Assembly: GCF_021474425.1 (NCBI RefSeq)
Contig: NZ_JAKEIP010000022.1
Location: forward strand, 1 to 64,000
Direction of reading: 5' to 3'
DNA: 64,000 nt
Source of the DNA: Streptomyces muensis
GTDB taxonomy: Bacteria; Actinomycetota; Actinomycetes; Streptomycetales; Streptomycetaceae
Shown here: piece after piece, positions 1-64,000 of the stretch
Layout: each line of letters opens with the position of its first letter
Position numbering within the stretch: the stretch's first letter is position 1
Notes under the pieces: model-generated
Databases searched by the model: none
The model's input: only the letters and a program-made list of their open reading frames with translations
What the model was told of the DNA's origin: nothing
Translations under genes and position numbers: made by a program

Positions 1-269
1 GCCCCACGGCCACCCCTTCGACGCCGCCCCCGAAGCCGCCCGAGGAGCCCGGCCCGTCCACCTCCCGCCCGGAACAGAACACCTCTCCGGCCTCCCCGAC
101 CACCCCGGACTCCGGGGACAGCCCGCAGGAGACCGGCCCCGACACCGTCCCGGACACCCCCGACGCGCCCGACGGCGGCGGGCGCGTCCCCGATGCCACG
201 GACGACCCCGACATCCCCGCCGCCACCGACAGCATCTTCGGCAGCCCCACCGACGTCTTCGACGGCTGA
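1..269 (+). CDS. C-terminal end of a proline-rich acidic protein (partial)
   Basis: An open frame runs in from the window edge and stops with TGA at 267-269. The 88 or so visible residues are almost only Pro, Thr, Ser, Asp, Glu and Gly, ending in DVFDG. This is a disordered, extracellular-type or linker tail with no catalytic domain in view, so the function cannot be told. Codon use matches the neighbours, with GC at third positions. The next gene begins 88 nt downstream on the same strand. The protein could be a cell-wall or membrane protein with a long stalk, but only the tail can be seen. Confidence 0.6.
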   Translation, partial: PTATPSTPPPKPPEEPGPSTSRPEQNTSPASPTTPDSGDSPQETGPDTVPDTPDAPDGGGRVPDATDDPDIPAATDSIFGSPTDVFDG

Positions 270-357
270 CCGGAGCCGTGGAGCGGTCGTGGAACCGAGT
301 GAAAGCAGTTCCGTCACCCCGGTCGAAGAATCCGGCAAATCCTGGCAAGGTGGCCCC

Positions 358-2445
358 ATGGTTGATCGGGGAGCGAGCGCCCTGTCACTCCCGGACGACT
401 GGCCCGCCCACCCGGATCCGATCCTGGCGCTCAACCGCATGGGCAGCTTCGACTGGGACCTGGATTCCGGTGTGTTCCACATGGACGCCCAGGCCCACGA
501 GGTCTTCGACCTGCGCCCCGACGAATACGACGGCAACCCCGCGACCCTGGCGATCCGGGTCCCGCCGCCGGAGGCCTACCGGCTGGACGGCCTGGTCTCC
601 AAGGCGATGAAGGACGGCAGCGAGAACTACGGCGTCTACTTCCGCATCCGCTGCCGCGATGGCACCCTGCGCTGGACCCACACCCAGGGCTACATCCGCC
701 GCGACGAGACCGGCCGCCCGCGCCGCATCATCGGCATCGTCCGGGACGCCACCGCCGAACTCGCCGAGAGCGAGGAGCGGCGCGAGCAGGCGGCCGAGGA
801 CGAGGCGCGCCGCCAGCAGACCAGCGTCGTCCAGCTCACCACCGCCGCCCTCGCCCACGCCCGCACCGTCCAGGACGTCATCGACGTCCTCAAGGACACC
901 CACGGCATCACCCACCTCGGCGCCACCAGCCTGGTCATGGGCCTGGTCGAGGCCGGCCGAATCCGGCTGGTCGCCGAGGGCCCCGCGGGCAGCTTCGTGC
1001 CGGGGACCATGGTCACCCGGATCGACGAGCAGTACCCGATGAGCGAGGTCGTACGGACCCTCAGCCCGCGCTTCATCGAGTCGCCGGAGGAGTTCGCCGA
1101 GCGCTACCCGATCCTCTGGCCGCACATCACCGACCTGCGCATCACCTCCGCCGCCTATATGCCGCTGATCGCCCAGGCCCGGCCGATCGGCGCCATCGGC
1201 CTGCTCTACAGCGACCGGCGCGGCTTCTCCACCGAGGACCGCAACGTGCTCGTCGCCCTCGGCAGCAGCATCGCGCAGAGCCTGCAGCGGGCCATGTTCT
1301 ACGAGCAGGAGAAGGACCTCGCCACCGACCTCCAGCAGGCCATGCTGCCGCGCACCATCCCCAGCGTGCCCGGCGCCGACGTCGCCGTCCGCTACCGCGC
1401 CGCCGGAGCGGCGGGCTCCCTCGGCCGGGACATCGGCGGCGACTGGTACGACCTGATCCCGCTGCCCGGCGGCCGGGTCGGCGCCGTCATCGGCGACGTC
1501 CAGGGCCACGACACCCACGCCGCCGCCGTCATGGGCCAGCTGCGCATCGTCCTGCGGGCCTACGCCGCCGAGGGACACACCCCGGCCACCGTCATGGCCC
1601 GCGCCTCCGTGTTCCTGCACGAACTGGACACCGACCGCTTCGCGACCTGCCTGTACGCCGAGGCCGACCTGTCCACCGGGGTCGTCCAGGTGGTCCGGGC
1701 CGGCCATATCGACCCGCTGCTGCGGGAACCCGGCGGCGCCTGCCGACGCGTCCCCGTCGAGGGCGGGCTGCCGCTCGGCCTGTCCGCGGAGTTCGGGCGG
1801 CTCGAATACCCGGTCGGCACCATCGAGCTGGACTCCGACCACACCCTGCTGCTGTGCACCGACGGCCTGGTCGAACAGCCCGGCGCCGACCTCGACGACG
1901 GCATGCAGACCCTCACCGCGCTCATCGCCACCGGCCCGGACGACGTACGGGACCTCGCGGACCGTCTCATCGACGTCGCCGAGGAACGCGGCGGTGACGA
2001 CGACGTGGCCCTGCTCCTGCTGCGCCGCCGCGTCCTGGACGCCCCGCAGGCAGGCGGGCGCCTCCAGCAGCACGTCGCCCCAGGCGACCCCGAGGCCCTC
2101 ACCGGCGCCCGGCACATGATCCGCGCCGCCGTGCGCGCCTGGGGCGCCGACGACCGGGCCGACGAGGTCGAACTGGTCGCCGACGAGCTCATCACCAACG
2201 CCCTGATGCACACCGAGGGCTCCGCCGTGGTGACCCTGCGGGTCCTCACCGGCTCCGACCGCCGGCTGCGCGTCGAGGTCGAGGACTCCTCCAGCGCCCT
2301 GCCCCGACGCCGTGAGGCGGGCGAGTCGGGCGTCTCCGGGCGCGGACTGCTCCTGGTCGACCTGCTCACCGACGTGTGGGGCGTGGAGGCCCGGGGCGGC
2401 GGCAAGGCGGTGTGGTGCGAGTTCGTGGTGCCGGAGCGGCCCTGA
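358..2445 (+). CDS. PAS-GAF-SpoIIE (PP2C) sensor phosphatase with C-terminal HATPase
   Basis: A 695-residue cytosolic signalling protein. In order it shows a PAS domain (about residues 20-135, with a PAC-like segment ending in GIVRDAT), a GAF domain (about 155-320), a SpoIIE/PP2C phosphatase domain (about 350-565, metal-ligand motifs GGDWYD, GDVQGH, CTDGLVE and GGDDDVALLLL) and a RsbW-like HATPase_c (about 575-690, VADELITNALMH and GRGLLLVDLL). Such proteins dephosphorylate anti-anti-sigma factors, and the HATPase part resembles anti-sigma kinases. The partners are not in this window. The frame stays open upstream to an ATG at 193, but that overlaps the previous gene. The ATG at 358 was chosen because it follows that gene and an AAGG-type ribosome site. 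No membrane segment is seen. Confidence 0.88.
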   Translation: MVDRGASALSLPDDWPAHPDPILALNRMGSFDWDLDSGVFHMDAQAHEVFDLRPDEYDGNPATLAIRVPPPEAYRLDGLVSKAMKDGSENYGVYFRIRCRDGTLRWTHTQGYIRRDETGRPRRIIGIVRDATAELAESEERREQAAEDEARRQQTSVVQLTTAALAHARTVQDVIDVLKDTHGITHLGATSLVMGLVEAGRIRLVAEGPAGSFVPGTMVTRIDEQYPMSEVVRTLSPRFIESPEEFAERYPILWPHITDLRITSAAYMPLIAQARPIGAIGLLYSDRRGFSTEDRNVLVALGSSIAQSLQRAMFYEQEKDLATDLQQAMLPRTIPSVPGADVAVRYRAAGAAGSLGRDIGGDWYDLIPLPGGRVGAVIGDVQGHDTHAAAVMGQLRIVLRAYAAEGHTPATVMARASVFLHELDTDRFATCLYAEADLSTGVVQVVRAGHIDPLLREPGGACRRVPVEGGLPLGLSAEFGRLEYPVGTIELDSDHTLLLCTDGLVEQPGADLDDGMQTLTALIATGPDDVRDLADRLIDVAEERGGDDDVALLLLRRRVLDAPQAGGRLQQHVAPGDPEALTGARHMIRAAVRAWGADDRADEVELVADELITNALMHTEGSAVVTLRVLTGSDRRLRVEVEDSSSALPRRREAGESGVSGRGLLLVDLLTDVWGVEARGGGKAVWCEFVVPERP

Positions 2446-2479
2446 TGGCGTTGTCGGTGCCGGATGGCACTCTGGAGCT

Positions 2480-3343
2480 ATGCCGGAACTCCCCGAGGTG
2501 GAAGCGCTCAAGGACTTCCTGACCGAGCACCTGGTCGGCCATGAGATCGTCCGCGTGCTGCCCGTCGCCATCAGCGTCCTCAAGACGTACGACCCGCCGG
2601 TCAGCGCCCTGGAGGGCCACCAGGTCACCGCGGTGCACCGCTACGGCAAGTTCCTCGACCTGGAGACCGCCGACGGGCCCCGCCTGGTGACCCACCTGGC
2701 CCGCGCGGGCTGGCTGCACTGGAAGGACGAGCTCCCGAGCGGCATGCCCCGCCCCGGCAAGGGACCGCTCGCGCTGCGGGTCGCCCTGGAGACCGGCGCG
2801 GGCTTCGACCTCACGGAGGCCGGCACCCAGAAGCGCCTCGCGGTGTACGTCGTCCCGGACCCGCAGCAGGTCCCCGGCGTCGCCCGCCTCGGCCCGGACC
2901 CGCTCGCCGACGACTTCGACGAGGCACGCCTCGCGGCCCTGCTCAAGGACGAGCGCCGCCAGATCAAGGGCGCCCTGCGCGACCAGAGCCTCATCGCCGG
3001 GGTCGGCAACGCCTACAGCGACGAGATCCTGCACGCGGCGAAGATGTCCCCGTTCAAGCTGGCGGCCTCGCTGACGGCCGAGGACACGGCGCGGCTGTAC
3101 GAGGCCCTGCGGACCACCCTCACCGAGGCGGTCGAACGCTCGCGCGGGGTGGCGGCCGGACGGCTGAAGGCGGAGAAGAAGAGCGGCCTGCGCGTCCACG
3201 GCCGCACCGGCGAGCCCTGCCCGGTGTGCGGCGACACCATCCGCGAGGTCTCCTTCAGCGACTCCTCGCTCCAGTACTGCCCGACCTGCCAGACGGGCGG
3301 AAAGCCGCTCGCGGACCGGAGACTTTCGCGACTGCTGAAGTAG
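2480..3343 (+). CDS. Fpg/Nei-family DNA glycosylase
   Basis: A 287-residue base-excision repair enzyme of the formamidopyrimidine-DNA glycosylase / endonuclease VIII family. It begins MPELPEVEAL, so the catalytic Pro2 and Glu3 are present. YGKFL supplies the conserved lysine, the helix-two-turn-helix includes the LIAGVGNAYSDEIL stretch, and a C-terminal zinc finger has CPVC and CPTC pairs (about residues 247-270). It would remove oxidised bases and cleave the AP site. The ATG at 2480 is fixed by the required N-terminal Met-Pro. The frame is open much further upstream but overlaps the phosphatase gene. The gene lies 34 nt after the phosphatase stop. Whether it is of the Fpg or Nei subtype cannot be decided by eye. 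Confidence 0.92.
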   Translation: MPELPEVEALKDFLTEHLVGHEIVRVLPVAISVLKTYDPPVSALEGHQVTAVHRYGKFLDLETADGPRLVTHLARAGWLHWKDELPSGMPRPGKGPLALRVALETGAGFDLTEAGTQKRLAVYVVPDPQQVPGVARLGPDPLADDFDEARLAALLKDERRQIKGALRDQSLIAGVGNAYSDEILHAAKMSPFKLAASLTAEDTARLYEALRTTLTEAVERSRGVAAGRLKAEKKSGLRVHGRTGEPCPVCGDTIREVSFSDSSLQYCPTCQTGGKPLADRRLSRLLK

Positions 3344-3410
3344 ACCCTCGACCCGGGTCGGCCGGCGTGCGGTTCGTGGCGAACGCCCGCGGCGCTCGGG
3401 CCTGCGGACG

Positions 3411-3475
3411 GGGCGGCGACCGCGGGTTGCGCGTGGCTGATCGCGCAGTTCCCCGCGCCCCTTCGGGTCGGCCGA
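3411..3475 (-). repeat. Dispersed intergenic repeat, copy A
   Basis: The stretch contains GCGCAGTTCCCCGCGCCCC, the same core found at 21891-21955 (opposite orientation) and 26401-26460. It also shares the neighbouring words GCGGGTT and GTGGCT. It fills the gap between convergent genes, the glycosylase and the anti-sigma factor. In this copy the terminal hairpin is degraded: only CC-TTCG-GG remains clearly paired. The rest of the 3344-3528 gap shows no gene. Confidence 0.7.
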
Positions 3476-3528
3476 CTTCCCGGCGCTGACAGGGCGCCCC
3501 CCCGGACTCACCCGCGGCGCTCCGCTCC

Positions 3529-4182
3529 TCACCGAGGCTTGAGCGTCACCAGGTGTTCCCCGCCCGCCGTCCTGACCTCGTAGCGCGCGATCTCGTCGGT
3601 GTGCATCGCCGAGGCGCCCGTCATGGTGTTCTCGCCGGAGCCGTGGTCGGAGGCGTGCCAACTGGTCACGGTCTCCTCCGAGCCGTCGCGGCCGACGGCG
3701 ATCAGATGACAGGGACGCGGACCCGAGCCGTCCTTCACCTTCAGCTCCACCTGGCTGCCGTAGGCCTCGTTCTCGGTGGTGACCTGGGCCCACACACCCG
3801 AGCGCGCGTCGGTCGCCTGGACGACCTGGGTGGCGCCGTCGTCGCCGCTCGCCATCATCGCGACCCCGGGCCCGGCGAGGGCGATCACCAGCGAGGCGGC
3901 CACGGCGTACATGGTGCGCCGGCGCCGGGCGCGATGGCGGGCCGCCACCGCGTCGAGCAGCCGGTTCAGCAGCTGCGGGCCCGGCCTGGTCATGGGGTGC
4001 ACGAACTGGGGCGTCGACCGCCGGTACAGCATCAACTGGCGGGTGATGGGCCCGAACTCGGTCACGTGTGCCGCGCAGCGGGGGCACTCCATGAGGTGGT
4101 CCTCGAAGCGGAACGCCTCCGCCTCGTTCAGCACGCCGAGCGCGTACGCGGCGACGTCGCGATGCCTCTCCAGGGACCTCAT
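3529..4182 (-). CDS. Zinc-binding (zf-HC2) transmembrane anti-sigma factor
   Basis: A 217-residue protein with the ZAS motif H-x3-C-x2-C (His29, Cys33, Cys36; HLMECPRC). A basic patch RHRARRRR is followed by one membrane segment (about residues 90-110) and an extracytoplasmic C-terminal domain of about 105 residues. This is the architecture of anti-sigma factors that hold an ECF sigma factor at the membrane. The likely partner is the ECF factor at 4996-5544 on the same strand, with one unknown gene between them. The ATG at 4182 follows GAGGATT. The target signal is unknown, but the outer domain suggests an envelope signal. Confidence 0.85.
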   Translation of the reverse strand: MRSLERHRDVAAYALGVLNEAEAFRFEDHLMECPRCAAHVTEFGPITRQLMLYRRSTPQFVHPMTRPGPQLLNRLLDAVAARHRARRRRTMYAVAASLVIALAGPGVAMMASGDDGATQVVQATDARSGVWAQVTTENEAYGSQVELKVKDGSGPRPCHLIAVGRDGSEETVTSWHASDHGSGENTMTGASAMHTDEIARYEVRTAGGEHLVTLKPR

Positions 4183-4333
4183 GCCGAATCCTCGTGCCGT
4201 TGGGTGTGGGGTGTGTTACTCCTTGCGCCCACTGGTACGCACCAGGCAGTCGAATCACTCAAGGCCGACACCGAATCGCAACCAAGGGATTCGGAGCCGT
4301 CGGCGGCGAGGATTGGTCCGTGGAGAAAAGAAC

Positions 4334-4849
4334 TTAAAAAAGATGGATGGCGAGGTGCCCGAGCGGCAGCCCCAGCTGCCACGCCGGTGTCCACACCTTC
4401 GGTCCCTCGTCCTCCCCGACCAGCGCCCCGCCGCCCGGCACCGCGTTGAGATCGGGCGCGAGCAGCTCGGTCTCCTGCAGCCAGCGCCAGGCCGCCTCGG
4501 CCAGTTCCAGGTCGGGCGCCGGCCCGCCGGACCGGGCCGCCTCGGCCGCGAGACCCGCCATGCGCTCGCGCACCCAGTCCTGCCACGGCTGGTCGTAGGC
4601 CGTCAGCGACAGCCAGGTCTCCAGCTGGGTGACCACCCGGATGCCGGAGAGCTCGCCGTCGGTGTCGGACAGGAAGATGGTCAGCGCCAGCGCGTCGCGC
4701 CCGGCGCGGAACTCGAAGGACGTCGGCGGCATGAGATCGCCGGTCCGCAGCAGCTCGTCGGCGATGTACTCGGCGTACAACCACGCCATGGGGACGGTGA
4801 GTTCACCGCCGCCGGTGCCGTCCGTGCTCTCTTGACCTCTGTGCAGCAT
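4334..4849 (-). CDS. Unknown protein between sigma and anti-sigma genes
   Basis: A 171-residue acidic, Trp-rich soluble protein with no motif I recognise. It has no signal peptide, membrane segment or cysteine cluster. The middle (TIFLSDTDGELSGIRVVTQLETWLS, split here as TIFLSDTDG and RVVTQLETW) looks like a small alpha/beta fold. It lies 146 nt after the ECF sigma gene and 151 nt before the anti-sigma gene on the same strand, so it may be part of that regulatory unit or an unlinked insertion. The start at 4849 follows GGAAGGG; a second in-frame ATG lies at 4789. The 151-nt gap behind it holds an unusually A-rich run near 4322-4345. Confidence 0.65.
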   Translation of the reverse strand: MLHRGQESTDGTGGGELTVPMAWLYAEYIADELLRTGDLMPPTSFEFRAGRDALALTIFLSDTDGELSGIRVVTQLETWLSLTAYDQPWQDWVRERMAGLAAEAARSGGPAPDLELAEAAWRWLQETELLAPDLNAVPGGGALVGEDEGPKVWTPAWQLGLPLGHLAIHLF

Positions 4850-4995
4850 CCCTTCCTGCCTTCCTCCGGTGAGTGCGTCGCCCTACCCCGGGGCCTTGGG
4901 CCCTGGCCCAATCCGGAACACGGATGAGGACAGCCGATTACTCAACCGGGGTGTTCAGCAAGGCGCTTTACGGAGGTTTGACTCTCCCATTGGTT

Positions 4996-5544
4996 TCACC
5001 GCAGGTCGGCCGCGTATCCCGGAAGCACCCGGCGCAGGGCCCGCAGCGCGTAGTACGCGCGGGACTTCACCGTACCGGGCGGAATACCCAGGGTTTCCGC
5101 GGCTTCCGCAACACTCGCCCCTTGGAAGTACACGAGCACCAGGACTTCACGGTGCTCCGGAGTGAGTGTCTTCACAGCCTCGCGCACATCGAGCATCTCC
5201 GCGGCCCGTTCGGCGTGATCGGAGATCACCCGCGCGTTCTCCAGGATCGCGTCCCCGACCTCCGGCGGCCGCGCCTGCCGGGCCCGCCGCGCGTCGATCG
5301 CGAGCCGCCGGCCGACGGTCATCAGCCACGGCCGTACGGAGTCGAAGTCGTCGGCGCGCAGGGCCTCGGGATGCTGCCAGGCGCGCACCAGCGTCTCCTG
5401 GACGAGGTCCTCGGCGCGCTGCCGGTCCCCGTCGCAGAGCCGGAGCAGCAGCGCGAAGAGGGGCCGGCCGTGCTCCCGCTGCAGTGCGGCGAGCTCGTGC
5501 TCGGCGGTCGTCGTCCCGTTGGTGAGGGTGGTTCCGGCCGTCAT
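4996..5544 (-). CDS. ECF-type RNA polymerase sigma factor
   Basis: A 182-residue sigma factor with region 2 (LFALLLRLCDGDRQRAEDLV, then QETLVRAWQ) and region 4 (LTPEHREVLVLVYFQGASVA, then EAAETLGIPPGTVKSRAYYA). It would direct RNA polymerase to stress promoters and is probably held by the zinc anti-sigma factor encoded at 3529-4182. The frame is open to an ATG at 5652. The ATG at 5544 gives the usual length for the family, but neither start has a clear ribosome site, so the 5' end is uncertain. It is divergent from the CapA-like gene at 5787, so 5545-5786 must carry both promoters. Confidence 0.87.
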   Translation of the reverse strand: MTAGTTLTNGTTTAEHELAALQREHGRPLFALLLRLCDGDRQRAEDLVQETLVRAWQHPEALRADDFDSVRPWLMTVGRRLAIDARRARQARPPEVGDAILENARVISDHAERAAEMLDVREAVKTLTPEHREVLVLVYFQGASVAEAAETLGIPPGTVKSRAYYALRALRRVLPGYAADLR

Positions 5545-5786
5545 GGCCGTATGGCATCGCAGGCGCCGGTTCCGGGACAGGGCACACACACGGATCTGCG
5601 GCGGACGGTCGATCGCGTCGGCGAACGGTTCGACGAACGGTTCCTTCCGCATGCGGCGGGCGCGACTTTGCGGGCGTCCTCCAAGGGGCGCGCGCCGGAC
5701 GGGCTAACGAAAGTGGCCGGATTGTTTGCGGGCGGGTAGGGCTTCGTACCTATTGATCCGTATATACGACCACAAGGGGTGAGCCG

Positions 5787-6935
5787 ATGATCCCACGCAG
5801 TCGACTTGTGGCCATCGCCGCGACGGCCGTTCTCGCGGCGGGCGCCGCATGCCAGGCCCACAGCCGGGAGGCCCCGGGGCAGGCGGGCCCCTCCGGCAAG
5901 GGGGCGCGCGGTTTCACGCTCGTCGCCTCCGGCGACGTCCTGCCGCACGCCTCGATCATCGAGCGAGCGCGCTTCGACGCGGGCGGCACCGGATACGACT
6001 TCCGCCCCATGCTCGCCGGAGTCAAGCAGGTGGTGTCCCGCGCGGATCTGGCGCTGTGTCATATGGAGACCGTCTACGGCGAGAAGGGCCGCTACACCGG
6101 CTACCCGCTCTTCAAGTCCCCGCCGGAGGTGGCCCGAGGGCTCGCCGCCACCGGCTACGACGGCTGCTCCACCGCCTCCGACCACAGCCTCGACGACGGG
6201 TCCGCGGGCATCCTGCGCACGCTGAACGCCCTGGACCGGGCGAAGGTGCGGCACGCGGGGACGGCGCGCACGGCCGACGAGGCGCGCACGGTCACCGTGC
6301 TGCGCGCCGGTCACGCCAAGGTCGCGCACCTGGCGTACACGTACGGCGTCAGCGGCTTCCCCCTTCCGCCGGATCAGCCCTGGGCGGTCAACATGATCGA
6401 CGAGAGCAAGATCCTCGCGGACGCCCGGGCCGCCCGGAAGGGGGGCGCCGACGTGGTCGTCGTCTCGCTGCACTGGGGCACCGAATGGCAGGACAGGCCC
6501 GACGACGAACAGGTGACCCTGGCCCGCGACCTCACAGCCGCCCGCACCGACGGCCGCCCCGACATCGACCTGATCCTCGGCACCCACGCGCATGTCCCGC
6601 AGGCGTACGAGAAGGTCAACGGCACCTGGGTGGTCTACGGCATGGGCGACCAGATCGCCGGCGCGATGTACAACGACCGGGGCGTGCAGGACCCGCGCGG
6701 CAACCAGTCCACCCTCGCCCGCTTCACCTTCACCGCCCCGGACACCAAGGGCGGCCGCTGGGAGGTGTCGAAGGCGGAGTTCGTCCCACAGCTGTTCGAC
6801 ATCGACGCCGGCCGGGTCGTCGACCTCAACCGGGCGCTCGCCAAGGGGGCCGACGTGCGCGGTGTCCGGGACCGGATCCGGGACGTCGTGCTGAGCCGGG
6901 GGGCCGGAAAGGACGGGCTCACCATGGGGGAGTAG
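5787..6935 (+). CDS. CapA/PgsA-family metallophosphoesterase-like exported protein
   Basis: A 382-residue exported protein of the PGA_cap (CapA) family, named after poly-gamma-glutamate capsule proteins. It has an N-terminal signal segment (RSRLVAIAATAVLAAGAAC) whose Cys could be a lipidation site, although the lipobox is poor. Metallophosphoesterase-like motifs follow: ASGDVLPH, CHMET, SDHSLDD, SLHWGTEW and GTHAHVPQ. No other polyglutamate synthesis genes are nearby, so a capsule role is not supported; related streptomycete proteins are of unknown function. The start has a strong site (AAGGGG). The palindrome CGTATATACG (5759-5768) sits just upstream. The gene ends 1 nt from the end of the convergent MarR gene. 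Confidence 0.85.
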   Translation: MIPRSRLVAIAATAVLAAGAACQAHSREAPGQAGPSGKGARGFTLVASGDVLPHASIIERARFDAGGTGYDFRPMLAGVKQVVSRADLALCHMETVYGEKGRYTGYPLFKSPPEVARGLAATGYDGCSTASDHSLDDGSAGILRTLNALDRAKVRHAGTARTADEARTVTVLRAGHAKVAHLAYTYGVSGFPLPPDQPWAVNMIDESKILADARAARKGGADVVVVSLHWGTEWQDRPDDEQVTLARDLTAARTDGRPDIDLILGTHAHVPQAYEKVNGTWVVYGMGDQIAGAMYNDRGVQDPRGNQSTLARFTFTAPDTKGGRWEVSKAEFVPQLFDIDAGRVVDLNRALAKGADVRGVRDRIRDVVLSRGAGKDGLTMGE

Positions 6936-6936
6936 G

Positions 6937-7410
6937 TCAGTCCGGGTCCACGTGGTCGAAGGTCTTCAGCATCTCCTTCAGCACGCGCGCGCACGCCCGG
7001 AGCTCGGCCTCGGTCAGATCGCCGCCGACCTGCCGGTTCAGGGCGTGCTCACGCGCGAGGATCGCGCCGATGACGGCCTCGCCGTCGGCCGTGATCCGGA
7101 TCAGCGAGGACCGCTGGTGCGCGGGATTGGGGGTGGCCTCGACCCAGCCCCTGGCCGTCGCGTCGTTGACCATGCGCTGCACGAACTGCCGGGTCAGCGT
7201 CATGACCCGGCCCATCTGGGGCACCGTCATCGGCCCGTACCGATGCAGCAGGGTCAGGACGGAGCGCACGCCTACGGACACCCCCTCGACCTCCTGGCCC
7301 TGTTCGAGCTTGCGCAGGCCACGCCGGTAGAGGGCGCCGATCAGGTCGAACACCTCGCTGACGCGGTGGCCGAGTTCGTCGGGTGGCAGCGGTGCGTCGA
7401 TGTCGTTCAC
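6937..7410 (-). CDS. MarR-family transcriptional regulator
   Basis: A 157-residue winged-helix regulator. The DNA-binding part (about residues 50-110) includes LLHRYGPMTVPQMGRVM, a recognition helix near LTRQFVQRMVND and a wing near NPAHQRSSLIRIT. MarR proteins bind palindromes as dimers and release DNA when a small phenolic or lipophilic ligand or an oxidant binds. The GTG start at 7410 gives a normal family length. The gene is divergent from the alpha/beta hydrolase at 7468 with 57 nt between them, and the two matching operator sites at 7420 and 7451 lie there, so it probably represses both itself and the hydrolase. Confidence 0.9.
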   Translation of the reverse strand: MNDIDAPLPPDELGHRVSEVFDLIGALYRRGLRKLEQGQEVEGVSVGVRSVLTLLHRYGPMTVPQMGRVMTLTRQFVQRMVNDATARGWVEATPNPAHQRSSLIRITADGEAVIGAILAREHALNRQVGGDLTEAELRACARVLKEMLKTFDHVDPD

Positions 7411-7419
7411 CCGGCCATC

Positions 7420-7469
7420 ATGACACCTCGGTTGCCAAATTCGAGAGAAGATGACACCTTGGTTGTCAT
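7420..7469. promoter_or_regulatory. Twin operator for the MarR regulator
   Basis: Two direct copies of a site, ATGACACCTCGGTTGCCA at 7420-7437 and ATGACACCTTGGTTGTCAT at 7451-7469, lie 31 bp apart (three helical turns). The second is an inverted repeat with ATGACA / TGTCAT arms and overlaps the hydrolase start codon at 7468. The first sits just upstream of the regulator start. This is the expected layout for autorepression together with control of the divergent gene. Confidence 0.75.
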
Positions 7470-8283
7470 GACAGTTGCTTCGGACCTGAGCTACTTCGCA
7501 TCCGCCGACGGGGATCTCGCCTACCGTGACACCGGCACTGGGGACCTCGTGGTGCTGGTGCACTCCGGATACGTCGACCACCGCGTCTTCGACGACCAGA
7601 TACCGGCCCTCGCCGCCCACCACCGGGTGGTCGCGGTCGACGTGCGCGGCCACGGCTTCTCGGCCAACGCGAGCCGCCCGTTCCGCTGGTCGGACGACCT
7701 CGCCGACCTGCTGCGCCACCTCGACGCCGGCCCCGCGGTCCTGGTCGGCCTGTGCATGGGCGCGGCGGTCGTGACCGACACCGCGCTGGAGCACCCCGAA
7801 CTGGTGCGTGCGTTGGTCGTCAGCGGCGCCGGGGCCAGCGAGTTCGAGTTCACGGATCCAGCGACCCTGGAGCATGTGAACGAGGCGGCCCGACTGCTGG
7901 GCGCCGCGGACGTCAAGGGTTGGCTCGACCACTTCGCGAAGGGCGTGGCAGGGCCCCACCGCACCGTCGACGAGGTCGCCCCCGACGTCGTACGACGCCT
8001 GCTGGACATGTGCGCGAACACCCTCGCCAAGCACACGCCGGACGAGCCGCAGTGGCTCGTGCCCCTCACCGACACCTGGTCCCGGCTGCCGAAGGTCGGC
8101 GTCCCCGTCCTCGCCGTCCACGGCGCCCTCGACGCCCCCGACAGCATCGCCATGGCCGAACGCGTCGCCCGCACGGTCCCCGACGGCCGCTCGGTCACCG
8201 TCCAGGGCGTCGGCCACTACCCGAACATGGAGAATCCGGAGGTCTTCAACGGGATCCTGGCCGACTTCCTGCGCACACTCTGA
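7468..8283 (+). CDS. Alpha/beta-fold hydrolase with cysteine nucleophile
   Basis: A 271-residue alpha/beta hydrolase. The nucleophile elbow reads G-L-C-M-G (Cys96, codon TGC) where most of the family has Ser. The oxyanion strand is VVLVHSGYVDH, the acid lies near GALDAPDS and the histidine in VGHYPNMENP. Cys in this place is known in dienelactone hydrolases; here the overall sequence looks like the ester hydrolase / haloperoxidase-like branch, so the substrate is unknown. The start overlaps the second MarR operator. No good ribosome site lies at the normal distance: GAGAGAAG is about 18 nt away, and a six-codon frame from the ATG at 7451 ends in a TGA that overlaps this ATG. Control by the divergent MarR regulator is very likely. 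Confidence 0.85.
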   Translation: MTVASDLSYFASADGDLAYRDTGTGDLVVLVHSGYVDHRVFDDQIPALAAHHRVVAVDVRGHGFSANASRPFRWSDDLADLLRHLDAGPAVLVGLCMGAAVVTDTALEHPELVRALVVSGAGASEFEFTDPATLEHVNEAARLLGAADVKGWLDHFAKGVAGPHRTVDEVAPDVVRRLLDMCANTLAKHTPDEPQWLVPLTDTWSRLPKVGVPVLAVHGALDAPDSIAMAERVARTVPDGRSVTVQGVGHYPNMENPEVFNGILADFLRTL

Positions 8284-8295
8284 CGCGAGGACGAT

Positions 8296-8727
8296 CTAGT
8301 CGGCGACCGCATAGCTGAGGTCCTGCACGTTGAGCGACACCGGCTCCAGCCGCAGCCACACCGTGCCGCGCTCCGCCGGGTCGTCGTACAGATAGCGCAC
8401 GAACCGCGCGTCCCAACGGGCCTCGTCCGCGCCCAGATAGCGCGCGAGCTTACGGCGGCCCCGCGGGACGTCGAAGGACACGAGTTCGGCCCGGCCCCGC
8501 GCGATCACCTGGCGCACGAGCCCGGTCGCCGGGTCGCACTCGTCGACGACGAGGGCCACCGCCGGGTCGTCCCGGACCCGGTCGAAGAGCCGGGTCCACG
8601 GCCCGGTCAGCACCCAGAAGGCACCGTCCTCCCAGAGGAACCAGACCGGGCGCACCGTCGGCCCGTTGGTCGCGATGCGCGCGGTCAGCGGCCGCTGGAG
8701 GAAGGTGTCCACGTCGAAGGCGGTCAT
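8296..8727 (-). CDS. Pyridoxamine 5'-phosphate oxidase-like (F420/FMN-binding) protein
   Basis: A 143-residue split-barrel protein. The motif string TARIATNGPTVRPVWFLW, then FWVLTGPWTRLFDRV and VALVVDE, is typical of the PNPOx-like superfamily. In actinobacteria this superfamily includes many F420- or FMN-dependent reductases and heme-handling proteins. Cofactor and substrate cannot be read from the sequence. The ATG at 8727 follows GCGAGGA; the frame is open to 8799 but without a better start. The gene is convergent with the hydrolase, with 12 nt between the stops, and lies downstream of the Usp gene on the same strand. Confidence 0.8.
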   Translation of the reverse strand: MTAFDVDTFLQRPLTARIATNGPTVRPVWFLWEDGAFWVLTGPWTRLFDRVRDDPAVALVVDECDPATGLVRQVIARGRAELVSFDVPRGRRKLARYLGADEARWDARFVRYLYDDPAERGTVWLRLEPVSLNVQDLSYAVAD

Positions 8728-8803
8728 CGCAGCATCCTCGCCCGCCACAGGCCCGCCGTACACCGACCGGCGACCTAGGCCCGAGGACCCACCTTCCACG
8801 GAG

Positions 8804-9265
8804 CTAGGGAACCACCGTCACCGGCCACCGCCCCGCCTTCACCAACCGCACCGCGACAGACCCCACGATCCGATGACCGGCCTGCTCCGACGCGCCCACC
8901 ACCACCGCGTCGGCCTTCAGGTCGTCCGCCGCCTTCACCAGGCCGTTGTAGGGGTCGCCCTGGAAGGTGTGGAACTCCCAGCGGACGTCGAATATCCCCT
9001 TGAGCCGTTCGGTCGCGTCCCGGATCTCGGCGATCAGGTTCTCGGCGATCTCGTTGGTCGTCTCGGCGACCGGCGCCCCGAGGGCGGCGCCCGCCGTCAT
9101 CACCGGCTGCACGTAGACGAGGGCGAGCAGCGCGCGCTGCCGTCGGGCGAGACCACCGGCGTACGCCGCCGCGCGGAGCGAGGAGTCGGAGCCGTCCACG
9201 CCGACCACGATGACCTTGGGCCCGTCCGTGCCCCGCTCGAACTGGTGCGAGTGCTGTTCCGTCAC
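8804..9265 (-). CDS. Universal stress protein (UspA family)
   Basis: A 153-residue single Usp domain. It opens with KVIVVGVDGSDSSLRAA, the N-terminal strand and the Asp of the nucleotide site, and closes with the ATP-type loop VVVGASEQAGHRIVGSVA, so ATP binding is likely. Usp proteins are small cytosolic stress regulators with no single reaction. The GTG at 9265 gives a usual length. The gene is divergent from lysX at 9354; the 88-nt gap between them shows no clear operator. The PNPOx-like gene follows 76 nt downstream. Confidence 0.88.
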   Translation of the reverse strand: MTEQHSHQFERGTDGPKVIVVGVDGSDSSLRAAAYAGGLARRQRALLALVYVQPVMTAGAALGAPVAETTNEIAENLIAEIRDATERLKGIFDVRWEFHTFQGDPYNGLVKAADDLKADAVVVGASEQAGHRIVGSVAVRLVKAGRWPVTVVP

Positions 9266-9353
9266 GGCAGGGAGGCTATCGGAAGCCGCAGGTCCCGCCG
9301 CCGGGCGGGACGCTCGACGGGCGAGGAGGCCGTGATCTTCCTAGAGTCGGAAC

Positions 9354-12300
9354 ATGAGTGCCACCGTGGAGGCCACCCGGGACAAGAGCGCCAAGGGCCC
9401 GATACGGTCGCCCCGGCACGGCTTCCTGAGCAGGGTGCCGGAGGGTTTCGCGACCTTCTTCGGCGCCCTCGGACTGCTGTGCGTCCTGCTCGCCTTCATC
9501 CCACCGCTGCGCACCGCGCTGCGCCCGGTCGTGCGCGCCCTCGACCAGCTCATCGTCCCGGTCAGCGCCAACCTCGCCTACGCCGTCTTCCTCTTCCTGC
9601 TCGCCGCCGCGACGGCCGCCCGCAAGAAGATCGCCTGGTGGCTGGTCGTCGTCTACCTCGGACTGCTGGTCCTGACCGACCTGCTCGGCACGGTGTTCGG
9701 CGACTACTCGGACTCCGTCCCGTCCCTGATCGTGTGCGCCCTCGCCCTGGCCCTGCTGATCGTCGCCCGGGGCGAGTTCTACGCCGCCTCCCGCCGCGCC
9801 GCCGTACGAAGAGCCCTCGGCGTCCTGGTCGTCGGGCTCGCCATCGGCATCCTGGTCGGCTGGGGACTCGTCGAGCTGTTCCCCGGCACCCTGCCGCAGG
9901 GCCAGCGGCTGGCCTGGGCCGCCGACCGGGTCTGCGGCGGCCTCGTCTCCGGTGCCTCCTACGACGGACGCCCGCCCCGCCCCCTGTACTTCCTGCTCGG
10001 CCTCTTCGGCGCGCTCGCCCTCCTCAACGCCGCCGCGACCCTCTTCCGCTCGCAGCGCATGGAGGCCGCCCTGCACGACGACGAGGAGGCCCGCATCCGC
10101 GCCCTGCTCAAGGCGTACGGCGGCCAGGACTCCCTCGGCTACTTCGCCACCCGCCGCGACAAGGCCGTCGTCTTCTCGCCCACCGGCAAGGCCGCCGTCA
10201 CCTACCGCGTCGAGGCCGGCGTGTGCCTCGCCAGCGGCGACCCGGTCGGCGACCGCGAGGCCTGGCCGCACGCCATCGCCGTCTGGCTGGACGCCGCCCG
10301 CCGCCACGCCTGGGTGCCCGCCGCGATGGGCGCCTCCGAGGACGGGGCCACCGCCTACGCCCGCGCCGGCCTCGGCGCCCTCCAACTCGGCGACGAGGCC
10401 ATCCTGAACGTGCCCGACTTCGACCTCGACGGCCGCGACATGCGCGTGACCCGGCAGGCCGTCCACCGCGTCCGCCGCACCGGCGCCCACTGCCGTATCC
10501 GCCGCCACGCCACCCTCACCGAGACCGAGATGGAGGAGGTGATCGGCAAGGCCGACGCCTGGCGCGACACCGAGACCGAACGCGGCTTCTCCATGGCCCT
10601 GGACCGCCTCGGCGATGCCGCCGACGGCGACTGCCTCCTCGTGGAGGCCCTCGGCGAGGACGGCGAACTGCTCGCCCTGCTCTCCTTCGTGCCCTGGGGC
10701 CGGGAAGGCGTCTCCCTGGACCTGATGCGCCGTGACCGCGGGCGCGCCCCCAACGGCGTCATGGAGTTCATGGTCGCCGAACTGTGCGCGGCGGCCCCGA
10801 AACTGGGCATCCGCCGGATCTCGCTGAACTTCGCCGTGTTCCGCTCGGTCTTCGAGGAGGGCGCCCGGATCGGCGCCGGACCAGTACTGCGGCTGTGGCG
10901 CCGGCTGCTGCTGTTCTTCTCCAAGTGGTGGCAGCTGGAGGCCCTCTACCGCTCCAACGCCAAGTACAACCCGCAGTGGTTCCCACGCTTCATCTGCTAC
11001 GGCGAGGCCGCCTCCCTCGCCCGGATCGGCCTGGCGTCCGGCATCGCCGAAGGGTTCGTCTCCGTACCGTCGCTGCACAAGCTCCGCAGAAAGGGGCACC
11101 CGCGAGGCGGGCCGCGTCCCGCGACCACCGAAGGACTGCCCTCGCTGGCGGCGCTCGGCCTCGACGGAGGGGACGAGGCCGGGGCCGCCGGGCCGGATGC
11201 GGGCCTGCCCGAGCAGGTCCGCATCCGGCACCACACCCTGGACCGGCTGCGCGCCGACGGCGTCGACCCCTACCCGGCCGGCATCCCGGCCCGCACCCAC
11301 ACCCTCGCCGACGTCCGCGCCGGCGAGCAGGTCACCGTCGCCGGCCGGATCATGCTGGTGCGCGACTTCGGCGGCATCGTCTTCGTCGTCCTGCGCGACT
11401 GGTCCGCCGACCACCAGCTCGCCCTCACCCGCAAGGACTCCGGCGCCGCCCTCGACCGCTTCACCGCCGACACCGACATCGGCGACCTCATCAGCGCGAG
11501 CGGCCTCGCCGGCGTCAGCGACAAGGGCGAGCCGACCGTCTTCGTCACCTCCTGGCAGCTCATCGGCAAGTGCCTGCGCCCGCTGCCCGACAAACGCCGC
11601 GGCCTCGCCGACCCCGAGGCCAAGGTCCGCATGCGCTATCTCGACCTGGTCTCCAGCCCCGCCGCCCGCGACGTGGTCCGCGCCCGCTCCACCGCCGTCC
11701 AGGCCGTACGCCAGGGCCTGCTGGAACGCGGCTTCCTGGAGGTCGAGACACCGGTCCTGCAACAGATCCACGGCGGCGCCAACGCCCGCCCCTTCACCAC
11801 CCACATCAACGCCTACGACCTCGACCTCTATCTGCGCATCGCCCCCGAGCTCTACCTCAAGCGGCTCTGCGTCGGCGGCCTGGAGAAGGTCTTCGAGATG
11901 GGCCGCACCTTCCGCAACGAGGGCGTCGACTACAAGCACAACCCCGAGTTCACCATCCTGGAGGCCTACCAGGCGTACGCCGACTACGACGTGATGCTCC
12001 ACCTCGTCCGCGAGCTGATCCAGGGCGCCGCGACCGCCGCCTACGGCTCACCCGTCGCCCACCAGGACGGCAAGGAGTACGACATCTCCGGGCAGTGGCC
12101 GGTCAAGACGGTGTACGGCGCGATCTCCGAGGTACTGGGGGAGGAGATCGACCCCGACACCGAACTGCTGCGGCTGCACCGGCACTGCGACCGCGTGGGA
12201 GTGCCGTACGTCGCCGACGACGGCCACGGCGACGTGGTCCTGGAGATGTACGAGCGCCTGGTCGAGGAGAAGACCCTCCTGCCCACCTTCTACAAGGACT

Positions 12301-12635
12301 TCCCCACCGACGTCTCCCCGCTCACCCGCCAGCACCGCACCGACCCCCGCCTCGCCGAACGCTGGGACCTCGTCGCCTTCGGCACCGAACTGGGCACCGC
12401 CTACTCCGAACTCACCGACCCCGTCGAACAGCGCCGCCGCCTCACCGCCCAGTCCCTGCTCGCCGCCGGCGGAGACCCCGAGGCCATGGAACTCGACGAG
12501 GACTTCCTCGACGCCCTCGAATACGCCATGCCCCCCACCGGAGGCCTCGGCATCGGCGTCGACCGCCTGGTCATGCTCCTCACCGGCCTGACCATCCGCG
12601 AGACCCTGCCGTTCCCCCTGGTACGCCGCCGCTGA
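9354..12635 (+). CDS. lysX: Bifunctional lysylphosphatidylglycerol synthase / lysyl-tRNA synthetase LysX
   Basis: A 1093-residue fusion. Residues about 25-240 hold several membrane helices. About 260-590 is the DUF2156 aminoacyl-transfer domain (DSLGYFATRRDKAVVF, CLASGDPVGD, ISLNFAVFRSVFEEGA). After a linker comes an OB-fold anticodon domain (about 650-750) and a class II LysRS catalytic domain with motif 2 (FEMGRTFRNEG) and motif 3 (GGLGIGVDRLVMLLTG). In mycobacteria LysX charges tRNA with lysine and transfers it to phosphatidylglycerol, which lowers membrane charge and protects against cationic peptides. The length matches the mycobacterial protein closely. It stands alone on this strand, followed after 102 nt by an exported deacetylase. 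A separate housekeeping LysRS is expected elsewhere. Confidence 0.95.
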   Translation: MSATVEATRDKSAKGPIRSPRHGFLSRVPEGFATFFGALGLLCVLLAFIPPLRTALRPVVRALDQLIVPVSANLAYAVFLFLLAAATAARKKIAWWLVVVYLGLLVLTDLLGTVFGDYSDSVPSLIVCALALALLIVARGEFYAASRRAAVRRALGVLVVGLAIGILVGWGLVELFPGTLPQGQRLAWAADRVCGGLVSGASYDGRPPRPLYFLLGLFGALALLNAAATLFRSQRMEAALHDDEEARIRALLKAYGGQDSLGYFATRRDKAVVFSPTGKAAVTYRVEAGVCLASGDPVGDREAWPHAIAVWLDAARRHAWVPAAMGASEDGATAYARAGLGALQLGDEAILNVPDFDLDGRDMRVTRQAVHRVRRTGAHCRIRRHATLTETEMEEVIGKADAWRDTETERGFSMALDRLGDAADGDCLLVEALGEDGELLALLSFVPWGREGVSLDLMRRDRGRAPNGVMEFMVAELCAAAPKLGIRRISLNFAVFRSVFEEGARIGAGPVLRLWRRLLLFFSKWWQLEALYRSNAKYNPQWFPRFICYGEAASLARIGLASGIAEGFVSVPSLHKLRRKGHPRGGPRPATTEGLPSLAALGLDGGDEAGAAGPDAGLPEQVRIRHHTLDRLRADGVDPYPAGIPARTHTLADVRAGEQVTVAGRIMLVRDFGGIVFVVLRDWSADHQLALTRKDSGAALDRFTADTDIGDLISASGLAGVSDKGEPTVFVTSWQLIGKCLRPLPDKRRGLADPEAKVRMRYLDLVSSPAARDVVRARSTAVQAVRQGLLERGFLEVETPVLQQIHGGANARPFTTHINAYDLDLYLRIAPELYLKRLCVGGLEKVFEMGRTFRNEGVDYKHNPEFTILEAYQAYADYDVMLHLVRELIQGAATAAYGSPVAHQDGKEYDISGQWPVKTVYGAISEVLGEEIDPDTELLRLHRHCDRVGVPYVADDGHGDVVLEMYERLVEEKTLLPTFYKDFPTDVSPLTRQHRTDPRLAERWDLVAFGTELGTAYSELTDPVEQRRRLTAQSLLAAGGDPEAMELDEDFLDALEYAMPPTGGLGIGVDRLVMLLTGLTIRETLPFPLVRRR

Positions 12636-12737
12636 CGGCCTGCCACAGGCCCGACGGCTGAGCCGGGCGGGTGCATTCGTACCGCCGTACCGGTGTCGTA
12701 CTGGTGAGTCGGTCGCTCGCCGGGCGACTGATGAGTC

Positions 12738-13589
12738 ATGACGAAGGATCAGCTGCCCACACGTCCGCTCACGCGACGCCGCGCGTTGCTCGCCGGTGTC
12801 GCCGCCGTCGGAGCGGCCGGCAGCGCCGGACTCCTCGCGACGGTCACGGGCAACGGCGACGAGCCGGTGCGGGCCGCCCCGGCCGCGGGCCCGCAGGCAC
12901 GTCCCGCCCTCAAGCCCTCCTCCTACCGCCTCCAGCCCCTGACCGGCAACGGCCCGCCCCGGGCGGCGCCCCGGCGCACCCTCGTCCGGCGCGCACCCCT
13001 GCTGCGGGTGAACGGCCGCGGCCGCACCATGGTGCTGACCTTCGACGACGGACCCGACCCCCGCTACACGCCGTACATCCTGGACACCCTGCGCGAGTAC
13101 GACGTCCGCGCGATGTTCTTCGTGTGCGGCGAGATGGTCGTCGACAACAAGGACCTGCTGGCCCGGATGGCCGAAGAGGGCCACATCGTCGGCAACCACA
13201 CCTGGTCCCACCCCCTCCTCACCCGGCTCAGCCACGCCCGGATCCGCAAGGAGATGGAACGCACCAGCGACGTCGTCGAGGAGAGCTACGGCGAACGCCC
13301 CGCCTGGTTCCGCGCCCCCTACGGAGCCTGGAACCGCGCCACCTTCCGGCTCGGCGCCGAACTCGGCATGGAACCGCTCGCCTGGACCGTCGACACCCTC
13401 GACTGGACCACGCCCGGCACCCGCACCATCGTCGACCGCGTCGAGCACGGCGCCGCCCCCGGCGTCGTGATCCTCTCGCACGACGCCGGGGGCGACCGCT
13501 CCCAGAGCGTCCGGGCCCTGCGCACCTATCTGCCGCAACTGCTGGATGCCGGGTACCACGTCACCGTCCCCGAGCGGCGCTACGGCTGA
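12738..13589 (+). CDS. Exported polysaccharide deacetylase (NodB domain)
   Basis: A 283-residue carbohydrate esterase family 4 protein. The N-terminus (TRRRALLAGVAAVGAAGSAG) looks like a twin-arginine-type signal. The NodB domain (about residues 90-280) has TFDDGPDP (catalytic and metal Asp), GNHTWSHP (metal His pair H-x3-H), RAPYGAWN and a late ILSHDAGG histidine. It probably removes acetyl groups from peptidoglycan, chitin or another wall glycan outside the membrane. The start at 12738 has no strong ribosome site, but gives a full signal peptide. It converges on the sortase gene with 28 nt between the stops. Confidence 0.9.
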   Translation: MTKDQLPTRPLTRRRALLAGVAAVGAAGSAGLLATVTGNGDEPVRAAPAAGPQARPALKPSSYRLQPLTGNGPPRAAPRRTLVRRAPLLRVNGRGRTMVLTFDDGPDPRYTPYILDTLREYDVRAMFFVCGEMVVDNKDLLARMAEEGHIVGNHTWSHPLLTRLSHARIRKEMERTSDVVEESYGERPAWFRAPYGAWNRATFRLGAELGMEPLAWTVDTLDWTTPGTRTIVDRVEHGAAPGVVILSHDAGGDRSQSVRALRTYLPQLLDAGYHVTVPERRYG

Positions 13590-13617
13590 CGGACTCCGCC
13601 CGCCCGGTCGAGCACGC

Positions 13618-14304
13618 TCAGCGCACCTCGACCAGGCTGGCGAAAGCGACGACGTTCCCGTCGTAACCACCCTGCTTGGAGAAACCGCCGCCACAGGTGA
13701 TGACCCGCAGTTCCGGGTTCCCCTTCGAGGCGTACACCCGGTCGCCGGGGAAGTCGTTCTTCTCGAACACCTCGATGCCGTAGATCTCGAAAACGGCCGT
13801 CTTTCCGTCCTTGCGGGCGATCTCGACGCGATTTCCCTTCTGGAGACCGCCGAGCCCGTAGAACACGGCGGGGCCCTGGGTGTTGTCGACATGGCCGACC
13901 ACCACCGCGGTGCCCTTCTCGCCGGGAGAGACCGAACCGGTGAACCAGCCCGCCAGATTCGGGTCCTCCGGCGGCGGCGCCCCGACCCAGCCGTCCACGT
14001 CCAGACCGACCGGGATGACCGGGGCGTCCACCTGGATCCCGGGAATCCTGACCCGCTCCGGCAGCGCGTACGGCAGCGGCTGGGCGGCACCGGCGAAGAG
14101 CCCGCCGGACACCCTGCGGTCCGGGGCGGCCGCCGAAGCGGGCTGCGGCGGCCCCACGTCGAACTCACCCGAGCCATTGCGAACGAGCGCGAGACCGGTC
14201 AGCAGGACCAGCGCTATCACACCCCAAGGAGCACGCTTCTTCCGTCGCTCCTCCTCTTCGGCCAGCTCGGCCAGCTCAGCCTCGGACGCAGACATATCGC
14301 GCAT
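13618..14304 (-). CDS. Class F-like sortase
   Basis: A 228-residue membrane-anchored sortase. A cytosolic acidic N-terminus (ELAELAEEEERRKKR) is followed by one membrane segment (WGVIALVLLTGLALV) and a catalytic domain with the histidine in VVVGHVDN, the cysteine in RVITCGGGF and a long beta-barrel between them. The short class F/E-type pattern is common in actinobacteria. Sortases join sorting-signal proteins to the wall, but no LPxTG-like protein is evident in this window. The start could be 14304 or the ATG at 14295; neither has a strong ribosome site. It faces away from the secreted protein gene at 14590. Confidence 0.87.
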   Translation of the reverse strand: MRDMSASEAELAELAEEEERRKKRAPWGVIALVLLTGLALVRNGSGEFDVGPPQPASAAAPDRRVSGGLFAGAAQPLPYALPERVRIPGIQVDAPVIPVGLDVDGWVGAPPPEDPNLAGWFTGSVSPGEKGTAVVVGHVDNTQGPAVFYGLGGLQKGNRVEIARKDGKTAVFEIYGIEVFEKNDFPGDRVYASKGNPELRVITCGGGFSKQGGYDGNVVAFASLVEVR

Positions 14305-14589
14305 ACGTGAACGCTAAGTCCCGCGCGCGCAACCGGCGACGGCACAGATACGAACGGGTGGCCCGGCCACTTTCGGTGCGCCATCCGAGTTGCCGCCGGC
14401 AGGAAAATTCTGACGGTCCGTGACCTGCGGCAATTCCGATTGTGGGGTGATCGGTCGGCGTGTCCTCTCACCAGGACGGACCATTGCCGAAATGCGGCCT
14501 CGCGCACGGCATCTGAGGGTTTTTCCGGGAGGCGCTTTCTCGCCGATCGACCGGGGACGGTTCCCGGGGCGTCTTCCGCGGAGGATCAC

Positions 14590-15084
14590 ATGCGTACCAC
14601 ACGTGCCATGGCGGCCGCTGCCACCGCGGTAGCCGCTCTCAGCCTCGCCGCGCCCGCGGCCGTCGCGCGAGACGGCATGCCCCACGGGCCCAGCAACATC
14701 GTCGCCATGCCCAGCGTCATCGCCCGCGGCGGGCAGCTCACCATCACCGTCGACAACTGCCCGCGGGGCGGCACCGCGACCTCGGACGCCTTCCGGCCCA
14801 CCCGCCTGAGCCCCGTGCACGGCAGCAACACGGCGCGGGGCACCGCGACGGTCGACCGGCACGCGCGGCCGGGCTCCCACAGCATCACGGTCGTCTGCGA
14901 CTCCCGGAGCCTGACCAACCCGACCGCATTCAGCGTCATCGGCGGCGTCCAGGGCGGTCTCGGCGGCAGCAGCTCCACCGGGGCGACGCCGACCGACATG
15001 GCCATCGGAGGCGGGCTCATCGCCGTCGCCGTCGTCGGTGGCGGGGTGTTCTGGATGCGCCGCCGTGCGGAGAAGCGGGCCTGA
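14590..15084 (+). CDS. Exported protein with C-terminal membrane anchor
   Basis: A 164-residue protein. It has a signal peptide (residues 1-26, ending AAVA), an extracellular beta-rich domain with two cysteines (DNCPRGG, VVCDSRS), a Gly/Ser linker, a membrane helix (about 137-156) and an RRRAEKRA tail. The tail resembles a sortase stop-transfer signal, but I see no LPxTG or LAxTG motif, so it is better called a simple anchored protein. The start follows GGAGG. The domain is related to that of the convergent gene at 15250-15768: both share an ATVDR-x-ARPG block and two cysteines. The divergent neighbour is a sortase. Function unknown. Confidence 0.78.
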   Translation: MRTTRAMAAAATAVAALSLAAPAAVARDGMPHGPSNIVAMPSVIARGGQLTITVDNCPRGGTATSDAFRPTRLSPVHGSNTARGTATVDRHARPGSHSITVVCDSRSLTNPTAFSVIGGVQGGLGGSSSTGATPTDMAIGGGLIAVAVVGGGVFWMRRRAEKRA

Positions 15085-15146
15085 CGCGCCGCCCGTCGCA
15101 GGCGATCCGCCGCGGACAGACCCGTCGCAGACCCTTCGCACGGTTC

Positions 15147-15197
15147 CTCAGGCCTTCGCCCCGGCCCCCTCGTGGGGATCCGGGGCGAAGGCCTGAG
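15147..15197. terminator. Bidirectional terminator hairpin
   Basis: A perfect 18-bp inverted repeat, CTCAGGCCTTCGCCCCGG at 15147-15164 and its complement at 15180-15197. Inside the 15-nt loop CCCC/GGGG can pair further. It lies between the convergent genes ending at 15084 and 15250. No U-run follows, as is usual in high-GC genomes. Confidence 0.85.
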
Positions 15198-15220
15198 CGG
15201 ACCTGAGCGGGCCTGAGCGG
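15191..15220 (+). repeat. Three 10-bp tandem repeats
   Basis: Three tandem units, GCCTGAGCGG, ACCTGAGCGG and GCCTGAGCGG, start inside the right arm of the terminator and run toward the next gene. They probably arose by slippage. No function is evident. Confidence 0.7.
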
Positions 15221-15249
15221 AAGGAGGAGCGGCCGGACGGGCGGCGGAG

Positions 15250-15768
15250 TCAGGCGCCGTCCTCGTCGCCGCGGCCGCGAGAGAGGTGGTACGCCGTTCC
15301 CAGCACCCCCGTGACGAGCGCGGCACCCAGACCGAGCTCCTTGAGGTTCAGTCCGGCGAGGCTGCCGCCCCCGCCCGCGTGCACCCCCTTGTCCGGGTGA
15401 TCGGGACGCACCGGCGCGGGCCGGCCGCCGGCGATCGTGAGGTCGACGCTCTGCCAGAACGTGCCGCAGTAGAACGACACCTCGTACACGGCACCCGGCC
15501 TGGCATCCCGGTCGACCGTGGCCCTGGCCGTCGTACGCCCCCGGGGAATGGTGACCGTGTCGAAGACCGCCGACGCCACGGTCACGCTCTGCTCGCAGCC
15601 GGCCGCGTGCAGCGTGACCCGCCCGCCGGGCGCCACGGTGGTGGGCAGCACCCTGACCCAGAAACCCGAGTCGTCCTCGTACGCCAGGGCGGCCGGGGCG
15701 GTCACGGCGGTCAGGGCGACGGCGGTGGCACCCAGCAGTGCCGCCGAAGTGACGCGTATCGCGCGCAT
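15250..15768 (-). CDS. Exported protein related to the convergent neighbour
   Basis: A 172-residue protein. It has a signal peptide (residues 1-29, ending ALA), an extracellular domain with two cysteines (AAGCEQSV, SFYCGTFW), a Pro/Gly linker with GVHAGGGGS, a short hydrophobic stretch (ELGLGAALVTGVLGTAYHL) and a basic-acidic tail. The block ATVDRDARPGAVYEV matches ATVDRHARPGSHSIT of the gene at 14590, so the two are diverged paralogues in tail-to-tail order. The start has a near-perfect site (GGAGGAACCACC before ATG). Likely a surface or secreted structural protein; no enzyme motif is seen. Confidence 0.78.
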   Translation of the reverse strand: MRAIRVTSAALLGATAVALTAVTAPAALAYEDDSGFWVRVLPTTVAPGGRVTLHAAGCEQSVTVASAVFDTVTIPRGRTTARATVDRDARPGAVYEVSFYCGTFWQSVDLTIAGGRPAPVRPDHPDKGVHAGGGGSLAGLNLKELGLGAALVTGVLGTAYHLSRGRGDEDGA

Positions 15769-15954
15769 GGTGGTTCCTCCGGGTTCCCCGAGGAGCAGCC
15801 GCGGGCCTCTTCCGCCTGCGACGGAAATGCACCTCGATGAACGAAACGCTAGGAACGTGCGTCCACCTGCGCGATTGCTGTCGTACGAATGGGGCAACCG
15901 GGTGGGCCGCCCAGGGGACGGCGTCCCCCGGGCGGCCCGTCGGATGGCGGGCGG

Positions 15955-16719
15955 TCAGCCCTTGATGTCCGGGAAGAGTTCCAGGAACGGTTCCGCGGAC
16001 GCCGTGACGCCCCGGCTGTACGGCGCGTCGAAGTCCCAGATGAGGAAGAGCAGGAAGGCGATCAGCGCGGAGAAGAGGCCGGCCAGGATCAGCTCACGGG
16101 GTGTGCGCCGGATCTGCAGGGCGAAGATCATCCCGATGGTGATGATGCCGCCCGCGATGAGCCCGAACCACACCACGCCCGGCATGGTCTCCCCGGTCGA
16201 GTTCGCCCGGGCGTTGCGCGCCTGGTCGGCGGCGGTCACCTGGTCCAGCAGCGGCTGGTAGGCCTGCGCCTCGAAGTCCGTCCTCGGCTCGTAGTCGGTG
16301 ACGTCCTCGCGGACGCGCTGGAGAAGCTCGGTGCCGCGCTCGGTCATCCGGCCGTCGTCGGCCATCGTCTTCCACTCGGTGTCGACGACGTGTCCGACAT
16401 AGGCGTTGACATCCTCCCGAATGCGGTCGCGGATGTCGGCGGGATAGACCCGGACCCGCTCCGAGACCTCGTGCAACGCCACGGCCTCGGCCTGGACGTG
16501 GTCCTGGGCGGCGCTGCGGCCCTCCCACACGCCGGCGATGGCCAGGCCCAGGACGATGGCGTAGACCACCCCGATCCACATCGTCATGTACTCGATGACG
16601 TCCGGGGTCTCGGAGGGATCCTCGTCCTCGGGGGCCGTGCGGTGCCGCAGGAGGGTGATGATGACCACCACGGCGCAGGCGGCCAGCATCGCGAGGGTGA
16701 GAACAAGCCATTCCGGCAA
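15955..16719 (-). CDS. DUF4239-type integral membrane protein
   Basis: A 254-residue membrane protein with two hydrophobic segments at the N-terminus (about residues 4-23 and 45-65), a long central region of charged helices (about 70-175) and two more membrane segments near the C-terminus (about 180-200 and 212-230). This layout matches DUF4239 (bestrophin-like) proteins of unknown function. The start is a TTG at 16719, chosen because GGAGG lies at the right distance and no ATG or GTG fits. It lies 24 nt after the Pro/Thr-rich exported protein gene on the same strand, so the two are probably co-transcribed. Confidence 0.8.
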   Translation of the reverse strand: MPEWLVLTLAMLAACAVVVIITLLRHRTAPEDEDPSETPDVIEYMTMWIGVVYAIVLGLAIAGVWEGRSAAQDHVQAEAVALHEVSERVRVYPADIRDRIREDVNAYVGHVVDTEWKTMADDGRMTERGTELLQRVREDVTDYEPRTDFEAQAYQPLLDQVTAADQARNARANSTGETMPGVVWFGLIAGGIITIGMIFALQIRRTPRELILAGLFSALIAFLLFLIWDFDAPYSRGVTASAEPFLELFPDIKG

Positions 16720-16743
16720 GACAAGCCTCCAGGTTCAGCAGGA

Positions 16744-17364
16744 TCAGCGGGGCCGCAGCGCGGCCACGGCGGCGATGGCGGGCGCCGCGATGAGCAGGAC
16801 GAAGGTGAGGGGCGACGGGGCGTCGCGGGCCGGCCGCCGGTGCTGGCTCGCGCGATAGGGCGGGTAGCGCACCGGGGTCACGGACGGACTCGGGGTGGGT
16901 TTGACCGACGGCTCGGGCGTCGGCGTCGGGATGGGCGCGGGCGGTGTCGGCCGTGGACGGGGCGGCGCGGGGCGCGGTGCCGGGGGCGCTTGGGTCGCCG
17001 GCGGAGGAGGCGGCGGCTCGGGTTTCGGGGTGGGCGTGGGTTCGGGAGTCGGCGTCGGTGTGGGGTCCGGTGAGGGCGACGGCCTCGGCGTGGGCGTCGG
17101 TGACGGTGTGGGCGTCGGGGTCGGGGTCGGAGTCGGGCAGTGCGGGGGAGTCGGCCAGGTGAGGCTCCCGGCGACCGCGACCGCCCTCGCGCCGTCCGGC
17201 CCGGTGTCGGCGTACGCGCAGACGGTGGCCTCCGCCACGGCCGCCGGTGCGGACACCAGGAGCCAGGTCAGTGTGAGCACCGTCAACACCCTGGTGGTCA
17301 GGGTGGATTGGGTCGGTTCGAGTCCATGCACGACGAAGATCCTGAGCCCAGTGCGCGCTTGCAC
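16744..17364 (-). CDS. Pro/Thr-rich exported protein
   Basis: A protein of up to 206 residues. It has a signal segment ([19 protein letters not shown]), a short domain with two cysteines ([14 protein letters not shown]), then about 100 residues of Pro-Thr, Pro-Glu and Pro-Arg repeats (about 78-170), a C-terminal hydrophobic helix ([18 protein letters not shown]) and RPR. It looks like a wall-spanning stalk protein. The low-complexity DNA is coding repeat, not a separate element. The start is uncertain: GTG at 17364, or a GTG near 17331 behind CAGGAT. It sits just upstream of the DUF4239 gene. Confidence 0.7.
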
Positions 17365-17555
17365 ACGCCGCAGAGTGAGCGGATTGCCCCGAACGGGCGA
17401 CGCGGGAGTTCACAGGTGTGACGCGGGTGGCGTCACAGGTTCCCGAAAGAAATTTGTGCGCCCGTTGAACACGAGCGTGGCTGTCGTGCGTACCTCTTGT
17501 CGTGCGGCGGCGCAGCAGGGCGCTGCAACACCCTTGTGAGTATGGGGAGTTGACG

Positions 17556-18548
17556 ATGAAGACCTCGTGGCGGAGCGCCTCGCTCGTGGTGAGCGCCGTG
17601 GCGGTGGCGGCGCTGACGACGGCATGCGGCTCGGAGACCGCCCCGCCGGCGAGCAGCCAGAACGTGGGTGCCACGGCCGCGGCCGGTGACTACGGAACCG
17701 CCGGTACGGGCCTCGGCAACGGATCCGGTTACGACGCCGGCGCGGCGGGCCAGGAGGCCGCCACGCAGCCGAGCTCGGCCGGCGAGCTGTCCGTCTCCAC
17801 CAACCAGGAACTCGGCAAGGTCCTCACCGACAGTGCCGGAATCACGCTCTACCGCTTCGACAAGGACACCGTGGATCCGCCGAAGTCGAACTGCGACGGC
17901 GACTGCGCCACGAAGTGGCCGCCGGTCCCCGCGGACGACGCCACGGCCGGCGCCGGCATCGACAAGGAGCTGCTCGGCTCGGTGACCCGCTCCGACGGCA
18001 CCAAGCAGCTGACGGTCGACGGCTGGCCGGCGTACCGCTATGCGAAGGACGTCAACGCCGGCGACGTCAACGGCCAGGGCGTGGGCGGCACTTGGTACGC
18101 GCTCGCCCCCGACGGCAAGAAGGCCCAGGGCGGCGCGGAGGGCGGGGCCGAGGCGGCCGGACTGCCGGGTCTGTCCACCCGCAAGGACGCCAAGCTCGGC
18201 GAGATCGTCATCGACAAGAACGGCCACACGGTCTACCGCTTCATGAAGGACTCGCCCTGGCCGATGAAGACGGCCTGCACCGGCGAGTGCCTGGAGAAGT
18301 GGCCGGTCATCGAGCCGGTCGACGCCAAGGACACCAAGGGCATCGACCTGAAGGGGTCCGGTCCCAGGGGCCAGGGGTACGTGGTCTTCGACCGGCCCGA
18401 CGGGCTGAAGCAGCAGACCATCGACTGTGTGCCGATCTACACCTTCGCCGGTGACAAGAAGCCCGGCGACACCAACGGTCAGGGCGTCGGCGGCACTTGG
18501 TTCGCCATCCGCCCCGACGGCAAGCCGGTCGGCGCGCCGGAACAGTAG
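17556..18548 (+). CDS. Secreted-repeat lipoprotein (COG4315-type repeats)
   Basis: A 330-residue exported protein. A signal peptide ends at ALTTAC, a plausible lipoprotein cysteine although the lipobox is atypical. The mature part has an alternating pair of repeats present twice: a block with YRF and C-x3-C-x3-WPP (NCDGDCATKWPPV and ACTGECLEKWPVI), then a block with VNGQGVGGTWYAL or TNGQGVGGTWFAI. These repeats define a family of streptomycete surface lipoproteins of unknown function. Redox or electron-transfer roles have been suggested for some, but nothing here proves it. The start follows TGGGGAG. A strong terminator lies about 110 nt downstream. Confidence 0.85.
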   Translation: MKTSWRSASLVVSAVAVAALTTACGSETAPPASSQNVGATAAAGDYGTAGTGLGNGSGYDAGAAGQEAATQPSSAGELSVSTNQELGKVLTDSAGITLYRFDKDTVDPPKSNCDGDCATKWPPVPADDATAGAGIDKELLGSVTRSDGTKQLTVDGWPAYRYAKDVNAGDVNGQGVGGTWYALAPDGKKAQGGAEGGAEAAGLPGLSTRKDAKLGEIVIDKNGHTVYRFMKDSPWPMKTACTGECLEKWPVIEPVDAKDTKGIDLKGSGPRGQGYVVFDRPDGLKQQTIDCVPIYTFAGDKKPGDTNGQGVGGTWFAIRPDGKPVGAPEQ

Positions 18549-18659
18549 AAGATCACACCTCCCCAGGGTTGATCGCCTCACCAGTCGAACACGCACGAAC
18601 CGCGGAGGGAGGGACGAGGACAGCGAGAGTGCCGGACGAACGGCCGGCGCGCCGGACCC

Positions 18660-18703
18660 ACCGGTCCGCCCCCCGCGGCTCCACGCGCGGGGGGCGGACC
18701 GGT
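18660..18703 (+). terminator. Terminator downstream of the repeat lipoprotein
   Basis: A perfect 18-bp inverted repeat, ACCGGTCCGCCCCCCGCG at 18660-18677 with its complement at 18686-18703, an 8-nt loop, then a short T-rich tail. It lies 112 nt after the lipoprotein stop. Confidence 0.85.
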
Positions 18704-18924
18704 TTGCCGTGATTCACCGCGGTTCCTCGCCCTCTTTCACCATGGTTCGCAACTCTGTGGAATGCTTCGCATGCTTTCGTGAAGAGTGCGTGGGGCGTCC
18801 ATGCGGCACGTGCCACAGGCAGTGACCGGGAACGGATGGTCAATTTCCGTTTCCGCTCGCTCCTTTGGCAGGCGATCAGTAGCCTCAGCTCGAACACCGG
18901 ATCGCCTACGCCATGGAGAGATAG
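18704..18924 (+). other. Gene-free leader before the methyltransferase
   Basis: The gap between the lipoprotein stop (18548) and the methyltransferase start (18925) is 376 nt. After the terminator it holds lower-GC sequence rich in CTTTC and TTCG words (about 18730-18880), as expected for a promoter and leader. I see no convincing small gene, riboswitch or palindromic operator here. Confidence 0.5.
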
Positions 18925-19737
18925 ATGGAGCGTCCCGCCTGGGCCCCTCGGAGCATCGACATCTCGGTGCCCAGCGTCTCGCGGATCTACGACTACTACC
19001 TGGGCGGTTCGCACAATTTCGAGGTCGACCGGGAAGCCGGCCGCAAGGCCATGGAGTTCATGCCGGGACTCCCCAAGATCATGCAGGCGAACCGGGCGTT
19101 CATGCGCCGCGCGGTGCGCTTCGCGCTCGACGAGGGCATCACCCAGTTCCTGGACATCGGCTCCGGCATCCCGACCTTCGGCAACGTCCACGAGGTGGCC
19201 CAGGCGGCCAGCCTCGACGCACGCGTCGTGTACGTCGACCACGACCCGGTCGCCGTCGCGCACAGCCAGGCGGTCCTGGCGGGCAACACCGGCGCCGACA
19301 TCGTCGCCGCGGACCTGCGCAAGCCCCGGGAGATCCTGGCCAGTTCCGAGGTCGAGCGCCTCATCGACCTGAACCGGCCGGTGGCCCTGCTGCTCGTTGC
19401 GATACTGCACTTCGTGGAGGACGAGGACGACCCGTACGGCGTGGTGGCCGAACTGCGCGACGCGCTCGCGCCCGGCAGCATGCTGGTGCTCACGCATGCC
19501 TCGTACGAGGGAATCCCGCTGTCCGAGGAGCGGGCCAAGGGCACCGTCGACGTATACAAGGACATTCGCAACCCGCTGATCATGCGCTCGCGCGACACCA
19601 TCGCGCGGTTCTTCGAGGGGTACGACATGGTGGAACCCGGACTGGTGCCGATGCCGCTCTGGCGACCGGACACCGCACCGGAGGACGAGGATCCGTGGGC
19701 CTTCTCCGGGTTCGCCGGCGTGGGACGTACGGCGTGA
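18925..19737 (+). CDS. DUF574-type SAM-dependent methyltransferase
   Basis: A 270-residue protein of the Methyltransf_19 (DUF574) family, which is greatly expanded in streptomycetes. It has the family N-terminus (SVSRIYDYYLGGSHNFEVDR), SAM motif I (FLDIGSGIPTFGNVHEV), an acidic loop (VVYVDHDPVAVAHS) and motif IV-like LLLVAILHFVED. The substrate is unknown for almost all members. Its TGA overlaps the GTG of the GGDEF-EAL gene (GTGA at 19734), so the two are translationally coupled and probably act together in signalling. Confidence 0.88.
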   Translation: MERPAWAPRSIDISVPSVSRIYDYYLGGSHNFEVDREAGRKAMEFMPGLPKIMQANRAFMRRAVRFALDEGITQFLDIGSGIPTFGNVHEVAQAASLDARVVYVDHDPVAVAHSQAVLAGNTGADIVAADLRKPREILASSEVERLIDLNRPVALLLVAILHFVEDEDDPYGVVAELRDALAPGSMLVLTHASYEGIPLSEERAKGTVDVYKDIRNPLIMRSRDTIARFFEGYDMVEPGLVPMPLWRPDTAPEDEDPWAFSGFAGVGRTA

Positions 19738-21869
19738 GCGCGGGGCCGGACGGGCCGGAGGACAGACTGCGCAGGTTCGCGACGATCTGGAGCCGGGCGG
19801 TCTTCCCGGTGACCTCGACGTCGTCGACCCGGCCGGAGTTCGAGGAGCAACTGCTTCCGCTGGCCCGGCGGTTGAGCGAGGCGCTCAGGTCCAGGACCTT
19901 CGACGCGGACGAGGGCAAGGCGGTCGGCGCCGCCCTCGTCGGCGCGCACTGCACCGACCCCGAGGCCCTCAGCCGCTCGCTGGACTGCGTAGACGCCTAC
20001 CTCGTGCTCTACTGCGGCACCGACGGCGACCAGGAGGACCAGCGGGCCCGCTCGGCGCGGCTGCAGCACGCCATGGCCGCCGGGTTCGCCCAGGCGCTGC
20101 GTGAGCGGACGCTGGCCGAGCAGGAGGCGATCTCCGCGGCCGCCCTCAAGGCGCAGGGCGTGGTGGCCCAGGCCCTGCACGCCACCGAGGCCCGCTTCCG
20201 CGCGGTCTTCGAGGGCGCCGCGATAGGAATCGGCATCGCCGACCTCGAGGGCAACGTCCTCCAGGTCAACGGCGCGCTGCTGAGGATGTTCGGCGTCTCC
20301 GAGCAGACCATGCAGGGCCGCAACGTCATGCAGTGGACCCACCCCGAGGACGCGCCGCAGACCTGGAAGCTCTACGAGGAACTCGTCCGCGGCGAGCGCG
20401 AGCACTACCACGTGGAGAAGGCGTTCTCCCGCCCTGACGGAACGGTCCTGTGGACCAACCTCACGGTCTCCCTGCTGCGCGACCCCGACGGCAACCCGCA
20501 GTACCAGCTGGCCCTCATGGAGGACACCACCGAGCGCCGGCTGCTCAATCTGCGGCTGCGCTACGAGGCCACGCACGACGCCCTCACCGGGCTGCCCAAC
20601 CGCACCTTCTTCTTCGAGCGCCTGGAGAAGGCACTGGGCGCGGGCGAAGGCCAGCGCTTCGGCCTGTGCTACCTCGACCTCGACGGCTTCAAGACCGTCA
20701 ACGACAGCCTCGGCCACGCGGCCGGCGACCGGCTGCTCGTCGAGGTCGCCGACCGGCTCCAGTCCTGCGCCACCGCGCCCGGCGAGATGGTCGCGCGCCT
20801 CGGCGGCGACGAGTTCGTGGCGCTGACCACCGGCCCCGACACCGAGCGCGAGGTCGACGAGCTCGCCGCCCGCATCATGAACGCGCTCATCGCCCCGATC
20901 AGCGTCGACGGCCGGGAACTGACCGTGCGCGGCAGCATCGGCATCGTCGAGGGGCCGGCCGGGGAGCGCAGCCCGGCGGAGGTGCTGCGCAGCGCCGACA
21001 TCACCATGTACCGGGCCAAGTCGGCGGGCGGCAACCGCTTCGAGCTCGCCGACCCGGAGGCCGACGCCCGCGCCATCACCCGGCACGGGCTGACCACGGC
21101 GCTCCCGGCGGCCCTGGAGCGCGGCGAGTTCTTCATCGAGTACCAGCCGCTGGTCCACCTCGGCGACGGCAGTGTGCGCGGCGCGGAGGCCCTGGTGCGC
21201 TGGCTGCACCCGCAGCACGGCATCCTCGGCCCGGACCGGTTCATCCCGCTCGCCGAGCACACGGGACTCATCGTCCCGCTCGGCCGCTGGGTCCTGGAGC
21301 AGTCGGTGCGTCAGGCACGCGAATGGCGAGAGCTCCACGACGACTCCGGCCCTCTGCGCATCAACGTCAACCTCTCGCCCTGCCAGCTCACCCACCCCGG
21401 GCTGGTCCAGGACACGGTGGACATCCTGGAACGCACGGGCGTGGCACCCGACGCGCTCTGCCTGGAGGTCACCGAGTCGGCGTTGATCGGCGCCGACGAC
21501 GATCTGCTCAAGCCCCTGCGGCGGCTCGCCGAGATGGGCGTCGACATCGCCCTGGACGACTTCGGCACCGGCTACTCCAACCTCGCCAACCTGCGTCGGC
21601 TGCCGGTGAGCATCCTCAAGCTGGACCGCTCCTTCACCCAGAGCATGCAGCAGTTCCCGGCCGACCCCGTCGACCTGAAGATCGTCGAGGGCATCGTCTC
21701 CCTCGCCCACAGCCTGAGCCTCGCGGTCACCGTCGAGGGCGTGGAGACCGGCGCCCAGGCCGAGCAACTGCGCATCCTGGGCTGCGACACCGCCCAGGGC
21801 TGGTACTACGCCCGCCCGGGCCCACCGGACCGACTGCACGAGCTGGCACTGGTGGACGCGACGGGGTGA
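19734..21869 (+). CDS. PAS-GGDEF-EAL cyclic-di-GMP signalling protein
   Basis: A 711-residue cytosolic protein. An unassigned N-terminal region (about 1-150) is followed by a PAS domain (about 150-265), GGDEF (about 285-440; RLGGDEFVAL intact) and EAL (about 455-705). The EAL domain keeps its key motifs: GAEALVRW, NVNLSP, LEVTES, LDDFGTGYSN, KLDRSF and EGVET. Phosphodiesterase activity is therefore likely. The GGDEF core is intact, but the product-inhibition RxxD site upstream is missing, so it may also make c-di-GMP or bind GTP. In streptomycetes c-di-GMP controls development through BldD. No membrane helix is seen. The GTG start overlaps the methyltransferase stop. Confidence 0.92.
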   Translation: MSAGPDGPEDRLRRFATIWSRAVFPVTSTSSTRPEFEEQLLPLARRLSEALRSRTFDADEGKAVGAALVGAHCTDPEALSRSLDCVDAYLVLYCGTDGDQEDQRARSARLQHAMAAGFAQALRERTLAEQEAISAAALKAQGVVAQALHATEARFRAVFEGAAIGIGIADLEGNVLQVNGALLRMFGVSEQTMQGRNVMQWTHPEDAPQTWKLYEELVRGEREHYHVEKAFSRPDGTVLWTNLTVSLLRDPDGNPQYQLALMEDTTERRLLNLRLRYEATHDALTGLPNRTFFFERLEKALGAGEGQRFGLCYLDLDGFKTVNDSLGHAAGDRLLVEVADRLQSCATAPGEMVARLGGDEFVALTTGPDTEREVDELAARIMNALIAPISVDGRELTVRGSIGIVEGPAGERSPAEVLRSADITMYRAKSAGGNRFELADPEADARAITRHGLTTALPAALERGEFFIEYQPLVHLGDGSVRGAEALVRWLHPQHGILGPDRFIPLAEHTGLIVPLGRWVLEQSVRQAREWRELHDDSGPLRINVNLSPCQLTHPGLVQDTVDILERTGVAPDALCLEVTESALIGADDDLLKPLRRLAEMGVDIALDDFGTGYSNLANLRRLPVSILKLDRSFTQSMQQFPADPVDLKIVEGIVSLAHSLSLAVTVEGVETGAQAEQLRILGCDTAQGWYYARPGPPDRLHELALVDATG

Positions 21870-21890
21870 GGAGGACTGTTCCGGGGGAGT

Positions 21891-21955
21891 GCAGCGCCCC
21901 GTAAGGGGCGCGGGGAACTGCGCGACCAGCCACAGCGAACCCGCACCCCCCAACG
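21891..21955 (+). repeat. Dispersed intergenic repeat, copy B
   Basis: A hairpin GCGCCCC-GTAA-GGGGCGC (21894-21911) is followed by GGGGAACTGCGCGACCAGCC and a CAGCGAACCCGCA tail. This is the reverse complement of copies A and C. It lies in the gap between the convergent GGDEF-EAL and LysR genes, where it could end transcription; the GTAA loop is a GNRA-type tetraloop in RNA. Confidence 0.85.
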
Positions 21956-21993
21956 GCGCGATCCAGGCAGACGCAACCGGGCACAAAGCGCCC

Positions 21994-22878
21994 TCACCGC
22001 TCAAGCAACATCCGCTGCAGCTCCCTCGCGGCCCGAGGCGGAGCCACATCGCTGCGGTGAGCCAGCGCGATCGTCCGGTGCAACCCCGGCCGCGCCAGCG
22101 CGGTGACCCGCAGCCCCCGCCCCGACCGTGCCGCCACCATGCGCGGTACGACGGCCACGCCGAGCCCCGCCCGCACGAACCCCAACACCGCGTCCATCTC
22201 CCCGCCCTCCACAGCGAAATCCGGCTCGAACCCAGCGGAGCGACACGCGGCCACGGTCAGCTCGCGCAGGTCGTAGCCGTGCCGGAACATCACCAGGCGT
22301 TCGCCCTCCAGGTCGGCGATGCGCACGGTGCGCCGGCCGCCGCCCGGCCGGGGCGCCTCCGGCGAGGAGACGACCACCAGGTCCTCGCGGAGCAGCTCGA
22401 CGGTGGTCAGCGCGGGGGAGGGTGTCGGGAGCGGCAGGACGACCAGGGCCAGGTCGAGGGCGCCGCGGGCGAGCTCCCGTACGAGGTCGTGCGAGCCGCC
22501 CTCCTCGATCAGCAGCTGGATGCCGGGATAGCGGTCGTGGAAGGCCCGCAGCACGTCCGGGAGCAGGCCCGTGCACAGGCTCGGCGTCGCGCCCAGCCTG
22601 ACCCGGCCCCGGCGCAGCTGCACCAGCTCCTGCACCTCGTGCCGTGCGGTGTCCGCGTCGGCCAGGATGCGCCGGGCGAGCGGGAGGAGGGCCTCCCCGG
22701 CGTCGGTCAGCGTGATGTTGCCGCGCGCCCGCAGGAACAGGTCCGCGCCCAACTCCCGCTCCAGCGCCTTGATCTGCTGCGACAGCGAGGGCTGCGCGAC
22801 ATGCACCAGGTCGGCGGCCCGGGTGAAGTGCCGGGTCTCGGCGACCGCCACGAAGTACTGGAGCTGCTGGAACTGCAT
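21994..22878 (-). CDS. LysR-family transcriptional regulator
   Basis: A 294-residue LysR regulator. The N-terminal helix-turn-helix reads FVAVAETRHFTRAADLVHVA then QPSLSQQIKALERELG, followed by a LysR substrate-binding domain (about residues 90-290). It is divergent from the succinate dehydrogenase operon at 22974, and the palindrome at 22898-22914 lies between, so it very probably controls that operon and itself. The ligand is unknown; a dicarboxylate would fit but is a guess. The ATG at 22878 gives the standard start MQFQQLQYF; the frame is open further but into the intergenic region. Confidence 0.92.
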   Translation of the reverse strand: MQFQQLQYFVAVAETRHFTRAADLVHVAQPSLSQQIKALERELGADLFLRARGNITLTDAGEALLPLARRILADADTARHEVQELVQLRRGRVRLGATPSLCTGLLPDVLRAFHDRYPGIQLLIEEGGSHDLVRELARGALDLALVVLPLPTPSPALTTVELLREDLVVVSSPEAPRPGGGRRTVRIADLEGERLVMFRHGYDLRELTVAACRSAGFEPDFAVEGGEMDAVLGFVRAGLGVAVVPRMVAARSGRGLRVTALARPGLHRTIALAHRSDVAPPRAARELQRMLLER

Positions 22879-22897
22879 ACGACCAGCATAGGACGTA

Positions 22898-22914
22898 CAT
22901 AGGGAACGCCTATG
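22898..22914. promoter_or_regulatory. LysR-type operator
   Basis: The palindrome CATAGG-GAACG-CCTATG contains a T-N11-A LysR box and lies 20 nt before the LysR start and 60 nt before the sdh start. A further CATAGG half-site begins at 22887, 11 bp away. Both fit the usual LysR pattern of a binding site with a second activation half-site. Confidence 0.7.
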
Positions 22915-22973
22915 GAAACGAGCCGGACCATGTCTTGGACCGATGAGGCCGGGCGGCCGTAGCGTCCTGTTCC

Positions 22974-23681
22974 ATGGCTCTGGCAACGCGGACGGATCGA
23001 CGGCCGTCCATGGCACGCACGGTGTGGGACTCCACCGTCGGCAAGAAGACCGTGATGGCGGTCAGCGGACTGATCATGCTGCTGTACCTGGTCGTCCACA
23101 TGATCGGAAACCTGAAGATCTTCTTCGGGGCGGGAGAGTTCAACCACTACGCGCACTGGCTGCGCACCGTCGGCGAGCCGTTCATGCACTACGAGTGGAC
23201 GCTCTGGCTCGTCCGGATCGTGCTGGTCGTCGCGGTCGTCGCGCACGCCACCTCCGCGTACCAGCTCAGCCGCCGCGACATCAGGGCGCGCCCCAGCAAG
23301 TACGTGCACAAGAAGCCGCGCGCCTCCTACGCCACACGCACCATGCGCTGGGGCGGCATCATCCTCGGCCTCTTCATCGTCTGGCACATCCTCGACCTGA
23401 CGACCGGCACCGTGCACTCCGGCGGCTTCCAGGAGGGCCGGCCCTACCAGAACGTCGTGGACACCTTCTCCACCTGGTACGGCAACGTCATCTACGTCGT
23501 GGCGATGCTCGCGCTCGGCCTGCACATCCGGCACGGCTTCTGGAGCGCCGCCCAGACCCTCGGCGCCGGCAGCCGCACCCGCGACCGCGCCCTGAAGGCC
23601 ACGGCCGACATCCTCGCGCTGCTGCTCACGGTCGGTTTCATCGCCGTGCCCGTGGGCGTCATGACCGGATTGGTGAGCTGA
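22974..23681 (+). CDS. sdhC: Succinate dehydrogenase/fumarate reductase cytochrome b subunit
   Basis: A 235-residue membrane subunit with about five helices. It is the single-anchor type (as in Bacillus) that binds two hemes b and uses menaquinone. Candidate heme histidines lie in [31 protein letters not shown] and GLHIRHG. It opens the sdhC-sdhA-sdhB operon, with 1 nt between its stop and sdhA. The ATG at 22974 has no clear ribosome site, and a second ATG at 23010 is possible. Because there is no sdhD, the enzyme may run as succinate dehydrogenase or fumarate reductase. Confidence 0.9.
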
Positions 23682-23682
23682 C

Positions 23683-25628
<1,946 letters not shown>

Positions 25629-25632
<4 letters not shown>

Positions 25633-26375
25633 AGCTCACCCTGCGCGTCTGGCGGCAGAAGAACGCCGACGCCGAAGGCGCCATGTCCACGTACGAGGTG
25701 GACGGCATCTCGTCCGACATGTCGTTCCTGGAGATGCTCGACACCCTCAACGAGGAGCTCATCCTCCGCGGTGAGGACCCCGTCGCGTTCGACCACGACT
25801 GCCGTGAGGGGATCTGCGGTGCGTGTTCGCTCGTGATCAACGGCGATGCGCACGGGCCGGAGCGGACGACCACCTGTCAGCTGCACATGCGGTCCTTCAA
25901 GGACGGCGACACGATCGATGTCGAGCCGTGGCGGGCGTCCGCGTTTCCGGTGATCAAGGATCTGGTCGTCGACCGGTCGGCGTTCGACCGGATCATCCAG
26001 GCCGGGGGGTACATCACCGCTCCCACCGGTGCGGCTCCTGAGGCGCATGCCACGCCGGTGCCGAAGCCGGATGCCGACCTCGCCTTCGAGCACGCCGAGT
26101 GCATCGGGTGCGGGGCGTGTGTGGCTGCCTGTCCCAACGGGGCGGCGATGCTGTTCACTTCCGCCAAGGTCAACCACTTGAACGTGCTGCCGCAGGGTGC
26201 GCCTGAGCGGGAGACCCGGGTGCTGGACATGGTGGCGCAGATGGACGAGGAGGGCTTCGGGGGCTGCACGCTGACGGGGGAGTGCGCCACTGCTTGCCCC
26301 AAGGGCATCCCTTTGATGTCCATCACGAGCATGAACAAGGAGTGGCTGCGGGCTGCGCGCAAGGTGAAGCGGTAG
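25629..26375 (+). CDS. sdhB: Succinate dehydrogenase/fumarate reductase iron-sulfur subunit
   Basis: A 248-residue iron-sulfur protein. The N-terminal ferredoxin domain has the 2Fe-2S ligands in CREGICGAC and TTCQLH. The C-terminal domain has the 4Fe-4S ligands [12 protein letters not shown] and a [14 protein letters not shown] cluster block. It carries electrons from FAD in SdhA to the quinone site in SdhC. The start overlaps the sdhA stop. The 3' half uses more G/T-ending codons than the 5' half, a mild shift in base use. The gap behind it (26376-26666) holds copy C of the dispersed repeat and then the leader of the acyltransferase pair. Confidence 0.95.
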
Positions 26376-26400
26376 CGCCGTAGCAGGGGCGGTTGTTCGG

Positions 26401-26460
26401 CGGCTGCGGGTTCGTCGTGGCTTGTCGCGCAGTTCCCCGCGCCCCTTTGGGGCGCTGCAA
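26401..26460 (-). repeat. Dispersed intergenic repeat, copy C
   Basis: The element reads GGCTGCGGGTTCGTCGTGGC, then TTGTCGCGCAGTTCCCC and the hairpin GCGCCCC-TTT-GGGGCGC (26439-26455). It lies 25 nt after the sdhB stop and could act as its terminator. The orientation is the same as copy A and opposite to copy B. Confidence 0.85.
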
Positions 26461-26666
26461 TGAACGTTCGCCGACATGTGCGGACGGGCGGGGTCGGGAG
26501 GTGCTCCCCGGCCCCGTCTCGCCTTTCGGGGCGTGCCTAGCGAAGCGTTCAACCTCCGCACATCAACTCTCCTGGCACAGGTCACGCGGACGCCAACCGG
26601 CATCGGAAGAACAGGGGCGGCACCTCACACCGCTCGCCGTCCCCGGCCCGTGACCAGGAGTAAGCC

Positions 26667-27437
26667 ATGACCGGCGTACTGACCGTCGACCGTCCTCCGC
26701 AGCCCGCGGCACCCACCCGCTACACCGTCGGCCTCGCCCGGAACGAGGAGGACGTGCGCGCCGCCCAGCGGCTGCGGCACGATGTCTTCGCCGGTGAGAT
26801 GGGGGCCCTGCTGGCCACCCCGCAGCCGGGTCACGACATCGACGCCTTCGACGCGTACTGCGACCATCTGCTGGTGCGCGAGGAGGTGTCCGGGCAGGTC
26901 GTGGGCACCTACCGGCTGCTGCCGCCGGAGCGCGCAGCGGTCGCCGGGCGGCTGTACTCCGAGGGCGAGTTCGACCTCGGCCGGATCGACGCCCTGCGCC
27001 CCGACCTGGTGGAGGTCGGCCGCTCCTGCGTGCACCCCGACCACCGCGACGGCGCCGTCATCAGCCTGATCTGGGCCGGCATCGCCCGGTACATGGTCGA
27101 CCGCGGCCACGAGTGGCTGGCCGGCTGCTGCTCGATCCCGCTGGCCGACGGCGGCACGCTCGCGGCCGGGACCTGGGACCGGGTGCGGGCCAAGCACCTG
27201 GCCCCTGAGGAGTACCGGGTACGACCGCTGCGGCCCTGGCAGCCGACCGCCCCGGCCCCCGTCACCCGCACCGAACTCCCGGCCCTGCTGCGCGGCTACC
27301 TCCGCCTCGGCGCCTTCGTCTGCGGCGAGCCCGCGCACGACCCGGAGTTCGGGGTCGCCGACCTGTATGTGCTGCTGTCGATGCGGCGGGTCAACCCGCG
27401 CTATCTGCGGCACTTCCTCTCCCTCGTCCCGGCGTGA
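26667..27437 (+). CDS. OlsB-like N-acyltransferase (GNAT fold)
   Basis: A 256-residue GNAT-like acyltransferase of the OlsB / hemolysin-like group (LRHDVFAGEMGA, GTYRLLPPE, EVGRSCVHPDHRDGAVISLI, AGCCSIPLADGG). OlsB proteins acylate the amino group of ornithine with a hydroxy-fatty acid, the first step of ornithine-lipid synthesis. The next gene is a PlsC-type acyltransferase, like OlsA, which adds the second acyl chain, and the two share a GTGA overlap at 27434. That pair makes an ornithine-lipid (or similar aminolipid) function likely. The start follows CAGGAG. No membrane segment is evident; it probably acts at the inner face of the membrane. Confidence 0.83.
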   Translation: MTGVLTVDRPPQPAAPTRYTVGLARNEEDVRAAQRLRHDVFAGEMGALLATPQPGHDIDAFDAYCDHLLVREEVSGQVVGTYRLLPPERAAVAGRLYSEGEFDLGRIDALRPDLVEVGRSCVHPDHRDGAVISLIWAGIARYMVDRGHEWLAGCCSIPLADGGTLAAGTWDRVRAKHLAPEEYRVRPLRPWQPTAPAPVTRTELPALLRGYLRLGAFVCGEPAHDPEFGVADLYVLLSMRRVNPRYLRHFLSLVPA

Positions 27438-28474
27438 CGGACGTGGCCGCCATGACCACCCACTCGCTCGGTGCCGTGCATCGGATCCACCCCGTCGAGG
27501 CGCCGAACCTCTGGCGGCCCCACGCGCCCTGCACCCCGCAGGCGTGCGTGGGCGGCCGAGGGCGCGTCAGAGCCGTACCCCTGGCCGTGCTGCGGCTCAC
27601 GGCGGTTCTGGCCCTGCTGGTCGTCGGGTTCGTGGCCAGTCCGCTGAGTGCGCGGATACCGGCGGCACTGATCCGGCGCTGGTGCGGCTGGATCGTGCGG
27701 GCCGCGGGGGTCCGGGCACGGATCGAGGGGAGCGCCGCGCCCGACGGCGGGCTGCTGCTCGTCGCCAACCACGTCTCCTGGCTGGACATCCCGCTGCTCG
27801 CCGCCGTCCGCCCCGCCCGGATGCTCGCCAAGTCGGAGATCCGGGACTGGCCCGTCGCGGGGTGGCTGACCGCCCGCAGCGGCGCCCTGTTCATCGACCG
27901 GGACCGGATCCGTGCCCTGCCCGACACGGTGGCCCGGATCGCCGAGGCGCTGCGGGCCGGACAGGCGGTCGCCGTCTTCCCCGAAGGCAGCACCTGGTGC
28001 GGCCGGTCCCAGGGCCGCTTCCGCCGGGCGGCCTTCCAGGCGGCCCTCGACGCGGACGTCCCCGTCCAGCCGGTACGCCTGCGGTACGGGCTGACTAAGG
28101 GCGCGCCCAGCACGGCGGCCGCCTTCGTCGGCGAGGACGCGCTGCTCACCTCGGTGTGGCGGGTGGTGCGGGCACGTGAGCTGGTCGCCGACGTCGAGGT
28201 GCGGGAGGTCATCGCGCCGGGGCGTCACACCGACCGCCGTGAGCTGGCCCGAGCCGCCGAACGCTCTACGCTACCGGGGTCGCATCAGCCGCAGATCCTC
28301 ACCCCAGCCGTCCAGCACCGCCCCGTGTCCCGCGCGGCGGGCCGCGGCCTCCACCAGGGCGAACAGCCGCCGCTGGACCACCACATCGCCGCTCGCGGAG
28401 ACACGGTCCACGTCCCGCAGCAGGGCGGCGCCGTCCCAGCCCGGCAGCGGGTGGCGGGCGAGCTCCCAGCGTAG
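27434..28474 (+). CDS. PlsC-family acyltransferase (OlsA-like)
   Basis: A 1-acylglycerol-phosphate-type acyltransferase. One membrane segment (AVLRLTAVLALLVVGFVA) is followed by motif I H-x4-D (NHVSWLD), motif II (GALFIDRDR), motif III (VFPEGSTW) and motif IV (VPVQPVRLRYG). Paired with the OlsB-like gene it probably O-acylates lyso-ornithine lipid. The GTG start overlaps the previous stop. The frame runs 346 codons; the last 70 or so residues overlap, antisense, the 3' end of the nucleotidyltransferase gene and look like shadow coding (PGSHQPQILTPAVQ onward). The ancestral end was probably near 28270, so loss of a stop codon is likely. Confidence 0.83.
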   Translation: MTDVAAMTTHSLGAVHRIHPVEAPNLWRPHAPCTPQACVGGRGRVRAVPLAVLRLTAVLALLVVGFVASPLSARIPAALIRRWCGWIVRAAGVRARIEGSAAPDGGLLLVANHVSWLDIPLLAAVRPARMLAKSEIRDWPVAGWLTARSGALFIDRDRIRALPDTVARIAEALRAGQAVAVFPEGSTWCGRSQGRFRRAAFQAALDADVPVQPVRLRYGLTKGAPSTAAAFVGEDALLTSVWRVVRARELVADVEVREVIAPGRHTDRRELARAAERSTLPGSHQPQILTPAVQHRPVSRAAGRGLHQGEQPPLDHHIAARGDTVHVPQQGGAVPARQRVAGELPA

Positions 28475-29017
28475 GTACTTGTTGTACGGGCGGGGCCGCC
28501 GGTCCAGGGCGAAGAGCAGCTCCAGCAGGTGGCCCATGCTGTCGGCGGCGTCGAGCCGGGCGGCGAGCGGCTCGCCGTCGCGGTCGTTCTTGACCGAGCG
28601 GTAGAGCGAGTTGGCGTACGCGTCGAGCCATCGGCCGGCCGTCCGGAACGCCTCGTCGGCGCAGAGACGCGCCTTGACGGCGAGGATCTCCGCGATCCCG
28701 CCGTCCAGCCGGTCGAGCACGACCCGGGCCCGGGCGAGGGCGTACCGCTCGAAGCCGGGCATTCCGGCCGCCCGGAACTCGGCGAGAGACACGATCACCA
28801 GATCAAGCCGGGCCGTGCGATGGCCGGTGAGGCGACGCAGGTCCGTCCCCGCGCCGTCCGCGAGGACGACGTACAGATCGTGGTCGGAGTGCTCGGTGGC
28901 CATGCCGTCATGGGCTCGCGAGCCCTTCAGGACGAGGCCGACGACGGCGGGGTCGGCCGTGGCGAGGGCGACGAACGCGTCGTAGGTCAGGTGCCGGCGC
29001 GCATGCTGCGCTGTCAT
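28271..29017 (-). CDS. Nucleotidyltransferase-fold protein (aminoglycoside adenylyltransferase-like)
   Basis: A 248-residue protein with the Pol-beta nucleotidyltransferase signature: VVGLVLKGSRA followed by HSDHDLYVVL, giving the G-S and D-x-D metal ligands, and a third Asp candidate in RLDLVIV. A helical C-terminal domain follows. The pattern resembles aminoglycoside-type adenylyltransferases and many uncharacterised actinobacterial relatives. No resistance phenotype should be inferred from this. The ATG at 29017 follows GGAG; the frame is open to 29101 but without a site. Its 3' 204 nt overlap the acyltransferase frame on the other strand. Confidence 0.75.
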   Translation of the reverse strand: MTAQHARRHLTYDAFVALATADPAVVGLVLKGSRAHDGMATEHSDHDLYVVLADGAGTDLRRLTGHRTARLDLVIVSLAEFRAAGMPGFERYALARARVVLDRLDGGIAEILAVKARLCADEAFRTAGRWLDAYANSLYRSVKNDRDGEPLAARLDAADSMGHLLELLFALDRRPRPYNKYLRWELARHPLPGWDGAALLRDVDRVSASGDVVVQRRLFALVEAAARRAGHGAVLDGWGEDLRLMRPR

Positions 29018-29194
29018 GCTTGATCTCCGTGGGACGGTGACGGGTATGCCTGCCTGGGCAGCCACGGAACATCCGGGCGCCCGCACGGTCCGCGACGGCA
29101 CGCGCCGCCGCGCGGAGGATCAACGCACGCGGCGATTCTACGAGCGGCAACCGCCCGGCCCTCAAGGGAGTTTCCGGACGTCACGCCCGTCGGA

Positions 29195-31531
29195 TCAGCG
29201 CATCGCACGGGCCAGATACGGCGCCGTGGCACTCCCCTTCGCACGCGCCACCTCCGCCGGCCGGCCCGCCGCCACGATCCGCCCGCCCGCGTCCCCGCCG
29301 CCCGGCCCGAGGTCGATCACCCAGTCCGCGCCCGCGACGACGGACATGTCGTGCTCGACCACGACCACGGTGTGCCCGGCGTCGACGAGCCCGTGCAACT
29401 GTTGCATCAGCACCTCCACGTCGGCCGGGTGCAGGCCGGTCGTCGGCTCGTCGAGGAGGTACAGGGTGTGGCCGCGACGAGCGCGCTGCAGCTCGCTCGC
29501 CAGCTTGATCCGCTGGGCCTCACCACCGGACAGCTCGGTCGCCGGCTGCCCGAGCCGCAGATAGCCGAGGCCGACGTCCAGCAGGGTGGCGAGACTGCGG
29601 GCCACGGCCGGGGTGTCCGCGAAGAAGTCCGCGGCCGCCTCGACTGTGAAGTCCAGTACCTGCGCGATGTTCCGCCCCCGGTAGGCCACTTGGAGCGTCT
29701 CGGGGTTGTAGCGGGCCCCGCCGCAGTCCGGGCACGGCGCGTAGGTGCTCGGCAGGAACAGCAGCTCCACGCTGACGAAGCCCTCGCCCTGGCAGGTCTC
29801 GCAGCGTCCTCCCGCGACATTGAAGGAGAAGCGTCCGACGCCGTAACCGCGCTCCCGTGCCTCGTCGGTGGCCGCGAACACCTTGCGTACGACGTCGAAG
29901 AGACCGGTGTAGGTGGCGAGGTTGGAGCGCGGGGTGCGGCCGATGGGCTTCTGGTCGACCGCGACCAGGCGCCCGACCCCCGCCAGGTCGCCGGTGATCT
30001 CGCCGATGAGCGTGGACTTGCCCGAGCCGGAGACACCGGTGACGGCCGTGAACGCGCCGAGCGGGAACTCGGCGGTCACCCCGCGCAGGTTGTGCCGGGT
30101 GACCGGGCCGACCTTCAACTGGCCGTGCGAGGCACGCACTTGGCGTACAGCGGCGGGGGAGTCGTCGAAGAGGAAGCGGGCCGTCGCCGACTCCGCGACC
30201 GTCGCCAGCTCCGCCACCGGCCCGCTGTGCAGCACCTGCCCACCGTGCTCACCCGCGCGCGGACCCACGTCGACCAGCCAGTCGGCGCCCCGCATGACGT
30301 CCAGGTGGTGCTCGACCACGAACACCGTGTTCCCGGCCGCCTTCAGCCGCGCCAGCACCGTCAGCAGCGCCTCCGTGTCCGCCGGGTGCAGTCCCGCGGA
30401 CGGCTCGTCGAGGACGTACACGACACCGAAGAGCCCGGACCGCAGCTGGGTCGCGAGCCGCAGGCGTTGCAGTTCGCCCGCCGACAGCGTCGGCGTGGCC
30501 CGGTCGAGGCTGAGATAGCCGAGGCCGAGCTCGACGACGGGCGCGATACGGGACCGGAGGTCCTCGGTCAGGACACGGGCCGTCTCCGACGCGGCCTCGC
30601 CGTCCAGGGTGCCCGCCAGCTCGGTGAGCGGCAGCGCGGCCAGCTCGGCGATCGTCCGGCCCGCGAAGGTCACCGCCAGCGCCTCGGGCCGCAGCCGGCT
30701 GCCGCCGCACGCCGGGCAGGGCGCGGCGGCGAGGAAGCGCTCCGCCCTGGCCCTGAGAGCCGGGCTCTTGGAGTCGGAGAACGTCTTCATGACGTACCGG
30801 TGGGCGCTCATGTACGTGCCCTGGTACGGCCGTTGGATGCGGTCGGCGTCGCGCACCGGGTGGACGGTGACGACCGGCTGCTCGTCGGTGAACAGGATCC
30901 ACTCGCGCTGCTCGGCGGGCAGTTCGCGCCAGGGCCGGTCGACGTCGTGGCCGAGCGCGTCGAGGATGTCGCGCAGGTTCTTGCCCTGCCACGCCCCCGG
31001 CCACGCGGCAATCGCGCCCTCCCGGATCGACAGCGACGGGTCGGGGACCAGCAACTCCTCGGACGTACGGTGCACCTGCCCGAGCCCGTGGCACTGCGGG
31101 CACGCCCCGGCCGCCGTGTTCGGCGAGAAGGCGTCCGAGTCGAGCCGCCCGGCGCCCGGCGGGTAGGCGCCCGCGCGGGAGAACAGCATCCGCAGCGAGT
31201 TGGAGAGGTTGGTGACCGTGCCGACGGAGGAGCGCGACGTCGGCGCCGAGCGGCGCTGCTGGAGCGACACCGCGGGCGGAAGTCCGCTGATCTCGCCGAC
31301 CTTCGGCGCGCCGACCTGGTGGATCAGCCTGCGTGCGTACGGTGCGACGGACTCGAAGTAGCGGCGCTGGGCCTCGGCGTAGATCGTGCCGAAGGCGAGC
31401 GACGACTTCCCGGAGCCCGAGACGCCTGTGAACACGGTCAACACGTCCCGCGGGATGTCGACGTCCACGCCCTTGAGGTTGTGTTCACGGGCGCCACGGA
31501 CATGGACGTACGGATCTTGCGGGGAGTACAT
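29195..31531 (-). CDS. UvrA paralogue (UvrA2-type ABC ATPase)
   Basis: A 778-residue protein with two ABC ATPase modules. Walker A motifs are [13 protein letters not shown] and [13 protein letters not shown]; signature motifs are [15 protein letters not shown] and [15 protein letters not shown]; Walker B segments are [13 protein letters not shown] and [13 protein letters not shown]. Zinc-finger pairs are [18 protein letters not shown] and CPDCGG. It is shorter than housekeeping UvrA (about 950 residues), as in the UvrA2 class linked in some actinomycetes to resistance against DNA-binding drugs. A DNA-damage or self-protection role is possible, but no drug cluster is seen here. The ATG at 31531 was preferred over 31588, which lies close to the divergent phytase promoter. 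Confidence 0.9.
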
Positions 31532-31658
31532 AAGGACCAGATTGTATGCGAACCGGGCGTACGTCTGTCCGAGCCACCTGGTGTTCACGAAGCCGTCGGC
31601 TCACCCACACCGGCCGCCCTTACCGTCTCGCCAGTCTCTCTTCCTACCGAGGAGTATC

Positions 31659-32975
31659 GTGAGCGCCTCAGCTCTGAGCACTCTCACCGCCGCGCTGCTG
31701 ATGGTCACGGGCGCGTCCGCCCGGCAGCCGGTCTCCGTCTCCGCACGCGTGGAGACCCCCGCCGTCCACGACGACGAAGCGGGCGGCAACGCCGACGCCG
31801 ACGACCCGGCCGTCTGGGTCGACCCCCGCCACCCGGGCCGCAGCCTCGTGATCGGCACCCTCAAGGAGGCCGGCCTCGACGTCTACGGCCTCGACGGCAG
31901 CCGGCTCCAGCACATCCCCGCCCCCGCGGCCCCCGGCGAGGACGCCGCCCCCGGCCGCTTCAACAACGTCGACGTCGTCTACGGCTTCGAACTGGGCGGC
32001 CGTAAGACCGACCTGGCCCTGGTCAGCGACCGCGGCCGGGACCGCATCCGGGCCTACGCCATCGACCCGGCCGCCGTGGCCGCGGGCAGGCCCCCGCTGA
32101 AGGACGTCACGGCGGCCGACGCCGCGCCGGTCTTCTCCGCGAGCGAGACCGAGGTCGACGACCAGCGCACCGCCTACGGCCTGGCCGCCTTCAGCGACGA
32201 CGAGAACGCCTACGCCGTGGTGTCGCGCCGCTCGGAGACCCGCGTACGGCTGCTGCGGCTGGAGGACCGGGGCGGCCGCGTCGGCTACCGGGCCGAGGAC
32301 ACCCTCGACCTGCCCGCCTCCTTCACGCTGCCGAACGGCACGAGCTGGACGCCGTGCGCCGACCCCGGCGACCACGCGCAGGTCGAGGGCATGGTCGTCG
32401 ACCAGGAGGAGCACGTCCTGTACGCCGCCCAGGAGGACGTCGGGCTGTGGCGGGTCGACCTCGACGACGAGGAGTTCGGGCGGCCGAGGCTGATCGACCG
32501 GGTGCGGGAGTACGGCACGCCGTGGACGTACGACGCCGAGGAAGAGGAGTGCGTCGTCGACACCGCCCACGACCCGGGCTTCGGCGGTGAGCACCTGAGC
32601 GCCGACGCGGAGGGCGCGGCGATCTACCACGCCGCCGACGGCAAGGGATACCTGCTCGCCTCCAGCCAGGGCGACAACACCTTCGCCGTGTACGAGCGCC
32701 AGGGCCGCAACGCCTACCTCGGCTCCTTCGCGGTCACCGACAGCGCCGCCACCGACGGTGTGCAGCACTCCGACGGTGCCGCCGTGCTCAACGTCCCGCT
32801 CGGCCGCTCCTTCCCCAAGGGCCTGCTCGTCACCCACGACGGTGAGGCGACGCCGGCGGACGGGGAACGGGAGGGCACCGACTTCAAGTTCACGGGCTGG
32901 GAGTCGGTGGCGGGCGCGTTCCCGAAGCCGCTGACGATCGACACCGGGTCCTTCGACCCGCGCGACCCGGACTGA
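31659..32975 (+). CDS. Secreted beta-propeller phytase (3-phytase)
   Basis: A 438-residue exported enzyme of the beta-propeller phytase family. It has a signal peptide (ending near GASA), then conserved blocks including [50 protein letters not shown] and [11 protein letters not shown], and acidic calcium-binding residues throughout. It frees phosphate from phytate outside the cell and needs calcium. The GTG start follows GAGGAG. It is divergent from the UvrA paralogue, and its 3' end meets the LLM gene at a shared hairpin (32991-33024). Phosphate control would be expected, but I could not make out a convincing PhoP box in the short upstream region. Confidence 0.92.
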
Positions 32976-32990
32976 GCCACCGGCCGCGAT

Positions 32991-33024
32991 CTCGCCCGGA
33001 TCAGGCGCTGACGATCCGGGCGAG
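32991..33024. terminator. Hairpin between convergent phytase and LLM genes
   Basis: A perfect 12-bp inverted repeat, CTCGCCCGGATC at 32991-33002 and GATCCGGGCGAG at 33013-33024, with a 10-nt loop. It includes the stop codon of the LLM gene and lies 15 nt after the phytase stop. It is probably a shared terminator. Confidence 0.65.
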
Positions 33025-33999
33025 CCCGCGGTAGGAGTCCAAGAGGGCCGCGCGGTCGTACGTACTGGTCGTGACCAGCACCTCCTGCGCTCCCGTCTCC
33101 TTCAGCACCGTCTCCAGCTCGTGCGCCACCTGCTCCTGAGTCCCGGCGATGTGCCCGGCGAGACCGCCCTCGTAGAAGCCACGCTCCTTGTCGCTCATGG
33201 TGAGCGCCTCGACGCGTTCGGCGGGCGGCAGCGGCGGGAACGTGCCGTGTGTGCGCGAGTGCGCCATCGACCAGGCCTCGGGCACGAGCAGCCGCCGGGC
33301 CTCCTCGGGCGTACCGGCCACCGCGATCGTGCCGGAGATCACGACGTACGGTTCATCGGCCCAGAAGGAGGGCTCGAAGCGGTCGCGGTAGTGATCGATC
33401 CCGCGCCGCATCTTCTCCCTGTTCCTCAGGTCACCGATGACCATCGGCAGACCCGCGCGGGCCGCGATGTCCGCTCCCTCGCCCATGGCCAGCACGAACG
33501 GCGGCACCGCCAGACCCTCGGCGGGACGCGCGTGCACCCCCGTCGACGAGGTGCCACGGAACCAGCCGAGCAGCTCCTGGATCTGCGCCGCGAAGTCCTC
33601 CGCGTCCCCCTTGTCCCGCCCGAGCGCCCGGCGCACCCCGTCGGTGAAGCCGACCGAACGCCCCAGCCCCATGTCGATACGCCCCGGGAAGAGCGACTCC
33701 AGCACCCCGAACTGCTCGGCCACGACCAGCGGTTGGTGGTTGGGCAGCATCACGCCGCCGGTCCCGACCCGGATACGGCGGGTCGCGGACGCGACGGCGG
33801 CGGCCAGCACGGTCGGCGCGGAACCGGCGACACCGGGCACGCCGTGGTGCTCCGAGACCCACACACGGTGGTAGCCGAGCGTCTCCAGCTCTCGCGCCAG
33901 CGTCACCGTGTCACGCAGTGCCTCGGCGGTCGTGTGCCCCTCCCGGGTGCGGGAGCGGTCCAGGACGGAGAAGCGGGTCTGCGCGATCACGGAACTCAT
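33001..33999 (-). CDS. Luciferase-like (LLM class) flavin-dependent oxidoreductase
   Basis: A 332-residue bacterial-luciferase-like TIM-barrel protein of the MsnO8-like subgroup: YHRVWVSEHHGVPGVAGSAP, VGTGGVMLPNHQPLVVAEQF, GRIDMGLGRSVGF and VISGTIAVAGTPEEARRLL. Such enzymes use FMN or F420 to oxidise varied substrates; the substrate here is unknown. The start ATG at 33999 gives the standard N-terminus. It lies 34 nt after the CobW gene on the same strand, so it may be read through from the Zur-controlled operon, though that is not proven. Confidence 0.88.
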   Translation of the reverse strand: MSSVIAQTRFSVLDRSRTREGHTTAEALRDTVTLARELETLGYHRVWVSEHHGVPGVAGSAPTVLAAAVASATRRIRVGTGGVMLPNHQPLVVAEQFGVLESLFPGRIDMGLGRSVGFTDGVRRALGRDKGDAEDFAAQIQELLGWFRGTSSTGVHARPAEGLAVPPFVLAMGEGADIAARAGLPMVIGDLRNREKMRRGIDHYRDRFEPSFWADEPYVVISGTIAVAGTPEEARRLLVPEAWSMAHSRTHGTFPPLPPAERVEALTMSDKERGFYEGGLAGHIAGTQEQVAHELETVLKETGAQEVLVTTSTYDRAALLDSYRGLARIVSA

Positions 34000-34033
34000 A
34001 CGAGGTTCAACACCGTGGCGCCCAGGGGATTCC

Positions 34034-35206
34034 CTAGAGCTGGAGCGCGGCCTCGTGCTCGTGATCGCAGGTGTCGTCGATGCCGTACGTGTCCCAGGCC
34101 GGGAACGGATCGGCGGCCGGGACGTGCTCGCCGTCCGCCAGCAGGCATCGGGTCAGGGCGGCCCGGAGTGCCGGTGCCCGCAGGTGCGTGCCGATGAAGA
34201 CCAGCTCCTGCGCGTACGGCGCGTCGTCGTCCCGTGCGGCACTGGGCTCGAATCGGGCGACGGAACCGGCCTGCGACCACAGCCCGGTCACCCGCGGACG
34301 GCTGGCCAGGGTGAAGAACCCCTTGGAGCGCAGCACCTTCCCGTACGTGCCGCTGTCGAGCTCTTCCGTGACGAAGGTCCACAGCCGCCCGGGGTGGAAG
34401 GGCGCCTCGGAGCGGAACACCGTGGAGGAGATGCCGTACTCCTCGGTCTCCGGCACGTGGTCGCCGTTCAGCTCCCGCACCCAGCCGGGCGCCTGCTGGG
34501 CCCGCTCCAGGTCGAACAGGCGCGTACCGAGCACCTCTTGGAGCGGCACTTGTCCCTGTACGGCGTCGACGAGCCGCGCGGTGGGGTTGAGCCGGCGCAG
34601 TGCCGCCCGGAGCCGGTCCGCCGTCACCGCGTCCACCAGGTCGAGCTTGTTGAGGACGATGACGTCCGCGAACTCGACCTGGTCGACGAGGAGGTCGCTG
34701 ACGGTGCGCTCGTCGTCCTCGTACTGGTCGAGGCCGCGTTCGGCGAGTTCGTCGCCGCTGTCCAGCTCGGTAAGGAAATTGGCGGCGTCGACGACCGTGA
34801 CCATGGTGTCCAGGAGGGCGAGGTCGCCGAGGGTGGCGCCGTCGTCGCGGGCGAAGGCGAAGGTGGCGGCGACCGGCATGGGTTCGGAGATGCCGGACGA
34901 CTCGATGAGGAGATGGTCGAAGCGGCCTTCGCGGGCGAGCCGGTCGACCTCCTCCAGGAGGTCGTCGCGCAGGGTGCAGCAGATGCAGCCGTTGGTCATC
35001 TCGACCAGGCGCTCCTCGGTCCGCGACAGGGCGGCCTCGCCGCCGCGCACCAGGGCGGCGTCGATGTTGACCTCGCTCATGTCGTTGACGATCACCGCGA
35101 CACGCAGGCCTTCGCGGTTGCCGAGGACATGGTTGAGCAGGGTCGTCTTGCCGGCCCCGAGGAAGCCGGACAGGACGGTGACGGGCAGACGACGGTCGTA
35201 CGGCAT
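34034..35206 (-). CDS. CobW/COG0523-type metal-chaperone GTPase
   Basis: A 390-residue G3E-family GTPase. The Walker A motif is [13 protein letters not shown]; the metal-site motif is GCICCTLR (CxCC); guanine specificity comes from VLNKLDLV; a C-terminal CobW_C domain carries a His/Asp-rich end (CDHEHE). COG0523 proteins move metals, often zinc, in an energy-linked way. Its start is 6 nt after the L32 gene, and both stand behind a Zur-like box, so it is most likely a zinc-scarcity chaperone rather than a cobalamin enzyme. The start is the ATG at 35206. Confidence 0.9.
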
Positions 35207-35212
35207 CCCCGG

Positions 35213-35383
35213 TCAGCCCTCGGGGCGCAGCAGCCCGCGCTCGTACGCCTTCACCAGGTGCTGCGGCACGAGGTGGCTGACGCCGTCGACGGTGACGGGG
35301 ACGAGCTGCGGGGTGCTCGCCTTCCATTGGGCGCGGCGGTGGCGGGTGTTGCTGCGGGACATCTTCCGCTTGGGGACAGCCAT
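35213..35383 (-). CDS. rpmF: Ribosomal protein L32, zinc-independent (C-minus) paralogue
   Basis: A 56-residue L32 ([20 protein letters not shown] start). Normal zinc-type L32 has four cysteines; this one has none. Such C-minus forms replace the zinc form when zinc is scarce, freeing zinc from ribosomes. The start has an excellent site (GAGGAGG) and lies 40 nt from the palindromic Zur-like box. It is the first gene of a two-gene unit with the CobW-type GTPase. It is too short for routine gene calls but clearly real. Confidence 0.92.
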
Positions 35384-35422
35384 GACGGACCTCCTCGGTG
35401 GGTGAACACCGAGGACGCTACA

Positions 35423-35443
35423 TGAAAATGGATCCCATTAACA
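35423..35443. promoter_or_regulatory. Zur-like box
   Basis: A 21-bp near-palindrome, TGAAAATGG-ATC-CCATTAACA, with perfect AATGG/CCATT inner arms and TG/CA ends. It fits the A/T-rich Zur box style known from streptomycete zinc-regulated genes. It lies just upstream of the cysteine-free L32 gene, a known Zur target class. Confidence 0.75.
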
Positions 35444-35492
35444 ATTGTGGTGCCGTCGTATTGCCGTGTACTGCCGTTGTCCGGCCGCGGAG

Positions 35493-35900
35493 TCAGCGGC
35501 GGGAGCGCACCCGGGCGTCCCGTGGCGGCTGGATGAACTGGAGCTCCAGGGTGACGGGCGGCGGGGCGAGACCCGGGCCGCCGGCGGCCGCCCACTGCAC
35601 GATCTCCTCCGTGCAGTCGTCGTCCATCGCGAACCCCACCCACGTGGCCCGGCCGCCGGCCCGGCGTCCCGCGGCCGACGGCTGGACCACGATCACGTTG
35701 GCCTGGTCGCAGGGACCCAGGCAGTCGGTCGTACGGACCTGGAAGCCGTGCTCGGAGCCGGCGGCGCGCAGGCGCTCCAGCTGCCAGGCGTGGTCGGTGC
35801 CGGGGTGCTTGCGGGGGTCACCGCAGCAGCAGCCCCGGCAGACGACGAGGGTGCACGGGCGCTCACGGGCGGCGCCGATCAGGAACGTACGAGCAGACAT
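35493..35900 (-). CDS. Thioredoxin-like [2Fe-2S] ferredoxin-domain protein
   Basis: A 135-residue protein with the 2Fe-2S ferredoxin-like fold of the NuoE / thioredoxin-like group. Cysteines lie in VVCRGCCCGDP and TDCLGPCDQANVIVV, with VEL-type ending ITLELQF-like (here VTLELQF). It probably carries a 2Fe-2S cluster or metal; some relatives sit beside cobalamin or (per)chlorate genes, but the partner here is unknown. The start ATG at 35900 has no strong ribosome site. It follows the symporter gene by 14 nt, so the two are probably co-transcribed. The Zur-like box lies 50 nt beyond its stop and belongs to the next unit. Confidence 0.75.
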   Translation of the reverse strand: MSARTFLIGAARERPCTLVVCRGCCCGDPRKHPGTDHAWQLERLRAAGSEHGFQVRTTDCLGPCDQANVIVVQPSAAGRRAGGRATWVGFAMDDDCTEEIVQWAAAGGPGLAPPPVTLELQFIQPPRDARVRSRR

Positions 35901-35914
35901 GACGAAAGCATGTC

Positions 35915-37528
35915 CTACTCCTTGGCGCCCTCGCCCGCACCCACCAGCATGCGGACCTCGAACTCCTCGTAGGCGGCATCCTCCTGGGCGCCCTGTCGCT
36001 CGCTCAGCACCGTGCCCAGCCAGCCGAGGAAGAATCCGGCCGGGATGGAGACGATGCCGGGGTTCTGCAGCGGGAACCAGGCGAAGTCGGCGTCCGGGTA
36101 GAACGAGCCCGACGTGGAGGAGACCACGGGGGAGAACAACACCAGCAGGACCGAGCAGACCAGGCCGCCCCAGAGGCTGAGCAGCGCCCCCTCGCCGGTG
36201 AAGCGGCGCCAGAAGAGGGTGTACACGATCGTCGGCAGGATCGCGGACGCCGCGATGGCGAAGGCGAGAAAGGCGAGGGTCGCGGTGTTGGCGCCCCACG
36301 AGACGAGGGCGAGCATCATGGCGAGGACGCCGATGACGGCCGCGGACAGCCGGGCCACCATGAGTTCCTCGGTCTCGCTCGCGCGACCCTTGCGGATCAC
36401 CTCGCCGTACAGGTCGTGGGCGAGGGACGAGGCGGCGGCGAGGGTGAGGCCGGCCGCGACGGCGAGCAGGGTGACGAAGGCGAGGCAGGACAGCAGGGCG
36501 GTGAGGATGCCGCCGCCGAGGGCGCCTGCGAGGAGCAGGACCGCGGCGTCGCCCTTGTGGTCCGTCTCCGCGATGGTCTCGCGGCCGACGACGGCCGTGG
36601 CGCCCAGGCCGAGGACGCCGGCCGCGAGGCAGACGAGGCCGACCAGGCCCACCGCCCACACCAGGGAGGAGCGCAGGACGTCGACCTTGCGCGGGGCGAG
36701 CAGGCGCATCAGGACGTGGGGGAGTGCCGCCAGGCCCAGCACGATCGCCAGTTCCAGGCTGAAGAAGTCGAGCTTGCTGGTGGTGCTGACGCCGTAGCGC
36801 AGTCCGGGTTCGAGGAACTGGGTGCCGGTGCCGCTGTGGTTCGCGGCGGCGGAGAGCAGGGCGTTCGGGTTCCAGTCGTAGTGGTGCAGCACCATGACCG
36901 CGGTGACCGTCACGCCCGCGATGAGCATCACGGCCTTGATGATCTGGATGACGGTGGCGCCGGGCGCGCCGCCGATGGCCGCGTACACGATGACGATGGT
37001 GCCGATCACGATCACGCACAGGGTGCGGGTCGCGGCGCTGGGCTCGCCGGTGAACTGCGTCAACAGGGCCATGCTGCCGACGAGTTGGGCCACCAGGTAG
37101 AGGGTCGTGATGGCGAGGGTGCACACGGCGAGGGCGAGCCTGGCCGGTCGTTGCAGCCGGGTCAGGCGCAGGGCCAGTGTGTCGCCGAGGGTGTACTTGC
37201 CCGCGCGGCGCAGGGGTTCGGCGATGAGGAGCAGCACCATCATCCAGGCGACGACCGTGCCGCCGAGGTACAGCAGCCCGTCGTACCCGGTCAGGGCGAC
37301 CAGTCCGGTGCTGCCCAGCAGGGTCGCGGCCGACAGGTAGTCGCCGCACATGGCGAGGCCGTTGCGCAGCGGCGACATGGTGCGGTTGCCGAGGTAGAAC
37401 TCGCTGATCTCGTCGCGCTGAGGGGCCGTCAGCAGGGCCATGAACAGGGTGACCACGACCACCGACAGGAACAGCACGAACGTCAGGTTCAGGCTGAACC
37501 TGTCGACGATGCCTTCGGACACGGTCAC
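35915..37528 (-). CDS. Sodium/solute symporter (SSS family, ActP-like)
   Basis: A 537-residue integral membrane transporter with about 13 helices. Typical SSS blocks are EFYLGNRTMSPLRNGLAMCG, DYLSAATLLG, a long TM4-TM9 core and LAHDLYGEVI. ActP-like members take up acetate or other short monocarboxylates with sodium. The preceding gene encodes a small DUF485-like membrane partner, as with yjcH-actP, which supports this subgroup; the substrate itself is not proven. The GTG start at 37528 overlaps the partner's stop (GTGA). Confidence 0.88.
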   Translation of the reverse strand: MTVSEGIVDRFSLNLTFVLFLSVVVVTLFMALLTAPQRDEISEFYLGNRTMSPLRNGLAMCGDYLSAATLLGSTGLVALTGYDGLLYLGGTVVAWMMVLLLIAEPLRRAGKYTLGDTLALRLTRLQRPARLALAVCTLAITTLYLVAQLVGSMALLTQFTGEPSAATRTLCVIVIGTIVIVYAAIGGAPGATVIQIIKAVMLIAGVTVTAVMVLHHYDWNPNALLSAAANHSGTGTQFLEPGLRYGVSTTSKLDFFSLELAIVLGLAALPHVLMRLLAPRKVDVLRSSLVWAVGLVGLVCLAAGVLGLGATAVVGRETIAETDHKGDAAVLLLAGALGGGILTALLSCLAFVTLLAVAAGLTLAAASSLAHDLYGEVIRKGRASETEELMVARLSAAVIGVLAMMLALVSWGANTATLAFLAFAIAASAILPTIVYTLFWRRFTGEGALLSLWGGLVCSVLLVLFSPVVSSTSGSFYPDADFAWFPLQNPGIVSIPAGFFLGWLGTVLSERQGAQEDAAYEEFEVRMLVGAGEGAKE

Positions 37529-37974
37529 CACGTGCGGAACCCCCTGGAGTCGCCGGGCCGGAAGACCTGGCCGGCCTCGCCGTTCGGCGCGGCGGCGCGG
37601 TGCGCATGGGCTTCGTGCTGGTGCAGCCGTGATTCCAGGCCGCGGGCGAGCGGGTCGACCCGGGTGCGCATGTGCCGGACGTAGCACCAGGCGGTCACGC
37701 CCATCACGACGAACTGGCCGAGCCCCAGGGCGAGACCGAGCGTGAGGTTACCGAGCAGGCGCTGGTTCATCAGGCCGGGAAACGAGTGCGACAGCAGGAC
37801 GTACAGGAGGAATCCGCCTACCGAGAGAAGCGTCGCGCGCACACCGAACCGGCGTTGGGTGCGGCGCAGGGAGTGAAATTCGGGATCTTCGGATATGCGT
37901 CGCGATGGCGCGGGTTCGGTATTGGGCGGGCTGTATGTGAGCGAATTGTCGTGCCATGGTGAAAAATCGGGCAC
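37525..37974 (-). CDS. Small DUF485-like membrane partner of the symporter
   Basis: A 149-residue protein. A polar N-terminus with DPEFHSLRRTQRRF is followed by two membrane helices (about residues 48-65 and 78-98) and a His-rich polar tail (HQHEAHAHRA). This matches DUF485 proteins encoded next to ActP-type symporters, which may help their assembly. The GTG start at 37974 follows AAGAAGG. The 235-nt gap upstream (37975-38209) is lower in GC and probably holds the operon promoter; I see no other gene there. Confidence 0.78.
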   Translation of the reverse strand: MPDFSPWHDNSLTYSPPNTEPAPSRRISEDPEFHSLRRTQRRFGVRATLLSVGGFLLYVLLSHSFPGLMNQRLLGNLTLGLALGLGQFVVMGVTAWCYVRHMRTRVDPLARGLESRLHQHEAHAHRAAAPNGEAGQVFRPGDSRGFRTW

Positions 37975-38209
37975 AGGCGCACCTTCTTTGCTGCGTCATG
38001 CCGAACACGCACTGGTGGGTGCGGGCTGGTGGGGGGACGGGGCAGGCGACGGCGAAAAGCCGGAAGCCGGAGTATGTCAGCGGCCTCTTTGAACAATCAA
38101 CCGCGGAGGTGAATTACCCTGCTCCGGTGGCGCGTTCATGTCCCTCGTGACCATTTTTTCGGCCAGGCTGTCTCAAATATGATGCACAGGGGCAGCCCGG
38201 CCGACCGGT

Positions 38210-39436
38210 TCAGAACCGGGCGCCCACGGCAGCGCCGTTGCGGGGCACGAGGAAGGCCGGCGCCTTCGGCAGTGAGCCGTCGGCGGAGCGCGGGCCCGTG
38301 AGGGCGCCCGGGTCGGTGCTGAGCACCGAGGAGGCATTCCAAGTGCCGCCCAGGTTCCAGGAGTTGCCGGTGGCGGTCGTCCCCGGGCCGACGGCCGCCG
38401 CACGACCGTCGGCGACCGACAAGTTCGCGGTCAGGGTGGCGGTGCCGCCCGTGACGTCGGCGTCGAAGCCGGTACCGGCGTTGGCCCAGGTCGTGTTGCG
38501 GGTCAGGGTCTGCGCGCCGGGATTGCCGTTGTCCGTGACGCCGTGCGCGGCGTTCTTGAACGCGATCGAGTTGCGCAGGGTGTGCCCGACCGCCGGTGCC
38601 GGGGTTCCGCCTCCCATCTTGAAGCCGTTGCCGTCACCCGCGAAGTCCGGGAAGTTCCAGCGGTTGAAGCCGTTGCCGTACGTGATCGTGTTCTCGATCA
38701 GAATCGGCGAGGCGAACTTCCAGACGTCGAACCCGTCGTCCACGTTGTTCCACAATCGGGCGCCCCGCACCACATTTCCGGTTCCGCTGCCTTCCTTGAT
38801 GGCCAGTCCGTCGGCACTCTCACCGTTCTTGCGCGGGTCGCGGTTGCCGTAACTGTCCAGGTCGAGGATCTGGTTGTCGCTGGAGGAACCCTGGAGCTGG
38901 AAACCTGATTCGTAGTTGTCGTGTGTGGAAATCCTGGAGAAAACGTTGCTGTCGCAGCCGTCGCAATAGATCCCGTACGGTCCGTTCACCAGCTCCAGAC
39001 CGGAGATCCGCCAGTGCGAGGCCTCCATGTGGATCGCCCCGCGCTCGGCCCGGGGGATGCTGCCGCCGACCGGCGTGTGACTGGCGGGCAGCCGCTCGCC
39101 GTCCACGACCACGCGCTCGCCCTGATAGGCGCCTAGGGAGATGGGCTGGGAGGCGGTGCCCGAGGCGGTGATGGTGATGTTGTCGGTGAGGGCGTACGTG
39201 CCGCCGCGTACGGCGATGACGTCGCCCGGCCGGGCCAGATCCACGGCCCGCTGGATGGTCCGCAGCGGCTGGGCCAGAGTGCCCGGCGCCGAGTCGTTCC
39301 CGTCGGTCGCCACGACCAGCGTGGTCGCGGCGGACGCCGCACCCGCCGGAACCAGCACCGTCACCAGCGCCGCGCTCACCACCGCCACCGCCGTCCGGAT
39401 CGCCGTACGCCGCATGCCGCTCGCCGTGCCGCCCAT
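38210..39436 (-). CDS. Secreted right-handed beta-helix protein (PL9-like lyase)
   Basis: A 408-residue exported protein. A signal peptide (residues about 1-42) is followed by VATDGNDSAPGTLAQPLRTI and GDVIAVRGGTY, then repeated beta-helix rungs: HWRISGLELVNGPYGIYCDG, ISTHDNYESGFQLQG, SADGLAIKEGSG and NNVDDGFDVWKF. These match the pectate lyase PelX/PelL-like (PL9) group. It probably cleaves pectic or other uronic-acid polymers; the exact substrate is not certain. The start at 39436 follows GGGAGG; an alternative ATG lies at 39415. It is divergent from the HAD-like gene at 39535. Confidence 0.83.
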   Translation of the reverse strand: MGGTASGMRRTAIRTAVAVVSAALVTVLVPAGAASAATTLVVATDGNDSAPGTLAQPLRTIQRAVDLARPGDVIAVRGGTYALTDNITITASGTASQPISLGAYQGERVVVDGERLPASHTPVGGSIPRAERGAIHMEASHWRISGLELVNGPYGIYCDGCDSNVFSRISTHDNYESGFQLQGSSSDNQILDLDSYGNRDPRKNGESADGLAIKEGSGTGNVVRGARLWNNVDDGFDVWKFASPILIENTITYGNGFNRWNFPDFAGDGNGFKMGGGTPAPAVGHTLRNSIAFKNAAHGVTDNGNPGAQTLTRNTTWANAGTGFDADVTGGTATLTANLSVADGRAAAVGPGTTATGNSWNLGGTWNASSVLSTDPGALTGPRSADGSLPKAPAFLVPRNGAAVGARF

Positions 39437-39534
39437 CGGGGCCTCCCGCCTGTCGTCCGCGTGCCGTGTCGCACAGCAGTGGCCGCCCGGCGCGCGGAGG
39501 TTGCCGGGGTGCGGGGCCCGTCTAGGGTGAGTGG

Positions 39535-40026
39535 GTGACCGACGACAACACACGCCCGCTCGCCGTGTTCGACCTGGACAACACCCTCGCCGACACGGCA
39601 CACCGGCAGCACTTCCTCGACGACAGGCCGCGGGACTGGAACGGGTTCTTCGCGGCCGCGCCGCAGGACCCGCCGCTCGCGGAGGGCATCGCGCTGGTGC
39701 TGGAGAGCGCGAAGGAGTGCGAGGTCCGCTATCTCACCGGGCGGCCCGAGCGCTGCCGGCGGGACACGCTGGCGTGGCTCGCCGCGCAGGGTCTGCCCGA
39801 GGGGCGTGTGTACATGCGGCGCAACGACGACCGACGGCCCGCCCGGCGCACCAAGCTGGAGATCCTGCACCGCCTCGCCCGCACCAGGGAGATCCGGGTC
39901 CTGGTGGACGACGACGAGCTGGTCTGCGAGGACGCCGAACGGGCCGGTTTCACCGTCGTACGGGCCCGCTGGACCGCCCCGTCCGCCGCGCTGCAGGAGG
40001 CGCAGGAGCGGGAGGGGCGGACCTGA
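39535..40026 (+). CDS. HAD-like phosphatase domain protein
   Basis: A 163-residue HAD-fold protein. Motif I is VFDLDNTLADT with the nucleophile Asp; motif II is RYLTGRPE; the acidic motif IV is LVDDDELVCEDAE. It resembles the 3'-phosphatase module of polynucleotide kinase and phage HAD proteins without the kinase part. The substrate is unknown. The GTG start at 39535 is used; the divergent lyase gene starts 99 nt away. It converges on dodecin with about 60 nt between the stops and no clear hairpin. Confidence 0.83.
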   Translation: MTDDNTRPLAVFDLDNTLADTAHRQHFLDDRPRDWNGFFAAAPQDPPLAEGIALVLESAKECEVRYLTGRPERCRRDTLAWLAAQGLPEGRVYMRRNDDRRPARRTKLEILHRLARTREIRVLVDDDELVCEDAERAGFTVVRARWTAPSAALQEAQEREGRT

Positions 40027-40085
40027 GGGCCGAAGGCCTGACGGCCTGAGACCGTGCCCGGCGTGCTACCCGGACTGCCCGGGGC

Positions 40086-40301
40086 TCACCCGGACTCCTC
40101 CAGGCGGAAGCCGACCTTCATGGTCACCTGCCAGTGCGCGATCTGCCCCTCTTCGAGCTGGCCGCGTACCTCGGTCACCTCGAACCAGTCCAGGTTGCGC
40201 AGGGTCTGGGAGGCGCGCTCGATACCGTTGCGGATGGCCTGGTCCACGCCCTCCGGCGAGGTGCCGACGATATCGGTGACCCGGTAGGTGTGGTTCGACA
40301 T
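40086..40301 (-). CDS. Dodecin
   Basis: A 71-residue dodecin: TYRVTDIVGTSPEGVDQAIR, then the conserved tryptophan in LDWFEVTEVRG and IAHWQVTMKVGFRLE. Twelve copies form a hollow shell that binds flavins (or FMN/CoA in actinobacteria) and buffers free flavin. It lies 66 nt downstream of egtD on the same strand and may be transcribed with the ergothioneine operon or on its own. The start ATG and the length are both standard. Confidence 0.93.
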   Translation of the reverse strand: MSNHTYRVTDIVGTSPEGVDQAIRNGIERASQTLRNLDWFEVTEVRGQLEEGQIAHWQVTMKVGFRLEESG

Positions 40302-40367
40302 GTGGGTGCTCCTCTCACACGCGTCACTCCACCGTGCCCCAAGGCGGGGCGACGCGCGAGCCGTCGG

Positions 40368-41330
40368 TCACCGTGCCACGCTCAGTGACAGCGCGAACCG
40401 GCCCTCGCCGTCCGTCCACCAGTGCGCCAGCTCCAGTCCGGCCGCCGACAGTTCCGCGCGGACACCGTCCCGGCGGAACTTCGCCGACACCTCGGTGCGC
40501 ATCTCCTCGCCCGCCGCGAAGTCGACGGCGAGATCGAGCGCGGGTACCTTCACCGTCTGCGCCGTACGGGCGCGCAGCCGCATCTCGATCCACTCGTGGT
40601 TCGGATCCCAGAGCGCCACGTGCTCGAACGCGCCGGGATCGAAGTCGGCGCCCAACTCGCGGTTGATCACGGTCAGTACGTTCTTGTTGAACGCGGCCGT
40701 CACCCCGGCCGCGTCGTCGTACGCCTCGACCAGGACCCGCTCCTCCTTCACCAGGTCCGTGCCGAGCAGCAGCGCGTCACCAGGGGAGAGCAGGGCGCGG
40801 ACGGAGGCGAGGAACGCGGCGCGCTCGACCGGCAGCAGATTGCCGATCGTGCCGCCGAGGAACGCCATCAGCCGGGGGCCCGGCGTCTGCGGCAGCTCCA
40901 GCCCGCCGGTGAAGTCGGCGATCAGGGCATGCACGTCCAGCCCCGGCCGCTCCTCGATCAGCGCCTGGCCGGCCTGGGTGAGCGCGCTCTCACTGACGTC
41001 GACGGGGACGTACGTGTGCAGCCCGGTCAGCGCGTCGATGAGGTAGCGCGTCTTCTCCGAGGAGCCGGAGCCCAGCTCGACAAGAGTGCGGGCGCCGGTG
41101 GCCGCGGCGATCTCGCCGGACCGGCCGACGAGGATCTCGCGCTCGGCGCGCGTCGGGTAGTACTCGGGCAACTCGGTGATCTTCTCGAAGAGTTCGCTGC
41201 CCTGCGCGTCGTAGAACCACTTCGGCGGCAGCGTCTTCGGCGTGCTCGTCAGGCCCTTGAGGACATCGGCGCGCAGTGCGGCGTCGGTGGCGTCCTCGGG
41301 CAGGGTGCGGGTGACAAGGAACGGACTCAC
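40368..41330 (-). CDS. egtD: L-histidine N-alpha-methyltransferase (ergothioneine)
   Basis: A 320-residue EgtD. It has [20 protein letters not shown], the SAM-binding loop [33 protein letters not shown] and [11 protein letters not shown]. It methylates histidine three times to hercynine, the first step of ergothioneine synthesis. It is last in egtA-egtB-egtC-egtD. The GTG start overlaps the egtC stop (GTGA at 41327-41330), so translation is coupled. In its C-terminal half the substrate-site block [19 protein letters not shown] is present. Confidence 0.96.
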
Positions 41331-42244
41331 GTGCGGGGCTCCTCCGGTCGTGCGGGTGCGGGTGGCAGGGCGTCGCCGGGGTCCTTCAGCGGGGTGAGCA
41401 GCACATCGGTGCCGCTGGCCGCGAGGAGGGTGTGGTCGGGGACCTCCTGCCAGTGCGGATCGTCGTCGTAGGGCTCGGAGGCCACGACGGTGCCGCCGCC
41501 GGGCCGGGCCAGATACCAGAGGGTGTCGCCCCAGGCGGTCGCGGTGATCGTCTCGCCGTTGGTGAGCAGCAGGTTCAGCCGGGAACCGGGGGCCGCCTCC
41601 GCGACCTCGATGACGGTGTCGGCCAGCGCCTGTCCCGCGTCTTGAATTGCCGTTCGCCTCCGGGGCGCTACAGCCGGTGTCGAGAGCCCGACCGTGCTCA
41701 GCCCTTCGGGCCTCCGCGCGCTCGCGCTCTCGACACCGGCGCGCCCCTGCGGCTCACTTGTGTCGCCGCCCCGCAGTCGCGCGAGGACCAGCGCCCACAC
41801 GAGTGCCGAGTCGTTGCGGGCCTCCATCGACAGCACGTCCACCGCGGGCAGGGTCGGCACGAGCGGCGCGAGCGAGTCCGGCCAGCCCTTCACCGCGCCG
41901 TTGTGGCTGAACAGCCAGGGACCCGCGGCGAACGGCGCCGCCGCGGCCTCGGCGTCGGCGCCCGACAGCGTCGCGTCCCGTACGGCGGCGAGCAGCGCGG
42001 TGGACCGCACCACCCGGGCCAGATCGGCGAACGACAGATCCGCCCAGATGGGCCCGGCCCGACGGTACCGCGCCGGCACCGGATCACCCTCGGCGTACCA
42101 ACCGACCCCGAAACCATCGGCGTTGACCGTCCCGTGCCGCTGCCGCCGAGGCGCCCACGACTGGCGGTACAGGCCGTGCGGGGGCTCCACGAGAAGCTTG
42201 CCGAGCGGCGCCTCGGGACCCACATAGGCCACATGACGGCACAT
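41327..42244 (-). CDS. egtC: Gamma-glutamyl-hercynylcysteine S-oxide hydrolase (ergothioneine)
   Basis: A 305-residue class II glutamine-amidotransferase-like enzyme. The mature nucleophile is Cys2 (MCRHVAYVG), with [10 protein letters not shown] and [10 protein letters not shown] as active-site blocks. It removes glutamate from the EgtB product. EgtC proteins are usually nearer 230-260 residues; here an extra block of about 43 residues ([20 protein letters not shown], then [13 protein letters not shown] and RRRTAIQDA) lies between RLRGGD and GQALADTV. It is encoded by the palindromic element at 41636-41765 and stays in frame. The start overlaps the egtB stop by one nucleotide (TGATG). Confidence 0.93.
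41636..41765. repeat. In-frame palindromic insertion element in egtC
   Basis: Inner arms GCCGGTGTCGAGAGC (41673-41687) and GCTCTCGACACCGGC (41726-41740) are a perfect 15-bp inverted repeat. Outer arms GGGGCGC (41662-41668) and GCGCCCC (41741-41747) extend it after a 4-nt bulge. The centre holds a smaller AGCCC-TTC-GGGC(C)T hairpin. The whole looks like a non-autonomous palindromic element that codes for about 43 low-complexity residues within EgtC. The exact edges are inferred from where EgtC homology appears to break. Confidence 0.75.
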
Positions 42245-43563
42245 CAGGCATCCCCCGCGGAGCGGGCCGTGCGGAAACCGGAGAAGATCTGCCGGCGTAT
42301 CGGATGGTCCCAGTTGCGGAACGTGCCCCGGCAGGCCACCGCGTCCACGGCGAACGAGCCACCGCGCAGCACCTTGTAGTCGGGCCCGAAGAACACCTCC
42401 GAGTACTCCTTGTACGGGAACGCCTGGAACCCCGGGTACGGCAGGAAGTCGCTCGCCGTCCACTCCCACACGTCACCGATCAACTGCCGTACGCCGAGAG
42501 GGGATTCGCCCTCCGGGTAGCTGCCGGCCGGAGCCGGGCGCAGATGCCGCTGACCGAGGTTGGCGTGCTCCGGCGCGGGGTCGGCGTCGCCCCACGGGTA
42601 GCGCATCGAGCGGTCACCGGCCGGGTCGTGCCGGGCGGCCTTCTCCCACTCCGCCTCGGTGGGCAGCCGCCGCCCGGCCCAGCGGGCGTAGGCGTCGGCC
42701 TCGTACCAGCACACGTGCAGCACGGGCTCGTCCGGCGGTACGACCTCGGTGACGCCGAAGCGGCGCCTGAGCCACTGCCTGCCGTCCCGGCGCCAGAACA
42801 GCGGGGCGTGGATCGAGTGCTGGCGGATGTGCGCCCAGCCCTCCGGCGTCCACCAGCGCTCGTCGTCGTAACCGCCGTCCTCGATGAACGCCTGGTACGC
42901 GGCGTTCGTCACCGGGGTGGTGTCGATGTGGAACGACGGCACCTCGCGCACATGCGCCGGGCGTTCGTTGTCCAGCGCCCACGGCTCGGTGGAGGTGCCC
43001 ATGGTGAACGGGCCGCCGGGGACCAGCACCTCCGACGGACCCGTGAGCAGTGGCGCCGGCTTCGGGTCGGGGGCGTGCAGGGCCTGCGGGCCCTTGCGGA
43101 GCTGATGGGTGATCAGCATCGTCTCGTCGTGCTGCTGCTCGTGCTGGGCGATCATCCCGAAGGCGAAGCCCGCCTCGGTCAGCCGCGTCCCGTGGAACGC
43201 GGTGCTCTCCAGCAGGTCCAGGACCCGGCCGCGCACCTCGGCCGCGTAGTGCCGGGCCTCGGGCGGCGGCAGCAGCGGCAGCGAGGGGCGCTCGGCGCGC
43301 GGGTGCTCGAAGGCGTCGTACAGCCCGTCGATCTCGGGCCGCATCGCCTCCCGCCCCGCGACCGCCCGCAGCAGCCACTGCTCCTCCTGGTTGCCGATGT
43401 GCGCGAGGTCCCACACCAGCGGCGACATCAGCGGCGAGTGCTGGGCGGTCAGGTCGGGGTCCTCGACGCACGAGGTCAGCAAAGTGGTCCGGGCACGGGC
43501 GGTGGTCAGGGTGGTCAGAGCCCGCTCGCGGAGCGTCTCGGCGTCGTGGGCGGGGTCGGTCAT
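42244..43563 (-). CDS. egtB: Hercynine oxygenase (ergothioneine sulfoxide synthase)
   Basis: A 439-residue EgtB. An N-terminal DinB-like domain carries the iron ligands H-x3-H-x-E (AQHEQQHDET), and a C-terminal formylglycine-generating-enzyme-like domain has PVTNAAYQAFIEDGG, RRLPTEAEWEKAAR, GDVWEWTASDF and VLRGGSFA. It joins gamma-glutamylcysteine to hercynine with oxygen and non-heme iron. The ATG overlaps the egtA stop (ATGA at 43560-43563), and its stop overlaps egtC. The length matches the mycobacterial enzyme. Confidence 0.96.
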   Translation of the reverse strand: MTDPAHDAETLRERALTTLTTARARTTLLTSCVEDPDLTAQHSPLMSPLVWDLAHIGNQEEQWLLRAVAGREAMRPEIDGLYDAFEHPRAERPSLPLLPPPEARHYAAEVRGRVLDLLESTAFHGTRLTEAGFAFGMIAQHEQQHDETMLITHQLRKGPQALHAPDPKPAPLLTGPSEVLVPGGPFTMGTSTEPWALDNERPAHVREVPSFHIDTTPVTNAAYQAFIEDGGYDDERWWTPEGWAHIRQHSIHAPLFWRRDGRQWLRRRFGVTEVVPPDEPVLHVCWYEADAYARWAGRRLPTEAEWEKAARHDPAGDRSMRYPWGDADPAPEHANLGQRHLRPAPAGSYPEGESPLGVRQLIGDVWEWTASDFLPYPGFQAFPYKEYSEVFFGPDYKVLRGGSFAVDAVACRGTFRNWDHPIRRQIFSGFRTARSAGDA

Positions 43564-44864
43564 GTCCGGTCGTCCTTCCCGTGCAGGGTGCGTTCCGTGC
43601 CGTAGAGCTCGTCCAGCAGATCGTCGGCGGGGCAGCGGCCCCTGCTGACATGGCGGTCCCGGTACGCGGCCACCGCGTCCGTCACCTCGGTCGTGGCCCC
43701 CAGCCGGGGCAGCGCCTCCAGCGCCGCCGCGAAGCAGGTGTCGGCCACCTCCCGCAGCTCGGGGTCGGCCAGGCCCGAGCGGGCCGCGTCGATCCACAGC
43801 GGATTGTGCGGAGCGGGCAGCGACAGGGCACGCTCGGCCAGCGGCTTCACCGCGCGGTACGCGGTCTCGGCGGCCTCCGGGTCGTCGAACAGCGCGGCCG
43901 TCACGGCCAGCGGCACGATCCAGCCGTCCTCGCCGGGCTGCGCGTCGATCATGCGCAGCTCCAGATGGCCACGCGGTCTGACCGGCGGGAACAGCGTCGT
44001 GAGGTGATAGTCGAGGTCCTCCTGCGTAGGCGGCCTCGGCGCCCCCGAGCGGGTCCACTCCCGGAACGTCAGCCCGTCCGGGACGTCCCACGGGCCGCCG
44101 TCGCGCCGTACGCACATCACCGGCGCGTCCAGCACGTGCCGCGCCCAGGTGGCCCGCGGATCGCCGTCCAGCGGGGGTGCGCCCGCGCGGCCCGCGCCGA
44201 TCTCCATCCACAGCAGCTGTCGGGTGGAGAGCCAGCCCGTGGGCTCACGCCCGGCCAGCGGGGAGTTGGCGAAGGCGGCGACCAGGACCGCGCCCAGCTG
44301 ATGCGCCAGCCACCAGCGCCGCCCGTGCCCCAGCGGGCCGGGCTCCTCGTGTCCGGCGTCCAGGCACACCTGCACGGAGGCCGAGGTGCACATCATGGCG
44401 CGGCCGGCCGGGCCCGCCCGGTCCAGATACGCCTCCATGGCGTCGTAACGCGGCTGACGCAGGAACCGGCGGGGCGAGTGCCAGGGATCATTGCCGAGGC
44501 CGACCAGACCGAGACCGTGCTCGCGCAGTACCGCGCGGGCGGCGTCGAGGTCGGCGGAGACGGTACCGATGCACTCCATCAGCGAGGCGGCGGGCGGCGA
44601 GCTCAGTTCCAGCTGGCCGCCGGGCTCGACGGTGAGCGCCGACCTCAGGGGCACGGTCCGTAGTGCGGCGTAGGCCGCTTCGAGTCGTTCAGGTGCCACG
44701 GGGAGCTGCGGTCCGCGCAGCTCGTGGACGAGCCATTCCACTTCGACCCCGAGGGTGCGGGGCGGGCCGGTCTTGAAGCAGATGCCCCTGACCAGGGCCT
44801 CCACCTCGGCTTCGGCGACTGCGGTGCGGGGCTGCTCCGTACAGTCGCTCACCGAATCTGACAT
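43560..44864 (-). CDS. egtA: Glutamate-cysteine ligase EgtA (ergothioneine)
   Basis: A 434-residue ligase of the actinobacterial GCS2 type: TLGVEVEWLVHEL, TVEPGGQLELSSPP, GLGNDPWHSPRRFL, TASVQ-type block TSASVQVCLDAG, and PRGHLELRMIDAQPG. It makes gamma-glutamylcysteine, the sulfur donor used by EgtB; in streptomycetes mycothiol is the main thiol, so this ligase mainly serves ergothioneine. It opens the egtABCD operon. The start has a strong site (AGGAGG). The 297-nt gap upstream, up to the PARG-like gene, must contain both divergent promoters. No egtE (C-S lyase) gene is in this window. Confidence 0.95.
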   Translation of the reverse strand: MSDSVSDCTEQPRTAVAEAEVEALVRGICFKTGPPRTLGVEVEWLVHELRGPQLPVAPERLEAAYAALRTVPLRSALTVEPGGQLELSSPPAASLMECIGTVSADLDAARAVLREHGLGLVGLGNDPWHSPRRFLRQPRYDAMEAYLDRAGPAGRAMMCTSASVQVCLDAGHEEPGPLGHGRRWWLAHQLGAVLVAAFANSPLAGREPTGWLSTRQLLWMEIGAGRAGAPPLDGDPRATWARHVLDAPVMCVRRDGGPWDVPDGLTFREWTRSGAPRPPTQEDLDYHLTTLFPPVRPRGHLELRMIDAQPGEDGWIVPLAVTAALFDDPEAAETAYRAVKPLAERALSLPAPHNPLWIDAARSGLADPELREVADTCFAAALEALPRLGATTEVTDAVAAYRDRHVSRGRCPADDLLDELYGTERTLHGKDDRT

Positions 44865-45102
44865 GTCGGGATCCTCCTGAGAGTCCGCGATGCCGCCCGG
44901 CCCGGATCTTGTGGGCGGGCCGGCACACTCGTCCCACCCAAGACCCTCGCGTCGCTTCGCACAAGGGTGCGTACCGGCACGTTCCGGCTCGGTAACCTCC
45001 GCTCTCCGGGCGTTGGCAGGGGATTTCCCGGCCGTTCGCGCTCTGCCGCGGGGCCGGGAAACTCCGTTGCACCGCATCACCAGCATCACCCAGGATCGGT
45101 GC

Positions 45103-45165
45103 ATGAGCACGACGGGGGAGAACGCGCGGAGCGCGTTCATGGCGCGCACGGGGGTGGCGCCATGA
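45103..45165 (+). CDS. Possible 20-residue leader peptide before the PARG-like gene
   Basis: The frame reads MSTTGENARSAFMARTGVAP and then TGA. The stop overlaps the ATG of the next gene (ATGA at 45162-45165), which suggests coupling. There is no convincing ribosome site, so this could be chance; it is listed because the overlap is exact and the downstream gene itself lacks a strong ribosome site. Confidence 0.3.
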   Translation: MSTTGENARSAFMARTGVAP

Positions 45166-45998
45166 GCGCGCGTCTGCGCGGTGTCGCACAGCAGACGGAG
45201 CAGATCGTCGCGGCGGGGGCGTACCGCACGCCCGACGGGCGCGAGGTGTCGATCGCGGCGGCCGTCGAGGCCGCCCGGCAGGGCACGCGGATGTACGGGC
45301 CGGACCCGGTGCCGGTGCCGCGCACCTCCGGTGCCGAGACGTTCTTCGAGGTCACCGGCGAGAGCAGCCTGGAGGCGGCCCGCCGGCTCGGCGACGGCAC
45401 GGCCGTACTGAACTTCGCCTCGGCCCGCAATCCGGGCGGCGGTTTCCTGAACGGCGCCCAGGCCCAGGAGGAGGCCCTGTGCCGCGCCTCGGCGCTGTAC
45501 ACCTGCCTGCTCGAAGCCCGCGCGTTCTACGACCACCACCGCGCCCACCGCGACCCGTTCTACACCGACCGCGTCATCCACTCACCCGGCGTGCCCGTCT
45601 TCCGCGACGACCGGGGCCGCCTGCTGGAGGAGCCGTACCGGGTCGGCTTCCTGACCTCCGCCGCTCCCAACGCGGGCGTCGTACGCCGTACGGCCCCGCA
45701 GCGCACGGCCGAGCTGCCGCACGCGCTGGCCGTACGGGCCGAGCGCGTACTGGAGACGGCCGTCGCGCACGGATACCGGCAGCTGGTGCTGGGGGCCTGG
45801 GGCTGCGGGGTGTTCCAGAACGACCCGGCGCAGGTGGCGGAAGCGTTCCGGGCGCTGCTCGCACCCGGCGGGCGGTTCGCCGGGGCCTTCGAGCACGTGG
45901 CGTTCGGCATCCTGGACCGCACGCCGGACAGCCCGGTGCGAGCCGCGTTCACACGGGCGTTCCCGGAGTCTCGGCCTCAGCGTCAGGTCCAGCCGTAG
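45162..45998 (+). CDS. Bacterial PARG-like (DUF2263 / TIGR02452) ADP-ribosyl hydrolase
   Basis: A 278-residue macrodomain protein. The poly(ADP-ribose) glycohydrolase signature GGG-x(n)-QEE is present (NPGGGFLNGAQAQEEALCRA), with VLNFASARNPGG before it and VLGAWGCGVFQNDPAQVAEA, the macrodomain loop, after. It would remove ADP-ribose from proteins or cut poly(ADP-ribose). No ADP-ribosyltransferase is seen in the window. It is divergent from egtA and overlaps the PemK/MazF-like gene tail-to-tail by 16 nt. Confidence 0.87.
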   Translation: MSARLRGVAQQTEQIVAAGAYRTPDGREVSIAAAVEAARQGTRMYGPDPVPVPRTSGAETFFEVTGESSLEAARRLGDGTAVLNFASARNPGGGFLNGAQAQEEALCRASALYTCLLEARAFYDHHRAHRDPFYTDRVIHSPGVPVFRDDRGRLLEEPYRVGFLTSAAPNAGVVRRTAPQRTAELPHALAVRAERVLETAVAHGYRQLVLGAWGCGVFQNDPAQVAEAFRALLAPGGRFAGAFEHVAFGILDRTPDSPVRAAFTRAFPESRPQRQVQP

Positions 45999-46429
45999 CG
46001 CTCGTGCAGCCGGCGCCTGACCAGGTTGAACCGCCCGCGGTCCAGGGCGCAGGCCTCCCGGCGCATGCCCTGCTCGTGCAGCCGCAGGATGCGGTCCACG
46101 TCCACCCAGGACTCGCGGCCGGTCCGGTCCCACGGCCCGCTGCCGATGGCGACCCACTCACGGTCCCCGTCATGCCGCTTGCTGGACAGCTGCACGGCCA
46201 GGAAGGTGCCGCCGCGCTCGCGGGCGACGACGAGCACCGGGCGGTCCTTGCCCCTGCCGTCGTTCTCCTCGAAGGGCACCCAGGTCCAGACGATCTCCCC
46301 GGGGTCGGGGTCGCCGTCGTGCGCGGGCGAGTACTCGGTGCGGACCTTGCCGACCGCGCGGGGGTCGGCCTCGGTGGTGGCGGTGGGGCCGTGACGGCCC
46401 GGGACGTTCTCGTCGGTAAGCGTGCTCAC
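45983..46429 (-). CDS. PemK/MazF-like protein
   Basis: A 148-residue protein. After a polar N-terminal extension of about 40 residues it has a PemK/MazF-like barrel: PGEIVWTWVPFEENDGRGKD, RPVLVVARERGGTFLAVQLS, ESWVDVDRILRL. MazF toxins cut RNA at short sequences, and PIVWTWVPFEE-type members are common as single genes in actinobacteria. I see no antitoxin gene next to it, so a toxin-antitoxin call is not supported. The GTG start is at 46429. Its 3' end overlaps the PARG-like gene by 16 nt. Confidence 0.75.
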   Translation of the reverse strand: MSTLTDENVPGRHGPTATTEADPRAVGKVRTEYSPAHDGDPDPGEIVWTWVPFEENDGRGKDRPVLVVARERGGTFLAVQLSSKRHDGDREWVAIGSGPWDRTGRESWVDVDRILRLHEQGMRREACALDRGRFNLVRRRLHERYGWT

Positions 46430-46504
46430 GGGGGCACCTTAGGGGGTGTCCGCGTGAGCCAGGCGTGAAGGGTCACCGACGTCGCCGACGGCGGACGCGC
46501 CGGC

Positions 46505-47929
46505 TCAGGCCACGGGGGCCGGTACGGTCTCGCCCTGCTGCGGTGGCCACAGTTCGTGCCAGCGCAGGTCCGCCTCCAACTGGGCGGCCAGTGAGATCAG
46601 TAGGGGCTCGCTGTCGGCCGGGCCGAGCAGTTGGGCGCCGACGGGCAGCCCGTCCACGAACCCGGCGGGGACGTTGACGCCGGGCCAGCCCAGCACGTTC
46701 CACGGCCAGGCGTAGGGGCAGGCGGCGATCATCGCGCGGTCGGTGGCGAAACCGCCGAGTTCGAGCATCGCGCCGACTCGGGGCGGGGGAGCGGCCGTTG
46801 TGGGCGCGAGGATCACGTCGTACGACTCGTAGAACGCGCCGATACGCCGGTGCAGCACCGCCTCCGCACGCCGGGCCGCCCGCAGCGGGGCCCCACGCAG
46901 GAGCCGGCCGAGCCGCGCGGCGCTGCGGGTGCGCGGGTCGAGCAGTGCGGGGAAGGGCACGTCGCCCGCCCACTCGGCGATACCGGCCGTCGCGCGCGGG
47001 ACGAAGGTCAGCCCGATCTGGCCGTACGGCGGGTCGGCGGCCTCGACGAAGTGCCCCAACGCGCTCAGTTTCTCGGCGAGTCGGACCACCCTGGCCCGTA
47101 CCTCCGGCTGGAGACGGGCGGGCACGGCGGTGAACGGGGGCTTGAGGGAGAGCGCGATGCGCAGCCGGCCGGGGTCGCGGCCCACGGCCTCGAAGGCGTT
47201 GACGCTCGGCGGGCGGTGCGGGTCGAATTCGTGGTTGCCTGCCGCCGCGTCCAGCAGAAGGGCCGCGTCGGCGACGGTACGGGCGAGGGTGCCGTTGACG
47301 GTGATGCCCTGGAAGGACTCGCCGCGCGGCCAGGTGGAGATGCGGCCGCGCTGGGGCTTGATGCCGATCAGATGGGTCCAGGAGGCGGGGATGCGCACCG
47401 AACCGGCGCCGTCCGAGCCGAGCGCGGCCGGCACCAGACCGGCGGCGACGGCCGCCGCCGAACCGCCGGACGAGCCGCCCGGCGTATGGTCCGGGTGCCA
47501 GGGATTGCGGGTCGCGCCGAAGGCGGGGCCCTCGGTGAACGGCCACTGCCCCAGCTCACAGGTGTTGGTCTTGCCGACGATCACCGCGCCGGCCGCGCGC
47601 AGCCGCCGTACGGCCTCGCCGTCCTCGGCGACCGGCGGGAACTCACCGGAGCAGCCGAACGCGGTCGGCTCGCCCGCCACGTCCATGTCGTCCTTCACCG
47701 CGACCGGCACGCCCAGCAGCGGCTTGCGCACGCCGGCCGCGAGCTCCACGTCGGCGGCCTTCGCCTCGGCGAGGGCGGCCTCGGCCCGGACCACCCGGAA
47801 GGCGTTGAGGGTGCCCTGGGTCGCCTCGATCCGCGCCAGCGCCTCCGCGACCAGTCCCCGCGACGTCACCTCCCCGTCAGCCAGCGCTCGGGCGGACTCG
47901 GCGAGGCCTGCGGCACGGTCGGGTGTCAT
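46505..47929 (-). CDS. Amidase-signature-family enzyme
   Basis: A 474-residue amidase with the catalytic triad Lys-cisSer-Ser: PVAVKDDMDV, TPGGSSGGSAAAVAAGL and GSDGAGSVRIPAS. Such enzymes hydrolyse amides or aryl-acylamides; the substrate is unknown. The GGSSGGS signature followed by a variant GSDGAGS (rather than GTDTGGS) is typical of many actinobacterial members. The start ATG at 47929 follows GGGAGG; a much longer frame exists but runs through the promoter. The candidate operator at 47957-47968 lies 28 nt upstream, between it and the divergent secreted glycosidase. Confidence 0.92.
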   Translation of the reverse strand: MTPDRAAGLAESARALADGEVTSRGLVAEALARIEATQGTLNAFRVVRAEAALAEAKAADVELAAGVRKPLLGVPVAVKDDMDVAGEPTAFGCSGEFPPVAEDGEAVRRLRAAGAVIVGKTNTCELGQWPFTEGPAFGATRNPWHPDHTPGGSSGGSAAAVAAGLVPAALGSDGAGSVRIPASWTHLIGIKPQRGRISTWPRGESFQGITVNGTLARTVADAALLLDAAAGNHEFDPHRPPSVNAFEAVGRDPGRLRIALSLKPPFTAVPARLQPEVRARVVRLAEKLSALGHFVEAADPPYGQIGLTFVPRATAGIAEWAGDVPFPALLDPRTRSAARLGRLLRGAPLRAARRAEAVLHRRIGAFYESYDVILAPTTAAPPPRVGAMLELGGFATDRAMIAACPYAWPWNVLGWPGVNVPAGFVDGLPVGAQLLGPADSEPLLISLAAQLEADLRWHELWPPQQGETVPAPVA

Positions 47930-47956
47930 GCGGGGCACCTCCCAGACGACATTGTC

Positions 47957-47968
47957 TACCGAACGGTA
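47957..47968. promoter_or_regulatory. TetR-style palindrome upstream of the amidase
   Basis: TACCG-AA-CGGTA is a perfect 5-bp-arm inverted repeat, the common style of TetR-family operators. It lies 28 nt from the amidase start and 200 nt from the glycosidase start. No TetR gene is present in the window, so the regulator is unknown. Confidence 0.45.
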
Positions 47969-48168
47969 ACCTCCAGGGCCCGGCGGCGGAACGGTTTCGC
48001 CCGGTGCGGCTCCCAGGTTCACCACAGGTTTCTCCCAGGTCCCACTTCCCGCTGCGCAAACCATTGACGGACCCGGGCCTCACCCCTACCTTCTGATCGA
48101 ATTTCCGAACCGCGTTCGACATTCCGAACATGCGGGTATGTCGAGCGACCGCCGAGGGAGAGCCGCCC

Positions 48169-49557
48169 GTGACCAGACGCCCCCACACCCCCTCCCGCCG
48201 CAGCCTGCTGCGCGCGATGGCCGTACTGCCCGCCTCGGCGCTGGTCCTGGGCGAGGCACCCGGCCTGCTCGGCACGGCGCTGGCGGCCGCACCGCCGAGC
48301 GGCTCGGCCACCCGCTACACCATCGTGCCGTTCCTGAACAGCAACGACGGGACCGTGAACGTCTACCAGTCGGACGACGCCACCGACTTCCGGCTCGCCA
48401 AGGCCTCCGCGTACACGCCGCCCAGCAACCGCATCCGCGACGCGAGCATCTTCAAGCACACCAACGGCTACTACTACATCACCTACACGACCCACACCTG
48501 GCAGGACACCAGCACCACCATCGGCTTCGCCCGCAGCACGGACCGGGTCAACTGGACGTTCCTGTACGACTACACGGTCCCGATCGCCAACCTGTCGCGG
48601 GCGTGGGCGCCGGAGTTCTTCGTCGACAGCGACGGCAGCGTGAACGTCATCGTGTCCTGCTCCACGACGAACGACGAGTGGATCTTCACGCCGTATCTGC
48701 TGAAGGCCACGAACTCCGCGCTGACGGCGTGGAGTTCACCGGTGGCGCTGTCCGGCATCGGCGCCAACCACATCGACACCTTCATCGTGAAGATCGGCTC
48801 GACCTACCACGCCTTCACGAAGAACGAGACGACGAAGTACATCGAGTACGCGACGGCGTCCAGCCTCGCCGGCCCCTACACGATCTCCCGCACCGGCAAC
48901 TGGGCGGGCTGGGGCAGCTACCGCGAAGGTCCCGCGCTGGTCCAGCTCGACAACGGCGGCTGGCGGCTCTTCTTCGACGGCTACGGCGACGGCTCGTACT
49001 ACTACAGCGACAGCTACGACACCTTCGCCACCTGGTCCGCCCCGGCCGCCCTGCCCGCCGTCTCGGGCACGGCCCGCCACTTCACGGTCATCAAGGAAAC
49101 CGTCTCCGGCGGCCCGACCCTGGCCAGGAACGTCACCCGGTCCTTCCGGTCGGCCAACTACACCACCCGCCACTGGCAGGTGCAGTCCTCCCTGCTCAAC
49201 CTCCCGGTGGTCACCAGCTCCAGCACGACCGCCGAGAAGCAGGCCTCTACCTTCACCGTCGTCGCCGGCCTCGCCGACGCCAATGGCTACTCCTTCCGTG
49301 ACTCCTCCGGCCGGTATCTGCGCCACTGGGACTTCCGGGCCCGCTTCGACAGCAACGACGGCACGTCGACGTTCGCCAAGGACGCCACGTTCATAGCCCG
49401 TACGGGCACGGCGAGCGGCTCGATCCGCTTCGAGTCGTTCAACTACCCGGGGTACTACCTGCGGCACTACAACTACGAGCTGCGGGTGGAACGGTCGAAC
49501 GGGACGGACCTGTTCCGGCAGGACAGCTCCTTCGTGCCGGTGACCGCCTGGGCCTGA
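48169..49557 (+). CDS. Secreted GH43-like arabinofuranosidase with AbfB domain
   Basis: A 462-residue exported enzyme. The N-terminus (RRSLLRAMAVLPASALVLG) looks like a twin-arginine signal. A five-bladed GH43-like catalytic domain follows (about residues 45-300; RIRDASIFKHTNGYYYITYT, RAWAPEFFVDSDGSVNVIVS, YREGPALVQLDNGGWRLFFD supply candidate acidic residues), then an AbfB (CBM42) domain (about 305-460) with RYLRHWDFRARFDSNDGTST and YLRHYNYELRVERSNGTD. It probably removes arabinose side chains from plant polysaccharide. The GTG start at 48169 follows GAGGGAG; a longer frame from 48130 would spoil the signal peptide. Confidence 0.87.
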   Translation: MTRRPHTPSRRSLLRAMAVLPASALVLGEAPGLLGTALAAAPPSGSATRYTIVPFLNSNDGTVNVYQSDDATDFRLAKASAYTPPSNRIRDASIFKHTNGYYYITYTTHTWQDTSTTIGFARSTDRVNWTFLYDYTVPIANLSRAWAPEFFVDSDGSVNVIVSCSTTNDEWIFTPYLLKATNSALTAWSSPVALSGIGANHIDTFIVKIGSTYHAFTKNETTKYIEYATASSLAGPYTISRTGNWAGWGSYREGPALVQLDNGGWRLFFDGYGDGSYYYSDSYDTFATWSAPAALPAVSGTARHFTVIKETVSGGPTLARNVTRSFRSANYTTRHWQVQSSLLNLPVVTSSSTTAEKQASTFTVVAGLADANGYSFRDSSGRYLRHWDFRARFDSNDGTSTFAKDATFIARTGTASGSIRFESFNYPGYYLRHYNYELRVERSNGTDLFRQDSSFVPVTAWA

Positions 49558-49771
49558 ACTGCAGCCCTGCTGACCTGGGAAGTGGGGAGGAAGGGGCTCC
49601 CTGGGGTGAAGGCGGGGGTGGGATGAGGCGGCCCGACGGCCACGGTTGGGCTTCTCCAACACCCAGAACCTCGGCCCCGCCGGGCACGGTGGGCGATCTG
49701 GGCGGCCCGCCACAGCCGGGCGAGGCCGCCAGTGAGGTTGTTGTCACCGGCACGCCGGGACGGGACGACGG

Positions 49772-50146
49772 TCAGGCGGTCATCCGGTCGATCGGCCGGT
49801 CGGCGCTGCGGGAGCGGGTCAGCGCCTGCCGGCCGAGGAGCACGGCGCCCAGCCCCAGCGGGACGGCGACGATGGCGCCGACGAGCCCGTTGCCGGTGCC
49901 GGGACCGCCGCTGGAGGTGGCCAGGTGCAGCACCGCGAGTGCCGTGCCGGCCAGCCCCACCGCGATGGCCGACATCCCGCCGGTGCGTGCGTTGCCCCTG
50001 CTGATCCGGCCGCCGGCGCGGGCCAGGGCCAGCCAGCCGACAACCAGGCCGAGCAGCCCCACCCCCAGGGCCAGGTTGGCCCCGGTCCGCCCGTCGCCGA
50101 TGATCCCGCCCTCGGCGGCCACCATCAGTGCTGCTGAAGTGCTCAT
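49772..50146 (-). CDS. Small four-helix membrane protein (DUF6223-like)
   Basis: A 124-residue hydrophobic protein with a short outer N-terminus and about three to four membrane helices separated by basic and Gly-rich loops (GGIIGDGRTGANLALGVGLL, RAGGRISRGNARTGGMSAIA). It resembles small streptomycete membrane proteins (DUF6223-type) of unknown function. The ATG at 50146 follows AGGAGGAG. It is divergent from the two-component system at 50376; three inverted repeats lie in between, so it is a likely target of that system. The 214-nt gap behind it (49558-49771) shows nothing. Confidence 0.78.
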   Translation of the reverse strand: MSTSAALMVAAEGGIIGDGRTGANLALGVGLLGLVVGWLALARAGGRISRGNARTGGMSAIAVGLAGTALAVLHLATSSGGPGTGNGLVGAIVAVPLGLGAVLLGRQALTRSRSADRPIDRMTA

Positions 50147-50249
50147 GCCGCTCTCCTCCTTCTCCGTCGCTGATTGCGAGGTCCGATGCGCCTTGAGCAT
50201 GCGCGCCCGCCCCTCTCCGGATCGTCCAGCAGACGCAGGCACTTTCGAC

Positions 50250-50316
50250 TGCCGCCACCGCGGCATCCGGATACCGCGGATGCGGCAGGCGACGCGTCGG
50301 TACCGCACATGCGGTA
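50250..50316. promoter_or_regulatory. Three tandem 16-bp inverted repeats
   Basis: TGCCGCCACCGCGGCA (50250-50265), TACCGCGGATGCGGCA (50272-50287) and TACCGCACATGCGGTA (50301-50316) share the form TRCCGC-N4-GCGGYA, with the last a perfect palindrome. Their starts lie 22 and 29 bp apart. They sit between a small membrane-protein gene and the histidine kinase gene, so they are probable binding sites for the linked response regulator. Confidence 0.75.
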
Positions 50317-50375
50317 GCCGACCGCTCGTCCGTGAGCCGGACTCACCCACGACCGCATCCGGCTACGGTGCACCT

Positions 50376-51509
50376 ATGGACAAAGGACGGTTCGCTGTCG
50401 CTGTCCCGGCCGCGGTCACCGACTGGCTGCTAGCCGTGGGCGTGGCGGCGCTGCTGCTGGGCACCGGGCTGTCCGGTACACACCCGGCCGGGGGCCGCGA
50501 GCTGCTCGGCTCCGCGCTGCTGACGGCCGGCGGGCTGGCGCTGGCCGCGCGCCGCCGGGCACCGCTCGTGGTGCTGGCTGTCACCGGGCTGTGCGCGGTG
50601 GGCTACCTGGGGGCCGGGTTCGACGTGCTCGCCGTCTCCTACCTGGTCGCGATCTACGGCGCGGTACGTGCCGGGCACCGCACCGCCGCACTGGCCGCAT
50701 CCGTGGCCCTGGTGGCAGTGCTCCACCTCACCGCCCTGATCTTCCACGACGGACCCGCGCGCGAGGCCGTGGCGCAGGCCCGGAACACCCTTGAGATCGC
50801 CTGGCTGATCGCGGCCTTCGCCGCCGGAGAGGCGGTGCGGCAGGCCGAACGGCGGGCGGACGAAGCCGAGCGCACCCGTGAGGAGACCGCCAGGCGCAGA
50901 GCCGACGAGGAGCGGCTGCGGATCGCGCGGGAGCTGCACGACTCGCTCACCCACCAGATCTCGGTCATCAAGGTGCAGTCCGAGGTCGCCGTCCACGTGG
51001 CCCGGCGGCGGGGCGAGCAGGTGCCGGAGGCCCTGCTGGCGATCCAGGACGCCGGCCGGGAGGCGAGCCGGGAGCTGCGCGCGACCCTTGAGGCGCTGCG
51101 CGACGACGACACCACCCCGCCGCACGGACTCGACCACATCCCCAAGCTGGTGAAAGGGTTTCAGACAGCCGGCCTGGAGACGACGCTGACGATCGAAGGA
51201 CATCCGCACGACGTGCCGGCCGCAGTGGGCCGTACCGCTTACCGGATCGTTCAGGAGTCGCTCACCAACGTCGCCCGGCACGCCGCCGCAACCACTGCCT
51301 CAGTGCTCATCGACTACCGGCCGGACGCCCTCGCCATCCGCGTCGACGACAACGGCAAGGCCACCTCGCACCCCGCGCCGACGCCCGGACTCGGGCTGCT
51401 CGGCATGCGCGAACGCGTCACGGCCTTGGGCGGCCGACTGCGCACCGAGCCGGGCAGCACCGGCGGCTTCAGCGTCCAGGCCGAACTCCCCACGAACGGA
51501 GCGTCGTGA
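50376..51509 (+). CDS. NarL-type sensor histidine kinase
   Basis: A 377-residue kinase. The N-terminus has four to five membrane segments (about residues 12-150) and a charged coiled coil (RRADEAERTREETARRRADE). Next come the HisKA_3 phospho-acceptor (RIARELHDSLTHQISVIKVQ) and a HATPase_c domain (AYRIVQESLTNVARHAAATT, GLGLLGMRERVTALGGRLRT). It senses a membrane signal and passes phosphate to the coupled LuxR-type regulator, with which it shares a GTGA overlap (51506). The ATG at 50376 is the first reasonable start after the operator cluster. The signal is unknown. Confidence 0.92.
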   Translation: MDKGRFAVAVPAAVTDWLLAVGVAALLLGTGLSGTHPAGGRELLGSALLTAGGLALAARRRAPLVVLAVTGLCAVGYLGAGFDVLAVSYLVAIYGAVRAGHRTAALAASVALVAVLHLTALIFHDGPAREAVAQARNTLEIAWLIAAFAAGEAVRQAERRADEAERTREETARRRADEERLRIARELHDSLTHQISVIKVQSEVAVHVARRRGEQVPEALLAIQDAGREASRELRATLEALRDDDTTPPHGLDHIPKLVKGFQTAGLETTLTIEGHPHDVPAAVGRTAYRIVQESLTNVARHAAATTASVLIDYRPDALAIRVDDNGKATSHPAPTPGLGLLGMRERVTALGGRLRTEPGSTGGFSVQAELPTNGAS

Positions 51510-52168
51510 TCCGTGTCCTGCTGGTCGACGACCAGCCGCTCATCCGCAGCGGCTTCCGCGCGCTGCTCGACCTGGAAGACGACATCGAGGTGGTGGCCCA
51601 GGCCGCCGACGGTCAAGAGGGCTTGGCGCTCGTCCGGGAGCATCTGCCCGACGTCGCGCTCATCGACATCCAGATGCCCGTCATGGACGGCATCGAAGCG
51701 ACCCGGCGCATCGCCGCGGACCCGGCCCTGGCCGGGGTGCACGTCGTCATGCTGACCAACTACGGCATGGACGAGTACGTCTTCGAGGCGCTGCGCGCCG
51801 GCGCCGCCGGCTTCCTCGTCAAGGACATCGTGCCGGAAGACCTCCTGCATTCCGTACGTGTCGCCGCCCGCGGCGACGCACTGCTCGCGCCCGCGATCAC
51901 CCGCAAGCTCATCGACCGGTACGTCACCCAGCCGCCCCCCACCCGCGCCGGCGGCGGGCTGGAGGAGCTGACCAGCCGCGAACGCGAGGCGGTCGCCCTG
52001 GCGGCACAGGGCCTGTCCAACGACGAGATCGCCGACCACCTGGTCATCAGCCCGTCGACCGCCAAGACCCACATCAACCGGGCCATGGCCAAGCTCCACG
52101 CCCGTGACCGCGCCCAACTCGTGGTCCTCGCCTACGAATCCGGCCTGGTAGCCCCGCGCAACTCCTGA
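51506..52168 (+). CDS. NarL/LuxR-type response regulator
   Basis: A 220-residue response regulator. The receiver domain (about residues 1-120) has VDDQ acidic residues, phospho-acceptor Asp in LIDIQMPVMDG and the LVKDI switch lysine. The LuxR helix-turn-helix (about 150-215) reads LTSREREAVALAAQGLSNDE then IADHLVISPSTAKTHINRAM. It is the partner of the preceding kinase (GTGA overlap), and probably binds the three TRCCGC-N4-GCGGYA sites at 50250-50316. It is followed by a 295-nt gap, a change to lower GC, and no obvious terminator. Confidence 0.93.
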   Translation: MIRVLLVDDQPLIRSGFRALLDLEDDIEVVAQAADGQEGLALVREHLPDVALIDIQMPVMDGIEATRRIAADPALAGVHVVMLTNYGMDEYVFEALRAGAAGFLVKDIVPEDLLHSVRVAARGDALLAPAITRKLIDRYVTQPPPTRAGGGLEELTSREREAVALAAQGLSNDEIADHLVISPSTAKTHINRAMAKLHARDRAQLVVLAYESGLVAPRNS

Positions 52169-52463
52169 CTCCAGCGCGCCGTTGACCGGCCTGCGGAGAG
52201 CGGCATGGCCCGCTTCCCCCTTGACGGGTTGGCACGGGGACGGGCCCTTCCCGATGCCACACCCTGACAATTCTCAGGGTCACGACGTCCCTGGCGCGGC
52301 CTACGCTTCGACGCGCTGACTCGGGGGAGCTCTTGGCCGCTACGGCATCTGGAGCAGGAGATGTGAGCGCTCCGGTCGGGTCACAGCAGCAGCCGTGGTG
52401 AGGACATCTCGCCATTGGAACGGCTGCATCGGTTGCGACTGTTGCGACTACAGAGGAGATCAC

Positions 52464-52937
52464 ATGAGATTGACAAGACTCAGGCGACGGGCGGCCGCAA
52501 TGGTCGTGACGATGATCGCCGCGGTCCTCGTTCCGCTGGCGGCGCAGGCACCGGCACAGGCAGCACCGAACACCTCGGTCGGAACGGCCGCATGGACACC
52601 GCAGATCTACCCGCTGTTCTCGGGCGAGTGGGTACAGCGGAATGTGTCGAGCGCCGACCGGAACGCGGCGCTGGTTGCGTGCTCCGTGGCAGATGGAATC
52701 GCCTGCGTGTCGGTTGGCCAAGGCGACGGCAAACACAGCGTCTTCCACCTGTTCAAGTGCGATACGCGGTCGCTCTCGAACTTCATCGACGCGCTCGCCG
52801 TTCGCAACCACCAGACTGGCGGAGCCCAAGTCCACTTCTGGGGGCCCAGGTTCGACGTCAAGATCCCTGCGGACGGCCGGATCTACACGGTCCGGGACGA
52901 GGCGACATACGACTTCAACCGCCTCGACATCTGCTAA
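52464..52937 (+). CDS. Small secreted protein of unknown function
   Basis: A 157-residue exported protein. The signal peptide (residues about 1-34) ends at AQAAP-type cleavage (QAPAQA). The mature domain has three cysteines (ALVACSVA, GIACVSVG, LFKCDTRS) and ends in the residues RLDIC, so up to two disulfides could form. I recognise no enzyme motif. The start follows GAGGAG. GC is visibly lower than the neighbourhood. The 52169-52463 gap upstream holds no gene I can support; nor does 52938-53217 downstream. Confidence 0.7.
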   Translation: MRLTRLRRRAAAMVVTMIAAVLVPLAAQAPAQAAPNTSVGTAAWTPQIYPLFSGEWVQRNVSSADRNAALVACSVADGIACVSVGQGDGKHSVFHLFKCDTRSLSNFIDALAVRNHQTGGAQVHFWGPRFDVKIPADGRIYTVRDEATYDFNRLDIC

Positions 52938-53217
52938 GGGCACATCACACCGACCCGGGCACGCTGATCATGGTGTCCGGGTCGGAAGCCTTTGCAGTGA
53001 CGGCTGCGGAGTGACGACTGTCCGACGTACGGGTGGTCGAGACCCTGATTGAGCTTGCTGCGCTACACCACTACGACCAGTCCGCGAGCGAGGCATCATC
53101 CCGGCACTCGCCTGCTGTCTGATCACCCACCCGCAACTCACGACAATGCGCTGACGTTGGGGACAAGGTCGCTGGTCACAGCGTGAGCGTCTGCGGCTCA
53201 TGTCATGATCCGGCCTC

Positions 53218-53793
53218 ATGATTGACCGTTCACTTTCGTCCTCCTGGCTGGCCTCGTGGACCGACAGAGTCTCGGGGACCCTCACAGCGATGGCAGGCGA
53301 GTTCGAGCATCGGCACGGCTTTCCCCCTGGCATCAACGAGGTCCGGCCAGCCGACCACGACGATCGGGCCGCGGCTCGCACGCTTGTCCAAGTGAGCCTC
53401 ATCCCAGCTGACCTGGTCACCTTCTACGACAGCATCGGCGACATCACCTGGGAGGACGTCGGCAACGGCTACTTCATCGCCCCGGCAAGTGACGTTCTGC
53501 TCCGGCTCCAGGAGTACGGCCCTGTCGACATCGACGCGGACGAGAAGGCCCATGGCCTGGTCATTGGCTCGAACGGCGGCGGCCTGTCCTATGTCGCCGC
53601 CCCCGGTGGGGCGGTCTATCGCACGCGGACGGCGACGCTGGACGAGCCGGAGCTCGACAAGGTGGCTGATGACCGGCGACCACTGTTAGGTACCGGTGCC
53701 AGCTCGGCCGTTCGTGCCGGTGATCGCCTGAGGCTGAGCGACGGATCCGCCGCGCGGCGGGTGACGCCGGCCGGGGCGGTTCCAGGTGCGTAG
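53218..53793 (+). CDS. SUKH (SMI1/KNR4-like) domain protein, 3' end disturbed
   Basis: A frame of 191 codons. Residues about 30-150 look like a SUKH/SMI1-KNR4 domain (FYDSIGDITWEDVGNGYFIA, IGSNGGGLSYVAAPGGAVYR). SUKH proteins are often immunity partners of polymorphic toxins, but no toxin gene is nearby. After DEPELDKVADD the frame runs antisense through the 3' end of the sigma-like gene (overlap 53686-53793) into Arg/Ala-rich shadow sequence, so the natural C-terminus is probably lost. The gene lies in a lower-GC pocket. It is probably a truncated or recently acquired orphan. Confidence 0.6.
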   Translation: MIDRSLSSSWLASWTDRVSGTLTAMAGEFEHRHGFPPGINEVRPADHDDRAAARTLVQVSLIPADLVTFYDSIGDITWEDVGNGYFIAPASDVLLRLQEYGPVDIDADEKAHGLVIGSNGGGLSYVAAPGGAVYRTRTATLDEPELDKVADDRRPLLGTGASSAVRAGDRLRLSDGSAARRVTPAGAVPGA

Positions 53794-54468
53794 CTTGTCG
53801 GGGTTGAGGGTGACCCAGACCTGTGCGACGTGTGGGGCGGCGACGTCGAGGGTGATGACGGCGGCCACTTGACCGTCGTAGCGCACCACGAGGCCGGTTC
53901 GGCCGTTGACGGGACGGGTGTCGAGGGTGGTCCGTGGATGCCGGGCCAGCAGGGTCAGCAGGCTCCGGGCCACCTGGGGGCCGCCGCGTACCGGCTCGAT
54001 CAGTGTCCGCACCTTGCCGCCGCCGTCGAAGACCGCTGTCGCGTCGGCCGCCAGAAGGGACGCCAGGAGCGCCTCGTCCTCCGTCGCACAGGCCCGACGC
54101 ACCGCGCGGGCCACCTCGTCGTGCCGCTCGGTCGACGTCGACCGCGCCCGCCGCAGTCTGCAGGCGCGGTCGGGCGGATCGGCGCACCGCGGTACCGGGC
54201 CGCCGGTCCCCGGCTGTGCGGCCCGGTCCCGGACCGGTGGAGCGAGCCGGGACCGGCAGATGCCTTCGGCGACCTTCGTCAGCCAGGACCGCGGCGCCGT
54301 GATCCGCGCCCGCTCCGCCTCCGGCAGCTCGAACCACCGCCGGTAGGTCTCGGCCACGACGCCCTCGGCCTCACAGCCGCCGCCCAGCATCCGATACGCG
54401 ACATCCAGCAGGTACCGCCGCTCATCGAGCAGCTCCGCGATCGGCACCGCGTCGTCCGCACTCGCCAT
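53686..54468 (-). CDS. ECF41-like protein with sigma region 2 and SnoaL-like domain but no region 4
   Basis: A 260-residue protein. An N-terminal sigma-2-like part (YLLDVAYRMLGGGCEAEGVV, ETYRRWFEL, PRSWLTKVAEGICRSRL) is followed by an Arg-rich linker. A C-terminal SnoaL-like domain (about 115-235: TAVFDGGGKVRTLI, ITLDVAAPHVAQVWVTLNPDKL) matches the tail of ECF41/SigJ sigma factors. The region 4 helix-turn-helix, present at this point in the relative at 58214, is missing. It may be a regulator or anti-sigma-like derivative rather than a sigma factor. The start has GGGAGGGAGGG. It is divergent from the SnoaL-less factor at 54693. Confidence 0.75.
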   Translation of the reverse strand: MASADDAVPIAELLDERRYLLDVAYRMLGGGCEAEGVVAETYRRWFELPEAERARITAPRSWLTKVAEGICRSRLAPPVRDRAAQPGTGGPVPRCADPPDRACRLRRARSTSTERHDEVARAVRRACATEDEALLASLLAADATAVFDGGGKVRTLIEPVRGGPQVARSLLTLLARHPRTTLDTRPVNGRTGLVVRYDGQVAAVITLDVAAPHVAQVWVTLNPDKLRTWNRPGRRHPPRGGSVAQPQAITGTNGRAGTGT

Positions 54469-54499
54469 ACCGCACCCTCCCTCCCGCTCCTACCAGGGA

Positions 54500-54526
54500 G
54501 ACCGGACAGGCGCGGACCCTGTGACG
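54500..54526 (-). promoter_or_regulatory. Candidate ECF41-type promoter before the region-4-less gene
   Basis: On the minus strand CGTCACA (54526-54520), a 16-nt spacer and GGTC (54503-54500) lie 31 nt before the start codon. The same spacing and nearly the same words occur at 56233-56259 and 58061-58087. A C9 run at 54542-54550 lies just upstream. Confidence 0.5.
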
Positions 54527-54692
54527 CGGCCCGCGTCGCATCCCCCCCCCGCGACGGCCCAGCCACGCATCGGCCACGGTGGACCACGGGGTCGCCTACG
54601 GCATCCCAAGGGCGCGGTGGCCCGCCTCCCGGAGCGACGTTGGTGTCGGCCGCTTTCAAGGCCGCCGACCCAGCGGAGCGGAGGAGCCGGTC

Positions 54693-55364
54693 GTGAACAC
54701 GAATCTGGTCGAAACCGTGCAGGATCCTGACCCGGCGGGAACGATGGCCGCCGCCGCGGGCACGGGTGTGGCTGACGAGGCGATGGCGCTGTTCGTCCAG
54801 GTCAGACCCGGACTGCTCAAGATCGCCAGCCGAATCGTCGGAGATGCGGGCGAGGCCGAGGACGTACTCCAGGAGGCCTGGCTCCGGTGGCAGCGGACGG
54901 ACCGTTCGGTCGTGCTGAACCCGTCTGCGCTGCTCAGGACGACAACCGTCCGGCTGGCCCTCAACCTAGTCCAGTCCGCCTGGAAACGCCGGGAATCCTG
55001 CGCCAGTACCTGGCTCCCGGAACCGCCGGACCTCGACGCCACCCCGGAAGCGGTGGCCGAGCGGCACGACGCGGTCGAGCGGGCGGTTCTGCTGCTGATG
55101 GAGACGCTGACGCCGAACCAGCGTGCCGCGTACGTCCTGCGGGAGGGGTTCGGCTACCCGTACGGCCGGATCGCCGAGCTCCTCGGCATCGGCGTGGCCA
55201 ACGCGCGGCAGCAGGTCTCCCGCGCCCAGGCCCGCCTCACCGCGCACCGGGACCGGCAGCCGGTGGACGCGGTCGCGCATCGACGGCTCGTGCAGGCCTT
55301 CCTCACCGCCGCCCGGTCGGGTGACCTCGCGCCCCTGGAAGGGGTTCTGTGCCCTGGTCGCTGA
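54693..55364 (+). CDS. ECF41-type sigma factor, truncated before the SnoaL-like domain
   Basis: A 223-residue sigma factor. Region 2 reads LLKIASRIVGDAGEAEDVLQ, EAWLRWQ; region 4 reads TPNQRAAYVLREGFGYPYGR, IAELLGIGVANARQQVSRA. The linker VDAVAHRRLVQAFLTAARSG, DLAPLEGVL that normally enters the SnoaL-like tail is present, but the frame stops at CPGR. Full ECF41 proteins, such as that at 58214, run about 80-100 residues more. In ECF41 factors this tail controls activity, so a tail-less form could be deregulated or rely on a partner. The GTG start follows GGAGGAG. It is followed by a strong hairpin. Confidence 0.83.
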   Translation: MNTNLVETVQDPDPAGTMAAAAGTGVADEAMALFVQVRPGLLKIASRIVGDAGEAEDVLQEAWLRWQRTDRSVVLNPSALLRTTTVRLALNLVQSAWKRRESCASTWLPEPPDLDATPEAVAERHDAVERAVLLLMETLTPNQRAAYVLREGFGYPYGRIAELLGIGVANARQQVSRAQARLTAHRDRQPVDAVAHRRLVQAFLTAARSGDLAPLEGVLCPGR

Positions 55365-55396
55365 CATCCGATCCGATGTGGCCCCCCGCCCATGCC

Positions 55397-55435
55397 GTTG
55401 TGGCCCCTGCCCATGCCATGGGCAGGGGCCACAAC
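55397..55435. terminator. Bidirectional terminator hairpin
   Basis: A perfect 18-bp inverted repeat, GTTGTGGCCCCTGCCCAT at 55397-55414 with its complement at 55418-55435, and a 3-nt loop. It lies between the convergent sigma factor and the SDR-like gene, 33 and 8 nt from their stops. Confidence 0.85.
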
Positions 55436-55442
55436 GCCCTTC

Positions 55443-56189
55443 TCACTGCTGTCGCGCGAGCCACTCCGACAGCTTGGTCTTCGCGATCTCCGCGTCCGGC
55501 CCCGGCAGGAGCGTGGTCTCCTGCAGCACGGCACCGGAGTACGGGGCCTGCGGGTCGGTGACGACCGTGCGCGGGTCGTTCTGGGCGGCCAGCGTCTCGC
55601 GGATGAGCTCGTCGAGCCGGAACACGTCGGGCCCCGCGATCTCCACCACGCCGTTGACCGGCGAGCCGACCGCGGTGCGGCCGACGGCCGCGGCCACGTC
55701 GTCGGAGTACATGGGCTGGAACTTCGCCGAGGGCAGCCGCACGGTGTCGCCGTCGGTCGAGATGTCCGCGATCCCCTTGACGAACTCGAAGAACTGGGTG
55801 GCGTGGACGATGGAGTAGGGCATGCCGGACTCCTTGATCAGGTCTTCCTGGGCCTGCTTGGCCCGGAAGTACCCGCTCTCCTGGAGACGGTCGGTGCCGA
55901 CCACGGACAGCGCCACGTGATGCGTCACCCCGGCCTCGGCCTCCGCCTTGAGGAGGTTCGTCGTGGAGGTCCGGAAGAAGTTCATGACGGCGTCGTCCTC
56001 CCACGACGGGGAGTTGGACACGTCGACCACGACCGACGCGCCCTGAAGGACCTCGGCGAGCCCTTCGCCCGTCAGGGTGTTGACGCCGGTGTTGGGTGCT
56101 GCCGCGACCGCCTCGTGCCCGTGCTCGCCCAGCTTGCCCACCAGCTTCGAGCCGATGAGCCCGGTTCCACCGATCACTACGACCTTCAT
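55443..56189 (-). CDS. NAD(P)-binding SDR/NmrA-like oxidoreductase or epimerase
   Basis: A 248-residue atypical short-chain dehydrogenase. The dinucleotide motif is KVVVIGGTGLIGSKLVGKL; ALSVVGTDRLQESGYFRAK holds the usual Tyr/Lys region (YFRAK), and MPYSIVHATQFFEFVKGI follows. It resembles the sugar-epimerase-like proteins often encoded beside ECF41 sigma genes and activated by them. The promoter candidate at 56233-56259 supports this. Substrate unknown. The ATG at 56189 follows GAGAGGAA. A terminator separates it from the SnoaL-less sigma gene. Confidence 0.88.
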   Translation of the reverse strand: MKVVVIGGTGLIGSKLVGKLGEHGHEAVAAAPNTGVNTLTGEGLAEVLQGASVVVDVSNSPSWEDDAVMNFFRTSTTNLLKAEAEAGVTHHVALSVVGTDRLQESGYFRAKQAQEDLIKESGMPYSIVHATQFFEFVKGIADISTDGDTVRLPSAKFQPMYSDDVAAAVGRTAVGSPVNGVVEIAGPDVFRLDELIRETLAAQNDPRTVVTDPQAPYSGAVLQETTLLPGPDAEIAKTKLSEWLARQQ

Positions 56190-56232
56190 GACGGATTCCT
56201 CTCGGAGAAAGATTTCGGTCTGCAGTAGGAGA

Positions 56233-56259
56233 GACAGGACAGGGGCTTCGCCTGTGACA
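56233..56259 (-). promoter_or_regulatory. Candidate ECF41-type promoter before the SDR-like gene
   Basis: On the minus strand TGTCACA (56259-56253), 16 nt, then TGTC (56236-56233), 43 nt before the start codon. TGTCACA is the -35 element described for ECF41 promoters and the -10 is close to its CGTC. Confidence 0.65.
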
Positions 56260-56271
56260 GGTGCCGGCGCG

Positions 56272-56315
56272 TCATTCGACGAGCGTCCCGGCAGGTCACT
56301 CGACGAGCTTTCCCT
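56272..56315. repeat. 24-bp imperfect tandem duplication at a gene end
   Basis: TCATTCGACGAGCGTCCCGG (from 56272) recurs as TCACTCGACGAGCTTTCCC (from 56296), 24 bp apart. On the minus strand the flavoprotein ends KLVE-stop and the next copy reads GTLVE-stop, so the duplication includes the stop codon. Confidence 0.55.
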
Positions 56316-58026
56316 CGGTCGAGATGTCCGCCATCAGCGCGGAGATCTCGTCCGGAACATCGGGGATGCTCTCGCGGGTGACACCGGTCGTCGGGGACCA
56401 CACGAGATTGACGCGCAGCGCGGGGTCCGGGTCCGGATAGTCGCTGCGGTTGTGGCAGCCACGGGTCTCACGGCGCTCCAGAGCCGCTTCGAGGGTGGCC
56501 CGGGCCGCCAAGGCCGCGGACTTCAGGTCGAAGGCGTGCGCGAGGTCCTGGAAGCCGGCGATGTCCGGGTGGACGCCGACGTCCGCCATCCGCTTCTCGA
56601 TCACCGCGAGCTCCGCCAGGCCCGCACGCAGGCCCTGCTCGTCGCGTACGACGCCGGCGTGCTCGGTCATGGTGTCGCGGATGGCGCGTTGCAGGGCACG
56701 GACGTTCTCCGGCCCGTCGGCCGTGAGCAGGTCGTCGATCTCGGCGCGGGCCTCGGCGACGGCCGACGCCGAACGGACCTGCGCGGTCAGGGACTGCGAG
56801 TAGGCGGCGGCCGCCCGACCGGTGATCCGGCCGAACACCAGCAACTCGATGAGGCTGTTCCCGCCGAGGCGGTTGGCCCCGTGCAGCCCGCTCGACGCCT
56901 CCCCGATCGCGTACAGCCCCCGCACATCGGTGCCGTGGTCCTCGGGACGCACCCACACCCCGCCCATCGAGTAGTGCGCGGTGGGCGCGATCTCGATCGG
57001 TTCCCGGGTGATGTCCAGCATCTGGAGGTCGAGCATCGTCTGGTAGACGCGGGGGAGTCGCGTCATGATCGTCTGCCGGGGCAGATGGGAGACGTCGAGC
57101 CATACGCCGCCCTTGGGCGTGCCGCGCCCCTCCTTGATCTCCGTGTAGGAGGCGAGGGCCACGCGGTCACGGGTGGACAGCTCCATGCGGTCGGGGTCGT
57201 AGCGGGCCATGAACCGTTCCCCGAGGGCGTTGCGCAGGATCCCGCCCTCACCCCGGGCCGCCTCGCTGACCAGCGTGCCGGCCGCGTTCTCCGGCTCGAT
57301 GATCCCGGACGGGTGGAACTGCACCAGCTCGGCGTCCCGCAGCCGGGCCCCGGCCTCCACGGCCAGCCGGAAGGAGTCACCGGTGTTCTCGTCCCGCCGC
57401 GAGGAGGTACGCCGCCAGATCCGCGTGTGGCCGCCCGCGGCGAGGATGACCGCGTCCGCGTGGATCAGATACCGCCGCCCGCTCGCCAGGTCGAAGCCGT
57501 ACGCCCCGAAGACCGCACCGTCGTGCACCAGCAGCCGGGTGATGTAGACGCCGTCGAGCACGGGGACGGCGAGCTGCTCGGCGCGCCTGATGAGCGTGCG
57601 CTGGATCTCCAGACCGGTGTAGTCGCCGGCGAACGCGGTCCGCCGGAACTTGTGCGCGCCGAAGAACCGCTGGGAGATACGGCCGTCCTCCTCGCGCGCG
57701 AAGGCCATGCCGTAGCGCTCCAGGTCCTCGATGCCCCGGGCGGCGCCCCGGGTGACGATCTCCACGGTGCGCGGGTCGGCGAGCAGATAGCTCTCCTTGA
57801 TCGTGTCCGCCGCGTGCTGCTGCCAGCTGTCCTGCGGATCCATCGTGGCCAGCGCCGCGTTGATGCCCCCGGCGGCCAGCGCCGTATGGGCGTCCTCCTT
57901 GGGGCGTTTGCCGACCGCGAGGACGTCGACACCGGCCTCGGCCAGTTCGATGGCCGCGCGCAGACCGGCACCTCCGGTGCCGATCACCAGCACCATGGTG
58001 GAAAGTCGTCGTTCGGTGAGAGCCAC
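56296..58026 (-). CDS. Solo FAD-dependent fumarate reductase/succinate dehydrogenase-type flavoprotein
   Basis: A 576-residue flavoprotein of the SdhA/FrdA/NadB superfamily. It has the FAD motif VLVIGTGGAGLRAAIELAEA, HTALAAGGINAALAT, QFHPSGIIEPE, SEAARGEGGILRN and HYSMGGVWVRPEDH. No iron-sulfur or membrane subunit gene is adjacent, and the C-terminal helix domain is present, so it may work with soluble electron donors or with the SdhBC set at 22974. L-aspartate oxidase is an alternative, but no nadA or nadC is near. The GTG start follows GGAG. The ECF41-style promoter at 58061-58087 and the ECF41 gene at 58214 suggest sigma control. Confidence 0.88.
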   Translation of the reverse strand: MALTERRLSTMVLVIGTGGAGLRAAIELAEAGVDVLAVGKRPKEDAHTALAAGGINAALATMDPQDSWQQHAADTIKESYLLADPRTVEIVTRGAARGIEDLERYGMAFAREEDGRISQRFFGAHKFRRTAFAGDYTGLEIQRTLIRRAEQLAVPVLDGVYITRLLVHDGAVFGAYGFDLASGRRYLIHADAVILAAGGHTRIWRRTSSRRDENTGDSFRLAVEAGARLRDAELVQFHPSGIIEPENAAGTLVSEAARGEGGILRNALGERFMARYDPDRMELSTRDRVALASYTEIKEGRGTPKGGVWLDVSHLPRQTIMTRLPRVYQTMLDLQMLDITREPIEIAPTAHYSMGGVWVRPEDHGTDVRGLYAIGEASSGLHGANRLGGNSLIELLVFGRITGRAAAAYSQSLTAQVRSASAVAEARAEIDDLLTADGPENVRALQRAIRDTMTEHAGVVRDEQGLRAGLAELAVIEKRMADVGVHPDIAGFQDLAHAFDLKSAALAARATLEAALERRETRGCHNRSDYPDPDPALRVNLVWSPTTGVTRESIPDVPDEISALMADISTEGKLVE

Positions 58027-58060
58027 GGTGTACTCCGATCACGGGGTTGTCACCGAGTAC

Positions 58061-58087
58061 GACCGGTTGGCCGCCGGATCTGTGACA
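58061..58087 (-). promoter_or_regulatory. Candidate ECF41-type promoter before the flavoprotein
   Basis: On the minus strand TGTCACA (58087-58081), 16 nt, then GGTC (58064-58061), 34 nt before the start codon. The -35 is identical to that before the SDR-like gene and the spacing is the same in all three candidates. The 58027-58213 gap holds no gene. Confidence 0.65.
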
Positions 58088-58213
58088 ACGCCCGCCGCCG
58101 ACCCGCGCACCCCGGCATGCCCGCACGGGCGGACCGAGCGGACCGGGTGCCCTCCCATCCTGTGGCACGCCCCGCTTCGGCGCAGGCGGGAGCAGTGCGG
58201 CAGGCCGCCGGAC

Positions 58214-59125
58214 TCAGTCGGTCAGCGACGCCACGTACGGAGCCAGCTTGTCCGGGTTCATGACCCACATGATGCGTTCGATGCCCCGGGCCGAGATGTC
58301 GGCGCAGAGCAGGGCCACGGGGTTGCCCCCGGCCGTGACGAGGACGGCCGGCCGGCCGTTGGCCTCGACCCAGCGGACCTCCGTCGGCGGCCAGAACCGC
58401 GGGGCGAAGGCGGCGAGGTACTTGGACACGCGCGGCCGCCCGACCACCGGGATCCTGGAGGCGCCGCGGATCCCACCGCCGTCGGTGTAGCTGACGACGT
58501 CGTCCGTGAGGACGTCCTCCAGCACCGACAGGCTGCCGGTCCGGGCCGCGTCGAGGAACACCTCCAGCAGCCGCCGATGCACGCCGTCGCCGACCGGCTG
58601 CCTGCGTTCGGCCGCCAGGTGCTTCCTGGCGCGGGTCACCAGCTGGCGCGTATGGGCCTCGTTCGTCTCCAGGATGTCCGCGATCCGCTTGTACGGGTAG
58701 TCGAAGGCCTCCCGCAGCACGTAGGCGGCCCGTTCCACGGGGTTGAGCCTCTCGAGGAGCAGCAGCACCGCCAGGTCCAGCGCCTCGGCCCGTTCGGCGC
58801 CCAGCTGCGGATCCGCACTGGTGTCGACCGGCTCCGGGAGCCAGGGACCGGTGTACGACTCGCGCCGCATCCTGGCGGACTGGGCGAGGTTGATCGCCAG
58901 ACGGGAGGTGATGGTCGCCAGGAACGCGGTCGGCTCCTTGACCACCGTGCGGTCGGTGTTCTGCCACCGCACCCACGCCTCCTGGACGATGTCCTCGGCC
59001 TCCGCCGCGCTGCCGAGGATCCGGTACGCGATGCCGAACAGCTGAGGGCGCGCCGCCATGAACTGCCGCGCCGCCTGGTCGAGGGAGCCCGTGTCGTCGG
59101 AGCTCGTGTCGTCCTCGGCGCGCAT
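58214..59125 (-). CDS. Full-length ECF41 (SigJ-like) sigma factor
   Basis: A 303-residue factor. Region 2 reads PQLFGIAYRILGSAAEAEDI, VQEAWVRWQ; region 4 reads LNPVERAAYVLREAFDYPYK, RIADILETNEAHTRQLVTRA; the C-terminal SnoaL-like domain (about residues 200-303) carries the family DGGG motif (SYTDGGGIRG) and NPDKL near the end. ECF41 factors have no membrane anti-sigma; the tail itself tunes activity, and targets are usually nearby oxidoreductase, epimerase or CMD genes. Here the SDR-like gene (55443), the flavoprotein (56296) and perhaps the CMD gene (63793) fit. The start follows GGAGGA. It lies upstream of the flavoprotein on the same strand. Confidence 0.93.
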   Translation of the reverse strand: MRAEDDTSSDDTGSLDQAARQFMAARPQLFGIAYRILGSAAEAEDIVQEAWVRWQNTDRTVVKEPTAFLATITSRLAINLAQSARMRRESYTGPWLPEPVDTSADPQLGAERAEALDLAVLLLLERLNPVERAAYVLREAFDYPYKRIADILETNEAHTRQLVTRARKHLAAERRQPVGDGVHRRLLEVFLDAARTGSLSVLEDVLTDDVVSYTDGGGIRGASRIPVVGRPRVSKYLAAFAPRFWPPTEVRWVEANGRPAVLVTAGGNPVALLCADISARGIERIMWVMNPDKLAPYVASLTD

Positions 59126-59281
59126 GTATGTCCTCCAGTCCTGAACGGCCAGGCTACAAGCGGGTCCGGTCCGATCGCCTCCCAGGTCACGGGGGCCGGA
59201 GTGGCCCGCAGCCGGCGTTGGTAGCGTCGACCCTGCGCCGCGGCCGTCGGCGCGGTGTGTCCTTCGACCGAGAGAGATCTG

Positions 59282-60193
59282 ATGTCCCCGACCATTCGCA
59301 GGGCCGTGATTCCCGCAGCAGGGCTCGGCTCCCGGCTGCTGCCGCTGACGAAGGCGACGCCGAAGGAGATGCTTCCGGTCGGTGACAAGCCGGTCATCGA
59401 GCACACCGTGCGGGAGCTGGTGGACTCCGGAATCACCGACATCACCATCGTGGTCTCCGGCGGCAAGAGCCTCATCCAGGACCACTTCCGGCCCAACCCG
59501 GCCCTGGTCGACCAGCTGCGGGCCGACGGCAAGACGGCCTACGCGGACGCCGTGGAGGAGGTCGCGGAACTGGCCCGCCAGGGCCACATCACCTACCTCG
59601 ACCAGTACGGCCCGTACGGCAACGGCACCCCGGTGCTGAACGCCGCCCGCTCCTTCGGCGACGAGCCGGTCCTGGTGCTGTGGCCCGACGACGTCTTCGT
59701 GGCCGAGGTCCCGCGCGCCCAGCAGCTGATCCGCGCCTACGAGCAGACCGGCTGCCCGGTGCTGGCCCTGCTGCCGATGGACCCCACCGAGTCCCAGCGC
59801 TACGGCGTGCCCATCGTCAAGGAGGACCTCGGAGACGGCCAGCTGCGCATCACCGGCCTGGTCGAGAAGCCCGAGCCCTCCGCCGCCCCGTCGTCGTACG
59901 CCGCCATCGGCGGCTATGTCGTCACCCCCGGCATCATCGACGAGCTGCGTGAGCAGACCCGCCGCTGGTACGAGCACCGGACCGGCGAGGTCTACCTGAC
60001 CGACGCCATCAACGCCTACGCCGCCACCCGTGCCGTGTACGGGCAGGTGATCAAGGGCCGCTGGTACGACACCGGCAACCCGGCCGACTACCTGGTCGCC
60101 CAGATGGCGTCAGCCCTGGCCCACCCGGAGTACGGCCCGCTGCTGCGGCGCCTGGTCGCCGGCCTCGACGACGACCAGGCCACGACCTCGTAG
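59282..60193 (+). CDS. galU: UTP-glucose-1-phosphate uridylyltransferase
   Basis: A 303-residue nucleotidyltransferase. RAVIPAAGLGSRLLPLTKAT with PKEMLPVGDKPVIEH is the GalU-type signature; LWPDDVFVAE is the metal Asp region; GLVEKPEP and GRWYDTGNPADYL follow. It makes UDP-glucose from UTP and glucose-1-phosphate for glycan and glycolipid synthesis. The ATG at 59282 follows GAGAGA; a longer frame from 59255 is unlikely. It converges with the hydrolase-like gene of the glycosyltransferase operon, with 13 nt between stops. UDP-glucose could feed the glycosyltransferase at 61631. Confidence 0.92.
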   Translation: MSPTIRRAVIPAAGLGSRLLPLTKATPKEMLPVGDKPVIEHTVRELVDSGITDITIVVSGGKSLIQDHFRPNPALVDQLRADGKTAYADAVEEVAELARQGHITYLDQYGPYGNGTPVLNAARSFGDEPVLVLWPDDVFVAEVPRAQQLIRAYEQTGCPVLALLPMDPTESQRYGVPIVKEDLGDGQLRITGLVEKPEPSAAPSSYAAIGGYVVTPGIIDELREQTRRWYEHRTGEVYLTDAINAYAATRAVYGQVIKGRWYDTGNPADYLVAQMASALAHPEYGPLLRRLVAGLDDDQATTS

Positions 60194-60206
60194 CGCGCCC
60201 CGCCCC

Positions 60207-61145
60207 TCAGGGCGCCGGGCGGTCGCCGGCCGCGGGCGCTGCGTGCCGGGCGCGGATCAGGGTGATCACGGTGTCGGCCGTGTGGTCGAGGTGAGTGCGG
60301 CCGTCCGGCAGCCGTTGCTCCGGGCTGATGTAGCTGTGCGGGCCGAGATGGGTGGCCGGGTCGAGCCGGTGCACGGTGATCTTCCCGGCGCGGCGGGCCC
60401 GGTTCCATCCGCTGCGCCGCAGCAGCCGCCAGCGCTGCGGGAAGATCCAGGTGCCGACCCGCTCGATCCGGTCGTAGGCGCTGGTGAGCTGGTGCACCTG
60501 CTCGGCACGGGTGAGGTCGTTGGCACCGTTGTGGAACCCGCCCAGCGTGATCACCACGACCGGGCAGCGCAACCGGGTGTGCAGCTCGTCCACCGCTCCC
60601 GTGGCGACCTGGGCACCGCCGCTGTAGCTGAGCAGCACCACGGGGATGCCGCTGTCGGCCCGGTAGCCGGCCAGCTCCAGCTGGGTGGCGATCTGGGAGC
60701 CGACGGCCCGGTTGTACAGCGGGCGGTAGCGGTGGTCGGCGGCCACGAAGACCTGCATGACGTTGTGCAGGAACAGCAGCACCCCGATGTGCCGGCGCAG
60801 CCACGCCCACACCGGCCGGTCCGCGAGCGGGTCGGCCAGCGGCGAGTAGGGCTGCACCTGCCCCAGCACCCGTAGCTCCGGCGCCCCGGCGAGCACCGCC
60901 TTCACCAGCTGGCCGCCGTCCCGGGTGTCCCGTACCCGGCGTTTGCCGATGCCGTCGAGATAGACCAGGTAGGCGTCCGGAGGGCGGTCGGCGGCGGCGC
61001 CCCGGGCGTAGGGCACGCCCTGGGGGAGCACGGTGGTGGGGGAGCGGAAGCCGGCGCTGTAGGCCAGCACCTCGTAGCGGGCCAGCAGACCCTCGGCGAG
61101 CAGGACCGGCCCGAACACACAGGCCCAGAAGAGGAAGTCGTTCAT
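60207..61145 (-). CDS. Membrane-anchored alpha/beta-hydrolase-like protein of unknown function
   Basis: A 312-residue protein. A hydrophobic N-terminus (NDFLFWACVFGPVLLAEGLL) is followed by a domain in which VVLLSYSGGAQVATGAVDEL resembles a nucleophile elbow (S-x-S-G-G) and CPVVVITLGGFHNG a later strand. A final histidine may be in LDHTAD. This suggests an alpha/beta-hydrolase fold, but the match is weak and no function is proven. Its ATG overlaps the stop of the membrane-protein gene upstream (ATGA at 61142-61145). It is the last gene of the operon on this strand. Confidence 0.68.
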   Translation of the reverse strand: MNDFLFWACVFGPVLLAEGLLARYEVLAYSAGFRSPTTVLPQGVPYARGAAADRPPDAYLVYLDGIGKRRVRDTRDGGQLVKAVLAGAPELRVLGQVQPYSPLADPLADRPVWAWLRRHIGVLLFLHNVMQVFVAADHRYRPLYNRAVGSQIATQLELAGYRADSGIPVVLLSYSGGAQVATGAVDELHTRLRCPVVVITLGGFHNGANDLTRAEQVHQLTSAYDRIERVGTWIFPQRWRLLRRSGWNRARRAGKITVHRLDPATHLGPHSYISPEQRLPDGRTHLDHTADTVITLIRARHAAPAAGDRPAP

Positions 61146-61627
61146 GCGATCGGCTCCGGTGTCCGGGGCGCGCCGGCCCTCACGACCAGACGCCGAACGG
61201 CTCCCACGGTCACGCCGAGTCCGACGCCGGACACGGCCACACAGCCGGCGGCGCCCCACCAGCCGAGTTCGGTCGCGTCCGCCAGCGGCCCGGCCAGGCC
61301 CGCCCCGACCCCGACGAAGAGCAGCAGGTGGAGCAGGGGTCCCAGCAGTGGGAACGCGAGGACGGCGGCGAGTACCAGCGGAGCGACCAGGCCCGGCGTC
61401 CACTCCAGTCCGTCGCCCGAGGGCGCCGAGGAGATCAGCAGCTCGGCCAGGGTCCACGCGGTCAGCGGCCACAGCGCCAGTACGGCGGCCTCGACGAGCC
61501 CGGCAGCCAGCAGCAGTCCGGGCACGAGCCGCCGTGACATGCCGGGCCGGCGTGCCAGCAGCGGCAGGATGCGCCCGGCGGCCTCGGAAAGCCCGGCGAA
61601 CAGCAGCAGGACGAAGACCAGTGACAT
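61142..61627 (-). CDS. Small multi-spanning membrane protein
   Basis: A 161-residue hydrophobic protein with about five membrane helices (about residues 3-22, 32-52, 78-100, 103-122 and 128-146) and no charged active-site motif. It is sandwiched between the glycosyltransferase gene (gap 3 nt) and the hydrolase-like gene (ATGA overlap), so it is part of the same unit. It may anchor or move the product across the membrane; that is only inference. Confidence 0.75.
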   Translation of the reverse strand: MSLVFVLLLFAGLSEAAGRILPLLARRPGMSRRLVPGLLLAAGLVEAAVLALWPLTAWTLAELLISSAPSGDGLEWTPGLVAPLVLAAVLAFPLLGPLLHLLLFVGVGAGLAGPLADATELGWWGAAGCVAVSGVGLGVTVGAVRRLVVRAGAPRTPEPIA

Positions 61628-61630
61628 CGC

Positions 61631-62857
61631 TCAGCCCCGTTGCGTCGGATCGACGGCGACCACGGTCGGCGGGACCTGGCCCGCGGCCCGCACGTACTGT
61701 TCGAGTTCGTCGGCGGCCCGCCGGTATCCGCCCGCCTCGCGCTGGGCGTCCTTAAGGGTGGCGGCGGCGGTCCGGAACCCGGGCTCGTGCAGCAGCCGCC
61801 GGGCGAGGGCACGTACGGCGCCCTTTGTGACGTCCTCGGTGCCCAGGGACAGACCGGCGCCGAGTTCGACGACGCGGGCGGCGGTCATCGGCTGGTCGGC
61901 GCCCTGCGGGACCACCAGCATCGGGACCCCCGCGTGCATCGCCTCGTTCACGCTGTTCATCCCGCCGTGGGTGACGAACAGCGCGGCGCGGTCCAGCACT
62001 TCGAGCTGCGGCACGAACCGCAGGGGAAGCACGTTCGCCGGCAACGGCCCCAGCGCGTCCGGGTCGGTCTGCCCGGTCGCGACGATCACCGTGCCGCCCA
62101 GCGGGGCGAGGGCGCTCGCGAACGTCCGCAGCAGCTTCGGGCCGGCGCCGAACACCGTGCCGAGCGAGGCGTACAGCACCGGGTCGTGGAGCCGGTCGGC
62201 CTCGAACGACGGGTCGGCGGGGCGGGCGCCGATGCTCGGGCCGACGAAGCGGTAGGAGGCGTCGAAGTCCTCGACCGCGGGCTGGAACGCCCGTGAGGTG
62301 TACACCAGATTGAGCGGCTGGCGGATGTTCAGCAGGTCGACCAGGGGCAGGCCCCGTGCGTCGAAGCGGCGGTGCAGCTCCCGACGGGCGCGGACGTACC
62401 CCCGTACGCTGCGGGGCTGGGCCCAGGCCCCGGCCAACAGGTCCCAGGAGGCGCCGGTGGGGCTGGGGACGTGCCGGCCGAAGGCGAAGGTGGTGAACGA
62501 CGATGCCGCCGGCACCCCGAGTTCGCGGGCGGCCACCGCGCCCCACAGACACGAACTGTCGTGGACGATCAGGTCGGGCCGGTCCCGGCGCAGATCGTCG
62601 AGCACGGCCGGCAGCAGCCGGACGGTGGTGCTCGCGAGCGACTCCAGCAGCGTGATGGGCGTCGGCGGATCGGGGAGCGGCTGCTCGCCCCCGGGGTAGA
62701 GCCGCACGGTCGCGCCGGCGGCCTCGATCTCCGCCCGGAACGCGGGCGAGGTGTGGTATGTGACCGTGTGACCGCGCCGGACGAGCTCGGCCACGACCGG
62801 CAGCGTCGGGTTGACGTGCCCGTGCATGCCGATGTTGAGGAACGCGACGGTACTCAC
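61631..62857 (-). CDS. Macrolide-type (GT1, MGT) glycosyltransferase
   Basis: A 408-residue GT-B enzyme. The N-terminal acceptor part starts STVAFLNIGMHGHVNPTLPV; the donor-binding C-terminal signature reads FVTHGGMNSVNEAMHAGVPM and LVVPQGADQPMTAARV, with VLYASLGTVFG before it. It transfers a sugar from a nucleotide donor (often UDP-glucose) to a lipid, macrolide or other small molecule. The GTG start overlaps the patatin stop (GTGA at 62854-62857). With patatin it could act on a lipid acceptor, but self-protection by glycosylation of an antibiotic is equally possible for this family. Confidence 0.9.
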   Translation of the reverse strand: MSTVAFLNIGMHGHVNPTLPVVAELVRRGHTVTYHTSPAFRAEIEAAGATVRLYPGGEQPLPDPPTPITLLESLASTTVRLLPAVLDDLRRDRPDLIVHDSSCLWGAVAARELGVPAASSFTTFAFGRHVPSPTGASWDLLAGAWAQPRSVRGYVRARRELHRRFDARGLPLVDLLNIRQPLNLVYTSRAFQPAVEDFDASYRFVGPSIGARPADPSFEADRLHDPVLYASLGTVFGAGPKLLRTFASALAPLGGTVIVATGQTDPDALGPLPANVLPLRFVPQLEVLDRAALFVTHGGMNSVNEAMHAGVPMLVVPQGADQPMTAARVVELGAGLSLGTEDVTKGAVRALARRLLHEPGFRTAAATLKDAQREAGGYRRAADELEQYVRAAGQVPPTVVAVDPTQRG

Positions 62858-63777
62858 AGGCCGGCCTCCAGTACGGAAGAAGCGGAAGACGAAGTCGACG
62901 TCGCGCCCGGACCCGTAGGCGTCGCCGAAGGGCCGTCGACGCGGTACAGGCCCGGCCCGCCGATGCGGAGCCCGTCCAGGAAGCGCCCCGCGGTCCGGGA
63001 CGCGGTGCTGATCAGCCGCTGGGAATGGCCGAAGTCCCACGGGGCGGGCCAGGCGTCGATGCCGGTGGGGAGCACCACGGTCGGGATGCGCCGGGCCACC
63101 TCGTGCAGGTCACGCTCGATCTGATGGCGCAGCAACAGCATTCCGGCCCGGCCGGCTATCGCCCCGGCGCTGCGGCGCGGACCGGCGGGCCGGGGCGGCG
63201 AGCTCTCCGGCCCGCTCGACACCACCACCACACTGGCCGCACCGGCCCGCAGCGCGGCCAGTACCGGTACGTACGCGATCACTCCGCCGTCGACGAGCGT
63301 GCGGCCCGCACGGTCCACCGGGGGCAGCATCCCGGGAATGGCCGCACTGGCCAACAGCGCCGACTCCAGGTCGCCGTGGTCCAGGTAGACCGCGGCGCCT
63401 GTGTCCAGGTCCATGGCCACCGCGGTGAACGGCACCGTCAACTCCTCGATCCGCGCGGGCAGTTCGGCCCTGGCGATCAGTCGGCGCAGTCCGCGGTCGG
63501 TGAACACGCTGCCCCGTGAGGTCATATGGCCGAGCGGGTACACCTCGCGACGGCGCAGCTGGGTCCACACATGGTCCAGCCACGGCGCGGCCCGGTCGGG
63601 GTGGGCGGCCGCGATGGCGCCGTTGAGCGCGCCCACCGACGTTCCGATGATCATGTCCGGTCGGAATCCGCGCTCTTCCAGCGCGTATCCGACCCCCACA
63701 TGTGCCGCTCCGACCACCCCGCCGGCGCCCACCACGACGGCGACGGGACGGGGGAGGGCGTGCAGCCCGCTCGCCAT
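62854..63777 (-). CDS. Patatin-like phospholipase
   Basis: A 307-residue lipid acyl hydrolase. The Gly-rich oxyanion loop is VVVGAGGVVGAAHVGVGYAL; the nucleophile elbow is IIGTSVGALNGAIAAAHPD (G-T-S-V-G); the catalytic Asp lies in LVDGGVIAYVPV. The Ser-Asp dyad is complete. It has no signal peptide, so it probably acts inside or at the inner membrane face. A Ser/Thr-rich tail of about 30 residues is unusual. It sits between the CMD-family gene (15 nt) and the glycosyltransferase (GTGA overlap). A role in lipid remodelling is likely; details are unknown. Confidence 0.9.
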   Translation of the reverse strand: MASGLHALPRPVAVVVGAGGVVGAAHVGVGYALEERGFRPDMIIGTSVGALNGAIAAAHPDRAAPWLDHVWTQLRRREVYPLGHMTSRGSVFTDRGLRRLIARAELPARIEELTVPFTAVAMDLDTGAAVYLDHGDLESALLASAAIPGMLPPVDRAGRTLVDGGVIAYVPVLAALRAGAASVVVVSSGPESSPPRPAGPRRSAGAIAGRAGMLLLRHQIERDLHEVARRIPTVVLPTGIDAWPAPWDFGHSQRLISTASRTAGRFLDGLRIGGPGLYRVDGPSATPTGPGATSTSSSASSVLEAGL

Positions 63778-63792
63778 GACCGGCCGGCCGGG

Positions 63793-64000
63793 TCAGCCGA
63801 ACTGGCCGGGCTGGTAGTCCCCGGCGGGCTGCTGGTTGATGACGTTGACGCGGTTGTAGGCGTTGATGACGGCGAGCAGGGAGATCAACGCCACGAGCTG
63901 GTCCTCGTCGAAGTGCTTGGCGGCAGCGCGCCAGGCTTCGTCGCTGACACCGCCCGCGGCGTCGGCGATACGGGTGCCCTGCTCGGCCACCTCCAGCGCG
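63793..64000 (-). CDS. Carboxymuconolactone decarboxylase (CMD/AhpD-like) family, C-terminal part
   Basis: The frame is open from the window edge and stops at 63793. The visible 68 residues (ALEVAEQGTRIADAAGGVSD, EAWRAAAKHFDEDQLVALIS, LLAVINAYNRVNVINQQPAG) match the C-terminal helices of AhpD-like CMD proteins; the CxxC active site would lie outside the window. CMD genes are among the usual targets of ECF41 sigma factors, one of which is encoded 4.7 kb away. It heads the patatin-glycosyltransferase operon, and its promoter is not visible here. Confidence 0.75.
   Translation of the reverse strand, partial: ALEVAEQGTRIADAAGGVSDEAWRAAAKHFDEDQLVALISLLAVINAYNRVNVINQQPAGDYQPGQFG

Follow-up and report, generated by a model that had tools for sequence, protein, structure and literature searches.

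A 120-bp palindrome dispersed in Streptomyces genomes and inserted in frame in egtC of Streptomyces muensis, likely a non-autonomous element with a selected sense-RNA hairpin

The window analyzed here (64,000 nucleotides of Streptomyces muensis, contig NZ_JAKEIP010000022.1) includes, at 40368–44211, three minus-strand genes: an EgtD-like gene, egtC, and an EgtB-like gene (the two neighbors were named by eye), in an arrangement that resembles an ergothioneine operon. In a profile search, the egtC product scored 301.5 bits against TIGR03442 (cut-off 218.65), and it was also matched by Pfam GATase_4. Inside this gene lies a palindromic block, the parts of which are as follows:

41327..42244, minus strand: egtC, ergothioneine biosynthesis amidohydrolase EgtC (305 a.a. 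including the block; NCBIfam TIGR03442)
41642..41761, minus strand: inserted palindromic element, 120 nt or 40 codons (empty-site comparison and covariance model match)
41662..41668, plus strand: outer arm 1, 7 bp, GGGGCGC
41673..41687, plus strand: inner arm 1, 15 bp, perfect, GCCGGTGTCGAGAGC
41688..41725, minus strand: apical part, the most conserved sequence of the family, CGCGCGGAGGC-CGA-G..GAGCACG.TCG (invariant or near-invariant columns of a 55-sequence alignment)
41726..41740, plus strand: inner arm 2, complement of inner arm 1
41741..41747, plus strand: outer arm 2, 7 bp, GCGCCCC

The egtC frame is open across the whole block, the translation of which (TSEPQ...TAIQ, 40 residues) is placed after Gly-Gly-Asp, and the catalytic Cys2 and conserved EgtC columns are kept in sequence comparison, in line with an earlier sequence-only reading of this DNA that had held the enzyme frame to be intact. 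The EgtC structure in the PDB (4zfj) aligned in two stretches (residues 1–119 and 205–287), which flank the block on both sides. From the sequence, the element is predicted to be translated in EgtC as a 40-residue loop. An AlphaFold2 prediction of EgtC from 41 close relatives had a mean pLDDT of 35, too low to contribute to this prediction.

The edges of the insert were set by comparison with orthologous loci. The spacer from flank to flank measures 150 nt in the egtC of the window. It was compared with 29 other loci, drawn from 56 genomes with a match, and 26 of these are exactly 120 nt shorter, at 30 nt. The three exceptions have spacers of 27 nt (L098), 90 nt of different sequence in another genus (L100), and 111 nt (L104, where the block is nonetheless absent from the alignment). 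The covariance model of the family matched the egtC copy at 41645–41761 with 127 bits. The sequence-only reading was thus right in placing a block in egtC, though its edges (41636–41765) overshoot by 6 and 4 nt and its approximately 43 extra residues reduce to 40; both the 15-bp perfect inner arms and the 7-bp outer arms were located at the lengths it gave. Folding of 41620–41780 as RNA yielded −86.3 kcal/mol (z −4.5), with none of 200 shuffled sequences equally stable.

An alignment of 41 EgtC proteins shows the full block in three (40, 40, and 53 residues), a shortened one in two, and no residue of it in 36. The sequence-only reading had named two outcomes that would refute it, a block conserved in every EgtC and DNA that occurs nowhere else; neither holds. 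The 53-residue block belongs to EgtC of S. flaveus (P0029), where the extra residues sit in the hairpin tip.

The DNA is not restricted to egtC. A BLAST search with the element in the window's own genome gave 10 rows, which correspond to six distinct places and four opposite-strand matches of the same palindromes, and a search with one copy (C9) gave matches in 62 of 150 Streptomyces genomes. A covariance model, built from 55 copies (the window copy and 54 of 66 trimmed locus copies, the 12 more divergent or shorter ones being excluded), found matches in 128 of 295 Streptomyces genomes at 1–12 per genome, with 12 candidates scored per genome. At the level of the order, 54 of 147 genomes were positive, all from one of the five genera; at the level of the phylum, again with 12 candidates scored per genome, the model was positive in 7 of 296 genomes, comprising six Streptomyces and one marginal match (G473, E 2.5e-4). 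Scanning named genomes with a 32-nt pattern gave at least 118 stretches; among the 80 matches listed, the titles read Streptomyces in 79 cases and 'Actinobacteria bacterium OK074' in the other. Plasmid and phage collections gave no match to the element, and Rfam gave nothing above the gathering score for 401- and 501-nt stretches, only sub-threshold chance matches to microRNAs. The egtC block is therefore one copy of a family dispersed in Streptomyces genomes. Its members carry an A-rich 3′ end and NNAG, often GTAG or GGAG, at the 5′ foot of the hairpin. At L004, L005, L012, and L111–L115, among others, we also noted an extended version between genes, the flanks of which are conserved (5′ GGGCCCACC...CACCGGCCG, 3′ CCAAAAGAGGTGCG...GGCGCCT); the five at L111–L115 are near-identical copies at different sites of one genome (G207), some followed by a short repeated unit.

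Most copies lie outside genes. With 80 of the at least 118 pattern-scan loci used for this count, 12 of 175 unique copies were flanked on both sides by one coding frame, 10 of them open (in eight genes) and two with a stop, and the rest failed this test. Together with egtC, nine genes thus hold an in-frame copy. By Pfam, the hosts include Hen1, MurJ, an MFS transporter, a PucR-type regulator, and a LuxR-type regulator; a further, unnamed host gene (L022, L023, and L183) is present in 58 of 61 genomes, and the L157 host resembles an oxidoreductase by eye. The frame that reads SEPx is used in six of the nine genes, a second frame in L049, and a third in L154 and L196. A separate peptide search found the block in five proteins among 132 candidates: EgtC of Streptomyces sp. 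S.PNR 29, an E2 acyltransferase, two glycosyltransferases, and a phosphotransferase. Pfam Hen1_L and APH were each matched as two stretches in element-bearing proteins, and in L003 the element is fused at the C-terminus of a GGDEF/EAL protein.

Three further host genes provided empty sites. Hen1 of S. spiralis (L196) has 192 nt where 30 of 30 other loci have 71–73 nt. MurJ (L031) also has 192 nt; of the 17 loci usable for comparison (five of 22 gave misplaced matches), 11 have 72 nt and the other six 75, 81, 87, 90, 90, and 195 nt. The unnamed L022 gene has 192 nt, as does the carrier L321, compared to 69 nt in 15 and 66 nt in 8 of 29 others; its remaining loci measure 72, 81, 93, 102, 168, and 327 nt. 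The corresponding insert sizes are 120 bp in egtC, ~120 bp in Hen1, 120 bp in MurJ, and 123 bp in the L022 gene, and from these lengths we take the unit to be 120 nt, with an uncertainty of one codon in the variable loops. The proposal of a small palindrome that enters genes without breaking them is borne out by the dispersal of the family, the clean empty sites in four genes, and the in-frame copies in egtC and eight other genes. Its dispersal and empty sites further suggest that the element is mobile. An ordinary EgtC loop is contradicted by the 36 of 41 proteins without the block and by the dispersal of the DNA elsewhere. More broadly, a non-mobile origin, either as a low-complexity EgtC loop or as a structured RNA that multiplies solely through segmental duplications, would suit the low copy numbers and the many sites common to several species (168 copies group by flank similarity into 87 site clusters); we consider it very improbable, however, given that the same DNA occurs both within genes that are unrelated and between genes, and that clean empty sites exist for it.

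Protein-invading palindromes are on record for Rickettsia and Wolbachia (PMC10969869 and PMC2229807). Rickettsia palindromic elements (RPEs), to which the sequence-only reading had likened the egtC block, measure 105–146 bp (PMC2229807) or ~150 bp and lie in frame in Rickettsia genes, according to PMC2229807 and PMC10969869. The Streptomyces element resembles them in length (120 bp), in its long hairpin (z −4.5), in the open reading frame within the element, and in having copies both between genes and in frame within several unrelated conserved genes. It differs in its free-living, high-GC hosts; a transcription-sense bias and a one-strand fold were measured for it. On dispersal, empty sites, and in-frame copies, the likeness holds, and the element works in the manner of an RPE; we do not count it among the RPE sequence family. 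MIRU of mycobacteria are short repeats between co-directional genes that overlap stop codons and form tandem arrays, features that the element shares. ERIC and Correia elements are also known from in-frame gene fusions (PMC2229807 and PMC10969869). Like the bacterial MITEs ERIC and Correia/NEMIS, the element is a short hairpin with open frames fused in frame to genes, but those have terminal inverted repeats and target duplications (PMC2229807), whereas we noted no clear duplication.

This last point bears on whether the family is an ordinary MITE, inserted at random by a DNA transposase acting in trans, with any sense bias due only to selection against antisense copies. That pattern, as described in PMC2229807 and PMC10969869, is matched by the family in size, in its hairpin, in being dispersed at low copy number, and in its fusions to genes in frame. 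However, 126 copies gave a mean shared word of 4.83 at their ends, compared to 4.66 on permutation, with 10 of 300 permutations as high and tandem arrays among the top scores, and no consistent target duplication was seen at the empty sites of the four host genes. The end arms match only partly in the 55-sequence alignment. No autonomous, gene-carrying copy occurred among the scanned loci longer than 2.5 kb, where half-element pairs were spaced at ≤60 nt in 281 cases and otherwise at 69–339 nt, apart from one at 6475 nt with a weak 3′ match. We regard the MITE account as possible but rather unlikely.

Mobilization as a REP-like element by a RAYT/Y1 transposase would accommodate the NNAG foot, which recalls REP sequences, and the element shares with REP/BIME units an imperfect hairpin, a conserved tetranucleotide-like foot, a position behind genes, and occasional tandem arrangement. 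Y1_Tnp (PF01797) was found in 46 of 150 genomes of the genus and is somewhat commoner with strong element matches (17/36 vs. 29/114, p 0.02), a weak lead, since larger genomes carry more of everything; across all positives, the association falls to 24/62 vs. 22/88 (p 0.105). The domain is absent from the window's genome and from the copy-rich genomes G032 and G117, and neither the Y1_Tnp search of the window's genome nor the search for inserted genes in the scanned loci disclosed a mobilizing enzyme. REPs are, moreover, extragenic (title of PMC12306157), whereas the Streptomyces element also enters coding sequence in frame. A RAYT-driven origin is, in our view, quite improbable.

The orientation of the copies relative to genes is far from random. 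Gene strands were called from codon or GC-frame statistics rather than annotation, and by codon statistics, 59 of the 87 site clusters lie sense to the flanking genes, compared to 8 antisense, 7 mixed, and 13 without a call (p 1e-10). An independent GC-frame call, which was right for 49 of 62 test stretches of the window and wrong for none, gave 57 sense, 12 antisense, 9 mixed, and 9 without a call (p 4e-8). No bias with the direction of replication was observed (31 vs. 27, p 0.69; 17 genomes, the origin assumed mid-chromosome and four mid copies omitted). Inside genes, all nine sites (eight tested on both strands, plus egtC) are sense. This stands despite the antisense frames being open more often: of 155 copies, 139, 133, and 149 are open in the three antisense frames, compared to 96, 64, and 48 in the sense frames. 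Weighting by this openness, nine of nine sense has p 5e-5. Where an upstream sense gene is present (42 clusters), its stop codon lies 9–58 nt ahead of the element in 22, is the element's own TGA in four, falls elsewhere within the element in five, and lies beyond it in 11, the last an upper bound, as upstream stops were sought only from 60 nt before the element onward.

The hairpin itself is maintained. In the 55-copy alignment, 95.6% of cells are paired, compared to 33–40% for slid structures, and both sides have changed in 21 of 37 stem pairs vs. 10.7 after shuffling, with none of 500 shuffles as high. Pairing errors are, moreover, asymmetric between strands. Among 101 distinct model-aligned copies (116 rows less the last 12, which are opposite-strand matches at the same places, and three duplicates), A-C mismatches number 25 vs. 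95.6 shuffled (SD 4.0), an approximately four-fold depletion, and G-U pairs 170 vs. 218 (SD 4.5), in an alignment fitted to the structure and holding related, non-independent sequences. With two G-U-rich pairs removed, the counts are 80 G-U and 25 A-C. Each A-C mismatch corresponds to a G-U on the complementary strand, so the conserved fold belongs to the strand reading SEPxGRAG, on which A-C is depleted and G-U tolerated. An ordinary MITE alone leaves unexplained why A-C was purged but G-U was not. Two considerations speak against reading this as selection on RNA: C-to-T mutation that favors one strand of transcribed DNA could account for the G-U excess, and the covariation could partly reflect template-switch correction of imperfect palindromes.

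Taken together, we favor, at a probability of roughly 60%, the view that the egtC block is a copy of a dispersed 120-bp palindrome that is likely non-autonomous, likely has a sense-RNA hairpin kept by selection, and is predicted to form a 40-residue loop in the protein. Directly observed are the family with its dispersal, empty sites, and in-frame insertions, the covarying stem, the asymmetry of G-U and A-C, and the sense orientation next to genes; an RNA role, translation of the block, and the way in which copies move are inferred from these. Under such a scheme, a trans-acting activity would land copies in or near transcribed genes, and those with the hairpin sense in the transcript, in most cases shortly after a stop codon and before a gene of the same direction, would be retained, with the hairpin possibly acting in the mRNA in processing, stability, or insulation. 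Since the element measures 120 nt and its sense frames are usually open, the rare copy that lands inside a gene may persist as an added stretch of protein; in-frame duplication or in-frame loss of the hairpin could follow. Going beyond the sequence-only reading, the analysis indicates that the element appears to be maintained as sense RNA.

Movement as RNA, in which the folded sense RNA would enter transcripts, be copied back to DNA, and be recombined into a gene, is a further proposal that we consider unlikely. If true, it would explain the sense orientation in and beside genes, the one-strand fold, and the missing clear target duplications and terminal repeats, as well as why the 3′ end is A-rich and why no autonomous DNA copy was found in the scanned loci. 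One reverse transcriptase gene (RVT_1) is present in the window's genome, and RVT_1 occurs in 60 of 150 genomes of the genus. Its association with the element (30/62 positive genomes vs. 30/88 others, p 0.09; 20/36 vs. 40/114 with strong matches, p 0.03) is likewise a weak lead, for the same reason as with Y1_Tnp, and an enzyme of either kind may yet be involved; against the proposal, the copy-rich genomes G032 and G117 are without RVT_1.

No description of this Streptomyces palindrome family was found in the open-access papers searched. Streptomyces is not among the genomes named in the parts available of two stem-loop surveys (PMC1590033 and PMC2267715) and of a REP survey (PMC12306157), and the word is absent from the main text of the reviews PMC2229807 and PMC10969869. 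A family in free-living, genetically tractable Streptomyces would make the entry of such DNA into genes without breakage directly testable, EgtC being an enzyme of solved fold. From the sense bias and one-strand fold comes a new clue, itself open to checking, that such elements may be kept or moved as RNA rather than as DNA. In annotation, the element also gives rise to spurious protein extensions.

Several copies depart from the single full unit, suggesting that the element can decay and multiply in frame. The two shortened EgtC blocks, in Streptomyces sp. NPDC057740 and S. viridochromogenes (P0006 and P0007), retain 16 and 11 residues with both ends kept, as would be expected from an in-frame loss of the hairpin following insertion. 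Conversely, an L022-type gene of genome G263 (L130:1–418, minus strand) holds two full in-frame tandem units of 40 residues, followed by the start of a third that the contig end truncates. Between genes, L129:1501–1915 contains three head-to-tail copies, each starting with the GCGAGTGAGCC motif, and at L018:2723–2875, a second, weaker copy (54 bits) lies at the 3′ end of a glycosyltransferase gene that also bears one near its start.
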